From Thermosphaera aggregans (GTDB lineage Archaea; Thermoproteota; Thermoprotei_A; Sulfolobales; Desulfurococcaceae), in the NCBI RefSeq assembly GCF_014962245.1, contig NZ_CP063144.1, forward strand, positions 1,106,582 through 1,170,581: 64,000 bases of DNA, written 5' to 3'. The notes below the pieces were generated by a model. It searched no databases. It was not told the DNA's origin and saw only the letters and a program-made list of their open reading frames with translations. Of this stretch, positions 1 through 64,000 are shown piece after piece. Each line of letters starts with the position of its first letter. Position 1 is the stretch's first letter. The position numbers and the translations under genes were made by a program.

Positions 1-14
1 CACCGAAATAATGC

Positions 15-299
15 TCAATCTCTGACAAGCTTATAAATAAGGGCTCCGAAGCCCAAGCTCTTAAACCATTTCTCATCAAAGACTCTCAGAATATCTCCTC
101 TAATTTCTCTTGGAACCTTAAACCTGTATAAACTTATTGACAACAATAATCTGTTTACAAGGTATTTACCGAATAAGAGCAGGTACGCGTAGAAAACCAG
201 TATTAAAAAATAAATCAATATTCCCAGGGCATCCGCTATGAACCCCAGGATCATCCCAGTCTTCGCAAGACTTCTAAGCTTCCTTCCCATAATTATCAT
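15..299 (-). CDS. small membrane protein, unknown function
   Basis: A 94-residue protein I do not recognise. Residues about 16-48 form one long or two short hydrophobic segments followed by a basic, positively charged tail, so it is probably an integral membrane protein with the C-terminus in the cytoplasm. Its start overlaps the end of the upstream winged-helix gene by 26 bases on the same strand, which suggests translational coupling. An alternative start is the Met at residue 4. No catalytic motif is visible. Confidence 0.55.
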   Translation of the reverse strand: MIIMGRKLRSLAKTGMILGFIADALGILIYFLILVFYAYLLLFGKYLVNRLLLSISLYRFKVPREIRGDILRVFDEKWFKSLGFGALIYKLVRD

Positions 300-720
300 C
301 CATGCATGCTTTTAGTGTAAATCGGGGTCGTTGAGGAGAGCCGATATTAATCACTATCCCCCTAGCCTCAAGCCCTCTTAGCCTATCGCTTATTATCCTT
401 CTTGAGGAAGAACCTCTCAGATCTCTAACCTTCCTCGTGATCTCTGAGATAGTATAAGGCTCGCAAGCCGATAAGACGTATATAACTGCCTTGCTGATAG
501 GGTCGATTTCCGTGAACCCTGCAATAATTGAGTAAACCCTTCTAGCCGCCTCAAGCGTCTCCATGATTGGTTTGGAAAAAAGAGTGGCTAATTCCAGCGA
601 GATTTGGTACAAGGCCGGGTCAGCACCTGCCTTACTTAGCTCATTCTCAAGCCTCTCCAGCTTCATCAATACTCTTGTCAACAACTCAATAACGACTTCG
701 ATCTTCTCGTCAAGAGTCAT
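274..720 (-). CDS. winged-helix transcriptional regulator-like protein
   Basis: A 148-residue protein with a helical N-terminal half (about 1-75) and a C-terminal winged-helix-like half (about 76-140). In the second half an ISEITRKV helix, a basic SSSRRIISDRL recognition-helix-like segment and a wing ending in QRPRFTL are visible. It probably binds DNA, but the target is unknown. It overlaps the membrane gene downstream and follows a coiled-coil gene by 23 bases, so the three probably form one transcription unit. Family assignment is by fold pattern only. Confidence 0.6.
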   Translation of the reverse strand: MTLDEKIEVVIELLTRVLMKLERLENELSKAGADPALYQISLELATLFSKPIMETLEAARRVYSIIAGFTEIDPISKAVIYVLSACEPYTISEITRKVRDLRGSSSRRIISDRLRGLEARGIVINIGSPQRPRFTLKACMDDNYGKEA

Positions 721-743
721 TAAATCCCTCGATAACTTGAAAA

Positions 744-1145
744 TCAGCCGCGACTGGGGCTATCTTCTTTACGCTCTTCTTCCTCCTCTTCTCTTCTAAG
801 CTCTTTTAACTTGGTTAAGCTTTCAATCAGCTTCTCAAGTGAGGGGACTATTTCCATCCTTCTCTTGTAATAATCCTTCACCATCTCAATAATCAACTCT
901 TCCGGAAGGCCTTGAGCCTTCAACTCCTGGTAGAATTTTCCTATGTCTTCCCCGAGCTTTTTACCGTCCAGCCCGCTGGTGAACACTCCGATGATTTCCT
1001 TTATCCAATCCTTCAGCTTCTCGAGAAATGGCGTGACCGCGTTCAGTACTTCTCGCAACCCTTCAACATCGGTTTCTTCAACCTTTACTTTTATTTCTGG
1101 GGAAGGTTTCTCCCCGCCTTCTCTTTCTTCCATACATATCGCCAT
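744..1145 (-). CDS. charged helical (coiled-coil-like) protein, unknown function
   Basis: A 133-residue, strongly charged and mostly helical protein whose C-terminal third is a run of Glu, Lys and Arg typical of a coiled coil. There is no signal peptide or recognisable catalytic motif. The ATG at 1145 is used here; a second in-frame ATG lies four codons later at 1133. It stands first in a probable three-gene unit with the winged-helix and membrane genes. A perfect 13-base palindrome lies about 45 bases upstream of the start. Confidence 0.55.
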   Translation of the reverse strand: MAICMEEREGGEKPSPEIKVKVEETDVEGLREVLNAVTPFLEKLKDWIKEIIGVFTSGLDGKKLGEDIGKFYQELKAQGLPEELIIEMVKDYYKRRMEIVPSLEKLIESLTKLKELRREEEEEERKEDSPSRG

Positions 1146-1190
1146 TGTGTAAATATGTTTGAACAGGTTTAACTATCTTTTAATGAATTC

Positions 1191-1203
1191 GTGAACGGTT
1201 CAC
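1191..1203. promoter_or_regulatory. 13-base perfect palindrome upstream of the 1145 gene
   Basis: GTGAAC-G-GTTCAC reads the same on both strands. It sits between the end of the hexuloisomerase gene and the start of the coiled-coil gene, just upstream of an AT-rich TATA-like stretch near 1170-1178. It could be a repressor operator or a short terminator hairpin for the upstream gene. The sequence alone does not decide between these. Confidence 0.3.
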
Positions 1204-1206
1204 TGC

Positions 1207-1812
1207 TCACTCAATGTTTGCATGCCTGTTCATCAACTCCTCCTCAGTTATGCCGAGCCTGTTCATTAACTCAACGATTATACCGTCAAGAAATATTAGC
1301 GTCGTGTCCTCGAAGAGTGTTCCTAAAGGTGCGAGAGGTTCGTGAATACCCAGAATCTGCCTGCTAATATAGTCTTCTTCAACAGCCATCTTGGTTCTGC
1401 CAGGTATCCTGACAACTATGTCAGCCAACCTGCCGAGAGGAGAGTCTGGGTATGTGGTAATGGCTACTACTTTCATCAACGCTCCTTTGGCAGCTTCAGC
1501 TGCCGCTACCACAAGTTTCGTCCTACCGGAACCTGATATAGCTATCAAGATATCGCCTGGAGAAGCTCTTGGTAGAATGGTTTCACCTATCACATACACG
1601 TTGAAACCCAAATGTAGCAGTCTCATAGCGAAGGCCCTGGCTATTAGTCCACTTCTCCCCGCGCCTATCACGAAAACCCTCTTATTCTCTTTCCTAGCAG
1701 AGGTGAGCAAGCTAATCATGTTTTCCTTACTATAGTCTTCTATTAAGTCAATGGATTTGACAATGAAATTAACAATCTCGTACATTGCATCTCTTGTAAT
1801 GCCGGAAACCAT
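1207..1812 (-). CDS. hxlB: 6-phospho-3-hexuloisomerase (SIS domain)
   Basis: A 201-residue single SIS-domain protein. In the ribulose monophosphate pathway this enzyme interconverts D-arabino-3-hexulose 6-phosphate and fructose 6-phosphate; archaea mostly use the pathway in reverse to make pentose phosphates. Visible motifs are the sugar-phosphate loop GAGRSG at 50-55, SGSGRT at 93-98, GETILP near 76-81, and the C-terminal helix ending in RHANIE. Length and order fit the family. No hexulose-phosphate synthase gene is adjacent, so the partner is elsewhere or fused elsewhere. Confidence 0.88.
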   Translation of the reverse strand: MVSGITRDAMYEIVNFIVKSIDLIEDYSKENMISLLTSARKENKRVFVIGAGRSGLIARAFAMRLLHLGFNVYVIGETILPRASPGDILIAISGSGRTKLVVAAAEAAKGALMKVVAITTYPDSPLGRLADIVVRIPGRTKMAVEEDYISRQILGIHEPLAPLGTLFEDTTLIFLDGIIVELMNRLGITEEELMNRHANIE

Positions 1813-1901
1813 TCAATCCCTCTTAAAACTATTTCTAAGTAAACTTAAAAGCGTTAAGAAAGCGGTAAGGGTTAATAGAGCGTCTACAGTAATATTTTAA
1901 T

Positions 1902-1976
1902 GCCCCGCCTTCCCACGCCTCCCAGAGACCCTTTGAGAGGGGATGGATATGATGGAGGACGGTCGGGCGGGGCACA
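1902..1976 (+). ncRNA. probable H/ACA-box pseudouridylation guide RNA
   Basis: The transcript folds into one hairpin. The lower stem is 1902-1909 with 1966-1973 (8 GC-rich pairs, extendable by a G-U). An internal loop follows (1911-1917 and 1959-1964), then an upper stem 1918-1922 with 1954-1958. Above that is a kink-turn-like element (GAGA opposite ATATGATGG) and an apical hairpin ACCCT/AGGGG. ACA at 1974-1976 directly follows the lower stem, 15 nt below the pocket, matching the archaeal H/ACA rule of 14-16 nt. The pocket arms are complementary to GACCG-UC-GUGGGA, close to a conserved large-subunit rRNA segment. The downstream protein start must lie after this RNA. Confidence 0.68.
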
Positions 1977-2010
1977 TTATCAAGGATCCGGGCAACCAGG
2001 GGTTAGTGTT

Positions 2011-2928
2011 TTGAAAACAAGATCCGTAAAAACAAGCATGCGCGTGTTAAGGGTTTTCGACCCGTGGAAATCTCCTTTATGCACCTGCCCTTTCAAATAT
2101 TCACTACACCCTTACACCGGGTGCTCTCACTTCTGCCCCTACTGTTACGCAACATCTTACATAGGGAGAAAACCAAGCAACCCAAAGAACAACTTCCTCG
2201 CAATGTTGAAAACCGATTTAACAAAGGTGGAGCAAGGTTCGATTATAGAGTTAAGCACGAGCAGCGATCCCTATCCACCTGTTGAAGCATGGGCTGGGCT
2301 GACGAGAAAGACGCTCATACTACTCCACGAACATGATATGAAGATGTTGATAACAACGAAATCACACATAGTTAAGAGAGATGTGGATATTCTGGCGAGA
2401 GCGCCCGCGGCCGTGATGATAACCATAACCACGTTAAACCGTGAAATCTCGGGAAGGTTAGAGCCTGGGGCTCCACCACTGGATAAGAGGTTGAAAACCA
2501 TTCAATATTTGGGAGAGCACGGTATTCCTGTTGGAGCCAGAATAGACCCCGTGATACCTGGAATAAATGATGACCCGTTAGAGCTTAAAGAGCTGGTTGA
2601 CACTGTAGTTGATGCCGGAGCCCAACACATTGTAACATCTACCTATAAGGCTAGATGGGATAGTCTTAAAAGACTTTCACAAGCCTTTAGGGATGAGTCG
2701 CTGACAACCTTGTATAAGGAGAGTGGAGAAGTGCTTCACGGTTCAATATATTTACCGAAAGCTGAAAGGTCTCGCCTTTTACAGCCTATTATAACTCAGG
2801 CCGGTGTGAGGAAGGTTACCGTAGCCACGTGTAGAGAAGGATTGGGGGCTGCATTTTTTAAAGCACCTTCGTGTGATGGTTCACATATGATTACAGCAAG
2901 GAAAAAGAAGGGAGGCCTCGATGAGTGA
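2011..2928 (+). CDS. radical SAM protein, SplB-like
   Basis: A radical SAM enzyme of the spore-photoproduct-lyase-like group, common in archaea with unknown substrates. The Fe-S motif CSHFCPYC (CX3CX2C) follows LHPYTG. The family-typical VKTS...FDPWKS...CTCP lead-in comes just before it, and later segments ELSTSSDPYPP and GARIDPVIPG complete the partial barrel. An upstream ATG exists at 1900, but the bases there form a GC-rich H/ACA-like hairpin and encode unconserved Pro/Gly-rich sequence. I therefore chose TTG 2011, with ATG 2038 as alternative. It overlaps the following ZPR1 gene by 8 bases. Confidence 0.8.
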   Translation: MKTRSVKTSMRVLRVFDPWKSPLCTCPFKYSLHPYTGCSHFCPYCYATSYIGRKPSNPKNNFLAMLKTDLTKVEQGSIIELSTSSDPYPPVEAWAGLTRKTLILLHEHDMKMLITTKSHIVKRDVDILARAPAAVMITITTLNREISGRLEPGAPPLDKRLKTIQYLGEHGIPVGARIDPVIPGINDDPLELKELVDTVVDAGAQHIVTSTYKARWDSLKRLSQAFRDESLTTLYKESGEVLHGSIYLPKAERSRLLQPIITQAGVRKVTVATCREGLGAAFFKAPSCDGSHMITARKKKGGLDE

Positions 2929-3475
2929 GCCGGTGAAAATAGCGGAGTATGAGGTTGAATGCCCTGTTTGTAGTCAGAAAGCATTAGTGGAGGATTACAT
3001 CCATAATGTACCGTATTATGGCGACATATTGATCTCGGTCTTAACCTGTGATAAATGCGGTTTCAGGAAGCGCGACATCGGCGTCTTATCAATTAGTGAA
3101 CCGAGGAAGATTATTTATAAGGTTGAAAAACCAGGCGATGAAAGAGCATTATTGATAAGGGCCGGCGGCTCCAGGGTTTTGATACCTGAATTCAACATAG
3201 AGATTTCCCCGGGACCATTCTCCCAGGGCTTCATCACCACTATTGAAGGTTTAATCATGGATTTAATTGAGAAAACCTCCTTCCTTTGCGAGTCTCGGGG
3301 TGAAAACGACAGTGAGTGTGACAGAGTATTGGATCTGCTTAACAAGGCTAAAGATGGTCTAGTAGAGTACACTGTTATAATAGAGGATTATCCTGGTAGA
3401 AGCGATATTGTAAGTAACAAAACGAAATATGTAAGAATTGAGAAAGAAGAAAGTGGTGAGAAACCTAGGCTTTGA
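2921..3475 (+). CDS. ZPR1 zinc-finger domain protein
   Basis: A 184-residue protein with one ZPR1-type zinc finger: C14-PV-C17 and C43-DK-C46, separated by the characteristic hydrophobic IHNVPYYGDILISV segment. The rest (about 60-170) fits the beta-rich ZPR1 domain. Eukaryotic ZPR1 is a chaperone for translation factor eEF1A; archaeal versions are single-repeat and probably cytoplasmic, with an unproved but similar role. The ATG overlaps the end of the radical SAM gene, which suggests one mRNA. The C-terminal tail is Lys/Glu rich. Confidence 0.82.
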   Translation: MSEPVKIAEYEVECPVCSQKALVEDYIHNVPYYGDILISVLTCDKCGFRKRDIGVLSISEPRKIIYKVEKPGDERALLIRAGGSRVLIPEFNIEISPGPFSQGFITTIEGLIMDLIEKTSFLCESRGENDSECDRVLDLLNKAKDGLVEYTVIIEDYPGRSDIVSNKTKYVRIEKEESGEKPRL

Positions 3476-5288
3476 GAACCTCCTCAACAAGCGGTATTAA
3501 ACTACCCTTTGAAACGTCAACCAGTCCCTTATCCGTGATTCTGATCTCCGGTATTACTGGAAGAGAAATCAGCGCGAGCGTCATGAAGTAAGACTCAAAG
3601 TTCAGCCCGTATTTTTCGCGAAGAACCTCTACCATGTTGACATATTTCTTGAAAACCTCTTCAGGCTCCTCAATACTCATTAAACCGGCTAGTCTTAAAG
3701 GTATCTCAGCTATTACTCGCCCATCATCCACGACAACTATTCCCCCCTGTATTCTAGCAATTTCTTTGACGGCTACGTTCATATCCTGCGGATTCCATCC
3801 CGCTGTTATTAAGTTGTGAGTATCATGAGCGATCGTCTGTGCTATAGCCCCAGCCTTAAACCCTAATCCCTTAATGAAACCCATTGAAAAGCCTCCAGAA
3901 CCCCTGTGCCTGTCCGCAACAGCAACATACATGATATCTCTTGAAGGATCACTCCGTATCTCACCGTTCTCCACAGCTAGCTCTTCCACCGTTCTCTTCG
4001 TTAAAGCAGACCCTGGTTGTACGTTAATAGTGTTGACACGGGCAACCCCGTTGAATTCACCGACGCGAGGTGTGAAGCTCGGGTTTTCCAAGAAGGGGCC
4101 GAGTTTAACCGTGTTGAGCGCTTCTTCAGGATACCTGTACCGTGGAAAAGTCTTCTTCAATTCCCCTTTATAATAGAGTATGTCCCCGTTGCTGATAACC
4201 GTATGGGGTTTAATCTCCTTTATGCTTTTAGAGAACACTATATCAGCTATCCTCCCAGGTGCTAAGACTCCTATGTGCTCCTCCACGTGTAAGCGAATGG
4301 CCGGGTTAAACGTGGCGTATTTTATCGCTTTGATAGGGTCAAGACCGTACTCAATGGCGAGGTTAACTATTCTGTCAACATGTCCCTGCGTGAACAGGTC
4401 GTAAACATTGACGTCGTCGCTTACGAAAGCGCACAATTCGCAGTTTGACTTTTCCAGCAAGATTTTGGATAATTCCCCGAGATCTCTCCAAGCGCTACCC
4501 TCCCTTATGTAAAGCCACATACCCTTCCTCAGCTTTTCCAAGCCTTCATGATAAGTGGTTGACTCGTGATCGCTTATTATGCCGGCGGAAATGTACGCGT
4601 CAAGCAACCTCCCAGTTAGCAACGGAGCATGCCCGTTAACGATCAACCCCTTCTCGCTTGCTACTTTCAACTTCCTCAATACCTTATCTGAAGCATTAGT
4701 AACGCTGAGGAAGTCCATAACTTCTCCCAGGCCGACAATGTTGTCGAAACATGCCAGCTGCTCAATCTCTTTGTCCGATATCACATGTGGCGTGGTTTCA
4801 AGTCTTAAAGCAGGATCCGTTGCTGGAACACAGCTCGGGAGATCTATCAATATCTTTAATGGAAGATTCGCGGAAGCCTTCACAAACAACTCCACGCCTT
4901 GAACTCCCAGCACGTTGGCGATCTCATGGGGGTCTGCTACAACCGTGGTTGTTCCATGTTTAAGAGCTATTTTGGAGAATCCCACCGGGTCAAGCAGTGA
5001 CGACTCGATATGGACGTGAAGGTCTATGAACCCAGGAAACACGTAGTCGTTTGAACCATCTATTATCAGTGTCTCCCTGGAAATATGTTTCGAAATCAAC
5101 TCGTCCTCAACAACTCCTGCTATCCTCCTATCCTTTACGATAATGCTGTGTTTCTCAAGAATCTCTTCCGTATGGGGGAGGACGATGTTGACATTGGTTA
5201 TGACGATATCGGCTGGGAGCTTGCCTGCCGCTGCTTCCACTAGTCTACTTCTCTCTTCAATACTGTAGCGTGTGAAGAAGATGCCCAA
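3465..5288 (-). CDS. ade: adenine deaminase
   Basis: A 607-residue amidohydrolase of the adenine deaminase (AdeC) family, converting adenine to hypoxanthine and ammonia in purine salvage. Motifs are the metal-binding DLHVHIESS (H91, H93), VADPHEIANVLG, GHAPLL, and SDDVN. The long C-terminal domain has MGFIKGLG, IAHDTHNL and GGIVVV segments typical of Ade and absent from other amidohydrolases. The first codon is TTG. A TATA-like TTTAAATG at 5320-5313 predicts transcription starting within a few bases of it, so the message is probably leaderless. It ends 11 bases inside the convergent ZPR1 gene. Confidence 0.9.
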   Translation of the reverse strand: MGIFFTRYSIEERSRLVEAAAGKLPADIVITNVNIVLPHTEEILEKHSIIVKDRRIAGVVEDELISKHISRETLIIDGSNDYVFPGFIDLHVHIESSLLDPVGFSKIALKHGTTTVVADPHEIANVLGVQGVELFVKASANLPLKILIDLPSCVPATDPALRLETTPHVISDKEIEQLACFDNIVGLGEVMDFLSVTNASDKVLRKLKVASEKGLIVNGHAPLLTGRLLDAYISAGIISDHESTTYHEGLEKLRKGMWLYIREGSAWRDLGELSKILLEKSNCELCAFVSDDVNVYDLFTQGHVDRIVNLAIEYGLDPIKAIKYATFNPAIRLHVEEHIGVLAPGRIADIVFSKSIKEIKPHTVISNGDILYYKGELKKTFPRYRYPEEALNTVKLGPFLENPSFTPRVGEFNGVARVNTINVQPGSALTKRTVEELAVENGEIRSDPSRDIMYVAVADRHRGSGGFSMGFIKGLGFKAGAIAQTIAHDTHNLITAGWNPQDMNVAVKEIARIQGGIVVVDDGRVIAEIPLRLAGLMSIEEPEEVFKKYVNMVEVLREKYGLNFESYFMTLALISLPVIPEIRITDKGLVDVSKGSLIPLVEEVLKA

Positions 5289-5310
5289 CGCACCACCTTA
5301 TTTTTGCTTA

Positions 5311-5338
5311 TACATTTAAACCTTGTTGTTTTATAAAT
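5311..5338. promoter_or_regulatory. divergent promoters for adenine deaminase and amidohydrolase
   Basis: Minus strand: TTTAAATG at 5320-5313 places a start near 5290, at the ade start codon. Plus strand: a TATA-like TTTTATAAA at about 5329-5337 places a start near 5360, four bases before ATG 5364. Both spacings fit the archaeal 25-27 base rule, so both genes probably make leaderless or very short-leader mRNAs from a 75-base intergenic region. Confidence 0.6.
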
Positions 5339-5363
5339 TTTTCCCACAGATAATAATCCTTAG

Positions 5364-6773
5364 ATGATAAAAATGGCAGATATTTATGTTAGGGGAGGAT
5401 GGGTTCTAACACTTGATTCAAACCGAAGAATAATTAAAAACGGTGCCGTCGCGATCAGCGATGGGATCATTATAGATGTTGGCAGGAGGGAGGAGTTAGA
5501 CCCCAGTTATAAAAGCTTCAGCGACATCGTAATAGAGGCTGAGCGAGATATCATAATGCCGGGTCTAGTAAACACCCACGTCCACTTAGCACAGGGGTTG
5601 ATAAGACACTGCGCCGACTACCTGCCCTTAATAAAATGGTTGAAGAACCGGGTGTGGCCTCTCCAGGGAAGCTATAAGCCCGAGGAAGCCCTTGCCTCAG
5701 CGAAGCTTGTCGTAGCGGAGATGCTTAAAACAGGTACAACAGCCTTCTTGGAAACAGGGCTCGTTGGGCGTTACGGGCCCGACAAAATAATAGAGTTTCT
5801 ACACGACAGCGGCATAAGGGCTGCGGTTGCTAGGCACGTAATGGATCTTAAAGGCTACGCATTAGAGGAGAACATCCTCCACGAAGGCCTCGTAGAGCCC
5901 GGTGATACCAGTTTTAACGATACTCTAAGGCTTTATCATAAGTATAACGGGTTGAGCAATAGGATATGGATATGGTTTGGTCCTCGAACGCCGGGAGCTG
6001 TGAGCCTCGAATTGTATAGGAAAATCTCTGAAAAAGCCCGCGAGCTAAACACGGGAATCACCATGCATCTGGCCGAGGTCAGAGAGGATGTTGAGTATAC
6101 TTTGAAAGGCTTTGGTAAAAAACCGGTTGAATTCGCGAACTGGCTTGGTCTCACAGGTAGAAACGTCGTACTGGTACACGTGGTTTGGGTTGAAGATGAT
6201 GAGGTAAAATTGTTGAGTGAAACCAGTACAACGGTGAGCCATAATCCTTCGAGCAATATGAAGTTGGCTAGCGGGGCGGCAAGGATTTCTGAAATGTTGA
6301 AAGCAGGGGTGAACGTTGCACTAGGAACTGATGGTGGGCCAAGCAACAACACGTATGACCTTATGAGGGAGATGAAGCATGCTGCATTGCTCCAACCTGT
6401 GAGAACCCTGAACGCGGAGGCTATCCGTGCAGAGCAAGTCGTTGAAATGGCAACTATTAACGGAGCTAGGGCGTTGATGATAGACCACATGGTAGGCAGT
6501 ATTGAAAAAGGTAAGAAAGCTGATATAATAGTCTTGGATTACTGGGTTCCTCATCTACACCCCCTTGTTAATCCTGTATCACACCTGGCTTATGCGGCCT
6601 CAGGTAGCGATGTTAAACACTCCATAATAGACGGCAAGCTCGTAATGTATGATAGAAAACTACTCACAATCGACGAGGAAAAAATCATTGAGGAGGCTGA
6701 AAAAGCCGCCTGGCAGGTTTACAGCCGAACCGGCATTTGCAAAGAACCCGACACTATTTGGCCCATATATTAA
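5364..6773 (+). CDS. amidohydrolase, MTA/SAH deaminase or chlorohydrolase-like
   Basis: A 469-residue metal-dependent hydrolase of the TRZ/ATZ group, which includes 5'-methylthioadenosine/S-adenosylhomocysteine deaminase and guanine deaminase. Metal ligands are THVHL (H72, H74), HLAEVRED, a HVVW segment, and the terminal Asp in LGTDGGPSNN; MPGLVNTH and NPSSNMKLASG are family hallmarks. The exact substrate cannot be read. Being divergent from adenine deaminase suggests a purine-ring or adenosine-derivative deaminase. ATG 5373 is an alternative start three codons in. Confidence 0.8.
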   Translation: MIKMADIYVRGGWVLTLDSNRRIIKNGAVAISDGIIIDVGRREELDPSYKSFSDIVIEAERDIIMPGLVNTHVHLAQGLIRHCADYLPLIKWLKNRVWPLQGSYKPEEALASAKLVVAEMLKTGTTAFLETGLVGRYGPDKIIEFLHDSGIRAAVARHVMDLKGYALEENILHEGLVEPGDTSFNDTLRLYHKYNGLSNRIWIWFGPRTPGAVSLELYRKISEKARELNTGITMHLAEVREDVEYTLKGFGKKPVEFANWLGLTGRNVVLVHVVWVEDDEVKLLSETSTTVSHNPSSNMKLASGAARISEMLKAGVNVALGTDGGPSNNTYDLMREMKHAALLQPVRTLNAEAIRAEQVVEMATINGARALMIDHMVGSIEKGKKADIIVLDYWVPHLHPLVNPVSHLAYAASGSDVKHSIIDGKLVMYDRKLLTIDEEKIIEEAEKAAWQVYSRTGICKEPDTIWPIY

Positions 6774-7037
6774 TACAAATTCTTACCAACAATCCTACTT
6801 AACCTCAGAAGAAGTGCATAAAACGGAACAGTATTTTAAAATTTAAACACTGTATATAATGATAACATAAACTTTGAAATTAAAAAATCATGGTATTTGG
6901 AACCTATTAAAAAATAAATTTTAAAGTAATTATTAATGTAAAATCATACATAATTTAGTATAATTTAATGAAATTATTGCAAAACGCAAAGTTTAAATAA
7001 ATCCTATACAAGATAATAATACATGAAAACAACCTAA
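6774..7037 (+). promoter_or_regulatory. AT-rich intergenic region and promoter of the 54-aa gene
   Basis: This stretch is much richer in A and T than its surroundings and holds no credible gene. The clearest element is a BRE-like CGCAAAG followed by TTTAAATA at 6992-6999, which predicts a start near 7018-7021, about 30 bases before the ATG at 7050. Several other TATA-like strings upstream (near 6835, 6853, 6915) could be additional promoters or simply AT-rich sequence. I see no guide RNA or repeat in it. Confidence 0.55.
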
Positions 7038-7049
7038 ATGGGGATAGGT

Positions 7050-7214
7050 ATGGAGAAACTCAAGTTCTTCGACTTAAAGGCGAAGAAATACTTCGAGACA
7101 GACAAATACGAGGTTGTTGTGAAGGAGACGAAGAGGGGCAAGATAAAGATCGCATTCGCTGTTAGCCCCTACACCAACAAGAAGTTCGCTAGGATCATTG
7201 GACCTGCTAAATAA
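7050..7214 (+). CDS. small basic CC1-like crenarchaeal DNA-binding protein
   Basis: A 54-residue basic protein beginning MEKLKFFDLKAKKYFETDKY and ending ARIIGPAK. The pattern (KFFDLKAK, FETDKYEV, a central SPYT, a short basic end) resembles from memory the small crenarchaeal single/double-strand DNA-binding protein CC1, but this was not checked. The start ATG 7050 is preceded by GGGGATAGGT, a good ribosome site; an in-frame ATG at 7038 is possible but lies before that site. A strong TATA upstream and a T-run downstream suggest a monocistronic, well-expressed chromatin-type gene. Confidence 0.72.
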   Translation: MEKLKFFDLKAKKYFETDKYEVVVKETKRGKIKIAFAVSPYTNKKFARIIGPAK

Positions 7215-7232
7215 CGGATCCTAAACACTATA

Positions 7233-7240
7233 CTTTTTTT
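7233..7240 (+). terminator. oligo-T terminator after the 54-aa gene
   Basis: A run of seven or more T residues begins 18 bases after the stop codon and is followed by further T-rich sequence. Archaeal RNA polymerase terminates at such runs without a hairpin. The opposing desulfurase gene ends 15 bases further on. Confidence 0.55.
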
Positions 7241-7254
7241 CCAATATTTTCTCA

Positions 7255-8595
7255 TCAGCTTCCTGTGCAGGGTGCTTCCGGCTTTTCTTTCTTTAATGCT
7301 TCTTTGAGATTCACTATCTTCCCCAGGGTTTCAATGAAGTAGTCTACTTCTTCGAAGGTGTTGTAGACGTAGTAGCTAGCCCTCACGCTACCGTAGAGAA
7401 TCAGCCTATCCTCCGGCTTCTCCGGCAGACTCGAGGGCGGTTTCTCCAAATATGTTATCTTCAAAGAATAGTGGAGGGGGTGGGCACAGTGCATCCCGGA
7501 TCTAACCGCGATGCCGAAAAGGTCTAGCGCTTTAGCAACAGTATGATGGTTTAAACCTATGATGTTGAACGAGACGACACCGGTCTTATCACCAGGGTCC
7601 CTGGGGCCGTAAACCCTGATGTCATCTGGGAACTCCTCGCTCAGCCTTTTCAGAGTATACGCTACAAGATGTTTCTCATGCTCACGCACATTCTCCATGC
7701 CCAGCTTCATTAAATACTCAGCAGCCACTCCTAGAGCTATTCCTGCCTCTATGTTCGGCGTACCTGCTTCAAACCTCCATGGAAGATCCAACCATACAGT
7801 ATCGTCAACAGTAACATCTCTAATCGTGTCTCCTCCAACCTTGAACAAGTCCATTTCCTCTAGAATATCCCTCCTCCCCCATAACACTCCGCTCCCGGTA
7901 GGCCCCAGCATCTTATGCCCGCTAAAGCCCAAGAAGTCGACACCTAGTTTTCTCACATCGGTTAGCGTGTGTGGCACGCTTTGAGCGCCATCCGCGACAA
8001 CAATTGAGCCTACTTCTCTAGCCCTCTTAACCAGTTCTTCAACATTGTTAATAGTCCCAAGGACATTGCTTGCGATAGGGAAGACTATAACTTTGGTTTT
8101 AGGGGTGATGATCGTGTTTAAGGAGTCATAGTCGAGGTAGCCCTGCGGGGTTACATTAATGTATTTTACAACAGCCCCTTTCATTTTCGCTATTTTCCTC
8201 CAGGGAAGCATGGTGCTGTGATGGTCCATGATGGTTGCAACAATCTCGTCACCTTCCCTGAGATTTTTCAAACCCCATGCATAAGCTACCAGGTTCATGG
8301 CATCGGTGGTATTGTTGCAGAAGACAACTTCCTCCCATGAGTAAGCATTGATAAACTTGGCCAGGGTTTCATGCGCTTTCTCATACATTTCACTTGCTTC
8401 CTGGCTCAGCGTGTGCAACCCCCTGTGTATGTTAGCATAGTGGTTTCTGTAAAACTCGACAATGACGTTAATTACCTGGATAGGCTTCTGAGTGGAGGCG
8501 GCGTTATCGAAGTAAACTAAAGGTCTACCGTTAATCTTTCTAGAGAGGATTGGAAAATCTTTTCTAACCTCCTCGGGATCGAACAACACAACCAC
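7255..8595 (-). CDS. cysteine desulfurase, SufS/CsdA type
   Basis: A 446-residue PLP enzyme that removes sulfur from cysteine as a persulfide for Fe-S cluster and thio-cofactor synthesis. The PLP lysine is K228 in GFSGHKMLGPTG, the cofactor-stacking histidines are in MDHHSTMLPW, and the active-site cysteine is C370 in RSGMHCAHP, the short-loop type of SufS. Length is slightly above the family's about 410 because of a Pro/Glu-rich C-terminal extension that ends in a cysteine. No SufBC or scaffold genes are adjacent. Confidence 0.88.
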   Translation of the reverse strand: MVVLFDPEEVRKDFPILSRKINGRPLVYFDNAASTQKPIQVINVIVEFYRNHYANIHRGLHTLSQEASEMYEKAHETLAKFINAYSWEEVVFCNNTTDAMNLVAYAWGLKNLREGDEIVATIMDHHSTMLPWRKIAKMKGAVVKYINVTPQGYLDYDSLNTIITPKTKVIVFPIASNVLGTINNVEELVKRAREVGSIVVADGAQSVPHTLTDVRKLGVDFLGFSGHKMLGPTGSGVLWGRRDILEEMDLFKVGGDTIRDVTVDDTVWLDLPWRFEAGTPNIEAGIALGVAAEYLMKLGMENVREHEKHLVAYTLKRLSEEFPDDIRVYGPRDPGDKTGVVSFNIIGLNHHTVAKALDLFGIAVRSGMHCAHPLHYSLKITYLEKPPSSLPEKPEDRLILYGSVRASYYVYNTFEEVDYFIETLGKIVNLKEALKKEKPEAPCTGS

Positions 8596-8636
8596 CTTTA
8601 TTTAATTATTGAAATAACGTATAATAAAAAAAACTG

Positions 8637-9983
8637 TTAAGGACCAATTATACCAGGCAGCCGTGGATGGGGTGTTGCGAACCCGATATGGGGTAGCCCA
8701 TGGAAGGCTTTAACCAACCTCTCAAGTCCTAAGCCCCATCCGCAAGAAGGTTTCACAAACCCTTTTGAAGCAATGTTTAGAAACCATTCATACTCTGCCG
8801 GGTTCTCGCCCAAGGCTTGAATCCTCCTTCTTAATTCCTCAGCCCTGTACTCCCTGCATCCCCCGTCTAGTATTTCTCCATGCCCTTCTGGAAGTATCAG
8901 GTTCCAGTCAACGTTATAACCGGGCCTCTCAGCGTTTTCAATATAGTAGAATCCTCTAGCAGTTGAAGGAAAACCAATCAGCCAAACAGGAATACCATAG
9001 TACTCTCCTAAAAACGCCTCAGCCTCGTGAGATAGCTCGCTACCTTTTCTAACATCGAAACCATTACGAGCCAGCAGGTTCACGGCTTCATCGTACGTGA
9101 CGACCGGATATTTCTCAGATAGGAAGGTCTTATCAAGCCACTCAATCCTTGGAGGGTCAAGGAGGTCTCCGTGGCTATTTAGGAACTCCCTCACTACTCT
9201 TTTCAAGAGGGACTCGGCAAAGCCTATTGCCTCCGGCATACTGGTGAATGCCTCCTCGACGTCAACCTGCGTGAACTCGATTAAATGTCTCCCGGTGTTA
9301 GCGTTTTCCAGTGGTTCAACCCTAATGTTTCTCGCGAAGTAGAATATTCTCTCGAAAATACTGGCATATATCTGCTTGTACATTATCAGGCTTGAGTGCA
9401 ACTCGTATTGACTTCCATAAAGGCTTACTTTAACCCTACCCGCACCCCTCAAGCCTGGATCGCTCTTCCAGCCGATAATGGGTGATTGTAACTCTGTAAA
9501 TCCCTCTGATACTAGTACGTTCCTTATCAAATGAGACAGAGAAGACATCGTTTTAATAATTTTGAAATACCTGGGTCTCCCAGCATACATGAAGTAATTC
9601 AATGCGAATTCTCGAACATCTTCAGATTCTCCTTCACAACATTCAAGCTTGGATGGGTGGACTAATCTGTACTTCTCAACTTCGAGATAATCTCCTTTAA
9701 CAAATCCCTCAACGTATATTGATGTCTCGCAGGGCAGGTTCAAAATCTCCCTTCCCACTCTCCCTTTAATCTTGAGCTCCTTAAACCCTGAGATATCCCG
9801 GAGAATGATTGATTCTGTTGTTTTACCGGCCACTGTTGCGAGGAGTTTAACTGGGCATGGCTCGGGTGAGGAGAGCTTGGCTAGTAGAGTTCTATGTTCT
9901 TTTAACGGTGTTAAACCACATACCCCGCACCGATAAAACACTAGTATTGAGCGAGTATTTAAAGATTGCGGGTTTTCCAGCAT
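8637..9983 (-). CDS. asparaginyl-tRNA synthetase-like / archaeal asparagine synthetase-like class II enzyme
   Basis: A 448-residue protein with a class II synthetase core from about residue 130. Motif 2 resembles NIRVEP...GRHLIEFTQVDVE and motif 3 is GWGLGLERLV, closest to AsnRS and to the AsnRS-derived archaeal asparagine synthetase. The N-terminal 115 residues are a degenerate OB-fold-like region with a CGVC pair and a later CC, unlike a normal anticodon-binding domain. It may charge tRNA, or make asparagine from aspartate without tRNA. A TATA-like TTTAAATA lies inside the annotated start (9961-9954), so initiation may be at GTG 9941 or later. Confidence 0.72.
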   Translation of the reverse strand: MLENPQSLNTRSILVFYRCGVCGLTPLKEHRTLLAKLSSPEPCPVKLLATVAGKTTESIILRDISGFKELKIKGRVGREILNLPCETSIYVEGFVKGDYLEVEKYRLVHPSKLECCEGESEDVREFALNYFMYAGRPRYFKIIKTMSSLSHLIRNVLVSEGFTELQSPIIGWKSDPGLRGAGRVKVSLYGSQYELHSSLIMYKQIYASIFERIFYFARNIRVEPLENANTGRHLIEFTQVDVEEAFTSMPEAIGFAESLLKRVVREFLNSHGDLLDPPRIEWLDKTFLSEKYPVVTYDEAVNLLARNGFDVRKGSELSHEAEAFLGEYYGIPVWLIGFPSTARGFYYIENAERPGYNVDWNLILPEGHGEILDGGCREYRAEELRRRIQALGENPAEYEWFLNIASKGFVKPSCGWGLGLERLVKAFHGLPHIGFATPHPRLPGIIGP

Positions 9984-10011
9984 TACAATTCAATTCTTTT
10001 CGCAATAAAGG

Positions 10012-10794
10012 TTACGGATATGATTTAACCTTCTCGCTACCTATTATCGCATGGACTTCTATAAGATTCCTGAGAGGAGTTGTTTTAATCTTGGGAACAA
10101 GAACCTCATCCACCTGGAATATTCCAGCCATCTCGGTCATGTAGACGTTTACTCTGATAGGGTTCTGCACGCCCTCCTCTATTTCAACCTTCTTAATACT
10201 CAGGGCTGAAACACTGTGGATTGACACGCTTCCAAGCCTGTAGGGAACTCGAGCTCTTCCCTCCGCCATGTCCAAGCCGTCTCCGACTTTAACAGTTCCC
10301 GCTTCAATCGTCAAGCACTCAACATCGTAGCTTGTGCAGTATATGGCATGGGAGACCTCCTGCCTAAGCCTTAACACTTCCCGCTCATCCTTGATGATGT
10401 GCCTTAAAATCCTGTCTACAATCGGAATCGCTAATACTGCACCAATCCTTTCATGCATGTCTCTGTGAACACTATTACCTATGTCGTGGAGGAGGCCTGC
10501 TAGAAGAGGCACTAGCATAGCGTGTTCCACATTGTTTAACACTCCGTCTTTAATCAAACTAGGAGTAATTCCCTTCTTAATTAGTAGGTGAAAAATACTA
10601 AGCGCGGCACCTGCTGCAATATGAGCGTGCACGGGTCCATGATCATTGTATTTCAACCTCTTAACGGCCATAATGTTGGAAAGTTCCCATAAAACAGGCA
10701 CTTCGGGATCGGAAACCACTGCTTCATAGGCTTTTCTCAACAATGGGGAAGTGTTTACAAGCTCTGGTAATAAACCAGGACCTATCGTAACCAT
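10012..10794 (-). CDS. HD-domain metal-dependent phosphohydrolase
   Basis: A 260-residue HD-superfamily protein. Metal ligands are visible as HGPVHAHIA (about 53-61), the HD pair in AGLLHDIGNSVHR, and HERIGA. The catalytic substrate cannot be assigned; HD enzymes hydrolyse nucleotides, cyclic nucleotides or phospho-RNA ends. A second, beta-rich half after about residue 150 has no clear family. The start ATG lies about 26 bases from the centre of a shared AT-rich promoter, so the message is probably leaderless and divergent from the PA14 gene. Confidence 0.78.
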   Translation of the reverse strand: MVTIGPGLLPELVNTSPLLRKAYEAVVSDPEVPVLWELSNIMAVKRLKYNDHGPVHAHIAAGAALSIFHLLIKKGITPSLIKDGVLNNVEHAMLVPLLAGLLHDIGNSVHRDMHERIGAVLAIPIVDRILRHIIKDEREVLRLRQEVSHAIYCTSYDVECLTIEAGTVKVGDGLDMAEGRARVPYRLGSVSIHSVSALSIKKVEIEEGVQNPIRVNVYMTEMAGIFQVDEVLVPKIKTTPLRNLIEVHAIIGSEKVKSYP

Positions 10795-10813
10795 ATATGA
10801 AATCGCCTGAGAT

Positions 10814-10830
10814 AATTATATTTTATAACA
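10814..10830. promoter_or_regulatory. shared divergent TATA element
   Basis: A near-symmetric TATATTTTATAA core lies about 26 bases from the start codons of both flanking genes (10794 on minus, 10846 on plus). A single TATA region could serve both directions and give leaderless transcripts each way. Confidence 0.45.
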
Positions 10831-10845
10831 ACGTATTAAGATATT

Positions 10846-11583
10846 ATGGGGTATTATTTGCCAAACTATGTCTTAGTAAAAACAAAAAGCGGTTTGCTCA
10901 ACGGTCTTTTAACAAGATTTTACACATGGAAAGGCAACAAGCCCCCGGAGGATACTGCTGGATTAACCCCTATAGCGGAGTCGGTCTCCCCGTACGTGAG
11001 CTTTATCTACACTGACAGACCGCATCCTAACGTACCCCCAGAATACTTCATGATTGAGTGGAAGGGTTTTCTCAAAGTCGAGAACCCTGGGAAATACACG
11101 TTTTACGTCATATCTTCCGATGGATGCAAGTTGTGGGTTAATCAGGAGCTGATAATAAATGAATGGTATGATCAGCCGAGCCGTTTACACATGAGCCGCG
11201 AGATCAAGCTTCTAAAAGGGTTTCACCAAGTAAGGCTCCTATACTACAACCGCCTCAGGTTTGGGGAAATAACCCTGGGCTGGGTCAGGCCTGACGGTGG
11301 CAGCGAGACGATTCCAAGGGAGCACTTCTACTTCACAGTGAGCAATAAGGTCTTCTTCACCGGGTTACCTGATAGATATAAAATCGTGGTGAAGCCTGTT
11401 GGAATAGAGAAGGTTTACCAATGCTTATTCGCACAGGGGGTCTGCATGATTAGCGATCTCGAGGAGGCTATGCCCGTGCCGGCTAATATAAGCGTTTACA
11501 ACGCTGAAAACACCTTGATCTACTCTACAGCAACGCCGTTAGAGATTTGGGGAGGGGATGAATACATGGTTAAGGAGGGATGA
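10846..11583 (+). CDS. PA14-like domain protein
   Basis: A 245-residue protein with a PA14-type beta domain at about residues 5-165. The signs are YFMIEWKGFLKV, PGKYTFYVISSDGCKLWVNQE and an HQVRLLYYNR...GWVRPDGG end, the classic PA14 pattern around the SDDG/SSDG loop. PA14 usually binds carbohydrate on secreted proteins, but no signal peptide or membrane anchor is seen, so this version appears cytoplasmic. The last 80 residues are unassigned. The downstream AEC permease follows after 12 bases, probably in the same operon. Confidence 0.7.
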   Translation: MGYYLPNYVLVKTKSGLLNGLLTRFYTWKGNKPPEDTAGLTPIAESVSPYVSFIYTDRPHPNVPPEYFMIEWKGFLKVENPGKYTFYVISSDGCKLWVNQELIINEWYDQPSRLHMSREIKLLKGFHQVRLLYYNRLRFGEITLGWVRPDGGSETIPREHFYFTVSNKVFFTGLPDRYKIVVKPVGIEKVYQCLFAQGVCMISDLEEAMPVPANISVYNAENTLIYSTATPLEIWGGDEYMVKEG

Positions 11584-11595
11584 GGGTGGAGGGAT

Positions 11596-12486
11596 ATGAA
11601 CGATTCATTCATCCTTGTCGCTATAATTTTATCCGCATTCTTGGCGAAAACAGCTTACCAGAGATTTTTCACCCGGCGTGAATTATTTGATGCTTTCACC
11701 AACCTCTTAACTAATACTGTGTATTATCTACTCGTTCCGCTAGCATTCATATATACTTTTTCGACCAGAAGCCTTGCAGAGAGCGATGTTTTAATAGTAG
11801 CATCATTTGCCTTGTATATCGCCGTAGCAGGCTTATCATTCAAGTACATATCCAGGACGTGGAGAGATGATGTGAGAAATGCGGCCCTTCTCACCGTTCT
11901 CTTTCCCAACGCGGTTTTCCTAGGGTTTCCGGTCAGCCTCGCCTTGTTCGGTGATGTGAAAATAGCGTCAATACTGGGGCTGGCAACCCTTACTTTTAAT
12001 GTTTTAATACCCGATTTCATCGCGTTGAAAAAGATTGACTTGCTTAAAATCTTGAAACTCCCCGCGTTGATAGGGTTTCTCATAGGAGTATTTTTTAACC
12101 AGCTGGGGCATCCCGGCACATATGTCTCAGGCCTGCTCTGGTGGGCACCTAAAATCCTTAGCTACTTAGCAACTTTTGTCCTCGGCTTAAGACTGCAGCT
12201 AGGTGGGATCACATCCGACATGGTTAAGAAACCGTTACTAGTAACGGTCTTGTACCGATTTATCATCGCTCCTGTCGTAGCAGTATGCTTCGCATTATCC
12301 GTTGGATTCTCATGGATCGAGTCAATCCAGCTAGCTGTAGTATCGGGAATGCCGCCGGCTGTTTTAAACACTCTAATGGCGTCGAAATATGGATGGAGGC
12401 CTGACCTTGTTGCATATATCACATTCATCCTCACCATCCCAACAGTGCTAGCACTGCCTCTCATCGGAGCCCTGGCATTTCATTAG
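11596..12486 (+). CDS. AEC-family permease (auxin efflux carrier-like)
   Basis: A 296-residue integral membrane protein with about ten hydrophobic segments. The helical pattern, the conserved AVFLGFPVSLALFG segment in the middle and the PPAVLNTLMASKYG signature near the end fit the AEC family, which exports or imports small organic acids. The substrate is not predictable. It begins 12 bases after the PA14 gene with GGTGGAGGGAT just upstream as ribosome site. Confidence 0.8.
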   Translation: MNDSFILVAIILSAFLAKTAYQRFFTRRELFDAFTNLLTNTVYYLLVPLAFIYTFSTRSLAESDVLIVASFALYIAVAGLSFKYISRTWRDDVRNAALLTVLFPNAVFLGFPVSLALFGDVKIASILGLATLTFNVLIPDFIALKKIDLLKILKLPALIGFLIGVFFNQLGHPGTYVSGLLWWAPKILSYLATFVLGLRLQLGGITSDMVKKPLLVTVLYRFIIAPVVAVCFALSVGFSWIESIQLAVVSGMPPAVLNTLMASKYGWRPDLVAYITFILTIPTVLALPLIGALAFH

Positions 12487-12547
12487 CATGTTGAGGCTAG
12501 GCCGCAATCATTGAAACCAGGAGCCAGAATGATTTGATAACGCAAAG

Positions 12548-12555
12548 CTTTTATA
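12548..12555 (+). promoter_or_regulatory. TATA box of trpB2
   Basis: BRE-like GCAAAG followed by CTTTTATA. The predicted start is near 12578, downstream of an in-frame GTG at 12559. This supports the ATG at 12601 as the true start of the tryptophan synthase-like gene. Confidence 0.6.
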
Positions 12556-12600
12556 CCCGTGGACGTAATCCTCGACTACTCGTGGTGGGACCATGTTGGA

Positions 12601-13914
12601 ATGGTGTTAAAAGCCCCTCAAGACTCATCTATTATTCCCACGCAATGGTACAACATAATCCCCGACCTCCCCGAAAACCTGCCACCACCAATCCTTCCCA
12701 ACGGGCAGGTTGCAGGACCAGAAATTCTTGAAGAAATATTTCCCAGGGAGCTAGTCAGGCAGGAAGTATCTAGTGAAAGATATATCAAAATCCCCGATGA
12801 AATACTCCAGAACTATGCACAAGCGGGTAGGCCAACCCCTCTCATAAGAGCGAGGAATCTTGAAATAGCTTTGAAAACCAGTGCAAGAATATTCTTTAAG
12901 TATGAAGGCGTCCTCCCAGCAGGCTCCCACAAGTTCAATACCGCTGTGGCTCAAGCATACTACAATATGAGGGAAGGGGTGGATAGATTATGTACTGAGA
13001 CAGGGGCGGGCCAATGGGGTAGTGCGCTATCCCTAGCAGGAAGTCTCTTCGGAATTAAGATCAGGGTCTACATGGTGAGGGCGAGCTACAACCAGAAACC
13101 GTTGCGGAGGATCTTAATGGAAACCTATGGTGCAGAAGTTCATCCGAGTCCTAGTTCGCTAACACGTGTTGGGAGAAAGTATCTTGAGGAAAACCCTAAC
13201 CACCCTGGTAGCTTGGGGATTGCTATTTCGGAAGCGATCGAGGATGTGTTATCGAGCAACGGCACGGCTAAGTATAGCCTTGGGAGCGTGCTAAACCACG
13301 TGTTATTACACCAGACAGTCATAGGTATGGAAGCGTTGAAGCAGTTGGAAAGTATTGGAATCGGTGTTGAAGAAGTCTCGCACGTAGTGGGATGTGTTGG
13401 AGGAGGAAGTAATTTCGCAGGCCTCTCATACCCTTTCATACAATACAAGCTATCGGGGAGAGCAAACACTGTCTTCATAGCTGTAGAGCCTAAGGCTGTA
13501 CCGTCCATGACGATGGGCGAATATAAATATGACTACGGGGATTCCGCGGGATTAACGCCCATGTTGAAAATGCACACGCTCGGACACGACTACGTGCCCC
13601 CGCCTATTCACGCAGGAGGGCTTAGATACCATGGGGTGGCTCCAACACTCAGCGTGCTAGTGAAGAACGGGATCGTAAACCCTATCGCCTACTCGCAGCG
13701 GGAAGTGTTCGAGGCGGGGGTATTGTTTGCTAGAACACAGGGTATTGTGCCCGCCCCGGAGAGTGCACACGCTGTTAAAGCAGTGATAGATATTGCTAGA
13801 AGATATACTAAAGGATATGAAAAACCTGTTATACTGTTCAACCTCAGCGGTCATGGATTACTGGACCTCGCTGGATACAGCGAGTATTTGAACGGCAGGC
13901 TTCAAGACACTTAG
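12601..13914 (+). CDS. trpB2: TrpB2-type tryptophan synthase beta chain
   Basis: A 437-residue PLP enzyme of the long TrpB2 class. It condenses serine with indole and is often encoded away from the trp operon, without TrpA. The PLP lysine lies in GSHKFNTA (K111), the phosphate loop is [10 protein letters not shown], and the family-specific N-terminal [13 protein letters not shown] is present. GTG 12559 would extend the protein by 14 residues but precedes the predicted transcription start. No other trp genes are nearby, so a salvage role for free indole is likely. Confidence 0.88.
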
Positions 13915-13917
13915 TCT

Positions 13918-15357
13918 TTATTTTTCACTCTTCCTTCTTAATTCGTCAACCATGCTCCCCAGCACCAATATTATGGTCGAGGATAAGAGGACCCATGCTG
14001 AGATGGGGAGGTGGAGGTAAGACATTGTAAAGGTCTTAGCTGCCCCGTAAGCTATGAACCCGTAGACCCCTATTCCCGCCCCTGTAACAATCGCTGCGAC
14101 AGCAGCAATTCTCGAAGCTGTGAAGAGCTTACCCTGCCTCCAAATACCTAGCAAAGTAATGGGTGCTAGAGGTAGCAGGAGAACTGAGGTGAGAACTGAC
14201 AAGTCAACTATGTATCCAAGCCTCAGGATGGCGAGCCCGGAGGCGGTGAGTGTTAGGAGCAGGTTGATAATGAATGCTGCTCTTAGTGATTTCTCCTCTC
14301 GGTTTAAAATGTCCTTGAACACTGAGCTTGACACTGAGAGAACGATACTGTTAGCTGTGGAGATAGCTGCCGCCATGATCGATACGCTTACAATAGCTGA
14401 TGAGGCAGGGGTCATTAGTTTTAAAAGACTCGGTGTGACGGAATCCCTCGGCAAGTCTTCCGGTATTAAGCCGCCTATGGCCAGCATTCTAGCAAATAAT
14501 CCGATGGATATTGCGATGAACGTGTATATGAAGCCGTAAGCAGAGAATAGTGCTACACTTTTTTTATAAGCGTTAACGTCTCTGTGAACATAAAACCTGG
14601 ATACCACCTGTGGATTGGTTACGGCGAAAAACACCCAGGGAATAGTGTACGCCAGGAAGACTTGCATGCTCCAGAAGCTCGTTAATCCCAGAAATCCCTG
14701 ATCCCCGAGAGTTTCAAAAACCTCCGAGATGTCTGCCGCCTGCGAAAGCGTGGATGCTGTCCAGGACAGGAAGACCAAGCCTCCCGCAAGCATTAATATT
14801 CCCTGGTATAGATCCGTTGATGCAACGCTCCAAATTCCTGCGAGAACTATCCATAGCAGGATTATGGCCGCTCCAAGCATGACGCCGTGAACATACTCGA
14901 GACCGCTTACCTGGAATATGACGCCTAACCCTTGGATCTGAGCGACGGTGTAAGGAATCATCGCGAACAAGTACAAAAATGCCACCGTAACCGCCAGGGT
15001 TTTAGAACCATACAAGTCCCCTATCATTTGCGACGGGGATATCCATTTCCTAGTCCTCGCTAACTTCCATATCTTAAACCCCAGGGTTGATAGAATAGTC
15101 ACGGTTGAAACAAGATACACTAGCTCAAAACCAAGGGCGCCCACACCGGTTTGATATGTTAAACCAACCAGCCCCACCATCATGAACGCGCTGTAAGTGG
15201 TCGCCGCATAAGTTCCTGCAGCCAACAACGCGCCCATTCTCCCGCCTGCTACGTAATAGTCTGAAGCTGATTTAACACCCATTCTTCTAGACACGTAAGC
15301 GATGAGTGTTCCCACGGCGAAGTAGATGAGAAGAGCGATAAGGTGGATCGAGTTCAT
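13918..15357 (-). CDS. sodium:solute symporter (SSS family)
   Basis: A 479-residue integral membrane protein with about 13 hydrophobic helices. SASDYYVAGGRMG near the N-terminus, ATTYSAFMMVG, and later FAVTNPQVVSRFYVHRD and the AAAISTANSIVLSVSS helix are typical of the SSS family (proline, pantothenate, sugar and organic-acid sodium symporters). The substrate is unknown. The ATG at 15357 overlaps the stop codon of the upstream 58-aa gene as ATGA and has a GGTGAG ribosome site. A GTG at 15369 is a less likely start. Confidence 0.85.
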   Translation of the reverse strand: MNSIHLIALLIYFAVGTLIAYVSRRMGVKSASDYYVAGGRMGALLAAGTYAATTYSAFMMVGLVGLTYQTGVGALGFELVYLVSTVTILSTLGFKIWKLARTRKWISPSQMIGDLYGSKTLAVTVAFLYLFAMIPYTVAQIQGLGVIFQVSGLEYVHGVMLGAAIILLWIVLAGIWSVASTDLYQGILMLAGGLVFLSWTASTLSQAADISEVFETLGDQGFLGLTSFWSMQVFLAYTIPWVFFAVTNPQVVSRFYVHRDVNAYKKSVALFSAYGFIYTFIAISIGLFARMLAIGGLIPEDLPRDSVTPSLLKLMTPASSAIVSVSIMAAAISTANSIVLSVSSSVFKDILNREEKSLRAAFIINLLLTLTASGLAILRLGYIVDLSVLTSVLLLPLAPITLLGIWRQGKLFTASRIAAVAAIVTGAGIGVYGFIAYGAAKTFTMSYLHLPISAWVLLSSTIILVLGSMVDELRRKSEK

Positions 15358-15530
15358 TCTCTCACCCACCTGTAGAGATAGATAACGGAAACAATTATCC
15401 AGGTGAGGCTGAGAACAGCCCAGTAGGTGAAAAGGCTTACATCCTTAACCCCCTGAAGGAAAGCATAGGGGACAACATACATCAATAAGATCACCAGGAT
15501 GCCGGCAACAATGTAATGGCGAAGCTTCAT
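15354..15530 (-). CDS. 58-aa two-helix membrane protein, symporter partner
   Basis: The protein starts MKLRHYIVAGILVILL and ends YRWVRE, with hydrophobic segments at about 7-26 and 34-54 joined by a short loop. The stop codon overlaps the symporter start (ATGA), so the two are translationally coupled. Several bacterial SSS symporters carry a similar tiny two-helix subunit (YhdT-like or DUF4212-like). I infer a small subunit or assembly partner here, though sequence identity to those families was not tested. It is too short for a common 60-residue ORF cutoff. Confidence 0.72.
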   Translation of the reverse strand: MKLRHYIVAGILVILLMYVVPYAFLQGVKDVSLFTYWAVLSLTWIIVSVIYLYRWVRE

Positions 15531-15620
15531 TCAAACACCTCGGCATTAGATCTCTACGTTACTCCAGGATTTATAAATATTTATTTCCAAAAGATAGGCT
15601 TAACAAGGATTCCATAATAA

Positions 15621-15628
15621 TTATATAC
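15621..15628 (+). promoter_or_regulatory. TATA box of the BMP-ABC operon
   Basis: TTATATAC lies about 26 bases before 15650, so transcription should begin at or one to two bases before ATG 15652. The messenger is probably leaderless. The divergent 58-aa/symporter unit starts 122 bases away. Confidence 0.6.
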
Positions 15629-15651
15629 TTAATCCTTTATCACGTTAAAAC

Positions 15652-16890
15652 ATGGTGGATAAGATGAAGTCTATTGCTAGAACAACCCTAATCCTAGTAC
15701 TTGTTGCAATAGTAGTTATAGCAGGTGTTGCAGTAGTAATGTTAGGGGGGTTCTACCAGGGTGGTACACAACCTAGTAAGGAGGTTAAGGTTCTCGTCCT
15801 GTTTGATGTCGGTGGCAGGGGAGACTTAAGCTTCAACGACATGGCATGGCTGGGAGCTGAGAAAGCTAAGAACGAGCTTAATGTTAAAGTGGATTACACA
15901 ACCCCCAGGTCTGTTGCCGACATGGAAAACATTCTACGATCCTACTCCGAGAGCGGTGAGTACGACTTAATAGTGCTTGTCGGGTTCCTATGGACAGACC
16001 CGCTCAACAAAACTGCTGATAATTATCCGAACCAGAAGTACGCTTTGATCGATGCTTCGACATTTGTAAACAGAAATAATGAAGTGGACATACTTTTCAG
16101 GGAGCAGGAGGTTGGAGCACTCGTAGGGGTTTTAGCATCGGGGATGGCTAAAAGCCTTAACGCGAACAAGGTGGGTGCTGTAGCAGGGATGAGCATACCG
16201 CCTCTCTGGAGGTTCCACATAGGGTATCTCTTCGGAATAAAGTATTTCGAATTAAAGACAGGGTACAATGTAAGCCTCTTATGGCAGTACACCAACACTT
16301 TCACGGATCCACAGGTAGGCTACAACACTGCATGGCAGATGCTCCAGCAGGGAGCCCCGGTATTGTACGGGTTGGCTGGGTATACGCATGTAGGCATGAT
16401 GGATGCTGTCGTCGACTGGAATAAGAATCAAATGGGGAAGGCGTTCGCAATAGGGCAGGATGCGAGCCAGGAGTGGTATGCTCCCGAGTATATTCCACTT
16501 AGCGGTGCGAAAAGAGTGGATGTCGCCGTGTACACGGCTATAAAAATGGTCGTTGAGAACAAGTGGGAGCCTGGAATCAAGGCCCTTGGGCTCGCTGAGT
16601 CAGGTGTGGGTATATGGGATTTGGAAGGTGTGAGAACGTTCGCGGAATGGGCTCGTGATGTTGGCAAACTGAAAGATTACACCGTGGACGAGGTCGTGTC
16701 CATAGTGAACCAGACTAGAACTCAATACATTGATTCATCCACATGGGCCGTCTACAACGAGCTTTACCAGAAGATTGCGAGCGGTGAGATAGCTTTCAAA
16801 GACCCTGTCAGCGTCGATGAATATAATAGCATAATAGATGCATTGATCAACGGCAATTTGAACGCTGCGCTCTTCAAGGGTTCGATATAA
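15652..16890 (+). CDS. BMP-family ABC substrate-binding lipoprotein-like protein (nucleoside type)
   Basis: A 412-residue extracytoplasmic binding protein of the Med/PnrA basic-membrane-protein family, which captures purine nucleosides in bacteria. An N-terminal hydrophobic segment (about 8-32) anchors it to the membrane. The family pattern VLVLFDVGGRGDLSFNDMAWLG, then VGFLWTDPL, an EQEVGALVGVLA core and a GQDASQE segment are clear. ATG 15664, preceded by GGTGG, is an alternative start. It leads an operon with an ATPase and two permeases. Confidence 0.88.
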   Translation: MVDKMKSIARTTLILVLVAIVVIAGVAVVMLGGFYQGGTQPSKEVKVLVLFDVGGRGDLSFNDMAWLGAEKAKNELNVKVDYTTPRSVADMENILRSYSESGEYDLIVLVGFLWTDPLNKTADNYPNQKYALIDASTFVNRNNEVDILFREQEVGALVGVLASGMAKSLNANKVGAVAGMSIPPLWRFHIGYLFGIKYFELKTGYNVSLLWQYTNTFTDPQVGYNTAWQMLQQGAPVLYGLAGYTHVGMMDAVVDWNKNQMGKAFAIGQDASQEWYAPEYIPLSGAKRVDVAVYTAIKMVVENKWEPGIKALGLAESGVGIWDLEGVRTFAEWARDVGKLKDYTVDEVVSIVNQTRTQYIDSSTWAVYNELYQKIASGEIAFKDPVSVDEYNSIIDALINGNLNAALFKGSI

Positions 16891-16896
16891 TTTTTT
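16889..16896 (+). terminator. T-run after the binding-protein gene
   Basis: A six-T run immediately follows the stop codon. In a transporter operon it may cause partial termination, giving more binding protein than ATPase and permease. Confidence 0.35.
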
Positions 16897-16945
16897 ATCC
16901 CTCACGCCCCATATCCTTCAAAAAAGTGATTACGGGTTAAAATCA

Positions 16946-18460
16946 ATGGTGAAAGAGCCTCTAGTGAGGCTTGAAAACATAAGCAAAACATACCCTGATG
17001 GAGTTAAAGCCCTGGACAACGTGTCTATCGAGATATATCCAGGCGAAATACTCGGGCTCCTCGGCGAGAACGGTGCGGGTAAAACCACTTTGATGAGGAT
17101 TTTATACGGTGAGATAAAGCCGTCCTCAGGCAGGATTTACATAAAAGGACGGGAGGTAAACTTACACGGTCCATGGGATGCTTTGAAGCATGGGATAAGA
17201 ATGATATACCAGCATTTCTCGCTAATCGATGAATTCACCGTAATGGAGAATATGCACCTATTCATGAGCACTATTGATAAAAAAGCAACCATCGATGAAA
17301 CACGTAGAAAGGTGGAGGAAGTTCTTAAAACCCTGGGGTTTCAAATCCTATTAGATGAGCCAGTTGCTCGACTACCCATAGGTGCTCAACAAAAGGTTGA
17401 AATAATTAAATCACTTATAACTGGGGCTGAAATCCTAATACTCGACGAGCCAACGAGCGTCTTAAACCCTCTTGAGATAGAGGAATTATTCAGACTGATA
17501 AAAAAGCTACGTGAGAACGGTGTTTCAGTTATTTTCATCTCGCATAAGTTGAAAGAAATCAAGGAGTTGACAGATAGAGTTGTAGTGTTGAGAAAGGGAA
17601 GAAAGGTTGGAGAGGCTGAAACAGCTAACATTGATGAGTCAACGCTTGCGAAGATGATGATTGGGGAGGAATTACCCGAGCTTAATCAAACAGTTAAAAC
17701 ATCATCAAACAATCTCTCTAGGGAAATCCTCGTCCTAGAAGATATTGAAGTAAAAGGCGATAAGGAACAGAGCACTCTGAAAGGGATTTCCTTGAGAATA
17801 CGCAGCGGTGAAGTTGTAGGGGTTGCGGGCATACAGGGCAATGGCCAGAAGGAACTAGCTGAGACCATTATAGGATTGAGGAAGCCTATTAAAGGAAGGA
17901 TCTTGTTTGAAAACGAGGATATCGCAAGCCTATCTGTAGAGGATAGGTTGCGGAAAGGAATATCGTTTATCCCTGAGTCGAGGAAGATCGGGCTTATAGG
18001 TGAAATGGATATATCTGCAAACATTCTGCTTACGAATCATATGCACTTGGTAAGCAGGTTCGGTGTTGTAAGGACAAAGGAATTAGAGAATTTATCATTG
18101 AGAGTAATAAAGGATTACGAGGTAGTGGCCGCCAGCCCAAGGGTTCTCGTTAAACATCTCAGTGGTGGGAATCAGCAAAAAGTTATGACGGGCCGGGAAC
18201 TCGTTAAAAACCCTAAGTTATTGGTAGCCATGGAGCCGACTCAGGGACTTGATGTAAAATCTACTCAGCAAATAAGAAGACTTCTCCTCGATCACAGAAA
18301 CAAGGGAGGCGCTGTCCTACTTATCTCCTCAGATCTTGAGGAGCTTTTAACGTTAAGTGACCGCTTAGTTATCATGTTCAACGGTAGGATCACAACAGAG
18401 GGCACACCTGGTGGTTTAACTGTGGAGAAAATAGGATTGTGCATGGGTGGTTCTTGTTGA
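16946..18460 (+). CDS. ABC transporter ATP-binding protein, duplicated (nucleoside/sugar type)
   Basis: A 504-residue double ATPase of the RbsA/YufO type. The first half has an intact Walker A (GENGAGKTT near 40-48), a Q-loop near IYQHFSL, and Walker B LILDEPTSVL. In place of a canonical LSGGQ signature it has PIGAQQ. The second half has the degenerate GIQGNGQKEL Walker A usual for this family but an intact LSGGNQQK signature. It energises uptake by the adjacent BMP-family binding protein and permeases. Confidence 0.9.
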   Translation: MVKEPLVRLENISKTYPDGVKALDNVSIEIYPGEILGLLGENGAGKTTLMRILYGEIKPSSGRIYIKGREVNLHGPWDALKHGIRMIYQHFSLIDEFTVMENMHLFMSTIDKKATIDETRRKVEEVLKTLGFQILLDEPVARLPIGAQQKVEIIKSLITGAEILILDEPTSVLNPLEIEELFRLIKKLRENGVSVIFISHKLKEIKELTDRVVVLRKGRKVGEAETANIDESTLAKMMIGEELPELNQTVKTSSNNLSREILVLEDIEVKGDKEQSTLKGISLRIRSGEVVGVAGIQGNGQKELAETIIGLRKPIKGRILFENEDIASLSVEDRLRKGISFIPESRKIGLIGEMDISANILLTNHMHLVSRFGVVRTKELENLSLRVIKDYEVVAASPRVLVKHLSGGNQQKVMTGRELVKNPKLLVAMEPTQGLDVKSTQQIRRLLLDHRNKGGAVLLISSDLEELLTLSDRLVIMFNGRITTEGTPGGLTVEKIGLCMGGSC

Positions 18461-19536
18461 GCGGGAAGCCGGGTATTTTAAAGAAATTGTTTGAGAACAT
18501 TGCCAGCAGGAGAAGAGAATACGGGCTAGCTTTATTAGAAGTCTCATTATCAATTCTCTCATCCCTCATTATTACAGCCTTTATAATGATTCTTATGGGA
18601 TACCCGTCAGACCTGTCCTTAGTAGCATACTCTGTGATGTTTAGCAAGGGGTTTGACAATGCTAGCTACCTCTTATCAAGAGCCTCTCCACTGATTCTCA
18701 CCGCATTAGCCTTTCTGTATCCCTCGCTAACCGGATTGTTCAATATCGGGGGAGAAGGTCAGTTATACGTTGGAGCCATAGCTTCACTTATAATAGCCTT
18801 GTACACCGGCAACTCGCTGTTAGCCTTAATAGCCGGAGGCTTAGCAGGTGCAGCTCTGGGCATGTTGCTAGCGGTCTTGAGGGTTTACAGGAATGTTAAC
18901 GAGGTTGTAGCAGCGATAATGATCAACTGGGCTCTCTTCAACATCTCGATGTTTGCCATAGCGACTTATCTGGCAGACCCGTCTATACCGCATTTGACAC
19001 GGCAAGTTCCTGACACGGCGAAGCTACCTTTAATGGATTTAGGATTCCTTAGGTTGAATACTTCCTTCCTTGTAGCGCTTGCAGCAGCTATTGGCGGGGC
19101 GTTCCTGTTCTACAGGACGAGACTAGGGTTCGCAATGAGGGTTTCAGGCCTTAATCCATTCGCTTCAATGATTGCTGGGTTTGAAAACAGAAAATTGATG
19201 CTAACATCGTTTGCTCTGGGGGGTGCTATGGCTGGTCTCGGCGGCTCCATCCTAGTCCTAGGAATCGTACACAGGCTTGACACCATGATGATGAGCCTGT
19301 ACGGGTATGGGTTTCTGGGTATAGGGGCAAGCCTTTTAGGGAGAAACAACCCTATTGGGGTAGTGGTTTCAAGTATTTTTCTCTCAGGGCTTCTAATAGG
19401 AGGACAGTGGATTGAGACCAGGCTCGGGCTTCCCCATCAGGTAGCGGATTTGATAATAGGTATAATTGTCATATCCCTGGCGATACCCTTTGCGTATCAT
19501 TACATGAAGGCCGTGCTTAAGGTGAAGCGGAAATGA
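18457..19536 (+). CDS. ABC transporter permease (nucleoside type, YufP-like)
   Basis: A roughly 359-residue BPD_transp_2 permease with eight to ten helices. The signature GLFNIGGEGQLYVGA and the NEVVAAIMINW helix identify the first permease of BMP-type nucleoside importers. I chose TTG 18457, which overlaps the ATPase stop codon as TTGA and has GGGTGG as ribosome site. GTG 18439 is the longer alternative. It overlaps the next permease by four bases. Confidence 0.87.
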   Translation: MSGKPGILKKLFENIASRRREYGLALLEVSLSILSSLIITAFIMILMGYPSDLSLVAYSVMFSKGFDNASYLLSRASPLILTALAFLYPSLTGLFNIGGEGQLYVGAIASLIIALYTGNSLLALIAGGLAGAALGMLLAVLRVYRNVNEVVAAIMINWALFNISMFAIATYLADPSIPHLTRQVPDTAKLPLMDLGFLRLNTSFLVALAAAIGGAFLFYRTRLGFAMRVSGLNPFASMIAGFENRKLMLTSFALGGAMAGLGGSILVLGIVHRLDTMMMSLYGYGFLGIGASLLGRNNPIGVVVSSIFLSGLLIGGQWIETRLGLPHQVADLIIGIIVISLAIPFAYHYMKAVLKVKRK

Positions 19537-20474
19537 TACCTGTCGAAGACATTGTAACCTTATTATCCCTCTCTCTTACATCGATGACGCCGCTTTTGCT
19601 CGCCTCTGCAGGAGAGATTCTCACTGAGAAATCCGGTGTAGTCAACATTGGTCTCGAAGGCATTATGATACTCAGCGCTTTAACCAGCGCTATAATAACA
19701 CACTATACAGGTAATCCATATCTGGCACTATTAATCTCGTCCACCGTAGGTCTTGCGACAGGTTTGCTGATGGGATACTTGAGCTCCTATCTTCACAGCA
19801 ACCAGATAGTGGTGGGCACGGGAATAAACATGTTAGCTCTTGGGGTGGCGACCCTAGCGCTTTATAGGCTCTGGGGGGAATACGGGGGGTCTCCTAGTGT
19901 GGAGAAGCTGGCGGATCTCCAACTGCCCATAGGCAACGCAATACTTACCTTGAAGCCGGTGAGCGTTATTGCAGTAGTGCTTGCAGTAGCTTCATGGTAC
20001 TTGCTGGAGAAAACTACGTGGGGCCTCCGGATAAGGGCTTGCGGCGAGAACCCTCACTCCGCCGAGGCCATGGGGGTTAATGTATACAGGACCAGGCTTC
20101 TACTAACAGGTGTCGGCGGGTTTTACACCGGATTGGCTGGTTCCTTCCTAGTTGTCAACTGGGTTGGATTCTTCAGCAGGGAGATGACTTCGGGCAGGGG
20201 CTTTGTCGCACTGGCAAATGTATCCTTCAGCAACTGGAACCCGTTAACGGCCATAGCAGGAGCCTTCCTATTCGGATTTTTCGAGGCTTTTGCAACGTGG
20301 CTGTCGCTGAAGGTTCAACAATTGATGCTTCCCGAGTACTTAACCTTCTTGAGGACAAGCGGGCAGAACCTGTTCAAAGCCCTCCCATACCTGGCTACGC
20401 TCATCACTGTAGTAGTGATCATGAAGAAGGTTAAGATGCCGAGGGCTCTCGGCAAGCCTTACATTAAGGAGTAG
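19533..20474 (+). CDS. ABC transporter permease (nucleoside type, YufQ-like)
   Basis: A 313-residue BPD_transp_2 permease and partner of the preceding one. EKSGVVNIGLEGIMILSA, GLRIRACGENPHSAEAMGV and GRGFVALANVSF are family hallmarks. The ATG overlaps the TGA of the upstream permease, so the two are translationally coupled. Together with the ATPase and BMP protein it completes a four-gene importer. Confidence 0.88.
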   Translation: MIPVEDIVTLLSLSLTSMTPLLLASAGEILTEKSGVVNIGLEGIMILSALTSAIITHYTGNPYLALLISSTVGLATGLLMGYLSSYLHSNQIVVGTGINMLALGVATLALYRLWGEYGGSPSVEKLADLQLPIGNAILTLKPVSVIAVVLAVASWYLLEKTTWGLRIRACGENPHSAEAMGVNVYRTRLLLTGVGGFYTGLAGSFLVVNWVGFFSREMTSGRGFVALANVSFSNWNPLTAIAGAFLFGFFEAFATWLSLKVQQLMLPEYLTFLRTSGQNLFKALPYLATLITVVVIMKKVKMPRALGKPYIKE

Positions 20475-20483
20475 GTGACTGGG

Positions 20484-21488
20484 ATGAAGGCTCTGGTGCT
20501 TCACGCTCCGAAAGACCTGCGCTTAGAAGAGGTCGAAGATCCGAGACCAGGTAGTGGCGAGGTACTAATAAGGGTTAAAAGAGTAGGAATCTGTGGAACA
20601 GATAAAGCTTTCTACAAGGGAAGCTACAGACCGGGTAAGCTACCCATAATCCCCGGCCACGAGCTGGTTGGGAAAATAGTAGATGTTGGGAAAGGGGTTG
20701 AGCCTTCTCTAATCGGTGTTAACGTGACGAGCGAGATAAACTTCTACTGTGGAAAATGCTCCTTCTGTAGGGCGGGGTTGAAAACCCACTGCCCCTACAG
20801 GGAAACCCTCGGGATAACTAGGGACGGGGGCATGGCGGAGTACGTGATATCGAGATCTGACCTCGTCCACAATGTTGAAGGGCTTTCAGAGGTTCAATCA
20901 GCCTTCGTTGAACCCCTTGCTTCGATAGTAGAGATGCTGGAGCTTGCGCCTGTCGCAAGCTTTCACAGCGTCGCTGTCATAGGTGTGGGAACCATAGGCC
21001 TGCTCGCGTTAAGAACCATATCATCTATTACACGTCCGAGAAGACTTATCGCCGTTGTTAGAAAAGACTCTCCAAAACAGGTTTTCGTTGAAAATTCAAA
21101 CGTGGATGAAATTGTTGATGAAGCCGAGATAGCTGAATACGTTAAAAAGCACACTGATGAGGGACAAGGATTCGACTACGTGGTGGAAGCCACCGGGAGC
21201 CCTGATGGCATGAAACTAGCGGTTGAAATTGTAAAGCCTAGGGGGGTCATCTCGGTTAAATCCACCCATGGAGTCCCAATCTATTTCGACGTTACTAAAT
21301 TTGTCGTGAAAGAAGCAAGGCTCGTTGGAAGCCGGTGCGGGCCTTTTGAAAAAGCAATCGAGCTTTTAAGAAACGGACTCGTCAAGGTCGATGATCTCGT
21401 GACCAGTGAATACCCTCTTAGTGAAGGTGTTGAAGCCTTTGCGAGAAGTTTTCAACGAGATCAGGTGAAGGTTCACATACTAGTTTAA
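20484..21488 (+). CDS. zinc-dependent alcohol/polyol dehydrogenase (MDR family)
   Basis: A 334-residue medium-chain dehydrogenase. GICGTDKAFYKG carries the catalytic-zinc cysteine, GHELVG the histidine-glutamate pair, and CGKCSFCRAGLKTHC the four structural-zinc cysteines. The nucleotide fold is marked by VIGVGTIGLLAL, a Rossmann GxGxxG. It resembles threonine or sorbitol dehydrogenases; the substrate is open. The first GTG codon (20475) directly abuts the permease stop, but ATG 20484 has the better ribosome-site spacing. It may be the fifth gene of the nucleoside operon. Confidence 0.82.
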   Translation: MKALVLHAPKDLRLEEVEDPRPGSGEVLIRVKRVGICGTDKAFYKGSYRPGKLPIIPGHELVGKIVDVGKGVEPSLIGVNVTSEINFYCGKCSFCRAGLKTHCPYRETLGITRDGGMAEYVISRSDLVHNVEGLSEVQSAFVEPLASIVEMLELAPVASFHSVAVIGVGTIGLLALRTISSITRPRRLIAVVRKDSPKQVFVENSNVDEIVDEAEIAEYVKKHTDEGQGFDYVVEATGSPDGMKLAVEIVKPRGVISVKSTHGVPIYFDVTKFVVKEARLVGSRCGPFEKAIELLRNGLVKVDDLVTSEYPLSEGVEAFARSFQRDQVKVHILV

Positions 21489-21750
21489 CATTTTCCAACA
21501 CAATCCTGCAGCCACGGCTCAGGCACATATTTCTTCCTGACCTTACCTCACTGTGGGCAGGGCTGACTAGTGGAAGATTCTCGTACAATACTTGATTTAA
21601 ATCGCTTATTTTAAGACCCGTTCCTCGAAAACCTAATCCATTACATGAGACTTCAGCGTCCTCCAAACTCTAATAAAACGTGTTATGTTGTTCCTAGAGC
21701 TAACAAATATCATTATTAAAGGGGTTTAGACAAACTATTATTGATTAAGC

Positions 21751-21966
21751 ATGAGGTTGAAATGTCCTAACTGTGGCTTCGAAGGAGAAATGAAAGAATT
21801 CAGCTATATGTATGAGACAACGATTTACGTTGTAGAAGAGCATTCCCTGCCTGAGGAAAGAGAGAGGCCTATTCTCATAGTGTGTCCTAGGTGTGGCGAA
21901 GGCTTCTTTCTGGAGTCTCCGTACTCGAGAGCCGCGCAGTTTTTAGAAGCAACGAGTAAACACTAG
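21751..21966 (+). CDS. 71-aa zinc-ribbon protein
   Basis: Two CxxC knuckles, LKCPNCGFEG at residues 4-7 and IVCPRCGEG near 49-52, with about 40 residues between, form a treble-clef or ribbon-type zinc site. The protein is acidic overall. A TATA-like TTATTAAA at 21712-21719 predicts a start about nine bases before the ATG. Function is unknown. The 262 bases before it show no other gene or guide RNA that I could support. Confidence 0.68.
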   Translation: MRLKCPNCGFEGEMKEFSYMYETTIYVVEEHSLPEERERPILIVCPRCGEGFFLESPYSRAAQFLEATSKH

Positions 21967-22130
21967 AAGACGATTGGCTAATAGAGGGTGGTTCATCCAC
22001 ACTAGAGGATTTAGCAATTGACCTTCAGGAAACGATTGGTCACTGAATTGACAAGGCTGTTTTTTCTTCTATTACGGGTTATTAGATTTACGAGCCTCCT
22101 CCTCATTCATTGTTATTAGCGGCAGAGGTT

Positions 22131-22650
22131 TCAGAGAGGTTGCTGAGGCCTGGGGAGGTTTGTGAAAGGTTCGGTACCGGTTAGGCTATTCTTTCCCTCT
22201 GGGTTAGAGCTGTTAGAACTGCTGGTGGTTACAGAATACTTGAGGGCGAGGCTGGAAAGAGTCCTCAGGGGTTACATGCTCCGGTTGGAAATAAAGCAGT
22301 TGTCTATGCTCGCGCTAACTCCTCCGACCAGAAGAGTTGTTAGAGAGACAGGTTGAGTATCCAACACAGTACTGTAGTTCCAAGGGATATAGAGTAGTCG
22401 ATGTTTTAAGTGACACGGTCGGCAGCCTCAATACCACCCGTAAAGGTCTGCTCAAGCTCCTCGACTGCGTAGTGAATGAACAGGTCGACGTAATAGTTGC
22501 TACGTATAAAGATAGATTAATGAGGTTTGGCTTTGAATACCTAGACCTCTTCTTCAGGCAACATGATGTTAGAGTGGAGATTGTTCTCGGCGAAGAGCCA
22601 AAAGACTTTTACCAAGAACTGGTGGAAGACTCGCTGGCAATAGTTACAAC
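22131..22650 (+). pseudogene. decayed IS607-family serine recombinase (tnpA)
   Basis: Reading in segments gives a familiar archaeal IS607 resolvase. The MerR-like N-terminus ERLLRPGEVCERFG is followed by an in-frame TAG (22182) and then WVRAVRTAGGYRI. The catalytic-serine region AVVYARANSSDQKS comes next. A frame change near 22337-22341 leads to LERQVEY, VDVIVATYKDRLMRFGFEYLDLFF and ELVEDSLAIVT. Homology then stops near 22650 and the usual C-terminus and the partner tnpB are missing. One nonsense codon, one frameshift and a truncation show an old, inactive insertion. Confidence 0.78.
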
Positions 22651-22681
22651 TGATAACTTCCCCTTCAGGGCTGGAAGGAGA

Positions 22682-23479
22682 TTAGTCGAACCCTCCCCTG
22701 CACTGAATGCCGCGTTCTAAACATTTTTGACGTAGATGATAGATTGTTTTCCTAATTCTTTGCGGAAACGCTCTTGAAGCGTAAAGAGAGTGCAATGGGT
22801 GGCTTGGACTCTTCATGAATGGCTTGAAGTGAAGAGGGTCGTAGTATAGGATACTTTTTGTTTCAGATGCGATGTCTACAAGGAGTGTTATGGTATCTTC
22901 GTCATCGTTGAACCCTGGTATGATGGGTCCGTAGAAAATCCATGTGTTAAATCCAGACCTGCTGAGTTTTCTCAAGGCTTCTATTCTTGCTTCTGGACAA
23001 GGCGCGTTAGGCTCCAATGTTCTCGACCTACCGCATTCGATGGAGGTGATGGTGAAGCCGATGTCGACGAGTTCTTTACCAGCGCTTAAAACATCAACAT
23101 CTCTTAATACAAGTGGGTTTTTGGTTTGAATGGAAATCTTGAACCCGTTTTTCAGCAGGATTTTCACAGCCTCCCTTGTGAGTTTATACACGGCTTCAAC
23201 GGGCTGGTATGCATCGGTTATTGTTCCAACACCAACCACGCCCCTCCTCAGTCTTTTAACCTCGTTGTTTAAGACTTCGAGAAGGTTTTCCTTGACGATT
23301 ACAACTCTCCCCCAGTTCTCGGATACTTTCTTATCACGTGTGTAAAGCCTAGCGTAGCAGTATATGCAGGCGTGCATGCAACCTATGTAAGGGTTTAAAG
23401 CATAGTCCAGACCCGGTAACCCGCTCCTTGATAAAGCCGTCATTGTTCTCTGCTTAATGATTTGACAAGTCTTAAACAA
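22682..23479 (-). CDS. radical SAM protein, SplB-like (second copy)
   Basis: A 265-residue radical SAM protein with CMHACIYC (CX3CX2C) after SGLPGLDYALNPYIG, the typical lead of archaeal SplB-like proteins. VGTITDAYQPVEAVYKLTR and YGPIIPGFND are further family segments. It is shorter and clearly different from the gene at 2011, so it is a paralogue rather than a recent duplicate. The stop lies just beyond the decayed recombinase on the other strand. It starts four bases after the NreA gene, probably as one unit. Confidence 0.82.
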   Translation of the reverse strand: MFKTCQIIKQRTMTALSRSGLPGLDYALNPYIGCMHACIYCYARLYTRDKKVSENWGRVVIVKENLLEVLNNEVKRLRRGVVGVGTITDAYQPVEAVYKLTREAVKILLKNGFKISIQTKNPLVLRDVDVLSAGKELVDIGFTITSIECGRSRTLEPNAPCPEARIEALRKLSRSGFNTWIFYGPIIPGFNDDEDTITLLVDIASETKSILYYDPLHFKPFMKSPSHPLHSLYASRAFPQRIRKTIYHLRQKCLERGIQCRGGFD

Positions 23480-23482
23480 TCC

Positions 23483-24718
23483 CTATCCCTTTCTGAAGAA
23501 ATCTGTGATTTTCCTCTCCGTGATAATTCTTCGAATAAGCTTAGACGATGAAAACCATTTCAGCGCGCCGAGTCTAGTGTTCGCGTCGAGATAGCTCCTC
23601 ACCTCTTCAAGGTTCGTTGTCTTTAAAACAGGCGGTTTCGAGAACATTGTCCTCACAGATTCCCTGACAAACCAGACGCCGATTGGAAGGTTGAAACTAG
23701 GATAGATCTCCCTGAGCAAAATAGCCGTCGCCTGCTTTCTAACCCTGTTCAAGTGTTCAAGGGTTGCGAGCATGCTGGCGTAGTAGCACCCGCCTATTCC
23801 GGGGTAGGTATCCCTGCCTTTATAATCCTCGTAGTCTCCCTCGACAACGACGCTGGTTGACAACGGGTTCCAGGTTGACCCGGGCCACCAGGCCTCCATC
23901 CATTCGTAACTCCATTTCTCAGGGTATAGTATCGCTACAAACAGGTTTCCGTGAATCCTGTGCTCATATACCTGTATCTCGCTTAACACGTCGTATCTTT
24001 TAACATTTTTCAGGAGATTTCTAGAGATGATGTAATCTACGGCTGTGATACTCCACCTCGTGGGGACAAGCTTTCTCTGCTCCCTAACTCCAAGGGCTCC
24101 AATGCTGAAGATTTTCTGAATGTGGGATACGGGGATGCCGTCGAAGTATAGTTTCAGCACCGCTTTCTCAGCCTCGAGATCGTGGTCTGAAACAGCGCTC
24201 TCTACAGGCCCAGGTATGCTGGGGTTCCCGATCAACTTGACTTTTTCCAGCGGTGATCTCGGACCCATTGGAGGCAGGTGCTCGTCAAAAGTGATCACAG
24301 GCCTCGGTGGCTTTGAAACCTCGATATATACGTCAACGGGCTTCGCGCTCATAACCATCAATCTCATATTCTCTACTAGTGGGTTGTCTACCGCTCTAAC
24401 CTGGTTAACGGTGAACCCTGTTATCAAGCTCCACCTGAAATCCAACACGTCATCAATCTTGAGATTAATCCATTTCTCAGGGTAATCGTAGAGTGAAGTA
24501 TCACCTGTCAAGGGCGGCGTTGAAGCTCCAACCCTGACATATGGATACCCATATCTGCCAATGAAGACTGCAGGGGGTGAGGAGCCTTCAATTACCCTCG
24601 AGGCTTCAACTTTCCTCAGCTTGAGCTGGGCTTTTGTCCTGGATAAAACTGGGCAGTAGGAAAGGCCGCAGAAGCCTCTTCCCCTACATAGTATGCAAAG
24701 ACTGGGGTCTATTCTCAT
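23483..24718 (-). CDS. nreA: NreA-type archaeal DNA repair protein
   Basis: About 411 residues of the Nre family (DUF650/DUF651), linked in haloarchaea to repair of mitomycin damage together with the sliding clamp. The N-terminal zinc-type motif C-IL-C-RGRGF-C-GLSY-C, then PPAVFIGRYGYPYVRVG and the internal AWWPGSTWNP are typical. The C-terminus ends ITERKITDFFRKG, which fits a PCNA-interacting peptide. ATG 24718 is preferred; GTG 24733 is an alternative and lies close to the predicted transcription start. Confidence 0.86.
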   Translation of the reverse strand: MRIDPSLCILCRGRGFCGLSYCPVLSRTKAQLKLRKVEASRVIEGSSPPAVFIGRYGYPYVRVGASTPPLTGDTSLYDYPEKWINLKIDDVLDFRWSLITGFTVNQVRAVDNPLVENMRLMVMSAKPVDVYIEVSKPPRPVITFDEHLPPMGPRSPLEKVKLIGNPSIPGPVESAVSDHDLEAEKAVLKLYFDGIPVSHIQKIFSIGALGVREQRKLVPTRWSITAVDYIISRNLLKNVKRYDVLSEIQVYEHRIHGNLFVAILYPEKWSYEWMEAWWPGSTWNPLSTSVVVEGDYEDYKGRDTYPGIGGCYYASMLATLEHLNRVRKQATAILLREIYPSFNLPIGVWFVRESVRTMFSKPPVLKTTNLEEVRSYLDANTRLGALKWFSSSKLIRRIITERKITDFFRKG

Positions 24719-24771
24719 GCTACCATCTATCACTCCATGTTATTGATTCTACAATAATTCTTATAACTATA

Positions 24772-26028
24772 CTACTTGCGCACCCCAGTACTCTTCTCTT
24801 CAACCTCAGGCAACGTGGCGTAAGCGATGGATGCTGTGACACCTCTTAAAACACTCGAGGCTAGCAGGACGCTTCCCACATCCCCTGTTGAGACCGCTAT
24901 GATAGTGCCCATCATGGAGGCTAAACTGGAAACAGAGTTTATGGTTAAGCCTAGGAGTGAGAGGTAGGCAGGTCTAACCTCCTTCGGAGGCAGGTAAGCA
25001 TTGTAGAGAAAGATGGAGAGGTCCAGGGGAGCCCATACGTAGCCGCTGACAGCCTCAATACCTAGGAGGCTTGTAGTGGTGGCAAAATCCTTGTAAAGTA
25101 TTGGAACCACAGCTGTTGAGGCCATGCCGACTACTGTTACTTTTCTCAAGCCAAACTTAACAATCTCTCTTTTCCAGAAGAACATGCCTACTGATTTTAC
25201 CGCTAAACTCACCACATTTTTCAACACAACAATTAGCTCGTTACCTCCGATCACGACCATAACGATATAGTCCCAGAACGGGGCTGGAATGTTGACCGAG
25301 AAATTAAACAACGATATTACTAGGAGATATCTCCTCAGCCTCTTATCAGTAAAGATGAATTTAACCACTTCTAAATCATCATACAGCCTTGTCATCGATC
25401 TCCCGTGATTCACAAATCCCTTCGGATCCTTAATCCTAACCAGGAACAGGGTGGAGACCAGTCCCACAGTGAAAGAAATGGCGTAAAGAAGCTGGTAGGA
25501 AACCAGGTAATCAGGTATTAGCGCGAAAGTGGCGAACGAGGTTATGAAGGCCAGGCTTATTGAAACATAGTTCAACTGGTTAACCTTAGAGAAGAAATAA
25601 GGAGATTCCTCGACTGGTATGATATCAGCTAACACGTGTGTGGCTGCAACCCCGGCCACTCCTCCCGCAAACTGTGAGAGAAAAGATATTGTTAGAGCAA
25701 ATGATAAAGAGTACTCTTTTGGGAGAATCAGTGAGAAAATCAGGAGGCTTGGTCCCAGCCTGTTTATAGCTCCGAACAAATTCCACAGCATTTTTCTTCT
25801 ATGTCGGTAGTGCTCGACGAGAAGTGCAGCAGGAACCTGGCTTACCCCGTACGCGAGTATCCTTACGAATGTGAGTAAACCAAGCTCTGAAACACCGTAT
25901 GAGAGAAGCCTGATCAGTAGAGCATTGCTCATTCCTATTGAAATATTTACGGCGAAATTGTACGTAGCGGTCTCCGCGAGGTACACTTTCCTGTTTACAT
26001 CCGTGTCAACTTTGTTCCCAAGCCTCAT
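24772..26028 (-). CDS. major facilitator superfamily transporter
   Basis: A 418-residue integral membrane protein with about twelve hydrophobic segments in two halves. The positively charged EHYRHRRKMLWN loop after helix 2 and the central cytoplasmic loop (about 205-230) fit an MFS transporter. No substrate motif is recognisable. A 5-bp palindrome CGGTG-T-CACCG at 26031-26041 lies directly before the start and could be a repressor site. The nreA gene begins 54 bases beyond its stop on the same strand. Confidence 0.72.
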   Translation of the reverse strand: MRLGNKVDTDVNRKVYLAETATYNFAVNISIGMSNALLIRLLSYGVSELGLLTFVRILAYGVSQVPAALLVEHYRHRRKMLWNLFGAINRLGPSLLIFSLILPKEYSLSFALTISFLSQFAGGVAGVAATHVLADIIPVEESPYFFSKVNQLNYVSISLAFITSFATFALIPDYLVSYQLLYAISFTVGLVSTLFLVRIKDPKGFVNHGRSMTRLYDDLEVVKFIFTDKRLRRYLLVISLFNFSVNIPAPFWDYIVMVVIGGNELIVVLKNVVSLAVKSVGMFFWKREIVKFGLRKVTVVGMASTAVVPILYKDFATTTSLLGIEAVSGYVWAPLDLSIFLYNAYLPPKEVRPAYLSLLGLTINSVSSLASMMGTIIAVSTGDVGSVLLASSVLRGVTASIAYATLPEVEEKSTGVRK

Positions 26029-26146
26029 ACGGTGTCACCGCATATCTTAATAATAAATATATACTTTTAAACCATTGTATGAATTTAAAGAAGAAAGTAG
26101 AGAGAAGTAAAGAAAAGGAGGAAAAAATTTTGATGAAGGGCTAGGG

Positions 26147-27154
26147 TTAAATATCTAGTTCATCTAAGATTTGCTTCCTGCTAGCTATTTCCCTCTGCTT
26201 CTTGAACAGCCTGGTGCTGAAGTATCTTGCAGCGTAGTCTGGCAATATAGTTACAACCTTGTCTCCCTTCCCAAGCTTGTGCTCCTGGGCTAGCTTAATG
26301 GCTGCGACAACGTTTGCTCCGCTACTAATACCTACGGGAAGACCCTGCCTTCTCGCAATAAGCCTTGCCATATTTATTGCCTCATCGCTTGACACCGTTA
26401 CGAAGTCGTCTAGCAAATGCTTATATCTCATCACAATATCCGGGATGAATCCGTCGCCAACACCCTCGATCTCGTGCCTGCCCCATGGACCAGGCTTGCC
26501 CGTCTTGAACCATCCAGCTGCAACTGGGCATTCAGCAGGCTCCGCACCAGCCACGATCACGTCTCTGCACTCCTCTTTGAGTCTTTTAGCAATACCCATT
26601 AGCGTCCCGCCTGTCCCAACCTCCGCTACGAAGGCTTTGGGACAGCCTATTTGCTCAAGTATTTCCTTACCCGTTGTCTCGTAGTGTGCTTCAACGTTTG
26701 CCTCATCACCCCATTGGTCGAAGAAGTAGTATTTATCAGGGTTTTCCGCGGCAAGCTTCTTAGCAATCTCCAATGCTTTATCAGCATCGCTCTCACCTCC
26801 AGGAGTGAAGTAGAAGTCTGCGCCGAACAATCTCATGAGCATGAATCTTTCAGCACTCATTTCTTCTGGGATCACTATTAGCACTTTGAAACCGAGGACG
26901 CTTCCAAGCGCTGAGAAGGCTATGCCGGTGTTCCCGGTTGTTGGAACTACAAGGGTCATGCCAGGCTTCAACTCGCCTTTCTCCATCGCTTTCTTAATCA
27001 TATAGTATGCCATCCTGTCCTTTACACTGCCGGTAGGGTTGGTGAACTCCATCTTAGCCCATATCTCAGGCTGGAATCCCTCCGGCACTACCCTGGATAG
27101 TCTTATTATTGGTGTTGCACCAATACATTCTACCATGTCCCTGCATACTTTCAT
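26147..27154 (-). CDS. cysK: cysteine synthase / cystathionine beta-synthase-like PLP enzyme
   Basis: A 335-residue fold-type II PLP enzyme. The PLP lysine is in NPTGSVKDR, the substrate loop is TTGNTGIA, and the phosphate loop is GTGGTLMG. Archaeal homologues use O-acetylserine or O-phosphoserine with sulfide to make cysteine; which acceptor is used cannot be told here. There is no CBS regulatory domain. TATA-like CTTTTATAC near 27191-27199 and a GAGG ribosome site precede the ATG. Confidence 0.87.
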   Translation of the reverse strand: MKVCRDMVECIGATPIIRLSRVVPEGFQPEIWAKMEFTNPTGSVKDRMAYYMIKKAMEKGELKPGMTLVVPTTGNTGIAFSALGSVLGFKVLIVIPEEMSAERFMLMRLFGADFYFTPGGESDADKALEIAKKLAAENPDKYYFFDQWGDEANVEAHYETTGKEILEQIGCPKAFVAEVGTGGTLMGIAKRLKEECRDVIVAGAEPAECPVAAGWFKTGKPGPWGRHEIEGVGDGFIPDIVMRYKHLLDDFVTVSSDEAINMARLIARRQGLPVGISSGANVVAAIKLAQEHKLGKGDKVVTILPDYAARYFSTRLFKKQREIASRKQILDELDI

Positions 27155-27280
27155 GGTTACAACCTCTGTGGAAGAATATTAGCACTAATGTATAAAAGGA
27201 TTTCTAACAGCAAGTATAGGATTGAAGAGTATAGTGAATCATGATATTTAATATTTTTTAACCCACCCGGGTATAATATT

Positions 27281-27297
27281 CTCTCAACGAGAGGTGA
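27281..27297 (+). promoter_or_regulatory. leader hairpin overlapping the Shine-Dalgarno site
   Basis: CTCTC-AAC-GAGAG forms a 5-bp hairpin whose 3' arm includes part of the GAGGTGA ribosome site at 27291-27297. A TATA-like TTTAATAT at 27247-27254 would place the hairpin inside the mRNA. A second element, TATAATAT at 27272-27279, would start transcription near 27301 and exclude it. The two promoters would therefore give messages with different translation. Confidence 0.35.
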
Positions 27298-27303
27298 GTT
27301 CTA

Positions 27304-28188
27304 ATATTCGGACTGTATAGGCCGAAAACCCTTGAAGACGCCTTAGAATTCCTCTCTAAAAACGCGCCAGATGTCAAGCCTCTAGCTGGAGGCACAGAGC
27401 TGTTAGTACTGATAAGGGATAAGAAAATCACAACGCCGAAGTACCTGCTAGACCTCTCACCTCTGAAGAAACAACTGTCCTATGTGAAAATCGAGGATGG
27501 TAAGGTGAGGATAGGGGCTACGACAACCCTCTACGAGATAAGCAGAACCTTCCTTCACAGCGACGTTAGATTCGCAGGATTCGTTGACACATGGAAGAAG
27601 TTCGGAACTCTCGCCATAAGATTCTCTGCCACAATAGGGGGAAACGTGGTTGCTGGAACCCAGTACAGTGATTATGCAACACTTCTCCTAGCATACGATG
27701 CAACCGTCAAGGCAGTTAGCAGTAGGGGCGAGCGATCAATCCCTCTGGAAAAATTCATACTTGATAAAAGGATTATTGATCTGCGACCGGATGAGCTGGT
27801 GAAAGAAGTAGAGTTCGCTATTCCCCCACAAGGCTCCAGCAGTAGTTTCGTTAAATTCGATAGGCGTGAACTACTAATAGCTGGAATCATAACAGGAGCC
27901 TTCTTCCTCGCGTTGGAGGAGGGAAAGATCCGTGATGTTAAAATAGCATTCGACATGGTGAAGGGTAAGAGAGCTCCTGCTAGATCTCACGAGGTTGAAA
28001 GCTTCTTGCTAGGTAAAACGTTCTCCGAGGATTTAATCGAGAAAGCGGCTGAAGAGGTCTTGCCAACGTATATGGAGAGAATAACTGATTGGTGGACGAC
28101 AGCTGAGTATAGATTAGACATGTCGAAGGTTGCTTTGAAAAGAGGCCTTCTCAAGTGTAAAGCCCGGATTGAGAAAGGGGTGATTTGA
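27304..28188 (+). CDS. molybdenum hydroxylase FAD subunit (CoxM/XdhB-like)
   Basis: A 294-residue FAD-binding subunit. FGLYRPKTLEDALEFL starts the PCMH-type domain, KPLAGGTELLVL and SATIGGNVVAGTQYSDYATLL are the two FAD loops, and the CO_deh_flav_C domain follows. In this frame no ATG, GTG or TTG occurs between the TGA at 27295 and the GTG at 27484, and starting at 27484 would delete the first FAD loop. The ATA at 27304 aligns with the family start and lies six bases after GAGGTGA, so it is the likely initiator. Gene order medium-small-large matches cox operons. Confidence 0.83.
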   Translation: MFGLYRPKTLEDALEFLSKNAPDVKPLAGGTELLVLIRDKKITTPKYLLDLSPLKKQLSYVKIEDGKVRIGATTTLYEISRTFLHSDVRFAGFVDTWKKFGTLAIRFSATIGGNVVAGTQYSDYATLLLAYDATVKAVSSRGERSIPLEKFILDKRIIDLRPDELVKEVEFAIPPQGSSSSFVKFDRRELLIAGIITGAFFLALEEGKIRDVKIAFDMVKGKRAPARSHEVESFLLGKTFSEDLIEKAAEEVLPTYMERITDWWTTAEYRLDMSKVALKRGLLKCKARIEKGVI

Positions 28189-28189
28189 A

Positions 28190-28729
28190 TTGAGCATGAG
28201 CTTCAAGATTAATCTGAAAGTGAACGGTAAAGAGCATGTTCTCGAAGTCCCAGCCCATGAGAGACTTGTGGACACTCTCAGGTATAGGCTGGGTCTCACA
28301 AGTGTTAAGGAAGGCTGCGGTAGAGGAGAATGCGGCACGTGCATCGTGCTGGTTAACGGTTTGCCGAAGCATTCATGCCTAACACTCACCGCTACGCTTG
28401 ACGGGGCCGAAGTGCTAACTCTTGAGGGACTGGCGCCCGAGGGCAAGCTTCACGCTATTCAATTAGCATACTTAGAGACAAGGGGTGTTCAATGCGGCTT
28501 CTGTACCCCGGGCTTCATGATGATGACCAAGGCTCTTCTAGACACCCACCCGGAGCCTCAGCAGGAGCAGGTTAAGGAATGGTTAAGCAGCGTATTGTGC
28601 AGGTGTGGGAGCTACCATTACTATTTCGCCGCCGCTAAGCTAGCGGCAAAGTACATCAAGGAGGGGAAGATATACTTAGATGAGAAACAAGTGCGTGAGA
28701 AGTACCACATGAAAGTTATAGGGAGGTGA
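28190..28729 (+). CDS. molybdenum hydroxylase 2Fe-2S subunit
   Basis: A 179-residue iron-sulfur subunit with two [2Fe-2S] clusters. The plant-ferredoxin-type CGRGECGTC plus a later cysteine is in the N-terminal domain, and CGFC...CRCG is in the C-terminal helical domain. It passes electrons from the molybdenum site to FAD. TTG 28190 has good spacing from the GGTGAT site; ATG 28196 is the alternative. It lies one base after the FAD subunit and overlaps the region of the large-subunit ribosome site. Confidence 0.9.
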   Translation: MSMSFKINLKVNGKEHVLEVPAHERLVDTLRYRLGLTSVKEGCGRGECGTCIVLVNGLPKHSCLTLTATLDGAEVLTLEGLAPEGKLHAIQLAYLETRGVQCGFCTPGFMMMTKALLDTHPEPQQEQVKEWLSSVLCRCGSYHYYFAAAKLAAKYIKEGKIYLDEKQVREKYHMKVIGR

Positions 28730-28734
28730 AGCAT

Positions 28735-31137
28735 GTGAGCAAGCCGGATTACGTCCAAATCGTTGAGGAAATGTTCGCGAAAACAAAGGACAAGCCGACA
28801 AAGGATTTCACATACCTAGGTAAACACGTGGTGAGATGGGACGCTATTTCAAAGATAATGGGTAAGCCGCTGTTCACGGCAGACATGATAAACTTGTTCA
28901 AGAACGCTGTGTTCGTCCACAGCGTACGCTCCAAGTACGCTCACGCCAAGATAAAGAAAATAGACTACAGTGAGGCTTTGAAGTACCCCGGTGTTCTAAA
29001 GGTAATAACAGCCAGGGATATCCCTGGGATTAACGACGTAGGGTATGTGCTACCAGACCAGCCATTGCTAGCGGATAGGAAGGTTAGATTCATCGGGGAT
29101 ACGGTGGCATTGATCGTTGCGGAATCTCTCGAGAACGCTAGGGATGCAGGCGAGCTAGTCAACGTTGACTACGAGCCTCTCCCAGTTTACACGGATGTGT
29201 TACAGGTAATAGAGTTAAACGGGCTGACCGAGAAGGAGCATGTACTAATACATGATGAGAGAGGTAGCGACGTTCTGTCCAGGTACAAGATAAGGGTTGG
29301 AGACGTTGAGAAAGCGTTCAAGGAAGCATCCGTCGTCGTGGAAAACGAGTATAGAACGCCCATGCAGGAGCACGCCTACCTGGAGCCGGAGGCCGCAATA
29401 GCTATCCCTGAGCCTGATGGAAGCGTGACGATATACGCGAAGACACAGTGTCCGTTCGACACGAGAAGGGCTGTTTCAAACGTTCTTGGGCTCCCGTTCA
29501 ACATGGTGAGGGTTGTAGCGCCTGCGCTAGGAGGCGGTTTCGGAGGGGCGGAGGATGTTGGAAACGAGATCGCAGCTAAAGCCGCGCTAGCCGCCCTGGC
29601 ATTGAAGAGGACGGCAGTAGTTCTCCATACAAGGGAGGAGTCAATAATAGGTCATACGAAGCGCCACCCAATGGTGGCGAAGTATAGGCATGCGGCAAGC
29701 AAGGATGGAACCCTCCTAGCCGTTGACGCTGACATAGTGCTTGATACTGGAGCATATGCGAGTCTCGGGCCCTTCGTAGGGTGGAGAGCTGTTGTTCACA
29801 GCACTGGACCCTACAAGGTTAGAAACGCCCGCGTCGACCTGGCTGTAGTCTATACCAACCGAATCCCTGCTGGAGCGTTCAGAGGCTTCGGCAACCCGCA
29901 GGTCACGTTCGCGGTTGAGAGGCAGATGGATCTTCTTGCCGAGGAGTTAGGAATGGACCCCGTGGAGTTCAGGCTTAAGAATATCTTGAGAAACGGTGAT
30001 AGAACAGTTCACGGCCAGCTGTTAGATCACGGGGTAGGCTTAGAGGATGCGATCAAAAGAGCTCTAGAGATAAGTGGGTGGAGTGAGAAGAGAAAACTAT
30101 ACAGCACGCTTAAAGGCCCTGCGAGAAGAGGCATTGGTATAGCTTTAATGTATCATGGGAACAGCATTGGGGCTGAGGGAGCTGACTTCTCCACCGTATC
30201 GCTCATAATTCAGAGAGATGGAAGCATAATATTCAGAACCGGTTTAACCGACATGGGCCAAGGCTCTCTACAAGGACTAGTCAACATTGCAGCCGAGATA
30301 CTTGGCGTTCCGCCAAGCTATTTCAAAATCGAGCCTTCAGACACTGCTGCGACCCCGGACGCAGGTCCAACTGTGGCCTCGAGATCGACCGCGATGGGCG
30401 GGAACGCGACCCTGGTGGCAGCGTACAAGATTAGGCAGAGATTGAACAAGCTTGCTGCTGAAATGCTGGGATGCGCAAGCCCTGAGGATGTCGTGATTGA
30501 AGCCCCCAAGGTATACTGTAAGGATCAGCCGGAGCACCATATAACCTGGAAAGAGCTCATAGAGCAAACCTTCTGGAAGGGGATACCAATCCAGGAGTTC
30601 GGATATTACAGAGCACCACCGGCTGAATGGCACGAGGAGACGGGCACCGGACAGCCATACTTCACCTATACTTTCGGAGCTGTAGTGAGCGATGTGGAAG
30701 TAGATATTGAAACCGGGTTAACCAAGGTCGTGGAAGCGACCGTTGTATACGACATTGGCCGGGTTGTCAACAGGACTGGGGCCGAGCACCACGGCGTTGG
30801 AGGATATATTCAGGGAATGGGCTACGCGCTCATGGAGGACACTGTTCATTCAGAAAACGGGCACGTTTACAGCACCTCGTTCTCCACATACCATATTCCA
30901 ACAGGCCTTGATATTCCAGAGAGAATTAACGTGGACTTTGTCGAAGCAGGCTTCATAAGAGGGCCCTTCGGGGCCAAAGGATTAGGAGAACCCTCAATAG
31001 TTGCGATAGCTCCCTCAATAGTGAACGCCATAGCCCACGCTATTGGAAGCAAGCAAGCCAATAGATTGTTGAACAGGATTCCAGCAACACCCGATTTTGT
31101 GAGAGGCGTGTTAAAGAGGGCTGGGTTAGCCCGATAA
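28735..31137 (+). CDS. molybdenum hydroxylase large (molybdopterin) subunit
   Basis: About 800 residues of the xanthine dehydrogenase/aldehyde oxidase family. GGGFGGAEDVG, AGAFRGFGNPQ and the C-terminal GAKGLGEPS with the catalytic glutamate are intact. The AYRCSF loop of true CO dehydrogenase is absent, so the substrate is more likely a purine, aldehyde or other heterocycle. GTG 28735 is preferred because GGAGGTGA lies five bases before it; GTG 28726 sits inside that site. No cofactor-insertion (XdhC/CoxI) gene is adjacent. Confidence 0.9.
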   Translation: MSKPDYVQIVEEMFAKTKDKPTKDFTYLGKHVVRWDAISKIMGKPLFTADMINLFKNAVFVHSVRSKYAHAKIKKIDYSEALKYPGVLKVITARDIPGINDVGYVLPDQPLLADRKVRFIGDTVALIVAESLENARDAGELVNVDYEPLPVYTDVLQVIELNGLTEKEHVLIHDERGSDVLSRYKIRVGDVEKAFKEASVVVENEYRTPMQEHAYLEPEAAIAIPEPDGSVTIYAKTQCPFDTRRAVSNVLGLPFNMVRVVAPALGGGFGGAEDVGNEIAAKAALAALALKRTAVVLHTREESIIGHTKRHPMVAKYRHAASKDGTLLAVDADIVLDTGAYASLGPFVGWRAVVHSTGPYKVRNARVDLAVVYTNRIPAGAFRGFGNPQVTFAVERQMDLLAEELGMDPVEFRLKNILRNGDRTVHGQLLDHGVGLEDAIKRALEISGWSEKRKLYSTLKGPARRGIGIALMYHGNSIGAEGADFSTVSLIIQRDGSIIFRTGLTDMGQGSLQGLVNIAAEILGVPPSYFKIEPSDTAATPDAGPTVASRSTAMGGNATLVAAYKIRQRLNKLAAEMLGCASPEDVVIEAPKVYCKDQPEHHITWKELIEQTFWKGIPIQEFGYYRAPPAEWHEETGTGQPYFTYTFGAVVSDVEVDIETGLTKVVEATVVYDIGRVVNRTGAEHHGVGGYIQGMGYALMEDTVHSENGHVYSTSFSTYHIPTGLDIPERINVDFVEAGFIRGPFGAKGLGEPSIVAIAPSIVNAIAHAIGSKQANRLLNRIPATPDFVRGVLKRAGLAR

Positions 31138-31139
31138 AC

Positions 31140-31170
31140 CATTTTTATTTTCTCCTCTCCTTTTCTCTTC
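31140..31170 (+). terminator. pyrimidine-rich terminator region between convergent genes
   Basis: A T-rich stretch, including ATTTTTATTTTCTCC, follows the molybdenum-hydroxylase operon and matches archaeal oligo-T termination. The opposing gene ends at 31204. Confidence 0.4.
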
Positions 31171-31203
31171 AAACTATATGATCACATCTCAATCTATCGA
31201 GAT

Positions 31204-32064
31204 TTACTGAGGAATCACTACACCGTGGTCTGGAACGAGGACCCTGCCTCTTCTCCTCTCCTCGATAACACCCCCTGCCACGTAGTATTCGCCCGGCTCA
31301 AGCTCCGAGTAAACCTCCCTTAACGACTCCAACTCCATTATCTCATTACCAACCCTGGCAAGATATCTTGCAGGTATAAGGGGTGCGGTTATTCTTTCCA
31401 ACACCTTGAAAAACCCATTGTAAGAAGCATATTCTTCAACCTTATCCACACAGTAATTGTAACCTGTCGACAGCGATACTAGTTTAACGTTAACGTGAAC
31501 CCCTCCTAGAATAAAATGCAGGAAAGTGTTACGCTTCAGCTTTAAATAGTTCTCCAACGGCATTCTAGAAGAATGCTTCTCTAAATACTCATTGACAATG
31601 ACGTATTCACCCGCTTTCCTCAGCACACCTTTATTTAAGAGTTCTCTTAGCACCGATGCCGTTTCAACCGTGCTATTGTAGACTATAACGTCCACATCTC
31701 TAGGATTCCTCAAACCAAGTATCGAGGAACCGCTCACTTCTACTTCCTCCCCTTTATTCCTAATCAGCTCCGACAGGGTTGATAACAAGTAAGTTACTTG
31801 CTGATTCATCCTTACTACCGGCTTAGAGACCTCGGCTAATGGAATTAGCGGGGCAGTCCGCTTAATGCAGTCCCAAAACCTCATCGATTCTGCAAGCCAT
31901 TTTATCTCATGATGGTAGAGTTTTCCACCGTTGATCAGGTCATATCTCGGATATGCTACAACCGCGTCTCCTGGGTGCTGATAACCTTTTACAACCCATC
32001 CCAACCCTCTATATAAAAGGACTTCGCCTTCCAAGAGTCGAAGCGTTATGGGAACACACCCCAT
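31204..32064 (-). CDS. predicted nucleotidyltransferase (COG2413-like)
   Basis: A 286-residue protein with the nucleotidyltransferase-fold signature VSGSSILGLRNPRDVDVIVY near residues 109-128. The GS and paired Asp residues are the expected metal and nucleotide ligands, and the region around IRVN-like HVNVKLVSLS supplies the third acidic-strand position. Such proteins occur singly in many Crenarchaeota with no known substrate. It lies 9 bases after the ABC ATPase stop in the opposite order on the same strand, so the two may be co-transcribed. Confidence 0.62.
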   Translation of the reverse strand: MGCVPITLRLLEGEVLLYRGLGWVVKGYQHPGDAVVAYPRYDLINGGKLYHHEIKWLAESMRFWDCIKRTAPLIPLAEVSKPVVRMNQQVTYLLSTLSELIRNKGEEVEVSGSSILGLRNPRDVDVIVYNSTVETASVLRELLNKGVLRKAGEYVIVNEYLEKHSSRMPLENYLKLKRNTFLHFILGGVHVNVKLVSLSTGYNYCVDKVEEYASYNGFFKVLERITAPLIPARYLARVGNEIMELESLREVYSELEPGEYYVAGGVIEERRRGRVLVPDHGVVIPQ

Positions 32065-32073
32065 CCATTTCTT

Positions 32074-32841
32074 TCAGTGCCAGTCTGCGATGTGAATGTG
32101 GTCTTTAACCTCTATCAAGCATTCTCCATATATCTTATTCAGCACAACCTTAGTGACAACGTCTTGAGGTGCTCCGTAATAGGCCTGGCCGCTGCCAAGT
32201 ACTAGGATCTTAGAGGTGTAAGGCATGAGGAGCATGGGGTCGTGTGAGCTTAAGATTACGAGTTTTTCATTGGATATTCGGCCAAAAAGATCAGCCATTA
32301 TTTTCCTTCCCTCAGGGTCTATGTTGGAGAGTGGCTCGTCGAGGATTATGATTGGGGTGTCGAGCATTAATGTGCGAGCTATCATTAATCGCTGGAACTG
32401 GCCTCCTGAAAGCCTCGAAATCTTTGAAGCCCATAATTGCTCCTCGAGCCCGACTAGCTTCAATGCCTGCGCTATCCTATCGGAGCTGACTTTTCTCCCA
32501 AATACGCGGGGCCATTTACTGTTTAACCTCATGCAACACTCCATGAACTCGAAAACCGTTAGGGGGAGATTCCTAGGGATTTCAAACCTCTGTGGAAGAT
32601 ATGCGACCATCCCCTTCAATTTCTGGGTTGAACCAGTAACATCGTCATTATCTATGAGGATTCTGCCTTTGCTCGGCTTTAGCAATCCCAGGATCGTGAG
32701 GAAAAGGGTTGTTTTGCCAGCGCCGTTGGGGCCGATTACTTGGATCAAACCGGGGCCTTGGAATTCGGCTGTAAAGTTCTCTACGATTTTTTTCTCTCCA
32801 CGTATAATGGTTAAATTTTCAAGCAAAATCTTCATGGTCAT
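32074..32841 (-). CDS. metal ABC transporter ATP-binding protein (ZnuC/MntB-like)
   Basis: About 255 residues of a single ABC ATPase. It has Walker A GPNGAGKTT, Q-loop YLPQRFEIP, signature LSGGQFQRL, Walker B IIILDEPLSNIDP and the switch histidine in LSSHDP. It is divergent from the matching solute-binding protein and permease, so it probably completes a Zn, Mn or similar importer. TTG 32853 falls inside the palindrome; ATG 32841 or 32835 is more likely. C-terminal HIHIADWH is histidine-rich and could sense metal. Confidence 0.86.
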   Translation of the reverse strand: MTMKILLENLTIIRGEKKIVENFTAEFQGPGLIQVIGPNGAGKTTLFLTILGLLKPSKGRILIDNDDVTGSTQKLKGMVAYLPQRFEIPRNLPLTVFEFMECCMRLNSKWPRVFGRKVSSDRIAQALKLVGLEEQLWASKISRLSGGQFQRLMIARTLMLDTPIIILDEPLSNIDPEGRKIMADLFGRISNEKLVILSSHDPMLLMPYTSKILVLGSGQAYYGAPQDVVTKVVLNKIYGECLIEVKDHIHIADWH

Positions 32842-32845
32842 CCCT

Positions 32846-32886
32846 GTGCACAAATTATTTTAAAGGGTTTAAATTTATTTATGCAC
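32846..32886. promoter_or_regulatory. 41-bp palindromic divergent promoter/operator of the metal transporter
   Basis: Two 19-base arms (32846-32864 and 32868-32886) flank GGG and match at 16 of 19 positions as an inverted repeat. The outer half-sites are TGTGCA and TGCACA. TATA-like sequences for both directions lie inside the arms, and the right arm includes the ATG of the binding-protein gene. Occupancy would block both transcription units. The operon's own NikR-like gene is the natural candidate regulator. Confidence 0.65.
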
Positions 32887-33888
32887 AATGTGGTGTTAGG
32901 GTTGAGAAAGGCTTTAATAGTATTCCTCATCATCGGCTTGATATGGCTGCCCTCGTACCATGGTGAAGATCAAGGATTAACCATTGTCGCAACGTTTTCA
33001 AGCCTTGTCCCAGATATTTCCCTAATCACGTGTCCCGGCGATACTGTCAAAGGCTTGATTCCAGCCGGAGTTGATCCCCATGAATACATGCTGACCCCTG
33101 ATGATGTGAATTATTTGAAGAAAGCCGATGTGATCGTTTCAACGGCTCATACGCATGCTGAGTTGCAAATTAAGGAGCTTGTAAACGCTGGCGAGCTTGA
33201 TGGACGCCTTGTAGAGGTTTCCAGTATTAGCGGAATTAGATTGTTGAAGAATCCTAACACTGGACAACCCAACTATCATGCTGTACTGTACGACCCATTA
33301 AACTACTTATTCTTTACATACAACCTTACAATGCTGTTTTCAGAACTAAACCCTTCAATGCGGGACTGCTACATGAGTAAATACGTAGCATTATACGAGA
33401 ATGTTTTAAACACTATACTGGTTCACAGAGGAAAGTATGACACAATAGCTGTTGCAGATGCTCCATTATCCCAGTACGCTGTTGAATGGTTAGGAATCAA
33501 AGTAGTCAAGCTCGTTAAAGCAGAACACGATGCTGAAGCCTCATCGATGGATCTATTAGAAGTTGAAAAATTGATGCGGGAACGCTTGATTGGGTTGGTG
33601 ATCGTGACGTATCCGCCAACCAAGACGTCGGAATACCTGGAGGAGCAAGCCTCATTACACGGGGTTCCTATATTGAAAGTTGAGTCGCCCTTAACCAATA
33701 ATTCGTTTTTATCAAGATTGTCAAAACTCGTCTCGCAAAATCTAACACCCTTGGAAACCCGGGCTACATGTGAAAAGGGAAATGATTGGAGCAATGCCGC
33801 GGTATTGGCATTGTCAGGAATAACGGGTGCGATAGGCTTGGCTGCCGGGGTTTTGATAAAAAGCCGCGTCAGGGTGAGGGAGAGGTGA
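32881..33888 (+). CDS. metal ABC transporter substrate-binding protein (ZnuA/TroA family)
   Basis: A 335-residue cluster A-I binding protein. There is an N-terminal signal or anchor helix (about 8-26). Metal-ligand segments are GVDPHEYMLTPDD, STAHTHAE, a central NYHAVLYDP and a C-lobe AEHDAEASS. It has no histidine-rich loop. A second hydrophobic helix near 310-328 followed by RVRVRER would anchor the C-terminus, which is common in archaea. Transcription probably starts at or next to the ATG. Confidence 0.86.
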   Translation: MHNVVLGLRKALIVFLIIGLIWLPSYHGEDQGLTIVATFSSLVPDISLITCPGDTVKGLIPAGVDPHEYMLTPDDVNYLKKADVIVSTAHTHAELQIKELVNAGELDGRLVEVSSISGIRLLKNPNTGQPNYHAVLYDPLNYLFFTYNLTMLFSELNPSMRDCYMSKYVALYENVLNTILVHRGKYDTIAVADAPLSQYAVEWLGIKVVKLVKAEHDAEASSMDLLEVEKLMRERLIGLVIVTYPPTKTSEYLEEQASLHGVPILKVESPLTNNSFLSRLSKLVSQNLTPLETRATCEKGNDWSNAAVLALSGITGAIGLAAGVLIKSRVRVRER

Positions 33889-34760
33889 AGTTTAAAGAAA
33901 CATATTTGACACTAGTTCTCCTGGTGACAATAACCTTAGTAGCTTCTGTGAGCTCAGCTTTAATCTTTGATCCGAGGAAAATAATCACGTATTTAATGAT
34001 GGGTCTCACCTTTTCCCTGACCAGCATTATTGTTTACTATAGAAAAATGGAGTTTCTCGCCTCTAGCGCTACACATACGAGCCTTCTAGCAGTAATCACG
34101 GGTTTAATGCTGGAATCCCTCACGGGTGTTCAATTCCCGGTATGGTCTTTGTTAATCGGACTCTTCATTATCTACTTAGCGGGAGTATTGATCAGGAAGG
34201 GCTTAGACCCTAATAATACATCAGCAGTAATAGTAGCCTCAACCTCGGCTTTCAGCGTGATAGGGGGTTACCTGCTGATAACGCTATTCCCTGTCAGCTA
34301 TAATTTAAACTCTCTTTTCCTCGGAGACCCCCTTCTACTATCCAGCAGAGACGTGTTGCTCGTGACTCTCGTTACAGTGGTGGTTTCAATTATTTTCGTC
34401 TTCTCAATATATGAAATACTTTCACTAGGTATTGACGAAGTGTCTGTGAAACTGCTAGGTTTGAAAACCGAGGTTTACGACATCCTCACCTACACCATTA
34501 TCGGCTTAACAAGCATAGGGTTGCTAAGGGTTAGTGGATACATTCTTCAACACGTTTTAATACTCCTACCAGCAATAACCGCATCCTTCTACTCTAACAG
34601 CGGAAAAGAACTAATCCTCTACTCGATAACGCTTTCCCTATTCTCCTGTAGCATCGGATTCCTACTATCCCTATACTTCAACCTGAGCCCCACTGGCCTC
34701 ACAGGAGTCGTCCTCGTGGTTTTCATGGTTCACGGGATCTTGAGGAGGTGGATTAAGTGA
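33885..34760 (+). CDS. metal ABC transporter permease (ZnuB-like)
   Basis: A roughly 291-residue ABC-3 family permease with eight to nine helices. The ASSATHTSLLAVITGL segment and the SLGIDEVSVKLLG cytoplasmic loop are family hallmarks. GTG 33885 overlaps the TGA of the binding-protein gene and follows GGGTGAGGGAG. An ATG-like start 99 bases earlier would overlap the upstream gene and add unconserved polar sequence, so it was rejected. Confidence 0.85.
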   Translation: MKFKETYLTLVLLVTITLVASVSSALIFDPRKIITYLMMGLTFSLTSIIVYYRKMEFLASSATHTSLLAVITGLMLESLTGVQFPVWSLLIGLFIIYLAGVLIRKGLDPNNTSAVIVASTSAFSVIGGYLLITLFPVSYNLNSLFLGDPLLLSSRDVLLVTLVTVVVSIIFVFSIYEILSLGIDEVSVKLLGLKTEVYDILTYTIIGLTSIGLLRVSGYILQHVLILLPAITASFYSNSGKELILYSITLSLFSCSIGFLLSLYFNLSPTGLTGVVLVVFMVHGILRRWIK

Positions 34761-35155
34761 GTAAGAAAAGAAGGTTTGGAGTAAGCATACCTGTCAAAAT
34801 GGCTGATTTAGTAGATGACTTGGCCCGGTTAAACTCTTGCGAGAGATCCCGTGTCATCGAGCACGCGTTAAACGAGTACCTGCATGAAAACCTTCACGTT
34901 GAAGTGGAAGAAAAACACTCCTGTATTTCAATTATAGTTGCAGTTTCTTCGAAACCTATCCCCTCAACCATTTTGGGGAAATACGTGGAAATAGTGAAAG
35001 CGTCAATGTACTATAAAACTGGTAATTCCCACATTAACATATTGATTATTGAAGGGAGTTCTGATACGATTTCCAAGCTTAGAAAGGAACTGGGGAAGAC
35101 AACGGGTAGCTTGAGGCTTATTCCTCTGGAATCAATGGTTAGGAACCATGAGTAA
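34757..35155 (+). CDS. NikR-like ribbon-helix-helix regulator with altered metal site
   Basis: A 132-residue protein. Residues 6-50 form a ribbon-helix-helix (RRFGVSIPVKMADLVDDL, CERSRVIEHAL), and residues 56-128 fit the ACT-like NikR ligand domain. The position of the NikR nickel motif (HxH...C) reads ASMYYKTGNSHINILI, so the canonical His and Cys ligands are not conserved. Its ATG overlaps the permease TGA. It is probably the repressor of the palindromic promoter at the head of the operon, with changed or absent metal response. Confidence 0.75.
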   Translation: MSKKRRFGVSIPVKMADLVDDLARLNSCERSRVIEHALNEYLHENLHVEVEEKHSCISIIVAVSSKPIPSTILGKYVEIVKASMYYKTGNSHINILIIEGSSDTISKLRKELGKTTGSLRLIPLESMVRNHE

Positions 35156-36020
35156 CGTTTACGCCTTTAAGCCCGTGAACGGGTACTGGTTCACCAGTTG
35201 GCTGGTCAACGCTTTGAGGAATAGGAATTCATGCTTAGAGGTCTCCCTAGATTTAGGTCTTACTCGTGAAAAAGTTTGTGTAAGTGGTAAAAAACTCCTG
35301 ATTAGAGATATAGAGGTAGACTTTGACGCGATTACCCCCAGCGAGGAAGATAGGGTAGTTCTCTTAGAGAATGATAGAGCATATGAAATAGCTGTTTCAA
35401 CCATGAAAGGGTATTACAAGTTAAAAGCGATTGGAATGGACCTGCCTCCCACACTAGAAATCAATGGAATACATATGCACAGGATTGTGGGCTTAAACCC
35501 TTGGGAAGATGCCTTGTTGAAAGCTAGTAAGGCAAGAGTTAGACGAGGCAACGTCGTACTAGATACTTGCACAGGGCTTGGATACACGGCGCTCGCATCT
35601 ATTGAAAGAGGGGCTTCGAAAGTAGTATCTGCAGAGATTGATCCCAATGTTCTATGGATTGCTGAGAGGAATCCGTGGAGCAGGGGTCTGGGTGATAAAA
35701 GGATCACTATTGCAAACATTGATATTGTAAATCTAATTAGATATTTTGAAGACTCCTTCTTTGACAAAATAATTCATGACCCGCCCAGGTTCAGTGCTTC
35801 AACAGGTGACTTATACGGGTTAGATTTTTACAAAGAACTCTACAGGGTTATAAAACCAGGCGGTATCTTGTACCACTACACTGGATTACCCGGTTTCAAA
35901 ACCAACTACAGTATTTTAAAAGGAATCAAGAACCGGTTGGAAAAAGCCGGCTTTATAAGAGTATACTTCGACCAGGAATCACAAGGCTTTATAGCCTGGA
36001 AACCCCTAATCACTAGTTAA
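35148..36020 (+). CDS. SAM-dependent methyltransferase, COG2521-like
   Basis: A 290-residue Rossmann methyltransferase. Motif I is LDTCTGLGYTALASIERGA near 132, followed by the acidic VSAEIDPN, and motif IV reads IIHDPPRFS. The N-terminal 125 residues are a beta-rich archaeal extension. The pattern matches the archaeal COG2521 group, with unknown substrate. The ATG overlaps the end of the NikR-like gene, so it belongs to the metal-transport operon by position, though a functional link is not obvious. Confidence 0.78.
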   Translation: MSNVYAFKPVNGYWFTSWLVNALRNRNSCLEVSLDLGLTREKVCVSGKKLLIRDIEVDFDAITPSEEDRVVLLENDRAYEIAVSTMKGYYKLKAIGMDLPPTLEINGIHMHRIVGLNPWEDALLKASKARVRRGNVVLDTCTGLGYTALASIERGASKVVSAEIDPNVLWIAERNPWSRGLGDKRITIANIDIVNLIRYFEDSFFDKIIHDPPRFSASTGDLYGLDFYKELYRVIKPGGILYHYTGLPGFKTNYSILKGIKNRLEKAGFIRVYFDQESQGFIAWKPLITS

Positions 36021-36323
36021 TTTATCTATGCTCTTGAAAACACCAGCGTCTAAGGACTTGTACTTCTTCTTCAAGTAATCTCTTATCCAGCCTGCCAGAT
36101 TGAAAACTCCCATGTTGTATTCGAGGAAACCCCGTTTGATGAGGCTGGTGATGATTGTTAACAAGTCCCTTTCTATTACGGCATCATCGATTTCCCTGTA
36201 TACCAGCTCCCCGCTCCTCGCCCTTTTCTTTATTTCCTCCCTTAGGTCAATTATTGCTATGATTTCTCCAACGCTTATGTTCTTCAGGAAGTACTCCATG
36301 ATTAATTTCTCAATACTGTTCAA
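36006..36323 (-). CDS. small helical, winged-helix-like protein
   Basis: A 105-residue helical protein I do not recognise. Residues about 20-90 contain DLREEIKKRA, DLLTIITSLIKRGFLEY and GVFNLAGW, compatible with a winged-helix with a short wing. It overlaps the convergent methyltransferase by 15 bases at the 3' end. The endonuclease III-like gene lies upstream on the same strand, 46 bases away. Confidence 0.55.
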   Translation of the reverse strand: MNSIEKLIMEYFLKNISVGEIIAIIDLREEIKKRARSGELVYREIDDAVIERDLLTIITSLIKRGFLEYNMGVFNLAGWIRDYLKKKYKSLDAGVFKSIDKLTSD

Positions 36324-36369
36324 GGATAGTAATTCCCGTATGTCACGCTCGGATATAGTTGCTCACCCC

Positions 36370-37350
36370 TCAGTAATACCATGTGTTATAATATGTGTGC
36401 TCGTAAACCATAAACGCATTGTTTCTACGAGCCCTGCAGAAACCCTTAAACATGCATTTCTCGCACAAGGGTTTTTCACTTCTAATGCACACCATCCTCC
36501 CGTGCAACCAGAAGTGGTCATCAAGCTCCCAAACACTCCGCCCACTCTTCTCCGCTAGTAAGCCGTAGGCTTCTCTTACGACCATTCGAATCAAGACGTC
36601 ATCGCTCATCGACACTTCTCTCATGTTCAATATATCGTTCCATAGTCTCCCGGAGACGACTACCATCCCTGTTCTCAACGCAATCCTTGTCAAGTGGTTG
36701 TCAACGGGTATGTAAGGCTTGTCAACGGGTTTAAACAACCCTCGGAAATGAAGAAACTTGGCGAGAAGCATTGATTTCTTCTCGACAGGGTCTTCGAAAG
36801 CCCTAAAAACTCTTAAAAAATCAGCGAAACCAGGGTTTATCCCATCACCGTGAAGCCTATTATTGCTTGCCTCGACCAGTGACGACACCCTCCCATCGTA
36901 GAGCTTAATTAGTTTCACGCCCAGATCCCGTAGGAGACGTGTTCTCAACTCAATGTCTACTGGGCGAGCGTTACCGATGCTCAACCATTTCTCAACCTCC
37001 TCCTCCCTAATTTTCGACAAGTACTCGGGAGCGAAGAAATCGGGGTTTTCATCGAATTTCATCTTGCCCAGCCGGTAGAGAAGATCGGCTCCCTTGTAGC
37101 AACCATCCTCTAGGCAGGCTTCGTACACTCGTCCAGGTCGACTCAGACGGTGATCCATTGCAACCATTACGGTGAGATATCTCAACACTTCCTCCTCACT
37201 ATGGCTTCTGGAAGGATAGAATTTAGGGTTGAACAAGTCGAGTCTCTGCAAATTCTCACTACTTCTCTGAAGAATTCTCGACATTCTATCAATAACCAGC
37301 GTATCAATGCCTAATAATTCCATGAGCAGCTTACCCCACTTACTAATCAC
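36370..37350 (-). CDS. endonuclease III-like [4Fe-4S] protein (HhH-GPD superfamily)
   Basis: A 326-residue protein. IPVDNHLTRIALRTG matches the HhH-GPD catalytic strand-helix in which the Asp attacks the damaged nucleotide (VDTHVxR in EndoIII). The C-terminus carries C-X7-C-X2-C-X5-C (CIRSEKPLCEKCMFKGFC), the endonuclease III iron-sulfur loop. The usual LPGVG hairpin before the Asp is replaced by HFRGLFKPVDKPY. It may be a DNA glycosylase with altered DNA contact, or a base-acting enzyme of other specificity. The first Met is used here. Confidence 0.72.
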   Translation of the reverse strand: MISKWGKLLMELLGIDTLVIDRMSRILQRSSENLQRLDLFNPKFYPSRSHSEEEVLRYLTVMVAMDHRLSRPGRVYEACLEDGCYKGADLLYRLGKMKFDENPDFFAPEYLSKIREEEVEKWLSIGNARPVDIELRTRLLRDLGVKLIKLYDGRVSSLVEASNNRLHGDGINPGFADFLRVFRAFEDPVEKKSMLLAKFLHFRGLFKPVDKPYIPVDNHLTRIALRTGMVVVSGRLWNDILNMREVSMSDDVLIRMVVREAYGLLAEKSGRSVWELDDHFWLHGRMVCIRSEKPLCEKCMFKGFCRARRNNAFMVYEHTYYNTWYY

Positions 37351-37396
37351 GCAGTTATTTTATTATATTCCTTCCAATACTATCTCATTAATCGTG

Positions 37397-37915
37397 ATGA
37401 TGGTAATGATGGAAGCGGAGAAAAACGTTTGCGAAGCCAGCTACTATCTTAACGGGTTCAGGGACCATGTGGTAAGCTGCGGTGAAGTAGTGATAAAAGG
37501 ATTCGTAGACGCGGATCTGATCATAGGTCGAGACGTCGTTATCCTAGGAGGGGGAAGAATAACTCTCCTAGCAGGGGAGAACTGTTTTTTAATGCCTATC
37601 AAAAACCCGTTGCTTGTTGAAAAAGCATACTGCATAAACTTGGTGTCGATTGGCGGTAGGGGGCATGTTTGGATAAGCGAGTTGAACACACGTAGAGCTT
37701 ACCTATTCAAAACCCATGTGCAGACTTTGACCACCGAGGAGGCATGGCTATCCAGACTAGCTAACGTGAAAACGCTTTCTAAAGCATCTAGGATTGTTTT
37801 CACATCACCTCACGCATATATTGAAAACATTATTTCCAAAGAGATTAGCACTGTTTACACGTATAAGCCGTATCACGATTTGAGTAGTGTTGAGGAAAAA
37901 GAAGAGTTAGGTTAA
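37397..37915 (+). CDS. conserved-looking hypothetical protein
   Basis: About 172 residues from ATG 37397 (starts MMVMMEAEKN; ATG 37406 and 37409 also fit). A longer frame to 37307 exists, but TTATTATAT near 37363-37370 predicts a start near 37390, so the short form is preferred. The first half is beta-rich (VVSCGEVVIKGFVDADLIIGR) and could be a small barrel. I recognise no family. It is divergent from the EndoIII-like gene and overlaps the opposing small coiled-coil gene by nine bases. Confidence 0.55.
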   Translation: MMVMMEAEKNVCEASYYLNGFRDHVVSCGEVVIKGFVDADLIIGRDVVILGGGRITLLAGENCFLMPIKNPLLVEKAYCINLVSIGGRGHVWISELNTRRAYLFKTHVQTLTTEEAWLSRLANVKTLSKASRIVFTSPHAYIENIISKEISTVYTYKPYHDLSSVEEKEELG

Positions 37916-38125
37916 GCTTCTTATTTCCACGATTTTCTCGCGCAGGGTCATTAGGGTTTCGTAGATTTGAAACAATGTCCCGGGAGTTACCTTATCTCCT
38001 GAGTGAAGCCTTGACACAGTTCTCTCTAACTTGTCGATCAAATCTATTGCTTCCTCGATTCTCTCGCGAATTATGGTTTTTTCACCCTCCAACGCTCGCC
38101 TTTCCCTCCTTAAACGCTTCTTCAA
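37907..38125 (-). CDS. small coiled-coil protein downstream of iorB
   Basis: Up to 72 residues, strongly basic at the N-terminus and heptad-like after residue 15 (RERIEEAIDLIDKLERTVSRL). A TTG at 38092 with a GGAGG site is an equally good start giving 61 residues. It overlaps the iorB 3' end, so translation is probably coupled. Function unknown; it could assist assembly of the IorAB complex, but this is only positional inference. Confidence 0.5.
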   Translation of the reverse strand: MKKRLRRERRALEGEKTIIRERIEEAIDLIDKLERTVSRLHSGDKVTPGTLFQIYETLMTLREKIVEIRSLT

Positions 38126-38684
38126 ACACTTTCATGTTTAACTCGAGGGCTTTCCCCTTGAATATGGCCTCTATGGCTTTTTCAACATCAGTCTTACCTA
38201 TTAGATCCTCCAGGGCTGGGTTTACTCCCAGGCTGAATCCGAGGAGCGCGATGTTGGATGATATGGGTGTTCCCATAATTCTCTTACTGACGCCCTCCGC
38301 ATCGTATAAGTAGACTCTTCCCAGCTTGCTTTTCAAGGCCTCGATCACGTCCTTCTTACCCGGGTACTTGGCTAAGGGAGGTGGTAGTATGAGATCGTTT
38401 ACAACCATCACTGTATCCTTGTTAGCATACCTTACAGACCTCCCCGCTTCTAAGACCTCCATGGCAATGATATGGTGCGCTCCCCCGACAGGTATCACAG
38501 GCGAGTCTCCCTCACCTATTCTAACGTGGACGATGACGCTTCCACCTCTCTGACTCATACCGTGAACTTCGGCAACGGTAACGTTCAAGCCTGCCCTGAT
38601 GCAAGCCTCACCTATTAATCTTCCCAGAGTGATTAAGCCTTGACCCCCGACTCCTGTTAAGACTAAATTAAACCGTCTACTCAT
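38082..38684 (-). CDS. iorB: indolepyruvate:ferredoxin oxidoreductase beta subunit
   Basis: A 200-residue pyruvate-oxidoreductase gamma-type subunit. GVGGQGLITLGRLIGEA at the start and EVHGMSQRGGSVIVHVRIG are characteristic. With IorA it oxidatively decarboxylates aryl pyruvates from aromatic amino acids to aryl-acetyl-CoA, reducing ferredoxin, a fermentation step in peptide-using archaea. It begins nine bases after iorA. Confidence 0.92.
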   Translation of the reverse strand: MSRRFNLVLTGVGGQGLITLGRLIGEACIRAGLNVTVAEVHGMSQRGGSVIVHVRIGEGDSPVIPVGGAHHIIAMEVLEAGRSVRYANKDTVMVVNDLILPPPLAKYPGKKDVIEALKSKLGRVYLYDAEGVSKRIMGTPISSNIALLGFSLGVNPALEDLIGKTDVEKAIEAIFKGKALELNMKVFEEAFKEGKASVGG

Positions 38685-38693
38685 TCACACCAC

Positions 38694-40604
38694 CTACCAT
38701 AGTTTTTCCCAATCCTGGGAGGGAGTGTTAGCAGTACTGATGGCTTTGAATGGACATATGCTCGCACATAGACCACAACCTGCGCATAAATCCTCAATAA
38801 TAACTGGCTTCCTGCTGTCAGGGTCTACTACGAGCGCTGGACATGCTGATAGATTGACACAGGCCATGCACCCAGTACACTTCTCAGGGTCTACCTTGTA
38901 AACAGGAAGTACTGTCTTAGTCTTCCTAGCATCTCTCAAGACTTCGAGCGCGCAACGAGCCCTGGATATTATTGCAATGTTTTTCCCGCTCTTAAATTCC
39001 TCGAGAGCTTTCCCAAGGGTATTTATCGATTCTTTAACCTTCAAAGGATTGATTAGATAGGTTTCGAAGCCAACCGCTTTCAAAACATCCTCGGGCATGA
39101 TCCTAGCCGTGGGCTCACCGACAGCTGTGACACCGGTGCCTGGATGGGGTTGATGCCCAGTCATAGCTGTTATCGAATTATCAAGGATCAATGGTATGGC
39201 TCTCCCTTTGTTGAAAACCAGGTTGATTACACCTGGGATACCGGCATGATAGAACGTGGAATCCCCTACCACCGCCACGATCGCCTCATCCACTACCTTG
39301 CTCAACCCATGGGCAACGCCTATCGCACCGCCCATTTCGAAACTAGTCATTTGGGTCTCGAAAGGCTTCTGGAACCCTAGAGTGTAGCAGCCGATGTCAC
39401 CGGTGAATATAACATTCCTTATCCCAGCCTTGTTCAACGCTGTTTTCACGATATAGTAGCTACTCCTGTGGGGGCATCCCGGGCATAGAACGGGTGGGCG
39501 GGGAGGTATTGTAGGCTCTATTTTTAAATCGCCAACGCTTTCCCATATGCTCGGGTCGCACTTATCGAAGAATCTGCACAGCCCATTGTAAACAACCTGC
39601 AGGGAGAGCTCGTCGTTTTCCGGGACATACTCTTTACCATATATTTTGCAACCAAAACCTAGTTCTGATGAAATACTTTTCACCTGCTTCTCAACCACAG
39701 GGTCAAGTTCTTCAACAACTAATACTCTCTCCGCATTTCTCAACACTTCTTCAACAGGTTTCCTTGGAACAGGAACAGGCATATTGATTTTTAAAACAGT
39801 AACCTTTGACTCGAGGCCTAGAATTCTCAAAGCTTCTTCAACGTGAGAGTACGCTATTCCGCTAGCTATTATAACGTCTTTCATGCCTGGGTTTATAATT
39901 TTCGCGAAAGGCTCACCGGTATCATACTGAATCTTCCTCCAAACCTCTAAAAGCTTCATTTTAAGCTTCCTAGCATGTCCTGGGACAAGGACCCACCTGT
40001 CAATCGCTTTTTCGAAGACACCCTTACATACCGGTGATTCTGGAAGGTCCTCGTCAAGTGTTACGGGTTGCCTTGTATGGCTAATCCTTGTAGTCGTCCT
40101 CAAGATGATGGGGTGTCCATACTTTTCACTCAGTTTAAACGATTCTTTAGTGTAATAGTAGGCTTCCCTAGGGCTACTTGGCTCCACAACCGGGATGTGA
40201 GATATGAACCCATACCACCTGTTGTCCTGCTCGTTCTGACTGCTGTGATGACCTGGGTCATCAGCTGAAACCACTACGAATCCTGCCTTAACTCCCGCGT
40301 AGGCGCTGCTCATTAAAATATCTGCTGCCACATTTAATCCCACATGCTTCATCGCTGTTAGACTCTTAACCCCTGAAATCGCTGCAGCATAGGCTGTTTC
40401 AAACGCTACTTTCTCGTTAACGCTCCATTCAACCCAGATCTTCAAATCCTTAGCAACTTCTGAGAGTGTCTCAACTATTTCAGTTGAAGGTGTTCCCGGA
40501 TAGGCAGCGGCCATGCATATTCCAGACTCCAGTGCTCCTCTAGCAATAGCCTCGTTCCCCATTAACAGAACCGTTTCGCCTTTCCTCGCGAGGATGGGGT
40601 TCAT
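38694..40604 (-). CDS. iorA: indolepyruvate:ferredoxin oxidoreductase alpha subunit
   Basis: About 636 residues: N-terminal pyrimidine-binding domain (GNEAIARGALESG, AYPGTPSTEIV), a C-terminal thiamine diphosphate domain (GDIGCYTLG, VVGDSTFYHAGI with the metal-binding GDS), then two [4Fe-4S] clusters near the end (CTGCMACV...CP, CAGCGLCASICP). Length and order match archaeal IorA. ATG 40604 is used, one codon after an in-frame TTG. It is divergent from the gene at 40727 across a dyad-containing promoter. Confidence 0.93.
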   Translation of the reverse strand: MNPILARKGETVLLMGNEAIARGALESGICMAAAYPGTPSTEIVETLSEVAKDLKIWVEWSVNEKVAFETAYAAAISGVKSLTAMKHVGLNVAADILMSSAYAGVKAGFVVVSADDPGHHSSQNEQDNRWYGFISHIPVVEPSSPREAYYYTKESFKLSEKYGHPIILRTTTRISHTRQPVTLDEDLPESPVCKGVFEKAIDRWVLVPGHARKLKMKLLEVWRKIQYDTGEPFAKIINPGMKDVIIASGIAYSHVEEALRILGLESKVTVLKINMPVPVPRKPVEEVLRNAERVLVVEELDPVVEKQVKSISSELGFGCKIYGKEYVPENDELSLQVVYNGLCRFFDKCDPSIWESVGDLKIEPTIPPRPPVLCPGCPHRSSYYIVKTALNKAGIRNVIFTGDIGCYTLGFQKPFETQMTSFEMGGAIGVAHGLSKVVDEAIVAVVGDSTFYHAGIPGVINLVFNKGRAIPLILDNSITAMTGHQPHPGTGVTAVGEPTARIMPEDVLKAVGFETYLINPLKVKESINTLGKALEEFKSGKNIAIISRARCALEVLRDARKTKTVLPVYKVDPEKCTGCMACVNLSACPALVVDPDSRKPVIIEDLCAGCGLCASICPFKAISTANTPSQDWEKLW

Positions 40605-40660
40605 CAATAATCACGCAATAATCTTAATGAAGAGTTGGGTTAATGAATATTTCTTTTACA

Positions 40661-40713
40661 TAGTGGGATTAATTAGTGATAAAGTTTAAATATTTAGATT
40701 CCCACTAATTAAT
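40661..40713. promoter_or_regulatory. dyad operator around the TATA box between iorA and a winged-helix gene
   Basis: ATTAATTAGTG (40668-40678) and CACTAATTAAT (40703-40713) are perfect 11-base inverted repeats, and TAGTGGGA (40661-40668) pairs with TCCCACTA (40700-40707). Between them sits BRE-like AAAG and TTTAAATA at 40685-40692, predicting a start near 40714 for the rightward gene. The right arm covers the start site and the left arm lies just upstream of the BRE, so a bound protein would block the rightward promoter and could affect iorAB. Confidence 0.62.
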
Positions 40714-40726
40714 ATATGGTGATAAT

Positions 40727-41080
40727 ATGGTTAAAGGGAAAATAGTGTACGAGGATTTCGATCTAGTTGTAGAGATAGCTCCTCGAGATAGTGAGCTCCC
40801 AGAAATGGTATTAAACGCTATTAGGAACAAGGGGAGACCGTTGTTCTTCGACGAATTGGTGAAAGAGTTCAGCGGTATTGCAGGAGAGGACAGGGTTAGA
40901 AGAGCTGTCAACCACCTCTTAGCGTTGAAAATGATAGTTGAATACCCGGATGGAAGCTTAGGAACTCCAGGCATGAAATGGGAGCCTAGGGCTGGTAAGA
41001 AGAGACGCAGGAAGAGAACTCCACGTTTAATGACGGATATTGAAGAAGGCAAAACTTACTACAAAACTCCTATTCATTAA
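40727..41080 (+). CDS. small winged-helix-like basic protein, possible autoregulator
   Basis: A 117-residue protein. Residues about 25-80 look like a winged helix (MVLNAIRNKGRPLFFDELVKE, RVRRAVNHLLALKMIVEY, a DGSLG turn), followed by a very basic KKRRRKRT patch. The ATG follows GGTGAT at six bases. No family is certain. Its position beside a strong dyad makes it a candidate to bind that dyad and control itself and iorAB. Confidence 0.6.
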   Translation: MVKGKIVYEDFDLVVEIAPRDSELPEMVLNAIRNKGRPLFFDELVKEFSGIAGEDRVRRAVNHLLALKMIVEYPDGSLGTPGMKWEPRAGKKRRRKRTPRLMTDIEEGKTYYKTPIH

Positions 41081-41087
41081 ATCTTTT

Positions 41088-41720
41088 TTACCTCACCCTT
41101 TTCTTCCCATGGGTATCAAATACCGTAACTCCCTTCCCCTGAGCACATTTTTCAAATCCTTCCAAGACTACGCCGTAACGCTCCTGTAGTTCACATATAA
41201 AATCCTCTGGAACTATTGCAAGAGCATTCCTACTGGTTTGGATAGAGTACGCTTTTGATAAAAGCGGTGAAACCTTTGCCTCCTCCACCACAACATCTAA
41301 GTATACTGGGAGTCTTGTAGTATTTACGAAGCCTCTCTGTCTTTTAACACCATACTTATCTATGAAAAATTCTCCCACTTTTATCCCATCCGTGCAGACA
41401 CCCTTATTATCGCATTCAATAGGCTTTATCTCTTCCGCGAGAATCTGCTCCAGCAATTCATCTGCAAGCGGTTTAGAGGTTTTTACCGATGACACCTCTT
41501 TGCTAGATTCTTCCTCGACTAGGCTTCTCGTTTTTGATTGACCTGTTCTAGATTCAACCAATTCTAGAATATGCTTTGCCACGTCTTCTTCAACACTAGA
41601 CTCTGATGGTTTCAACTGCTCACTAACATTCCCGACAGGTTTTTTCTCGGAATCCTCCTGCGTGTTTTTCTTGAAAAACTCGGTAAGCTTCCTACTCCGC
41701 GGCTTTTCACGCTGCGACAA
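41088..41720 (-). CDS. hypothetical protein with N-terminal PCNA-binding-like motif
   Basis: A 210-residue protein in two parts. Residues 1-90 are low-complexity, Ser/Glu/Lys rich and probably disordered, and near the start carry SRKLTEFFKK, which resembles a PIP-box (Qxx[LI]xxFF with the Gln replaced). Residues about 95-210 are a compact beta/alpha domain I do not recognise (VGEFFIDKYGVKRQRGFV, LPVYLDVVVEE). It could be a replication- or repair-linked clamp partner. The C-terminus is basic. Confidence 0.6.
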   Translation of the reverse strand: MSQREKPRSRKLTEFFKKNTQEDSEKKPVGNVSEQLKPSESSVEEDVAKHILELVESRTGQSKTRSLVEEESSKEVSSVKTSKPLADELLEQILAEEIKPIECDNKGVCTDGIKVGEFFIDKYGVKRQRGFVNTTRLPVYLDVVVEEAKVSPLLSKAYSIQTSRNALAIVPEDFICELQERYGVVLEGFEKCAQGKGVTVFDTHGKKRVR

Positions 41721-41772
41721 TTTCTCACATTCTTAAATAATGTCTACAAGGTAATTTAAAAATGGTGAGAAA

Positions 41773-42276
41773 ATGCTGATGACTCCACGGATTTTGCTAA
41801 TGCTTGCGCTGGGCTTGCTCCTATTGTCCATAATCCTGTCATTTCTAGGAAGCTATGAAAGCATAAACGTTGTTGAAGGCGCTAAAAATATTGAAGTAAG
41901 TGGAATGTCATTCTACACTCTCAGCATGCTCATACAGGATCCTAGAGTGTTTAATGCTAGAAGAGTAGAATTCGAATTCCTTAATGAAGGGGCAAACCCG
42001 GTCAACATAACTTTCAAAGCCAATGAAACCATCATACATTCCACAGTCTTACCAGCTGGAGGATCTGGTTCTTTCCAGTTAACAAGCCTTAATGTTTTCG
42101 AGAACGTGATTGTATTTGACTCGGCTGGAGCACGGGTAAGGGTGGACTACAAGCTTGAAACCGCCTCCCTCCCGTACGCGGGTTTATCCATTCTCGCCTT
42201 GATATTGTTAGTTATCGGCACCATCCTCCTCATCCAATACGTTGCAGTGAAAGTTTCGTTGAAAACAGAAAAATAA
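41773..42276 (+). CDS. membrane-anchored extracytoplasmic beta protein
   Basis: A 167-residue protein with N-terminal (about 5-24) and C-terminal (about 136-160) membrane helices and a polar, beta-rich middle domain with several NxT/NxS sites, probably outside the cell. No catalytic motif is seen. The stop codon lies inside the AT-rich promoter of the following tRNA. Confidence 0.6.
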   Translation: MLMTPRILLMLALGLLLLSIILSFLGSYESINVVEGAKNIEVSGMSFYTLSMLIQDPRVFNARRVEFEFLNEGANPVNITFKANETIIHSTVLPAGGSGSFQLTSLNVFENVIVFDSAGARVRVDYKLETASLPYAGLSILALILLVIGTILLIQYVAVKVSLKTEK

Positions 42277-42284
42277 ATATAAAA
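42275..42284 (+). promoter_or_regulatory. TATA box of tRNA-Lys
   Basis: AAATATAAAA centred about 26 bases before 42306, leaving a leader of about four bases before the mature tRNA 5' end. It overlaps the stop codon of the upstream gene. Confidence 0.55.
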
Positions 42285-42309
42285 GCTCTTGGATTATTAA
42301 AGAAGCTTG

Positions 42310-42383
42310 GGGCCCGTAGCTCAGCCTGGTAGAGCGGCGGGCTCTTAACCCGTAGGTCCCGGGTTCAAATCCCGGCGGGCCCG
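42310..42383 (+). tRNA. tRNA-Lys (anticodon CTT)
   Basis: A complete cloverleaf of 74 nt. The acceptor GGGCCCG pairs with CGGGCCC and the discriminator is G. The D arm is GCTC/GAGC. The anticodon stem GCGGG/CCCGT closes the loop CT-CTT-AA. The T stem CCGGG/CCCGG closes TTCAAAT. CCA is not encoded and there is no intron. Anticodon CTT reads AAG (lysine). Confidence 0.96.
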
Positions 42384-42412
42384 CTACCTCTTTTCTTAAC
42401 GGTGAAGGATGC

Positions 42413-43312
42413 TTGCTACGGAAACTATTCCCAGAGATGGAGAGCCTCGAAATATACGTTATACCTGGCACGCCATTCCTCTACTTTTCAAGGAGAAAGA
42501 CCTTGGTAATGGCTGACTTACACTTAGGCTTTGAGGAGGCGGCTGCGAGAGGGTTGGAGTATTCTTTGCGTGGAAAAAGCGGTTACTCAGGCATTTTCCT
42601 ACCGAGAATCCAGTTCAGGAAAATTCTCGAGATGTTGAACTATGTTCTAGAGCACATCAGCGTGGAAAGAGTAATCGTTAACGGGGATTTGAAACACGCT
42701 TTTGACAGGTTGCTTAGACAGGAGAAAATAGAGGTTAGGAGTCTACTCAAGCATTTTAAAGAGCGAGGTATAAGCGAGTTCCTGCTAGTAAGAGGGAATC
42801 ACGACAATTTTGTGAGAAACATAGTTAAAGGTGAAGGCGGAAACATAGCCAACGCCCTTAGCGTTCCTGAAAACAATGCTCAAGTCTTCATTACCCACGG
42901 ACATGAGTATTTTCCCTCGGAAGAATACAACATAGTGGTAATTGGTCACGAGCATCCCAGCTTGAAGTGTTTCGGAGGAAGAAGGTTTCCTGTCTTCCAG
43001 AAAATACCTCTAGACAAAGATAAGTGGTTGGTGATAATGCCTGCTACAGGACCATATCATCCAGGAACACAGGTTTCACCCAACCCTGACGACTACTTAT
43101 CACCCTATGTTAAAAAAGCAGGGCTCCTTTACAAGTCGAAAATCCTTTTGTGGATTGAAATAGAGAAGGGTGAGGAAATCGTTGAGCAAATGTCTACAGT
43201 GCTTGAATCCCCTCTCCTCAGAATAGACCGCCTGGTATTCGGGGGTAAGGAATACGCATTAATAGAGTTTGCAGATTTAGAAACAGCCTCTATACTATGC
43301 TCTTACGAGTAA
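42413..43312 (+). CDS. calcineurin-like metallophosphoesterase, COG1407 type
   Basis: A 299-residue phosphoesterase. ADLHLGFEEA (DxH), NGDLKHAF (GDxxH), RGNHDN (GNHD), THGHEY and IGHEHP are the five metal blocks of the archaeal ICC-like COG1407 group, of unknown substrate. The first codon TTG 42413 has a GGTGA site seven bases upstream; ATG 42437 is the alternative. It begins 30 bases after the tRNA gene. The 3' end is followed by a guide RNA on the opposite strand. Confidence 0.83.
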   Translation: MLRKLFPEMESLEIYVIPGTPFLYFSRRKTLVMADLHLGFEEAAARGLEYSLRGKSGYSGIFLPRIQFRKILEMLNYVLEHISVERVIVNGDLKHAFDRLLRQEKIEVRSLLKHFKERGISEFLLVRGNHDNFVRNIVKGEGGNIANALSVPENNAQVFITHGHEYFPSEEYNIVVIGHEHPSLKCFGGRRFPVFQKIPLDKDKWLVIMPATGPYHPGTQVSPNPDDYLSPYVKKAGLLYKSKILLWIEIEKGEEIVEQMSTVLESPLLRIDRLVFGGKEYALIEFADLETASILCSYE

Positions 43313-43325
43313 GGATTCCTTGTTA

Positions 43326-43379
43326 AACTCAGTTAATCGACCCATCATCACTGTTCAGATTATGTCGGCTTCAGCATTC
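43326..43379 (-). ncRNA. C/D-box 2'-O-methylation guide sRNA
   Basis: On the minus strand box C is ATGCTGA (43377-43371, one mismatch), then a 12-nt guide (43370-43359), then box D' CTGA (43358-43355). A 3-nt spacer follows, then box C' GTGATGA (43351-43345), a second 12-nt guide (43344-43333) and box D CTGA (43332-43329). Two 12-nt guides with a 3-nt D'-C' spacer is a classic archaeal layout. ATTTTAAGT at 43409-43401 predicts a start near 43379, two bases before box C. Guide 1 is complementary to AUGUCGGCU, the universal peptidyl-transferase segment of large rRNA, with the rule marking its U as target. Confidence 0.82.
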
Positions 43380-43518
43380 ACGTAAAATATTGTGTTTATC
43401 ACTTAAAATGATTAACCATGATGCGGAAAGTTTTATAATGTTAGAAGAAGAGGATTGGATGAAACAGCGCGTTAGCTGGATCATTATCAAACATCTACAA
43501 TAGGTTTCGCTGAACTCT

Positions 43519-43941
43519 CTATGCTTCAAGGATTCGCCGCTCCTGGAGTTTCCTGTAAAGCTGGTTAACCATCCTACCATTCACGTATTTACCGTGAGGT
43601 CTAAGACCCCCTTCGAAATTTCTGGGAATATGGAGGAGCTCGTGTATCAATACTTTATCCTTCTCCTCCTCTGTAAGCTTGTCATATCTCTCCGAAATCA
43701 ACTCTATAATGTAGAAGGGTTTAATCCCCATCGCGAACGCGTAAATGCGTGGGAAACCGTGGATTCGGGCAAGAGCTCTGGACTTGCTTCCTACCGATCG
43801 GACGACCACTATTCTTTTCAAATCTATATAATTAAACTCGGGCTGTAAAGTTTTCACAATCTTTCTTATTCTTTCAAAAACATCCTCAGCATGGAAATAT
43901 TTTATCAATGCCTGCACCAGGGCTCCTTGTATGTTAATCAA
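43519..43941 (-). CDS. putative metallopeptidase with HExxH motif
   Basis: A 140-residue protein with HELLHIP near residue 100 and a following FEGGLRPHGK, which fits the small putative (phage-like) metallopeptidase family: HExxH plus a downstream His. The first 60 residues include SKSRALARIHGFPRIYAFAMG. The substrate is unknown; related proteins are often near DNA-repair or phage genes. The start ATG at 43941 lies in a region of modest AT content without a sharp promoter. Confidence 0.7.
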   Translation of the reverse strand: MINIQGALVQALIKYFHAEDVFERIRKIVKTLQPEFNYIDLKRIVVVRSVGSKSRALARIHGFPRIYAFAMGIKPFYIIELISERYDKLTEEEKDKVLIHELLHIPRNFEGGLRPHGKYVNGRMVNQLYRKLQERRILEA

Positions 43942-44105
43942 AGTATTAAAGAATCCTCCCCAGAGTCAGCCCCCCCGTGTTCGTTAACACGTACTGCACT
44001 TTAAACAGTGTCTTAGGAATGTGAGGCTGGCTAAAAGGTTACTTTGTAAACCATGTTTTAACATTTATTAAGAGTTAGAAGAGTTATCCAAAAAAGGTGA
44101 CAATA

Positions 44106-45248
44106 ATGTGGTTGTTGTTTTACGATATAGGCTGGTTTATGGCTACGATCATCGCCTACGCTATTGGCTTCATTGCCCTTATGCTTCTGGCAGGGCTCGT
44201 AGCGCCAAAAATTGCTAGGAAGCTGACAAACAGGTTCTCACTCTATACATCAATGTACCTTGCAGGAGCACTAGCAGTGTTCTCAGGAATCGCCGGTCTC
44301 GTGCTTATATTTACAGCCCTAGCCGAGGTCGCCGGGTTCGCTGTTTCAGCACTGTTTATTGCCGGGTTCGCAGTATTCATTTTAATAATCAATCTACTAT
44401 CATACCTGTTCTCACCGCTAATGATTAATCTAGCATACGGAGCCAAGCCTGACGCGGAGTTGCAGGGAATTGTTAACCGCGTAGCTGAAAAAGCAGGCTT
44501 CAAGAAGGCTCCCAAGGCAGTCGTGGTTAGAGGACCTCCTAACGCGTTCGCATACGGTAATCTATTACTAGGCAAGTACGTAGCGGTTTCAACAGAGATG
44601 TTGAGAATAACTAATAGAGAGGAGTTGGAAGCGGTCATAGGGCACGAACTAGGGCATCACAAGCACAGGGATAATGCTTTAATGCTGTTCATGGGGATAT
44701 TCCCCAGCCTCATATACTATCTCGGTGTTATGCTGATACGGGCTGGCATACTCACCGGTGTTTCAAGACTATCATCCAGAGATCGCAGGGGAGGCGGGGG
44801 AGTGTTCTTAATGCTGGTGGGCGTTGCCGCGGTCGTTTTAAGCTTTATTGTTCAAATCCTAGTTCTCGCTTTCAGCCGGTTAAGAGAGTACTATGCAGAC
44901 GCTCATGGAGCGAAAGTATCATCTCCGAGAAGCATGCAACGGGCTCTTGCGAAACTGCACCTGTATTACAACTACTATGAGAGAGGGTATGAGCAGTTAT
45001 CGAATAGTAAGTTGAAGACGCTTTTCATATATGCTTTAACAGAGACCCTGGCCAACCCGTTCTACCACTACATGCCGCCGCCTCCGAGAGACTTCAACAC
45101 GGATGTTGACCAGGTTATAGAGGAGTTGAAGAGAAAGGAGGAGGGAGGCTTCAAGGAGATAATGAGCACCCACCCGCCAATACCGAAGAGGCTCAGATTC
45201 CTTGATTATGTTGGATTCCGCCCGGTTAGGATAGAAGAATACGTTTAG
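44106..45248 (+). CDS. htpX: HtpX-like M48 membrane metalloprotease
   Basis: About 380 residues. Two N-terminal helices (about 12-35 and 45-70) and two more flanking the active site place the catalytic domain at the cytoplasmic face. The zinc motif is IGHELGHHKHRDN and the third ligand is the Glu in REYYADAHGAK. The C-terminus has MSTHPPIPKRLRFL. HtpX degrades damaged membrane proteins. ATG 44106 has AAAGGTGAC upstream; the GTG nine bases earlier lies within that ribosome site and is less likely. Confidence 0.87.
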   Translation: MWLLFYDIGWFMATIIAYAIGFIALMLLAGLVAPKIARKLTNRFSLYTSMYLAGALAVFSGIAGLVLIFTALAEVAGFAVSALFIAGFAVFILIINLLSYLFSPLMINLAYGAKPDAELQGIVNRVAEKAGFKKAPKAVVVRGPPNAFAYGNLLLGKYVAVSTEMLRITNREELEAVIGHELGHHKHRDNALMLFMGIFPSLIYYLGVMLIRAGILTGVSRLSSRDRRGGGGVFLMLVGVAAVVLSFIVQILVLAFSRLREYYADAHGAKVSSPRSMQRALAKLHLYYNYYERGYEQLSNSKLKTLFIYALTETLANPFYHYMPPPPRDFNTDVDQVIEELKRKEEGGFKEIMSTHPPIPKRLRFLDYVGFRPVRIEEYV

Positions 45249-45250
45249 CC

Positions 45251-45739
45251 TCAGCATTCGACGCGGAGAATGTTACCTCCTTTTTTCTTCAAATCTTTCA
45301 GGATTTTCACCGCTCTCCTTCTTCCTGGAGTGGCGTGATATGCCTCCCTCCTGTTTGAGGCCGGCTTGCCTGAAACATAGTCGTAAACAACTACTATTGT
45401 GACCCCAACTCCGTAACTGTTAACCCGGTTTTTCAGGTTTTCCAAGTCCTTGACTACCGAGCCCACCTCCTCGCATCCGAAAGGTATCTCTATCAATGCT
45501 TCCTCGGTTCCTCTCCCATAGTCAAGCCCGTAAACTACTACCCCCCTGTATTTAATGGCGAAGTCTTCTACAAGTCTCGTAAGCTCACCTGTCACGCTGT
45601 TAGGGACATACGGGTTTAACCCTTTCTCCATAGTGTATTCTTCGAAGCGATCTAGATCGATTAGGACTATTAATCCGGGCGTCATCTTGGAAAAGTGTTC
45701 AGAGTGAGCTGTAAGGTCATCATCCCTAGTAGGGTCCAT
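45251..45739 (-). CDS. palm/GGDEF-like domain protein of unknown activity
   Basis: A protein of about 162 residues from ATG 45739. A GTG at 45751 lies upstream of the start predicted by GTATTATAC near 45766-45774. The order of elements is strand LIVLIDLDRFEEY, a helix with TGELTRLVEDFA, a VVVYGLDYGRGTEEALIEIP hairpin, a helix, then VGVTIVVVYDY. This resembles a nucleotidyl-cyclase palm domain (GGDEF, GTP cyclohydrolase III, or Cas10-like minimal polymerase), with D-x-D and a Gly/Glu-rich hairpin as metal site. It abuts htpX tail to tail. Confidence 0.5.
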   Translation of the reverse strand: MDPTRDDDLTAHSEHFSKMTPGLIVLIDLDRFEEYTMEKGLNPYVPNSVTGELTRLVEDFAIKYRGVVVYGLDYGRGTEEALIEIPFGCEEVGSVVKDLENLKNRVNSYGVGVTIVVVYDYVSGKPASNRREAYHATPGRRRAVKILKDLKKKGGNILRVEC

Positions 45740-45784
45740 GTGGCTGCCCACTTCATCACTAAAAAATAGTATCGTATAATACTC

Positions 45785-46366
45785 TTATAATTCCTCCCTA
45801 ATCCCTGCGATACATCCTAGCTCGAGAAGCTGGTTTCCGATATTCACAACAGCCCTTTCTACTTCAACCTCTTCTTTCGCGCCTGTTATTACCATTTTCC
45901 CGCTACTAAATATCAAGAGGACAACTCTGGGATTCCTCATCCTATGAATAAGCCCGGGAAACTGCTCTGGCTCATACATGCTGTCTTCGAGAAGGTACGC
46001 AGCCTTCTCTAAGTGGACGTAAGCTCCAATATCTCCACTCGCAACTATATTTTGAATTTGTATCCTAGGCTTACCGGTAACCTTGATATCATATCTCAGT
46101 AACACCTTAATCATTCTCTTAACTGCTTCGATTAACTGTTGAGTGCTTTTAGCACCTGTTACAACCATTTTACCGGATTTAAAAATAAGGGCTGTTGTCT
46201 TAGGGTTGTCAAGCCTGAAGATTAAGCCGGGAAACTGATCCGGCTTATACGTGATAGCTGGGATACGTGTTTCAATAAGTTCAAGGTCAAGCTCATGCTC
46301 CAATATTACGGTAGCGACAATGTTCTCTATTTTATAGCTTGGTTTTAAAACAGCTCCACTACTCAT
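45785..46366 (-). CDS. tbp: TATA-box-binding protein
   Basis: A 193-residue archaeal TBP built from two direct repeats of about 90 residues. Each repeat has IENIVATV or IQNIVASG, then [10 protein letters not shown]-type and the SGKMV-TGAK signature ([10 protein letters not shown] near 68-77, [10 protein letters not shown] near 159-168). It binds the promoter TATA box and recruits TFB and RNA polymerase. TATA-like TTTATAAATA at about 46386-46395 predicts a start at or near the ATG. Confidence 0.97.
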
Positions 46367-46414
46367 GAAAACCCCCTGATGAATTTATTTATAAACCCCC
46401 GGGTTTAAAAAGGT

Positions 46415-48100
46415 CTAAAACCCTGTGAAGACCCAAATAAGCTTAAGCAGCACGGGTGTGAGGAAAGCGTAAGCTATTAGAAGCAGTGCCGACTCTACAT
46501 AGGACTTCCTTACAAGTTGCTCGAGTTGAAAAGCCGAATCGCCGAGTAGCTTCACGTTCAGGTTTTCCTTAATCACACATAGTTTTCCACCGGGTTCAAT
46601 ATTTTTAAAACGCTCCAGCTGAGCCTCCAAGTCTCTTCTCAAGCTATCACTATAGTGGACGGGGATATATGTTATATTGGCTCTAATCCCTGTCTCCGTG
46701 TGCTCATCGTTTGTTAAAACTTCAGCAATCACTTCTCCACCCAGGCTATTCCTTATCAATTCAACTAAGGTGTCACGTAGTCCTGGCTCCATGTTATTAC
46801 CGCGCAGTAGAAGCAGTACTAGCTTCTCGTAGTTTAAACTCCATATTTGAAGGAGACATGCTTCACCGTCAATGAGTCCAGGTGCATCAGTTTTAAAGCA
46901 GAGATGCTTAATCAATGGTTTCTCCGGCCTCCTGCTCCTCATTTTTTCAACCAAGCCGAGAGATTCCTCAAGAGCTTCCCCTAGTTCTTCGAAATCCATC
47001 TCCTCCTGTCTCTCCCAATTATGCGCGTCAACTAGTATTACGTCCCCGAGCCCAAGGTTTTTAGCTTTTAACGCATACTCGACCTGTAGCTCGTAAGGTA
47101 GGTCATCTATTCCTTTAACGGGACGTGAAACTATTAGGAAAGCAACCTTGTCGAATACTATTCCAGTTATCTCCCAGTAATCCCTGCTTCTCGCTTTGAA
47201 AGAGCCATGGTATTTTAATTCTTCTTCACAATCCTCAAGGATGACCGTCTCTAAACGAGAAAGATAGTCTTTAACGTATTTTGAGCTGACAATATTTCTA
47301 TCGTGTGAACCAAACCCGTGGAGAAGGTAAACATCTAATCCCAGCTTACTGTAAGCATCCCTGATCAGCAGAGGTAGTTGACTACTTCCCGTGTTGGAGA
47401 ACGGGCCGTAGTGAAGATCAGTATATAATAGTGCAAAGCTGTTCGTTCTCAAAATGTAGGAAGTCACATTATGGTAGACCCCTAGGCTATCGAAGACTTT
47501 TTCTATTTCCCTGTCACCGTTTAGCCAGTTTCGTAGGAATAGGGATCCAAGGTCAGGGGCTTTAAAACCGTTAATCCTGTGTCTCCCCATGACAGCGTAA
47601 ACTGTTAGATCCAGGAGCACGATCAGTAGAAGGGAAAACGAGAGGGAAGAAATGTAAATACTGGGGAACTCGAGAATTGCCTGGTCTATGAGGAGAAGAG
47701 TAACTAGTGGTGGAAGTACAGCGACTATGTAACGCCACCACCTGGTTCCATCAAGACCTTGGATAACAATGGTTAACAGTATTGCTGACGAAATAGTTGA
47801 AACCCTCCAGTCCCTGAGCAACACATAGTTTATGAGAGAGTATATCAGCACCGTGAGAGACAACCCCACTCTTCTCTTCAGCTTGTGGAAAACGGTGTTT
47901 TTAGTAATTCTCCTATAAACCTCCAAAACAACTAGTGTTATGATTGTATTAGTGATGAATGGGATTGACTCGTCCCGGAGGAGTGCAACAGTTAAAAGTA
48001 AAACTCCTATTATACTCGCGGCTGAGATTTTCCAGTGGGGTAGCGAGAAGAGTATTGAATAGTACTTACCCACAGCCGTCTTCGGGCGGTACAATCCCAT
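46415..48100 (-). CDS. DUF2070 family membrane protein
   Basis: A 561-residue protein with six to seven N-terminal helices (about 20-180), a large soluble domain (about 190-520) and a C-terminal hydrophobic segment. The soluble part has TDLHYGPFSNTGSS, LLHGFGSHDRN and DAHNWE, typical of the archaeal DUF2070 family and suggestive of metal-dependent chemistry. Its role is unknown. The ATG overlaps the stop of the upstream membrane gene by one base, so the two are coupled. Confidence 0.83.
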   Translation of the reverse strand: MGLYRPKTAVGKYYSILFSLPHWKISAASIIGVLLLTVALLRDESIPFITNTIITLVVLEVYRRITKNTVFHKLKRRVGLSLTVLIYSLINYVLLRDWRVSTISSAILLTIVIQGLDGTRWWRYIVAVLPPLVTLLLIDQAILEFPSIYISSLSFSLLLIVLLDLTVYAVMGRHRINGFKAPDLGSLFLRNWLNGDREIEKVFDSLGVYHNVTSYILRTNSFALLYTDLHYGPFSNTGSSQLPLLIRDAYSKLGLDVYLLHGFGSHDRNIVSSKYVKDYLSRLETVILEDCEEELKYHGSFKARSRDYWEITGIVFDKVAFLIVSRPVKGIDDLPYELQVEYALKAKNLGLGDVILVDAHNWERQEEMDFEELGEALEESLGLVEKMRSRRPEKPLIKHLCFKTDAPGLIDGEACLLQIWSLNYEKLVLLLLRGNNMEPGLRDTLVELIRNSLGGEVIAEVLTNDEHTETGIRANITYIPVHYSDSLRRDLEAQLERFKNIEPGGKLCVIKENLNVKLLGDSAFQLEQLVRKSYVESALLLIAYAFLTPVLLKLIWVFTGF

Positions 48101-48618
48101 TACAGCACACCCTTCGAGTCAAGAATCCACGCGATTCTAAACATAACTAAGAATGCTACTATTATGAGGGATAGAACACTGCCAGCCCAGGTAGTGAGAG
48201 CTAAATACATTAAAAGTGCTCCTACAAGGATGGCAACCCCGGTTATAGCCGACTCTACAAGAACGTAGAAGATTACTATCAAAATTATCATAACCAGTAG
48301 TGAAGTGGAGGAAATCCGCGGGATGTTCAGGAGCCCTGTTAAAAAATACCATGCAGCCAAACCTGATAGGAAGCTCAACGATGCCTTGAAAATCCACCAA
48401 CCAATCAAAACTCCTATTATAAACATGAGAAGAAAAACTACGAGTCCGCCGCCCACGCCTGAAACCATGGTTGCGAGAACGAACCCCGCCGCCCCGAGGA
48501 AGCCTCCGAAGCCTATGCCCACTATTAGCTTAACAATACTCTTACCTCCGAACAAAAGTACAAAACCATACACGAATAGGAAAAACGCTGCAACCGGGTC
48601 AATCACAAAATCTGTCAT
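48100..48618 (-). CDS. multi-helix membrane protein, unknown function
   Basis: A 172-residue protein with five hydrophobic segments separated by Gly-rich turns (GIGFGGFLGAAGFVLAT) and almost no soluble domain. It has the look of a TMEM198/DUF4203-like protein, though this is only a resemblance. The stop codon overlaps the DUF2070 start, indicating one transcription unit. Confidence 0.65.
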   Translation of the reverse strand: MTDFVIDPVAAFFLFVYGFVLLFGGKSIVKLIVGIGFGGFLGAAGFVLATMVSGVGGGLVVFLLMFIIGVLIGWWIFKASLSFLSGLAAWYFLTGLLNIPRISSTSLLVMIILIVIFYVLVESAITGVAILVGALLMYLALTTWAGSVLSLIIVAFLVMFRIAWILDSKGVL

Positions 48619-48693
48619 TCCACCCGCCTTGACACCTTACCTGAATGTTAATTGATAATAAGAAGATTTTATTATTTAACAGGATTTGGTTCA

Positions 48694-49461
48694 TCAAGTT
48701 AAATCGCCGCAGGTGCAGAACGCCTCCTGGAGGATGTTGTGAAGACTCCTCAAGCTCTCCATGTCATGAATCGACACCATAACGGCTCTTAAAGCCCCCT
48801 TTGTTTTCATAGCTATCTGGATCAGCTCTGGGATTATCTCGCTTTGCAATCCTTCTATGAGGTTTTCTTTCGAGGCCAAGGCGCCAGGATCCTCGATCAA
48901 CTCTTTCAGCAAAGATATGTTGCGTGCCATGTCGGCCTTGCTTATGATTGGAACGGTTAACAAGCCCGTCTTCACCTGGATTAACACGTACATAAACCAC
49001 GAGGTTATAGCGTCTGGGACGTTACTAATTATAGAGGCGTCTATCAAGTACCCTACTACTAGATTAGTCCTACGAGAAATCTTTGCCAGGAATTCTCTCG
49101 CCTCGGGCTGGAAGATGAAAGCTTCCAGCTGACCTGGAGTATCGATTAAGACGTAATCCCATTTATCGAGATTCGAGAACGGTTCTTCGCACATGATTTC
49201 ATCGGTTAGATGAGACATCATTTCGGCGGATTTAAGGAAGGCTGCGTTCGGGCCTACCCCGTATTTTTTCATCAAATCCGTTAGCGTGAAGTACTTCCTT
49301 ATATCAAATACTGGGATATACGGTAACGCATCAACCCCTGGATCTAGATTCACACAGGCCACTCTTGCAAGCAAACTAGTTCTAAGCCACTTAGAGTAAT
49401 GAGCCACAATACTGGTTTTCCCGCTACCAGCCATTCCAGCGAAAACAATAACCGATACCAA
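48694..49461 (-). CDS. GPN-loop GTPase
   Basis: A 255-residue GTPase of the XAB1/GPN family. Walker A is GMAGSGKTS, followed by NLDPGVDALPY, the family-defining GPN within KYGVGPNAAF, and switch II DTPGQLEAF. The SKADMA segment is the base-recognition NKxD equivalent. The eukaryotic relatives assemble RNA polymerase II; archaeal members dimerise through the GPN loop. The start is TTG 49461, with GGGGGGAG four bases upstream. Confidence 0.88.
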   Translation of the reverse strand: MVSVIVFAGMAGSGKTSIVAHYSKWLRTSLLARVACVNLDPGVDALPYIPVFDIRKYFTLTDLMKKYGVGPNAAFLKSAEMMSHLTDEIMCEEPFSNLDKWDYVLIDTPGQLEAFIFQPEAREFLAKISRRTNLVVGYLIDASIISNVPDAITSWFMYVLIQVKTGLLTVPIISKADMARNISLLKELIEDPGALASKENLIEGLQSEIIPELIQIAMKTKGALRAVMVSIHDMESLRSLHNILQEAFCTCGDLT

Positions 49462-49553
49462 TTACTCCCCCCATCCCTAGCGTGACAATTTGTTTTGAGT
49501 TATGAGGAAATGTTAATATAACACTTAATCAAAATATTATTTCGTAAATCCCC

Positions 49554-49605
49554 GCGACACTCCGCAGACATCCCCGTAGAGGGTTAGGGTGAAGCGGAGG
49601 CTCGT
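49554..49605. other. unexplained hairpin in the gap between lig and the GPN gene
   Basis: CTCCGC (49560-49565) pairs with GCGGAG (49594-49599); the enclosed part can pair CCCC with GGG and has AGA opposite TGAA, reminiscent of a kink-turn. AT-rich elements near 49530-49540 (plus) and 49612-49619 (minus) could drive either strand. It may be a small RNA or a ligase terminator. No C/D boxes or ACA fit. Confidence 0.3.
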
Positions 49606-49618
49606 TTATGCTTTTAAT

Positions 49619-51454
49619 TTAGGCTTCCTCCCCGGTTTGAGCCGTTTTCTCACTAATCCTTCTAAGCTGGAGCCTGTACATTTCAACAAGCTCATCACTT
49701 GTGGTAGCATCCTCAGGTTTTTTATCATCCCTCCACCGAATGAATCTTGGAAACCTTATTGAGACGCCTGCTTCAGGCTTGATCTTACCGTAGGCACAAG
49801 TGTGTACTGGTGAGAGCGTTAGCTCTGCACCTATTATTTCAGCGACCAAAGCCGGCTCAACCCAAACATCGGGCTCCATCTCCGCTATAACTCTTAAGGG
49901 TTTCCTATCCCGGATGAAAGGCTTGAGCATCTCGGGAATCCTATCCAAGTCCTCATCTGTGAAGCCGGAGCCAACCTTGCACACGGTTTCGAATGTATCG
50001 TTTTCAGGATTATATGAAGCCATGAGTAAAGTTCCGAACTTACCTCCTCTTCTCCCCCTCCCGTAAAAAGCGCCGACCACTACTAAATCCACTGTGTCCA
50101 CCATTTCACTTCTGTAGTCTCGTTTAAACTTAATCCATAGCCACCCTCTCGTTCCTGCCTGGTAAATCGATCCTTCGTGCAAAGCCTTAACCATGACCCC
50201 TTCCGCACCCTCGCTGATTGCTTGGAGGAAGAATTTTTCAAGCTCGCCTGGATCGGAGGTTCTAATATACTCTGCAACCCTGAATTCCTCTGTCTGATTA
50301 ACAATCTCCTCAAGCCTCTTCCTTCTTTCAATAAGCTTCTTCACAGTATAGTCTACGCCATTCTCGTAGAGAAGGTCGAACAAGAAGACTTTAACAGGGT
50401 TTTCCTTCACCGCAACATGTATGTCGTACTTCCTCTTCCTATGCATTAATTCCTGGAAAGGTTTCAGCTCGCCAGTGCTGGGATCGTAAGCGACTATCTC
50501 CCCCTCAACTATTGCCTTATCAGCCTTCATGTTTTTCAAAGCCATCTCGACAACATCAGGGTATTGGTGAGTTATGTTTTCGAGTCTTCTAGAATAAATG
50601 ATGATTTTGTTTCCGTCCTTGTGGATTTGCGCCCTCTCCCCGTCGTACTTATACTCGACAAAGGCTTCACCCTCAACCTTTTCCAGTATCTCCTTAGCGT
50701 CGCTCAACCTTTCCGCGAGCATCGGCCTTATTGGAATGCCAACCATGGGAGTTATTTGTTTAATAGCCTCCACACCCTGGGAAGCAAGTATTTTCGCAAC
50801 CTCCCCTAGGTCCGCTCTTAAATTATAGGCTCTCTCAATAACGGGTCGGAGGTGAGCGCCCCCGGCGAAAACAATGCTGAGAGCATCCATTATCGTAGCA
50901 TCCCCTATGCCCAGCCTCAGCTTCCCTTCAACAAACCTTACAATATACTTAGCTTCCTCAGGGGTAGCATCGGATAGTAAGCCTGCTAGAAGCCTTATCT
51001 TCAAGTCCTTACTGCCCTCACCCTGCGCTAGCGCTATCCTGGTTAAAACCTCGTACACCTTGTTAACCGTGAGCTCCTGTTTTTTCTCAACAAAAGAGAA
51101 CAGCGTCGCCCCCTTGCTCTTCTCTAATAAACGAGTCTTTAACGCTTCAACCGTTAAGCCCGCGTCACCCTTGGATTTTAAAATCTCCTCGACAACTTTA
51201 TCCGAGGAATGAGTGGATAAGGAGATGGCTTTAATTAATAATTTTTCAGCTATTCCCAGCTCGGGGAGGCCTTTCCAGTCAGGCCATAATCTAGCCTGTA
51301 TCAAGTAGACGACTTTATCTATAACATCCGGAGGAGTTTGCTTAAACAAGTTCACTAGTATTGCAGTCAGCTGGGTTCTTGCAGTCGTTGTCTCCAGCTT
51401 TTTGAAGAAATCAACTATAACACTAAAGGGCATGTCTCGTTGAACCTGGGACAT
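49619..51454 (-). CDS. lig: ATP-dependent DNA ligase
   Basis: A 611-residue replicative DNA ligase. It has an N-terminal DNA-binding domain (about 1-230), adenylation domain with motif I EYKYDGER (catalytic K269), motif III near IYSRRLENITHQYP, motif IV AEGVMVKAL, motif V GWLWIKFKRDY, and a C-terminal OB domain. It seals Okazaki fragments and repair nicks. A minus-strand TATA, TATAAAAC at about 51500-51493, predicts a start about 20 bases before the ATG. Confidence 0.95.
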   Translation of the reverse strand: MSQVQRDMPFSVIVDFFKKLETTTARTQLTAILVNLFKQTPPDVIDKVVYLIQARLWPDWKGLPELGIAEKLLIKAISLSTHSSDKVVEEILKSKGDAGLTVEALKTRLLEKSKGATLFSFVEKKQELTVNKVYEVLTRIALAQGEGSKDLKIRLLAGLLSDATPEEAKYIVRFVEGKLRLGIGDATIMDALSIVFAGGAHLRPVIERAYNLRADLGEVAKILASQGVEAIKQITPMVGIPIRPMLAERLSDAKEILEKVEGEAFVEYKYDGERAQIHKDGNKIIIYSRRLENITHQYPDVVEMALKNMKADKAIVEGEIVAYDPSTGELKPFQELMHRKRKYDIHVAVKENPVKVFLFDLLYENGVDYTVKKLIERRKRLEEIVNQTEEFRVAEYIRTSDPGELEKFFLQAISEGAEGVMVKALHEGSIYQAGTRGWLWIKFKRDYRSEMVDTVDLVVVGAFYGRGRRGGKFGTLLMASYNPENDTFETVCKVGSGFTDEDLDRIPEMLKPFIRDRKPLRVIAEMEPDVWVEPALVAEIIGAELTLSPVHTCAYGKIKPEAGVSIRFPRFIRWRDDKKPEDATTSDELVEMYRLQLRRISEKTAQTGEEA

Positions 51455-51744
51455 AACAGCTACGCCATAAAATATTATTGATTAAAGGACTGTTTTATAC
51501 TTGGTGATTAGTTGGCGTGTTAGCGAATGCTGACTCCGTCTTCATGATTTAAAGAACTCCTCACTAGGCGTAGACGGGCTCCGTGTAGTCAGGCTCTACC
51601 GTCATTCATGATTCTGAGTGATAGGCTGGGGGAAACTCCTGGGCAATCTTACTTTCCTGGCAAAATTAATAAACAGAAGAACAATGGTCGAGGGAATCAA
51701 GGCGGTAATCGGTTAATTATTAAACCCTGTTTCAACTTAATTGT
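51455..51744. other. intergenic region with a short direct repeat
   Basis: Nothing protein-coding is supported here. It contains the ligase promoter at its left end. CCGTC-T-TCATGATT (51536-51549) recurs as CCGTCATTCATGATT (51599-51613), about 63 bases apart. CTGA tetranucleotides occur, but no box C is placed correctly for a C/D guide RNA. TTATTAAA at about 51714-51723 is the best TATA and predicts a plus-strand start near 51745. Confidence 0.4.
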
Positions 51745-51747
51745 ATT

Positions 51748-51810
51748 ACAGTGATGACAACCCGGCAATTATGAGCTGGTAAGCTGTGATTGATCAGTGT
51801 TACGCTGAAA
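51748..51810 (+). ncRNA. candidate C/D-box guide RNA (weaker)
   Basis: Box C GTGATGA (51751-51757) begins about six bases after a predicted start at 51745. A 13-nt guide, a degenerate D' ATGA (51771-51774), a degenerate C' GTGATTG (51786-51792), a 12-nt guide and box D CTGA (51805-51808) follow. Two internal boxes are imperfect and no rRNA match was recognised. It may instead be the leader of the downstream protease gene, whose own TATA box is not evident. Confidence 0.33.
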
Positions 51811-51829
51811 GCATTAGAGGGCGAGGTTT

Positions 51830-53548
51830 TTGAAGTTCACTGCGATAATCGCATTGATCATGTGTTTAACAACAGCTTTAGCAGGCTTTGGGGAATACAA
51901 TACAAAAGAGTCTTCCACGTATAAGCTGAGCTTGCTAGCCATCGATAATGAGGGAAGAGGCAGGATAGTTGACGTCTACATTACTGTTTCAACACCTGGA
52001 AGAGGAGTTGTCACAGTAATCCCTTCGAACGCGTTCTCACAGGACACCCTTCTATCCTTCAAACTAGCCCTACTATATTCGTCGCTCCTAACCGGAGAAG
52101 ACTATAAGCGGTTAGACTACACTATTTCGGTGCAGGGGATTGCCCAGGTTGAAGGCACTAGTGCAACACTTCTCTTCATGGTTTTCGCCATATCATTGCT
52201 GAGGAATGAGTCGTTCGATTCGTTGAAATCGGCTACAGGTGTAATCGGCCCCGGCGGGATCGTAGGTAGGGTGGGAGGTATCGCCCAGAAAGTGTATGCG
52301 GCTAAATATTCCGGGCTGAAGCTGGTTACTGGCCCGTTTACAGCAAACGTAACAGACGAGATTTATCAACCAGTACTGACAGTGTTCCAAGCTTATGAAA
52401 AATTCTCTGAAACCGGGTTATTTCCCGAGTTGAATTACGAGAACATGTATAGTCCCTCCCTAACCTCATATTTTGAAAAGGTTTGGATGGATTTCTATAA
52501 TAAAACGAATCATATTGTTATGTTATTGAATGAGTCTATGTGGATGGATTCCTTCCTCGAGAACTCGTTGAACCTGTTAAGCCTTTCCACAAAATATGCT
52601 GAAGTGGAACATTTCTATACAGCTTCATCAATAGCTTTCCAAGCCTATTATTACGGGTATTCCAGCCTTCTAAACTACTCCTACCATACATCTCTAACCG
52701 ATTTTGAGAATAATGTTTTGAATATTAAGAAAAAGATTAAGGAAGCACGACAATTTATTGAGGAACAGGTCCAGCTTGAAACATGCTATAATCCCTTACT
52801 TATCGACTTGTACATGAACGCCTTGAAGAGAATAGAGGAGTCTGAGGAAGCTCTCAGAGCGGCTGATGAAAGCGTCGAGCTGATCCATAGGATAGGAAAC
52901 TATTCATACTCACTAGCTCGGGCCGAAACCAGTCTGGCATGGGTTAATGCAAGTAATATCTATGGAAGACGTAATTGCATGGCTAGCCCATTACTCGACA
53001 CCTACCTGGCCAGGATGCATGAGCTTCTATCAACAAGTAAATCATATTATGAAGCAATGTCTTATTTGATCGGTTTTGAACCCGCACCTCTAACTGGAAA
53101 CAGTTTTCTAGACCTTGTTTACACTTTTAAAGCTTTTGAAGAAATGGCTGAACAGCTATATTACAATCCAGCCTTGATCAGAAATGAAATATTCCCAGCC
53201 CTGAATAACTCGAGCATAAAGGAAATTCTTTTCAACTCATTAAAAACTCTGAGCGTCTACGTGATGAGCAAGCTTGGCCTCGTCATACCTTCGATAATAA
53301 CAATGATCGAATTCTTAACCGATGCTTCAACTATGGATTATAGAATAGACTATCTCATAGTCCAGATAATGATCCTCCACGCCTATGCGTACAGTTTTCT
53401 AACATTTACATTGCATAACACTGTTGAATATAGCCCCTCCTACCTCTTCGATCCCACTGTGATCCCAATCTCCCTGATACCCTTCCTTGTAATCTTATGC
53501 ATGACTGGGTTTTCCCTCATAATTCTAAGTTTGAGGAAAACTGATTAA
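51830..53548 (+). CDS. secreted/membrane Lon-like serine protease (COG1750-like)
   Basis: A 572-residue protein. A signal peptide (about 3-19) is followed by a Lon-type proteolytic domain. VEGTSAT carries the candidate nucleophile S111, and GGIAQKVYAA carries K154; the 43-residue gap equals that of Lon (S679, K722). A long helical region with many N-glycosylation-type sites follows, with a C-terminal membrane helix near 545-567. The AAA ATPase of Lon is absent, so it acts outside the membrane without ATP. The start is TTG with GAGG upstream. Confidence 0.8.
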   Translation: MKFTAIIALIMCLTTALAGFGEYNTKESSTYKLSLLAIDNEGRGRIVDVYITVSTPGRGVVTVIPSNAFSQDTLLSFKLALLYSSLLTGEDYKRLDYTISVQGIAQVEGTSATLLFMVFAISLLRNESFDSLKSATGVIGPGGIVGRVGGIAQKVYAAKYSGLKLVTGPFTANVTDEIYQPVLTVFQAYEKFSETGLFPELNYENMYSPSLTSYFEKVWMDFYNKTNHIVMLLNESMWMDSFLENSLNLLSLSTKYAEVEHFYTASSIAFQAYYYGYSSLLNYSYHTSLTDFENNVLNIKKKIKEARQFIEEQVQLETCYNPLLIDLYMNALKRIEESEEALRAADESVELIHRIGNYSYSLARAETSLAWVNASNIYGRRNCMASPLLDTYLARMHELLSTSKSYYEAMSYLIGFEPAPLTGNSFLDLVYTFKAFEEMAEQLYYNPALIRNEIFPALNNSSIKEILFNSLKTLSVYVMSKLGLVIPSIITMIEFLTDASTMDYRIDYLIVQIMILHAYAYSFLTFTLHNTVEYSPSYLFDPTVIPISLIPFLVILCMTGFSLIILSLRKTD

Positions 53549-54153
53549 GGCTGGGAAGAACCCTTCTCCAGCCCGGCGATAATAGGTTTCACAACCTTGG
53601 TGAAGTCTTCTAGGATAATGTTTTTAAGTCTAGGATTATAGAGAGCGGCCGCAGGGTGAAACGTTGGAATAGACAAGGCTTCAACCCCGAAAACCTTGAT
53701 TTCGAAAACCTTACCGTGATCCTTCATCACCCCGTGCCACTCAACCCCTGCTAAACCATAGATGGTCTCCGCGGCAGTGTTTCCCAGAAGTATTAAGACT
53801 CTGGGTTTCAACAATCTCAACTGACGGCTCAAGTATCCCAGACACTGAGATATCTCATCTCTCCTAGGCTTCCTGTTACCAGGGGGCCTACATTTCACAA
53901 TATTTGTAATGAAAACCTCCTCCCTTTTCAGCCCAGCGCTTTCCAGTAAAGTGTTCAAAAACTTTCCCGCAGGCCCTACAAAGGGAGTGCCTGACTCGTC
54001 TTCTTTTCTACCAGGAGCTTCCCCGATCACCACGACTCTCGCAGTTAAAGGCCCCTCGCCAGGGACGGGGTTAGTCCTGCTTTCATGCAGCCTGCATTTT
54101 CTACAACTCCTTATCTCGTTGAAAATCCCCGACCACTCCTCGTACAATGACAC
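53545..54153 (-). CDS. family 4 uracil-DNA glycosylase
   Basis: A 202-residue [4Fe-4S] UDG that removes uracil from deaminated cytosine, important at high temperature. Motif 1 is GEAPGRKEDESG (44-55), motif 3 is FHPAA with H166, and the cluster cysteines are C17, C20, C88 and C104. Length fits family 4. It overlaps the last four bases of the convergent protease gene and is divergent from the GtrA gene. Confidence 0.93.
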   Translation of the reverse strand: MSLYEEWSGIFNEIRSCRKCRLHESRTNPVPGEGPLTARVVVIGEAPGRKEDESGTPFVGPAGKFLNTLLESAGLKREEVFITNIVKCRPPGNRKPRRDEISQCLGYLSRQLRLLKPRVLILLGNTAAETIYGLAGVEWHGVMKDHGKVFEIKVFGVEALSIPTFHPAAALYNPRLKNIILEDFTKVVKPIIAGLEKGSSQP

Positions 54154-54237
54154 GATATCTGCACCATTTATGAATTTAACCCTATACTAGTATATGATAG
54201 TTATCGGTCTAGCCAACGACGCGAGCGGTTGAGCGTA

Positions 54238-55005
54238 ATGAATTATGTGAAATGTGCTGAAAGAAACGGCTGGAAAATATTTGTTCGCAGAGGGTTTGAA
54301 ACATTATGCGCAAAACTAACGGATATTAGTTACCCACCCGCGATAGATTGTGTAGAAGTAAGAACTCGTCTACCTCTCAGGGTTAAGCTTGCAATACTTA
54401 TGAACTCTCTCAAGAGGCTTGAAAAACCCGGGTTTGAAAAGCCCATTGGTATCGTGGTTAGCAATAAAGATGAAGTCATCCTGGAAAAACATTGTTGTGA
54501 AGCCTTAAAGATTTCGCTCAACCTGGAAGATGCTAATAGGGTTGTGAGAAGCGTTCTGCCAGTATTCATCGCTCTACCGCTCATTGAACCCTTAAGAGTC
54601 ATGAAGTTCGTAGTTGTCGGGGTTGCAGGAAGCGTTGTGAACTTGGCTGTTGCCCAATTCGTTTTCAACCTGTTCACAAGTATTGGGGTTTTTGAGTTGA
54701 TTAAAAACCCTGTTTCATCATTAGCGGGTTTCGAATCAAGCGTATTGTTCAATTTCATCCTGCATGAGAGATGGACTTTCGCCGATACAGACATAGACCG
54801 GGGGTTCAGAAACGTTTTTGCTCGATTAGTGAAGTATCATGGAGCAAGCATTGCCAGCTTTTCATCCCAAATACTTCTAGCAACCTTCCTCCCAATACTC
54901 CTGGGTGTGGTCTTTTGGCTTGCACAGCTTACAGGAATCATCGTGGGGTTCGCCTTAAACTTTATATTAGGCTACGTGTATACGTGGAGTAGAAGTAGGG
55001 TATGA
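54238..55005 (+). CDS. GtrA-family membrane protein with an N-terminal soluble domain
   Basis: About 255 residues. Residues 1-118 are a soluble domain of unknown type. After that come four helices of the GtrA family (MKFVVVGVAGSVVNLAVAQ, FESSVLFNFILHERWTF). GtrA-like proteins help flip lipid-linked sugars. The fusion to a soluble N-terminal domain is notable. ATG 54238 is preferred to TTG 54229. A symmetric TATACTAGTATA at 54182-54193 precedes it. Confidence 0.75.
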   Translation: MNYVKCAERNGWKIFVRRGFETLCAKLTDISYPPAIDCVEVRTRLPLRVKLAILMNSLKRLEKPGFEKPIGIVVSNKDEVILEKHCCEALKISLNLEDANRVVRSVLPVFIALPLIEPLRVMKFVVVGVAGSVVNLAVAQFVFNLFTSIGVFELIKNPVSSLAGFESSVLFNFILHERWTFADTDIDRGFRNVFARLVKYHGASIASFSSQILLATFLPILLGVVFWLAQLTGIIVGFALNFILGYVYTWSRSRV

Positions 55006-55015
55006 GGGGTTTGAC

Positions 55016-55264
55016 ATGGGGTTGAAACACGGGAAGTATGTCTACGTCGACAGGCTGGACGGGACTTATGTTAAGGTGAGAGTGTTAAACATAAGGTTTC
55101 ATAAGAAGTCCGAGGAGAAAATAGATGTTACAAACCCGACTAGATATATAGTAACGGGAACCGTGACGACGAAGCCTCCTAGGAAAGCTGTTGTAATAAG
55201 CATTGAAGCTTTACCGGAAGAAGTGAGAAACCTGGTTAGAACCGTTTCTCCAACACCTCGGTAA
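55016..55264 (+). CDS. small basic crenarchaeal protein (DUF5622-like)
   Basis: An 82-residue basic beta-rich protein, GKYVYVDRLDGTYVKVRVL near the start and RYIVTGTV in the middle. From memory it resembles a small family restricted to Crenarchaeota (possibly DUF5622) of unknown function; the name is uncertain. It follows the GtrA gene by 10 bases, with GGGGTTTGAC as weak ribosome site, so probably co-transcribed. Confidence 0.6.
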   Translation: MGLKHGKYVYVDRLDGTYVKVRVLNIRFHKKSEEKIDVTNPTRYIVTGTVTTKPPRKAVVISIEALPEEVRNLVRTVSPTPR

Positions 55265-55298
55265 CGGCACAGACTCGCTGAAGTGCTTCCTTAAAACA

Positions 55299-55955
55299 TT
55301 AACCCAGCCTTCTCACTTCCGCTACAACCTCGTTTTCACCAAGTTCCATTATCCCGTAGTATCCTCGCATTAAGGGACCAGGATGTACTATGGTTGTTCT
55401 CCCATTTTTCACCACGCCGCTGTGTTCGTGAACATGTCCTGTAACCCATGCAGTAGGGTTGCACTGGTATAGGAACTCGCGGAATGAGATCGAACCAATG
55501 TTATACCCGTTGACCTCATCGAAGAATTGATTGATAGGCGTGTGAGTAACCATTAATAGTTTCCCGCAAACCCTGCTGTTTTCGGTTGGAAGCATTGATT
55601 TGAACTCGTCCTCGCTCCATTCGATCATGGTGTGGAAAGGAGAAATGTTGCCTCCACCTATTCCATAAATGTAGTGGCTTCCTAAACTTACGAGTTTACG
55701 ATGCAAGTTAATGATATCATTTTCCCCCTCCCAAGTGAGAAGCCTGGGGCTGTCGCAGTTCCCGGCGACAAAGAACACCGGCCTGCCTGAGAAATCCCTC
55801 ATTGATTTTAAAATCTTAACCCCGTGTTCGAAAGGCTTGAAATAAGTTAAGTCTCCAGCCACTATTGTTGCATCGAACTCGCTTCTCAAAGAAGCTACAA
55901 TCTTCTGATATATTGAAACTTTATCATGAACATCGCTTACAACCAGTAATCGCAG
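55299..55955 (-). CDS. calcineurin-like metallophosphoesterase with apparent CTG start
   Basis: A roughly 218-residue metallophosphoesterase. The expected first motif VVSDVHD (DxH) lies upstream of the first standard start TTG 55889, so that start would delete it. Extending back, the frame is open to a TAA about 13 bases before 55955 and contains only CTG 55955 at the family-typical position (MRLLVVSDVHD). GGTGG sits six bases upstream. Later blocks are VAGDL, VAGNCDS, VTHTP and TGHVHEHSG. Substrate unknown. Confidence 0.75.
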   Translation of the reverse strand: MRLLVVSDVHDKVSIYQKIVASLRSEFDATIVAGDLTYFKPFEHGVKILKSMRDFSGRPVFFVAGNCDSPRLLTWEGENDIINLHRKLVSLGSHYIYGIGGGNISPFHTMIEWSEDEFKSMLPTENSRVCGKLLMVTHTPINQFFDEVNGYNIGSISFREFLYQCNPTAWVTGHVHEHSGVVKNGRTTIVHPGPLMRGYYGIMELGENEVVAEVRRLG

Positions 55956-56020
55956 GGCGCCCCACCATTATTATTCATATAATCCCTACAACATATCAAG
56001 TTTTCGTGTAGAGTGATAAC

Positions 56021-56506
56021 ATGGTAGTTAAGTACAGCGTTAACTCGGGAGTTATCGGGGTAGATGGAAGAGTTTTCATGACCCCTCAGGCCTCAGTTAA
56101 GTCTACCGGGCCGGTTACAGGGCTTGTTTCGCCGCAAAAACTCTTTATCGAGGGGGTTTTACCTGAAAACTTCAAAGTCATAGAGGAAGCGGATGCTTTA
56201 ACCATTGAAGGAGCTAGCGTGGATTTTGAAGGTAAAACGATTATGGAAAAATTCAACGTTGAAGTGGAGAAGTTAGACGGGTATTCCAAACCCTTAATCC
56301 TCTACATTGGAGGTGAGAAAAAGCTGGAGGTGAAAGTGAATAACAAATACGTCTTCCACACTCTCGAGGCATCCTTCAGTATTGAAAAAGGCTACTATGT
56401 TTTAAACTTTCTAGCCGCACCTGTCAAGATGGTTTGGATATACCTCGCGGAGGGAAGAATTGATTTGACAAGTAACATGCTGAAGACCATGATTAATGTT
56501 AGGTGA
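56021..56506 (+). CDS. conserved-looking hypothetical protein
   Basis: A 161-residue, beta-rich soluble protein without a signal peptide, cysteine or clear motif. It begins MVVKYSVNSGVIGV and includes repeated short beta strands (GVLPENFKVIEEADALTIEG, LILYIGGEKKLEVKV). The gene is divergent from the CTG-start phosphoesterase and convergent with nadE after 11 bases. No family recognised. Confidence 0.55.
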   Translation: MVVKYSVNSGVIGVDGRVFMTPQASVKSTGPVTGLVSPQKLFIEGVLPENFKVIEEADALTIEGASVDFEGKTIMEKFNVEVEKLDGYSKPLILYIGGEKKLEVKVNNKYVFHTLEASFSIEKGYYVLNFLAAPVKMVWIYLAEGRIDLTSNMLKTMINVR

Positions 56507-56517
56507 GCCGGCGGAAA

Positions 56518-57387
56518 CTACAAATAGTCGAGTTCTCTGATCGGATTATTATTCCATGGAAGACTGGGCACTGGCGGAAACCGTCTCTTATGTCTTGATG
56601 AATAATGCATTTTCAAAACCTTTTCAACAGCTTTTTCTGGGACACCTGTAGCTTCCGCAACCTTGTCTGGCGGTAGTTTCTTGTCAAACAACCCATACAA
56701 TATGAGATCTACTTCTTCATACTTCAAACCTATCTCCTCCTCGGCCAAGTGATCCCTCCACAACCTTGGTGAGCTAGGTTTCTCAGTTATTCTTCTCGGC
56801 AAACCCAAGCGCCTACCAAGCATTCTTACCTGGGTCTTAAACAAGCATCCCAGTGGGAGGATGTCTGCTCCTCCATCACCATATTTCGTGAAGTATCCGA
56901 TTAAGAGCTCTGACCTATCACTAGAGCCTGCGACAATCCCGTTATAACGGTTAGCGTAGTAGTACATTATAGCCATCCTTACCCTTGCACGCAGGTTGCC
57001 CGTGTCAAGCCTCCCATCAATGTTGAACCCCGGTATGACCGAGAAAGAATCAACTATCCTATCTATCTCAATCACGTGATACCTTACACCATACTTTTCA
57101 GCCAGCGAAACAGCATCATCCACGTCTTCTTTCGGGGTAACCCTTGTATCTGGAAGTATTAAAGCGGTAATTTTCTCCCTATCAACCGACTCGGCTAACA
57201 CAGCTAAAAGCGTTGATGAGTCAATGCCTCCACTCAAACCAATAACGAAGATGTCAGCCCGTGTTGCTTCGAAATAATTTATCACGAAATCCTTAATTAC
57301 CGCTAAAGCTTTCTCATAATCTATTTCAAGCACATCCTTCACGGCTATTTTAATAATCCCACCCCCACCATTTGCTGGTTTAGTCAC
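56518..57387 (-). CDS. nadE: NAD synthase (ammonia-dependent)
   Basis: A 289-residue N-type ATP pyrophosphatase that amidates nicotinate adenine dinucleotide to NAD with ammonia. The PP-loop SGGIDSST starts at residue 52, and GTGNLRARVRM, GSSDRSELLIGYFTKYGDGG and PSPRLW are NadE hallmarks (the last read as KPSSPRLW). No glutaminase domain. It lies 30 bases downstream of the AMMECR1 gene on the same strand. Confidence 0.92.
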   Translation of the reverse strand: MTKPANGGGGIIKIAVKDVLEIDYEKALAVIKDFVINYFEATRADIFVIGLSGGIDSSTLLAVLAESVDREKITALILPDTRVTPKEDVDDAVSLAEKYGVRYHVIEIDRIVDSFSVIPGFNIDGRLDTGNLRARVRMAIMYYYANRYNGIVAGSSDRSELLIGYFTKYGDGGADILPLGCLFKTQVRMLGRRLGLPRRITEKPSSPRLWRDHLAEEEIGLKYEEVDLILYGLFDKKLPPDKVAEATGVPEKAVEKVLKMHYSSRHKRRFPPVPSLPWNNNPIRELDYL

Positions 57388-57417
57388 GAGTCATTCTCAG
57401 AGTTTAAAAGAGCCGTC

Positions 57418-58083
57418 TCATCTCTTAAAACACTCGTTCACGTACTCTTGAGACAGGTCTCTTTCGTAAATATCTCCTTTAGGTGTCTTCTCCTTGAAAA
57501 CCCTGCCCTCATAATAGTATATCCTTGTAGACGGGTCAAGCCAGCAGTCAGGTCTTAGACCAGCTTTGAGACATGTTTCTGAGAGGAATTCCTCACGCTC
57601 CCAGCAGTACTCAACTGGAACAACAGGGAGTAGTGTTCCTTTATAAAACCCTTTTTCAACAACAAACCCATGCTTCCCTATAGTTATCAGCCTGGGCAGT
57701 AATTTTCTATCAGAAACTATGATGGGCGTAGGGGTGGAGAGAACTGTTACCTCGACTAAAATCTTATCTAACTCCCAGGCAGAGACCGGGGGAAACCTGG
57801 GGTCTCCGGTGGCAGCCTCGATAGCGGAATATATTGTCGACTCCAACAAGCTGTATACAGGGGATAGGAACCCTATGCAACCCCTTAAACTAGTGGCCTT
57901 CTCCCCCAGGTATGTTTCAATAGTTGTGAAAGTCATCCCTGGTCTTTTAAACTTCTCTGGTACATCTTCAGGAGGCTTCAACGTCTCTCCTTCAATAACT
58001 ATTTTTTCAATCGCCTTCCTAGCTAGCCTTACAAGGAACACTCCTTCATCAAGAGATATTTCGCTAGGATGAACCGGAAACAT
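57418..58083 (-). CDS. AMMECR1-domain protein
   Basis: A 221-residue protein. The invariant LRGCIGF (near 71-77) and the following [11 protein letters not shown], together with the C-terminal [12 protein letters not shown]...[12 protein letters not shown], define the AMMECR1/MEMO1-partner family present in archaea and eukaryotes. Its activity is unproved. The start overlaps the Mut7-C gene by 20 bases. Confidence 0.88.
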
Positions 58084-58600
58084 CTATGATCCCCTTTTTA
58101 ACATCCATCCGATTCTCCTCTAATTTCTTTCTCGCTGTTTCAAGAACTTTCTCAATCATTCTCCAGTGACGCCCAACCCAGTAGACTTTTCCACACCGCG
58201 GACACTCCCAGAAATCCTCATGCAGTTTGTAAACTTTCTCGGGTACCCTGTCCTTAACCGCTTGCCTGCTAACTCTCCTCAACGGCGTATTGTCCTCTGG
58301 GCATCTGGTATTGTTGAAATCAACGCTGAGCTTAATGCCCGTGGTGAGCGCAATGAACGATAAACGATCCTCGAGATCATCCATCCAGAGATAAATGCTT
58401 TTCAATCCCTTGTTTAACGCGCGTCGGTGAAGCCCTCTATCCCTCGTAACGATATATCTTTTCTCCTCCTCCGCTATTTGAAGAATTTTCCAATCCTCAA
58501 AATCCTTGTTATACACGGTGTCGTAGCCCAGTATTCTAAGCCATCTAGAAAGAGACCCCAGCATGTTGTCTACTATGAATTTAACATCATTATTATCCAA
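58064..58600 (-). CDS. Mut7-C RNase domain protein
   Basis: A 178-residue PIN-like RNase of the Mut7-C family. The N-terminal [20 protein letters not shown], the acidic TRDRGLH strand, and a zinc ribbon C-PEDN...[12 protein letters not shown] at about 109-140 are diagnostic. Stand-alone archaeal copies are probably RNA-processing nucleases. It overlaps both the CBS gene (by 8 bases) and the AMMECR1 gene, suggesting one operon. Confidence 0.87.
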
Positions 58601-59423
58601 TTTGCCTTCCCGAGAGTAAGCTTATTGCAAGATAGTTTATTAACTCCGAGTCAGTGACCACGCCTTCGAAACCCTTCTCCCCTACTACCACCGCACCCTT
58701 TGTGTCTGACTCGTAGATAGATTTGGCAGCTTCACCAATGGAGGAGCTTACTTTAATTTCCAGGTTAATCTTGGTCATATAATCCCTTGCGATTAACTGG
58801 GATATCCGTTCTTTTCGGAACTTTTCCGGGACATTCTTTATGAATGTTGCAAAAGCGTAAGCAACCTCCTTGACAGTTAAATATCCTACGGGTTCCCCGG
58901 ATTCGTTAACTACGATGACGAAGCTTTTATCAGTTCCCAGAATCTTCTGTCTAACATCTAGGAGTGAGTCGGAAGCTCTGGCCTTCAATGGATGATTATC
59001 CACAATATTTTTAACATGCGTGGAATCGTTAAACAGTAGCCTCAGCAGGGATTTTCTGATAATTGCTCCATGTAAAGCCTCATCCTCTACAGGTATAATG
59101 CCATACCCTCTCGAGCTCATAGTTTTCACAAGCGAGACGAGGTCTGTGTTTAAGGAGGCTTTATACGGGTTCTCAGTCATGAAGCCGGAAATCCTCAGCC
59201 TCCCGAGAGACGACCTCCTCAGTCTCTCCGAGACTATCTTTACTAAGACATCTCTCGAGGTAACTACGCCGCACACTCTTTTACGGCCGTCAGGCATGTA
59301 CCCCGTTACCAATGCCTTATCAAGACCCGTCTTCTCTAGATGTCTTACAAACTCCATAAGTGAATCGTTCTTATCCAGCACGGGTATATCAGAGGAGATG
59401 AAATCCTTGATCATCATGATCAT
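58593..59423 (-). CDS. protein with four CBS-type repeats
   Basis: A 276-residue protein made of tandem CBS motifs, visible as SDIPVLDKNDSLMEFVRHL, FMTENPYKASLNTDLVSL, IVDNHPLKARASDSLLDV and DYMTKINLEIKVSSSIG segments. CBS pairs bind adenosyl ligands (AMP, ATP, SAM) as energy sensors. No catalytic domain is attached. The start overlaps the preceding CBS gene by four bases, so the two products may form a hetero-assembly. Confidence 0.83.
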   Translation of the reverse strand: MIMMIKDFISSDIPVLDKNDSLMEFVRHLEKTGLDKALVTGYMPDGRKRVCGVVTSRDVLVKIVSERLRRSSLGRLRISGFMTENPYKASLNTDLVSLVKTMSSRGYGIIPVEDEALHGAIIRKSLLRLLFNDSTHVKNIVDNHPLKARASDSLLDVRQKILGTDKSFVIVVNESGEPVGYLTVKEVAYAFATFIKNVPEKFRKERISQLIARDYMTKINLEIKVSSSIGEAAKSIYESDTKGAVVVGEKGFEGVVTDSELINYLAISLLSGRQIG

Positions 59424-60379
59424 AACCTCTTAGAAGCTGTTGATAAGGCGTACAAAACGTCTCTCTCCGTTACTATTCCTTTCAAAACCCCTTCTTCATC
59501 AGTCACCAACACGGAGCTAACATTCCTAGACAGCATTTCATAAACTGCTTTCGCAAGGTCTTCATCCTCCCTTACAGTCACCAGGTTCTCGCTCATGATT
59601 TCCTCGACTGGTACAGATAATGCTTCGAGAATATTTCCAGTAATTGTTTTCTTAAAAGCTTCGTGAGAGCCGAAGTACCTTACCACGTCCACGGCTGTTA
59701 ACATTCCCACAACAACTTCTCCATCAACCACTGGCAGTCTTCTAAATCCCTGGGTGATCATTTCCTCCATTGCTTTTTTCAAACTAGATTTTCGATCAAT
59801 AACGGCTACAGGGGTTGACATAACATCCTTAACAATGAGCCCCGTGGAGACTACGCCTGATAAGTAAACCACCATGTCGTGTTCTGTGACTATTCCCTCG
59901 AGACCTCCCTCCTTGTTAACAACAAGGACGACGCCCGACCCTGTCACAGCCATTGCTTCGAGAACATTGATTATTTTAGCAGTATCCGGTACTTGAACCA
60001 TTCTACGGGTCATTATAGTCTCTACAACCTCTCTCTCCAGGGCGCTGTAAAGGTTAAGCCCATACCTCTTCTCCACTATATTGAATAGCGAACCCCCTCC
60101 CAGGTAGTCCACGATGTTTGAAGCGTGCAGAATGCCTAGGGGGCGGTTTCCCGTGGTTACTACGAGGGATCTAAAACTACGAGACATTTCTTCAACAGCT
60201 TTCATGATGGTTGCAGAGGGGCTTATTACTTTTACTTCACGCTTTACAACGAGTTGAAGCTCTGAAGGAGCCTTGTAAATGTGATCATTAAAGTTGGGGG
60301 TGCCGTCGCTTCTCAACCACCGGTAATGATCAATTCTGCGAGAAATGGGTTTACGCGAAGAGTGTGTCATTAGGCTCAC
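59420..60379 (-). CDS. protein with four CBS domains
   Basis: A 319-residue protein with four CBS domains: VKVISPSATIMKAVEEM, ETIMTRRMVQVPDTAKI, VKDVMSTPVAVIDRKSSLKK and VEEIMSENLVTVREDEDL start successive repeats, ending TERDVLYALS. The first 50 residues are basic (SRKPISRRIDHYRWLRS) and could contact nucleic acid. It is the first gene of an operon with the second CBS gene, Mut7-C, AMMECR1 and nadE. Confidence 0.86.
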   Translation of the reverse strand: MSLMTHSSRKPISRRIDHYRWLRSDGTPNFNDHIYKAPSELQLVVKREVKVISPSATIMKAVEEMSRSFRSLVVTTGNRPLGILHASNIVDYLGGGSLFNIVEKRYGLNLYSALEREVVETIMTRRMVQVPDTAKIINVLEAMAVTGSGVVLVVNKEGGLEGIVTEHDMVVYLSGVVSTGLIVKDVMSTPVAVIDRKSSLKKAMEEMITQGFRRLPVVDGEVVVGMLTAVDVVRYFGSHEAFKKTITGNILEALSVPVEEIMSENLVTVREDEDLAKAVYEMLSRNVSSVLVTDEEGVLKGIVTERDVLYALSTASKRL

Positions 60380-60445
60380 AATTATAATATTATTCTTTAG
60401 GCAATATTAATTTTAATAAATTCCCTAAAACCCTCGTGTTGTTCA

Positions 60446-60721
60446 TTACAAGGAGACTTTTTCAGGCGCAACCTGTCCATAGTTAACGCTTATGTATTGG
60501 ATGTGGCTTCCACGAATTATCAGCTTCCCATACCTGGCAACCGGTTTCCCATCCTTCGAGTACTCTGTGCAGTTGCTCATGACCACGTTCATAGTGTTGT
60601 CTATTAGATCCAAATTCCCAACGTACTCGTACCCGCCCTTTATCTTTACGAGAACGATCTGCCCCTCAGAGCTCTTCAAAATTTTGAAAGGGCTTTGCGG
60701 CCTAGCTAGTCTGGCAGCCAT
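60446..60721 (-). CDS. Sm-like archaeal protein (LSm)
   Basis: A 91-residue Sm protein. Sm1 is GQIVLVKIKGGYEYVGNL-DLIDNTMNVV and Sm2 is KLIIRGSHIQYISV. These rings bind U-rich RNA and take part in tRNA and sRNA metabolism. ATG 60721 is preferred over GTG 60730 because AAGGTG lies at the right distance. N-terminal AARLARPQ is a short basic extension. Confidence 0.9.
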   Translation of the reverse strand: MAARLARPQSPFKILKSSEGQIVLVKIKGGYEYVGNLDLIDNTMNVVMSNCTEYSKDGKPVARYGKLIIRGSHIQYISVNYGQVAPEKVSL

Positions 60722-60766
60722 GTTAAACACCTTCTCTTAAACTCTCTTAACCACTATTCGAACTAT

Positions 60767-61297
60767 TTAAAGATATCTTTTCCGGAAAACGTAAACCTCA
60801 TCAATCAATACCCCCACATGCTCGAAGCGGTTGTCAAATACTTTTGGAGGTAGAGAAGCAGTTTTAGAGTGCTTAGTGATTATGACACTGTTTCTTGCAA
60901 CCCTTTCTAGCTCGGCAACAGCTTCTAAGGGGTTTTCAAGATTATCCCAAACCGTTATCATAATCGCATCGTCCACAGAACCGTCCTTAAGGGGGAGGTT
61001 TTCAGCGAATGATACGATGAAAATTACACGGGGATCCCTAGGGTTCTTCGAGGCTGCTCTACGGATCATTCCCTCGCTCGCATCAATACATAGGTACCTC
61101 AACGGTGTTTGTTTAAAAGCTTTTTTCAAGAACTCGTAAAGTAGTCCGGTACCGCACCCGATATCCGCTACATCACGACCGAGCCTCACACTTAGTTTGC
61201 TGAAAATGAAGTCATACTTCAAGAACTGCTCCTCACCGTATAATTCATCGTAGGAGTTGCTTGTTATGTCGTACTTGCTGACCACGCTGGGCTCCAA
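60767..61297 (-). CDS. SAM-dependent methyltransferase (Methyltransf_11-like)
   Basis: A 176-residue class I methyltransferase. Motif I ADIGCGTGLLYEFLKKA near residue 39, acidic IDASEGMIRRA, and motif IV region SFAENLPLKDGSVDDAIM are the small-molecule/ubiquinone-type pattern. The substrate is unknown. The start is TTG 61297, directly after the NucS stop codon, with GGGAGGAAGG as ribosome site. Confidence 0.78.
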   Translation of the reverse strand: MEPSVVSKYDITSNSYDELYGEEQFLKYDFIFSKLSVRLGRDVADIGCGTGLLYEFLKKAFKQTPLRYLCIDASEGMIRRAASKNPRDPRVIFIVSFAENLPLKDGSVDDAIMITVWDNLENPLEAVAELERVARNSVIITKHSKTASLPPKVFDNRFEHVGVLIDEVYVFRKRYL

Positions 61298-61299
61298 GG

Positions 61300-62097
61300 C
61301 TAACCCTTCCTCCCATCATTCATGTATTCGAGAAGGGTGGAGTCGGGTTTTTTCCTGCCTGATTGGCTCAACATTCTTAATTTCTTTAAATCAATCTCCT
61401 TAAACTCCAGCTTCAGTTTCGCGAGTAGCTCCAATGCTCCAGGGGTAAATGATGGTGCGAGCAAGATCCCCCTTACATTGCTGTTTACCCCGCTCTTATA
61501 ATTCTCCACATAGTTGTATAATTGGAAAACCGCGTCGCGATCCCCCATCACTCTTTTAATCTCTACAAGGACATGGTTGTTATTCGAATCCAATCCAAAA
61601 ATATCCACAGCTCCCTGCCCTATCCGCTTCTCCTTCTCCAATGGTTTAAACCCCGGTTCCAGCAGGTCAGGATTGTCGAATATTATATCCCTTATCTCCG
61701 ACTCGCTCAGATACATTACGAACTCTGCAGCATCATGGAAGACTCCTTCAATGATTAGAAAAATCCTGGTGAAAAGTATCCTGAGATATTCGCGAGGACG
61801 GTTTCTAACCGCCATTAAGGATAATCCTTCACCACTTCTCAGCCATACTTCAATGGTCGTCGTTGATGGCTGCCAGTTAACAGGAGAATACCCCTTAGGC
61901 CTATGCACGAGTACAGCCCCGTCTTGTTTTACAATTACCATCCTTTCTCCCAATCCAAGCTTAGACGCGCTTCTCCCCTCGTAGTCGATATAGCATTCGC
62001 CGATAACGATGAGTAAGTGATTTCTAGCCAAACCCTCCTTAATCGTTCTCAAAGCCGATTCCAGGTCAGGATTTTCCAAAACCTTGGCGACAGCCAT
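61300..62097 (-). CDS. nucS: endonuclease NucS (EndoMS)
   Basis: A 265-residue RecB-fold nuclease that cuts mismatched or branched DNA and cooperates with PCNA in archaea. N-terminal DNA-binding domain, then the catalytic core GQGAVDIFG (D165), VEIKR (E179, K181) and QLYNYVENY. The C-terminal DSTLLEYMND is a degenerate PIP-like peptide. It replaces MutSL-type repair in many archaea. It heads a two-gene unit with the methyltransferase. Confidence 0.9.
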   Translation of the reverse strand: MAVAKVLENPDLESALRTIKEGLARNHLLIVIGECYIDYEGRSASKLGLGERMVIVKQDGAVLVHRPKGYSPVNWQPSTTTIEVWLRSGEGLSLMAVRNRPREYLRILFTRIFLIIEGVFHDAAEFVMYLSESEIRDIIFDNPDLLEPGFKPLEKEKRIGQGAVDIFGLDSNNNHVLVEIKRVMGDRDAVFQLYNYVENYKSGVNSNVRGILLAPSFTPGALELLAKLKLEFKEIDLKKLRMLSQSGRKKPDSTLLEYMNDGRKG

Positions 62098-62192
62098 GCA
62101 TTATCACTAACGGGTTTATCGCAATCACTAAATATTAATCCTACATGTAAATATTTTACTCCGAGAACACCACGTTAGACAAGGGGGAGTTC

Positions 62193-62828
62193 TTGACGCC
62201 CTCCAAGCCATTGATAGTGATAGAGCACTTGGAAACCGGGGTCAGCCCCTGGTTACTGCTCGAGTATCGGCACTGCTCTAAAATCTATGGGAAAGACTTT
62301 CTACTCATCACGAACCTTCCTGCTAAGTATCATAGACTAATCGGAAAGTACGCTAACGTGTGCGAGAAAAGCGTTAAAACCTTGATCTCCGATGGCAAGT
62401 TGGAAAAGGATTCGACAATTATTCTCGACCCTAAAAGCCCTGTTAAACTGGATTTCAACGCTCTGAGCAACGCTAAGCACGTAATAGTTGGGGGTATACT
62501 AGGCGAACACCCGCCTAAAGGCCGAACGTACGAGTTGCTGACTAAGGAGTTGGAAGGTGTTAAATCGTTTAACATCGGGAATGGGCAGTTCAGCATTGAT
62601 GGAACCGTTTACTATGTTAGCTACCTTCTTAACCATAGGAGCGATGAAGGCTTATCGTTTATCGATGGTTTGACCATTGAATACTTCGAGCCTGTTTACC
62701 GTATCGTAAGCCTGCCATTTAGGTATCCTCTGGAGAATGGTGAACCGGTTATCGCGCCGGGGTTAAAATACTATTTACAGTACAGGAGGCTTCCCGAGGA
62801 AGTGTGGAGGGAAATTAATGATCCATAA
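62193..62828 (+). CDS. SPOUT-type RNA methyltransferase (DUF431/COG2428)
   Basis: A 211-residue protein of the archaeal DUF431 group, a SAM-dependent RNA methyltransferase by fold. IVIEHLE at the start, LLEYRHCSKIYG, and VIVGGILGEHPPKGRT in the knot region are characteristic, as is LPFRYPLENGEPVIAPGL. The target RNA is not known. The start is TTG 62193 behind AAGGGGGAG, and GTAAATATTTTAC at 62148-62160 is the probable promoter. Confidence 0.82.
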   Translation: MTPSKPLIVIEHLETGVSPWLLLEYRHCSKIYGKDFLLITNLPAKYHRLIGKYANVCEKSVKTLISDGKLEKDSTIILDPKSPVKLDFNALSNAKHVIVGGILGEHPPKGRTYELLTKELEGVKSFNIGNGQFSIDGTVYYVSYLLNHRSDEGLSFIDGLTIEYFEPVYRIVSLPFRYPLENGEPVIAPGLKYYLQYRRLPEEVWREINDP

Positions 62829-62836
62829 TTACTTCT

Positions 62837-63124
62837 TCACATGATTGAGTAGATCTCGTTCAACACGTATGACGTCAGAAGCCAGGATGCATAGTACGTT
62901 AACAATCCTCTGAGGTAAAGGTTGAAAGCCTTAGAAGGTTTGTAAAACCGGTAGGTTAAGAAGATCGTTACAGCGTATAGGATGGCTGCACCAGTCCAAG
63001 CAAACGTGTTCAAATCCTTTAGTGAAACAATTCTTAATAGTCCGAGAAGGTAAACCAGAAATCCGTAAGAAACCCCCGCGATAAGCCTAAGCAAAACAAT
63101 CTTATCCTCCGCGCTCAGCACCAT
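62837..63124 (-). CDS. small three-helix membrane protein
   Basis: A 95-residue protein with three hydrophobic segments (about 11-32, 37-58 and 66-92) and short polar loops containing YRFYKPSKAFN. No family recognised. It is convergent with the RNA methyltransferase after 8 bases and divergent from the NFACT gene. Confidence 0.6.
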   Translation of the reverse strand: MVLSAEDKIVLLRLIAGVSYGFLVYLLGLLRIVSLKDLNTFAWTGAAILYAVTIFLTYRFYKPSKAFNLYLRGLLTYYASWLLTSYVLNEIYSIM

Positions 63125-63195
63125 GATTCATCCTCTTCAACTTCAAGAGATTAATTAGAGGAGAAGATTTTATAATAAACTGCTGGTGCTCGATA

Positions 63196-64000
63196 GTGCT
63201 TAAAAAATCCATGGACATCTTAGACGTCTACGCCTGGATATCTACCAATAAAAACAAGCTACTGGAGTGCTTCGTGGATAACGCCTACTTCTCGAAAAAC
63301 AAGTGGATGTTGAAACTGAGAGGTAAAAACCTTGGAACACCCTATCTCACCATACAGCCCGGTGCAAGGATAAACCTGTCCCAGACAGAACCAGCGTTGA
63401 AAACCATTGATCATTTCACAAGATTCCTTAGAAGCAGGCTGAGGGATTCTAGGATTGTCGAGGTCTCCATGCCAAGGTGGGAGAGGATTATCGAGTTTGA
63501 GGTTGAGAAACATGGTGAGAAAACCAGGAATATTGTTGAACTTCTCCCGCGGGGACTATGGGTTGTTACTGATTCAGAGTACAGAATAAAATACGCGAGC
63601 AAGCTAGTCGAATACAGGGATAGGGAGATAAAACCCGGTCTCCCATACAAGCCACCCCCGTCTAAGGGAGTGCCCCCTAGTGATGATTCGCTTGCAACAT
63701 CACTACTTCAGGGCAAAGACCTTGTGAGAGCACTCGTGTTCAACTGGGGCCTGCCCGGACATATTGCTGAGGAGATAATCTACCGTGCAGGGTTATTTCC
63801 ACGGAAAAACGACAACCCTAAAACCTTGTCCTCAAGCGACATAGAAGCATTGATAAACAACTACAAGCTACTCACAGATGAAGCAGGAAGAGGGAAAGGA
63901 TACCTCGTACTGGAGAAGGAAAACCTCCAATTATTCACCGCCTACAACCCGTCATTGTTTAAAGAGGAATACGAGTTTGAAGTGAAAGAGCTGGACTCGA
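63196..64000 (+). CDS. NFACT-family protein (RqcH/Rqc2-like), 5' part
   Basis: Partial; it continues past the window with 268 complete codons visible. MLKKSMDILDVYAWIS begins the NFACT-N domain (KNKWMLKLRGKN, TPYLTIQPG, FTRFLRSRLRDSRI, RWERIIEFEVE), and GPLCH-type HhH segment follows (VFNWGLPGHIAEEIIYRAGL). Archaeal and bacterial relatives sense blocked large ribosomal subunits and tag nascent chains. GTG 63196 coincides with the start predicted from TTTATAATA at 63168-63176, so the message is probably leaderless; ATG 63211 is an alternative. Confidence 0.85.
   Translation, partial: MLKKSMDILDVYAWISTNKNKLLECFVDNAYFSKNKWMLKLRGKNLGTPYLTIQPGARINLSQTEPALKTIDHFTRFLRSRLRDSRIVEVSMPRWERIIEFEVEKHGEKTRNIVELLPRGLWVVTDSEYRIKYASKLVEYRDREIKPGLPYKPPPSKGVPPSDDSLATSLLQGKDLVRALVFNWGLPGHIAEEIIYRAGLFPRKNDNPKTLSSSDIEALINNYKLLTDEAGRGKGYLVLEKENLQLFTAYNPSLFKEEYEFEVKELDS

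Follow-up and report, generated by a model that had tools for sequence, protein, structure and literature searches.

A double-guide C/D box sRNA of Thermosphaera predicted to act at U2504 and U2479 of 23S rRNA, with a matched change of target base and guide in two related families

The genome of Thermosphaera sp. 3507, a single contig of 1,305,106 bases, contains an archaeal double-guide C/D box sRNA whose two guides are complementary to neighbouring sites in the peptidyl-transferase region of the organism's own 23S rRNA. Very likely this RNA serves to direct 2'-O-methylation at U2504 and U2479 (E. coli numbering), or else to assist folding there. In two sister families, the base at 2504 and the guide nucleotide that faces it have changed together. 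This joint change is the unusual part of the finding, the sRNA being otherwise of a known type. The locus lies in a stretch of 64 kb, called the window in the following, and its features are collected in Table 1.

Table 1. Features of the sRNA locus and its surroundings, in window positions; minus-strand features inside and just before the RNA are given 5' to 3'.
Feature	Position	Strand	Remarks
Core of the C/D box sRNA (boxes C through D)	43377-43329	-	box scan, Rfam match, ortholog model
Mature RNA, probable extent	about 43382-43325	-	
Box C, ATGCTGA	43377-43371	-	consensus RTGATGA; one mismatch, A to C
Guide 1 (D' guide), 12 nt, AGCCGACATAAT	43370-43359	-	position 5 = A43363
Box D', CTGA	43358-43355	-	box reading
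D'-C' spacer, ACA, 3 nt	43354-43352	-	box reading
Box C', GTGATGA	43351-43345	-	perfect; box reading
Guide 2 (D guide), 12 nt, TGGGTCGATTAA	43344-43333	-	position 5 = A43337
Box D, CTGA	43332-43329	-	box reading
Likely TATA element, TTTTAAG	43408-43402	-	31 nt before box C
TATA element of the earlier note, ATATTTTA	43390-43383	-	too close to the RNA
Convergent neighbour, putative metallophosphoesterase	42413-43312	+	named by motif reading alone; stop 16 nt from box D
Upstream gene, putative metallopeptidase-like protein	43519-43941	-	HELLHIPRN motif; neighbourhood kept within the genus

An earlier note, made from the letters of the window, had read four boxes on the minus strand, two guides of 12 nt and a spacer of 3 nt, with one mismatch in box C, and all of these were found in the positions that it gave. 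The box order and the length of the guides are those of archaeal C/D box sRNAs, for which guides of 10–12 nt are typical, the one departure being the mismatch in box C. The genes for the host proteins of such an RNA, that is, fibrillarin, Nop and a member of the L7Ae family, were all found in the genome. A strict scan of both strands, with one mismatch allowed in the C boxes, finds the C-D'-C'-D arrangement at a single place in the window. A single occurrence could also mean that box-like motifs have come together by chance between two genes, but this explanation is extremely improbable, since the same arrangement is absent from 100 dinucleotide shuffles of the window, the guides match targets, and orthologs occur across the class (see below), a conservation that contradicts it.

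Among the Rfam families, RF00095 (snoPyro_CD) matches best, aligning over the full length from box to box with 27.9 bits and an E value of 7e-4. Its guides are unrelated to those found here, and the score lies below the 45 bits of the gathering score that membership of that family requires. No Rfam family covers the sRNA above the gathering threshold. In published lists, such an sRNA would be identified by the sequence pair GUCGACAUAGG / GGGUCGAUAAC.

It is important to consider the imperfect box C further. The tandem sheared G.A pairs are perfect in the D'/C' kink-turn, while the C/D kink-turn has a C at one of the sheared-pair positions. A register shifted by +3 (CUGAAGC) might restore the sheared pairs of the C/D motif. 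As ATGCTGA disrupts one sheared pair, one can imagine that the locus is a decaying copy, belonging to a real family but giving an RNA that is no longer assembled in this strain. We regard this as very improbable. The identical box C is retained in six related genomes (G001, G002, G004, G008, G011 and G021), which have intact guides and D boxes, indicating that the odd box is tolerated, and both guides of the present copy still match the 23S rRNA.

We now turn our attention to the targets, which were read from the organism's own genome. The E. coli numbering was verified on the rrlB gene of MG1655, where 2503 is A, 2504 is T and 2479 is T, and the alignment is ungapped between the two sites. 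Positions 4-12 of guide 1 form nine consecutive Watson-Crick pairs with AUGUCGGCU (A2503-U2511 of the 23S rRNA), with position 5 facing U2504. The earlier note had taken the complement of guide 1 to contain a universal 23S segment, and had stated that its reading would be refuted if the complement had no match in the 23S rRNA of this organism. Such a match exists, although only 9 of the 12 guide nucleotides pair. The nucleotide that the note had singled out by the fifth-nucleotide rule, U2504, is indeed the one opposite position 5. For guide 2, whose target the note had left open, an alignment to the rRNA locates a site in the same domain: positions 4-11 form eight pairs with AUCGACCC (A2478-C2485, helix 89), and position 5 faces U2479. 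Both guides are in this way complementary to rRNA with a Watson-Crick pair five nucleotides before box D or D'. By the rule of five, U2504 (guide 1) and U2479 (guide 2) are the predicted 2'-O-methyl sites.

The two targets are 25 nt apart, well within the 100 nt used to define linked targets, and the guide 2 site is the upstream one. For random guides with the composition of these two, the probability of finding matches of nine and eight pairs no more than 40 nt from each other is about 2.7e-4. The eight pairs of guide 2 fall short of the 9-pair criterion described by Dennis et al. 2015 (PMC4644070), which is relaxed somewhat for double guides.

Other RNAs were also considered as targets. The 16S rRNA gave nothing convincing, with runs of 4–5 nt covering position 5. 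Of the 43 tRNA genes, 30 were covered together with their surroundings, and the matches of at least 8 seen there were rejected: the 12/12 matches in L029 are the sRNA locus itself on the other strand, and the remaining ones, judged by their coordinates, fall outside the tRNA.

The organism's own 23S gene (G000:C1) probably has an intron, as about 680 extra bases separate positions 2095 and 2144 of the model. In the 23S genes of G007, G014 and G019 (L074-L083), a 300-base query matches in several parts, which are separated by insertions of tens to hundreds of bases. Introns in rRNA close to the peptidyl-transferase region would give split matches of this kind.

In the mechanism that we propose, the locus would be transcribed and the boxes would fold into two kink-turns that are bound by L7Ae, leading to recruitment of Nop5 and fibrillarin. 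Guide 1, bound to A2503-U2511, would then direct 2'-O-methylation of U2504 (C2504 in two families), and guide 2, bound to A2478-C2485, would place the mark at U2479. The order of the targets and their distance of 25 nt would allow a single particle to bind the two at once, and it may also aid the folding of helix 89 and the peptidyl-transferase loop.

The conservation of the locus was followed at several levels. In a search of 60 relatives, the DNA matches outside the genus cover little beyond the RNA and the flanks are not matched; similarity that ends at the edges of the RNA supports an sRNA gene. A sequence-only ortholog model (R1), built from 19 sequences, scores the window's own locus with E 1.6e-15 and finds an ortholog in 117 of the 165 genomes of the class (E <= 0.01), with one copy in nearly all. 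An ortholog is also found in G163, which is likely the genome of the laboratory strain Sulfolobus acidocaldarius DSM 639. Elsewhere in the phylum few genomes match, mostly weakly, and such weak hits, with E values that are mostly about 1e-3, were not accepted as orthologs. In an alignment of 90 rows, the cores of guide 1, GCCGACAT, and guide 2, GGGTCGAT, are retained. Variation is seen in the D'-C' spacer and at those guide positions that adjoin D' and D. Position 3 of guide 1 is A in most orthologs, despite facing G2502, with which no pair is possible.

Next, each guide was compared with the 23S rRNA of its own genome, in the 42 genomes where both the sRNA and the 23S segment could be read. 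Position 5 forms a Watson-Crick pair in 42/42 cases for guide 1 and likewise in 42/42 for guide 2. In guide 1, positions 4, 6, 7, 9 and 11 are Watson-Crick paired in 41–42 genomes, position 8 in 37 and position 10 in 36. The corresponding counts for guide 2 are 42 for positions 4, 9 and 10, 41 for position 11, 40 for position 8 and 38 for position 6; at position 7 the pair is Watson-Crick in 34 genomes and G-U in the other 8. Pairing is rare at position 3 of either guide, and some genomes show it at positions 1 and 2. This profile indicates that the selected duplex consists of positions 4 to 11. A Saccharolobus-like genus (G152-G158) has a mismatch in guide 1 opposite C2507, which means that guide 1 can decay.

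The pairing at 2504 is preserved through a change of the target base. In the sister families f2 and f3, the 23S rRNA reads UCGACGUCGGCU, with C at 2504 in place of U. Position 5 of the guide is G (GACGT in the guide) in all 11 of the C2504 genomes with a readable sRNA, and A in all 31 of the U2504 genomes. The C form was seen in 15 of the 221 genomes scanned, all belonging to f2 or f3, a count from which introns or missing rRNA genes may hide others. On a tree of the 23S rRNA, the C2504 genomes form one group with a support of 0.97, so that we have to do with one joint change, which counts once and not eleven times. All the descendants that were seen have retained it. An Ignisphaera-type organism is among those with C2504. 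An A-type guide occurs in G108, a genome of f3, but the 23S segment was not found in its assembly. Probably the class-wide guide family methylates the ribose at 2504, a near-universal nucleotide of the peptidyl-transferase region, and a natural U2504C change in the ancestor of f2 and f3 was met by the matching change in the guide, the modification being selected to persist. The class-wide conservation, the target pairing and the joint change at 2504 all support the earlier note in its reading of the locus as a C/D guide RNA.

As only one pair of the duplexes, which have eight to nine pairs, precedes the target base, the guides may bind and yet methylate inefficiently. A real sRNA could then bind both sites and act mainly as a chaperone that helps helix 89 and the peptidyl-transferase loop to fold, with methylation weak or absent at one or both of them. 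Several observations would fit such a function: positions 1-3 rarely pair, so that the target nucleotide comes second in the duplex; there is a defect in box C; and the two sites are close and in an order that suits simultaneous binding. A role of this kind has also been proposed for double guides by Dennis et al. 2015 (PMC4644070). However, a pure chaperone need not preserve the pair at position 5 more strictly than those around it, and this pair is Watson-Crick in all 42 genomes for both guides and follows the base from U to C, although the conservation of positions 4, 9 and 11 is nearly as high. We therefore consider a chaperone of this kind unlikely, and prefer the guided methylation described above.

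As to the promoter, the earlier note had placed a TATA element two bases from the 5' end of the RNA. The usual archaeal spacing between TATA element and start is about 26 nt, and the ATATTTTA element is too close, as this spacing would put the start inside the RNA. It is also not kept in the sister species (G001), while TTTTAAG is found there at the same distance from box C. For the family to which the window belongs, 25 members show a maximum of AT content 29–36 nt before box C, reaching 1.00 at -31, which coincides with TTTTAAG. The placement in the note is thus not borne out, and TTTTAAG is the likely element, from which a 5' end near 43383-43380 would be expected.

Several related genera have the convergent neighbour at the corresponding location, while a scan of genome contigs with its protein gave no match. 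A tRNA gene lies just upstream of it (42310-42383, plus strand), and in several relatives a tRNA-Lys(CTT) is read by ARAGORN close to this gene's counterpart. In a Sulfolobaceae-like family (f11; L099, L102, L105, L116, L118, L124 and others), a hairpin ending in ACA abuts box C at a distance of 0 to few nt. It has a pocket and a kink-turn-like motif, and its folds have z values of -2.7 to -3.5. This upstream element looks like an H/ACA hairpin, as if H/ACA and C/D guides were arranged in tandem. A dicistronic tRNA-sRNA was also considered for this family and rejected, as the tRNA was not found there.

Comparison with known systems places the sRNA among the archaeal sRNAs described by Dennis et al. 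2015 (PMC4644070), with which it shares the box order, the guides of 10–12 nt and the rule of five, as well as the two targets within 100 nt in domain V of the 23S rRNA, at the peptidyl-transferase hotspot. U2504 is not named in the main text of that study, whose supplementary tables may hold a Sulfolobus acidocaldarius entry for the family. In its Table 3, the D' guide of sR50 from Thermoproteus tenax is listed for U2753 of the alignment. If an offset of 274 holds (C2880 = C2606), this nucleotide is E. coli 2479, that is, the site of guide 2 here. The other guide of sR50 is listed there for 2883 and 2783, and not for 2778, which would be 2504 by the same offset. Our search, largely of the openly accessible literature, found nothing on natural C2504, on the guide sequences or on methylation of 2504 in archaea.

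The same nucleotide is modified in bacteria by other means. In E. coli, U2504 of the 23S rRNA is a pseudouridine made by RluC. There, a protein enzyme changes the base, whereas RNA-guided methylation of the ribose is predicted here.

U2504 lines the A-site cleft of the ribosome, and its orientation has been linked to the species selectivity of antibiotics that bind in this cleft, such as the pleuromutilins (PMC5154188). The analysis also shows how comparison of genomes can by itself confirm a guide that was predicted on a first reading. That the guide is kept across the class and has tracked a change of its target base indicates that the guide interaction at 2504 itself is under selection.
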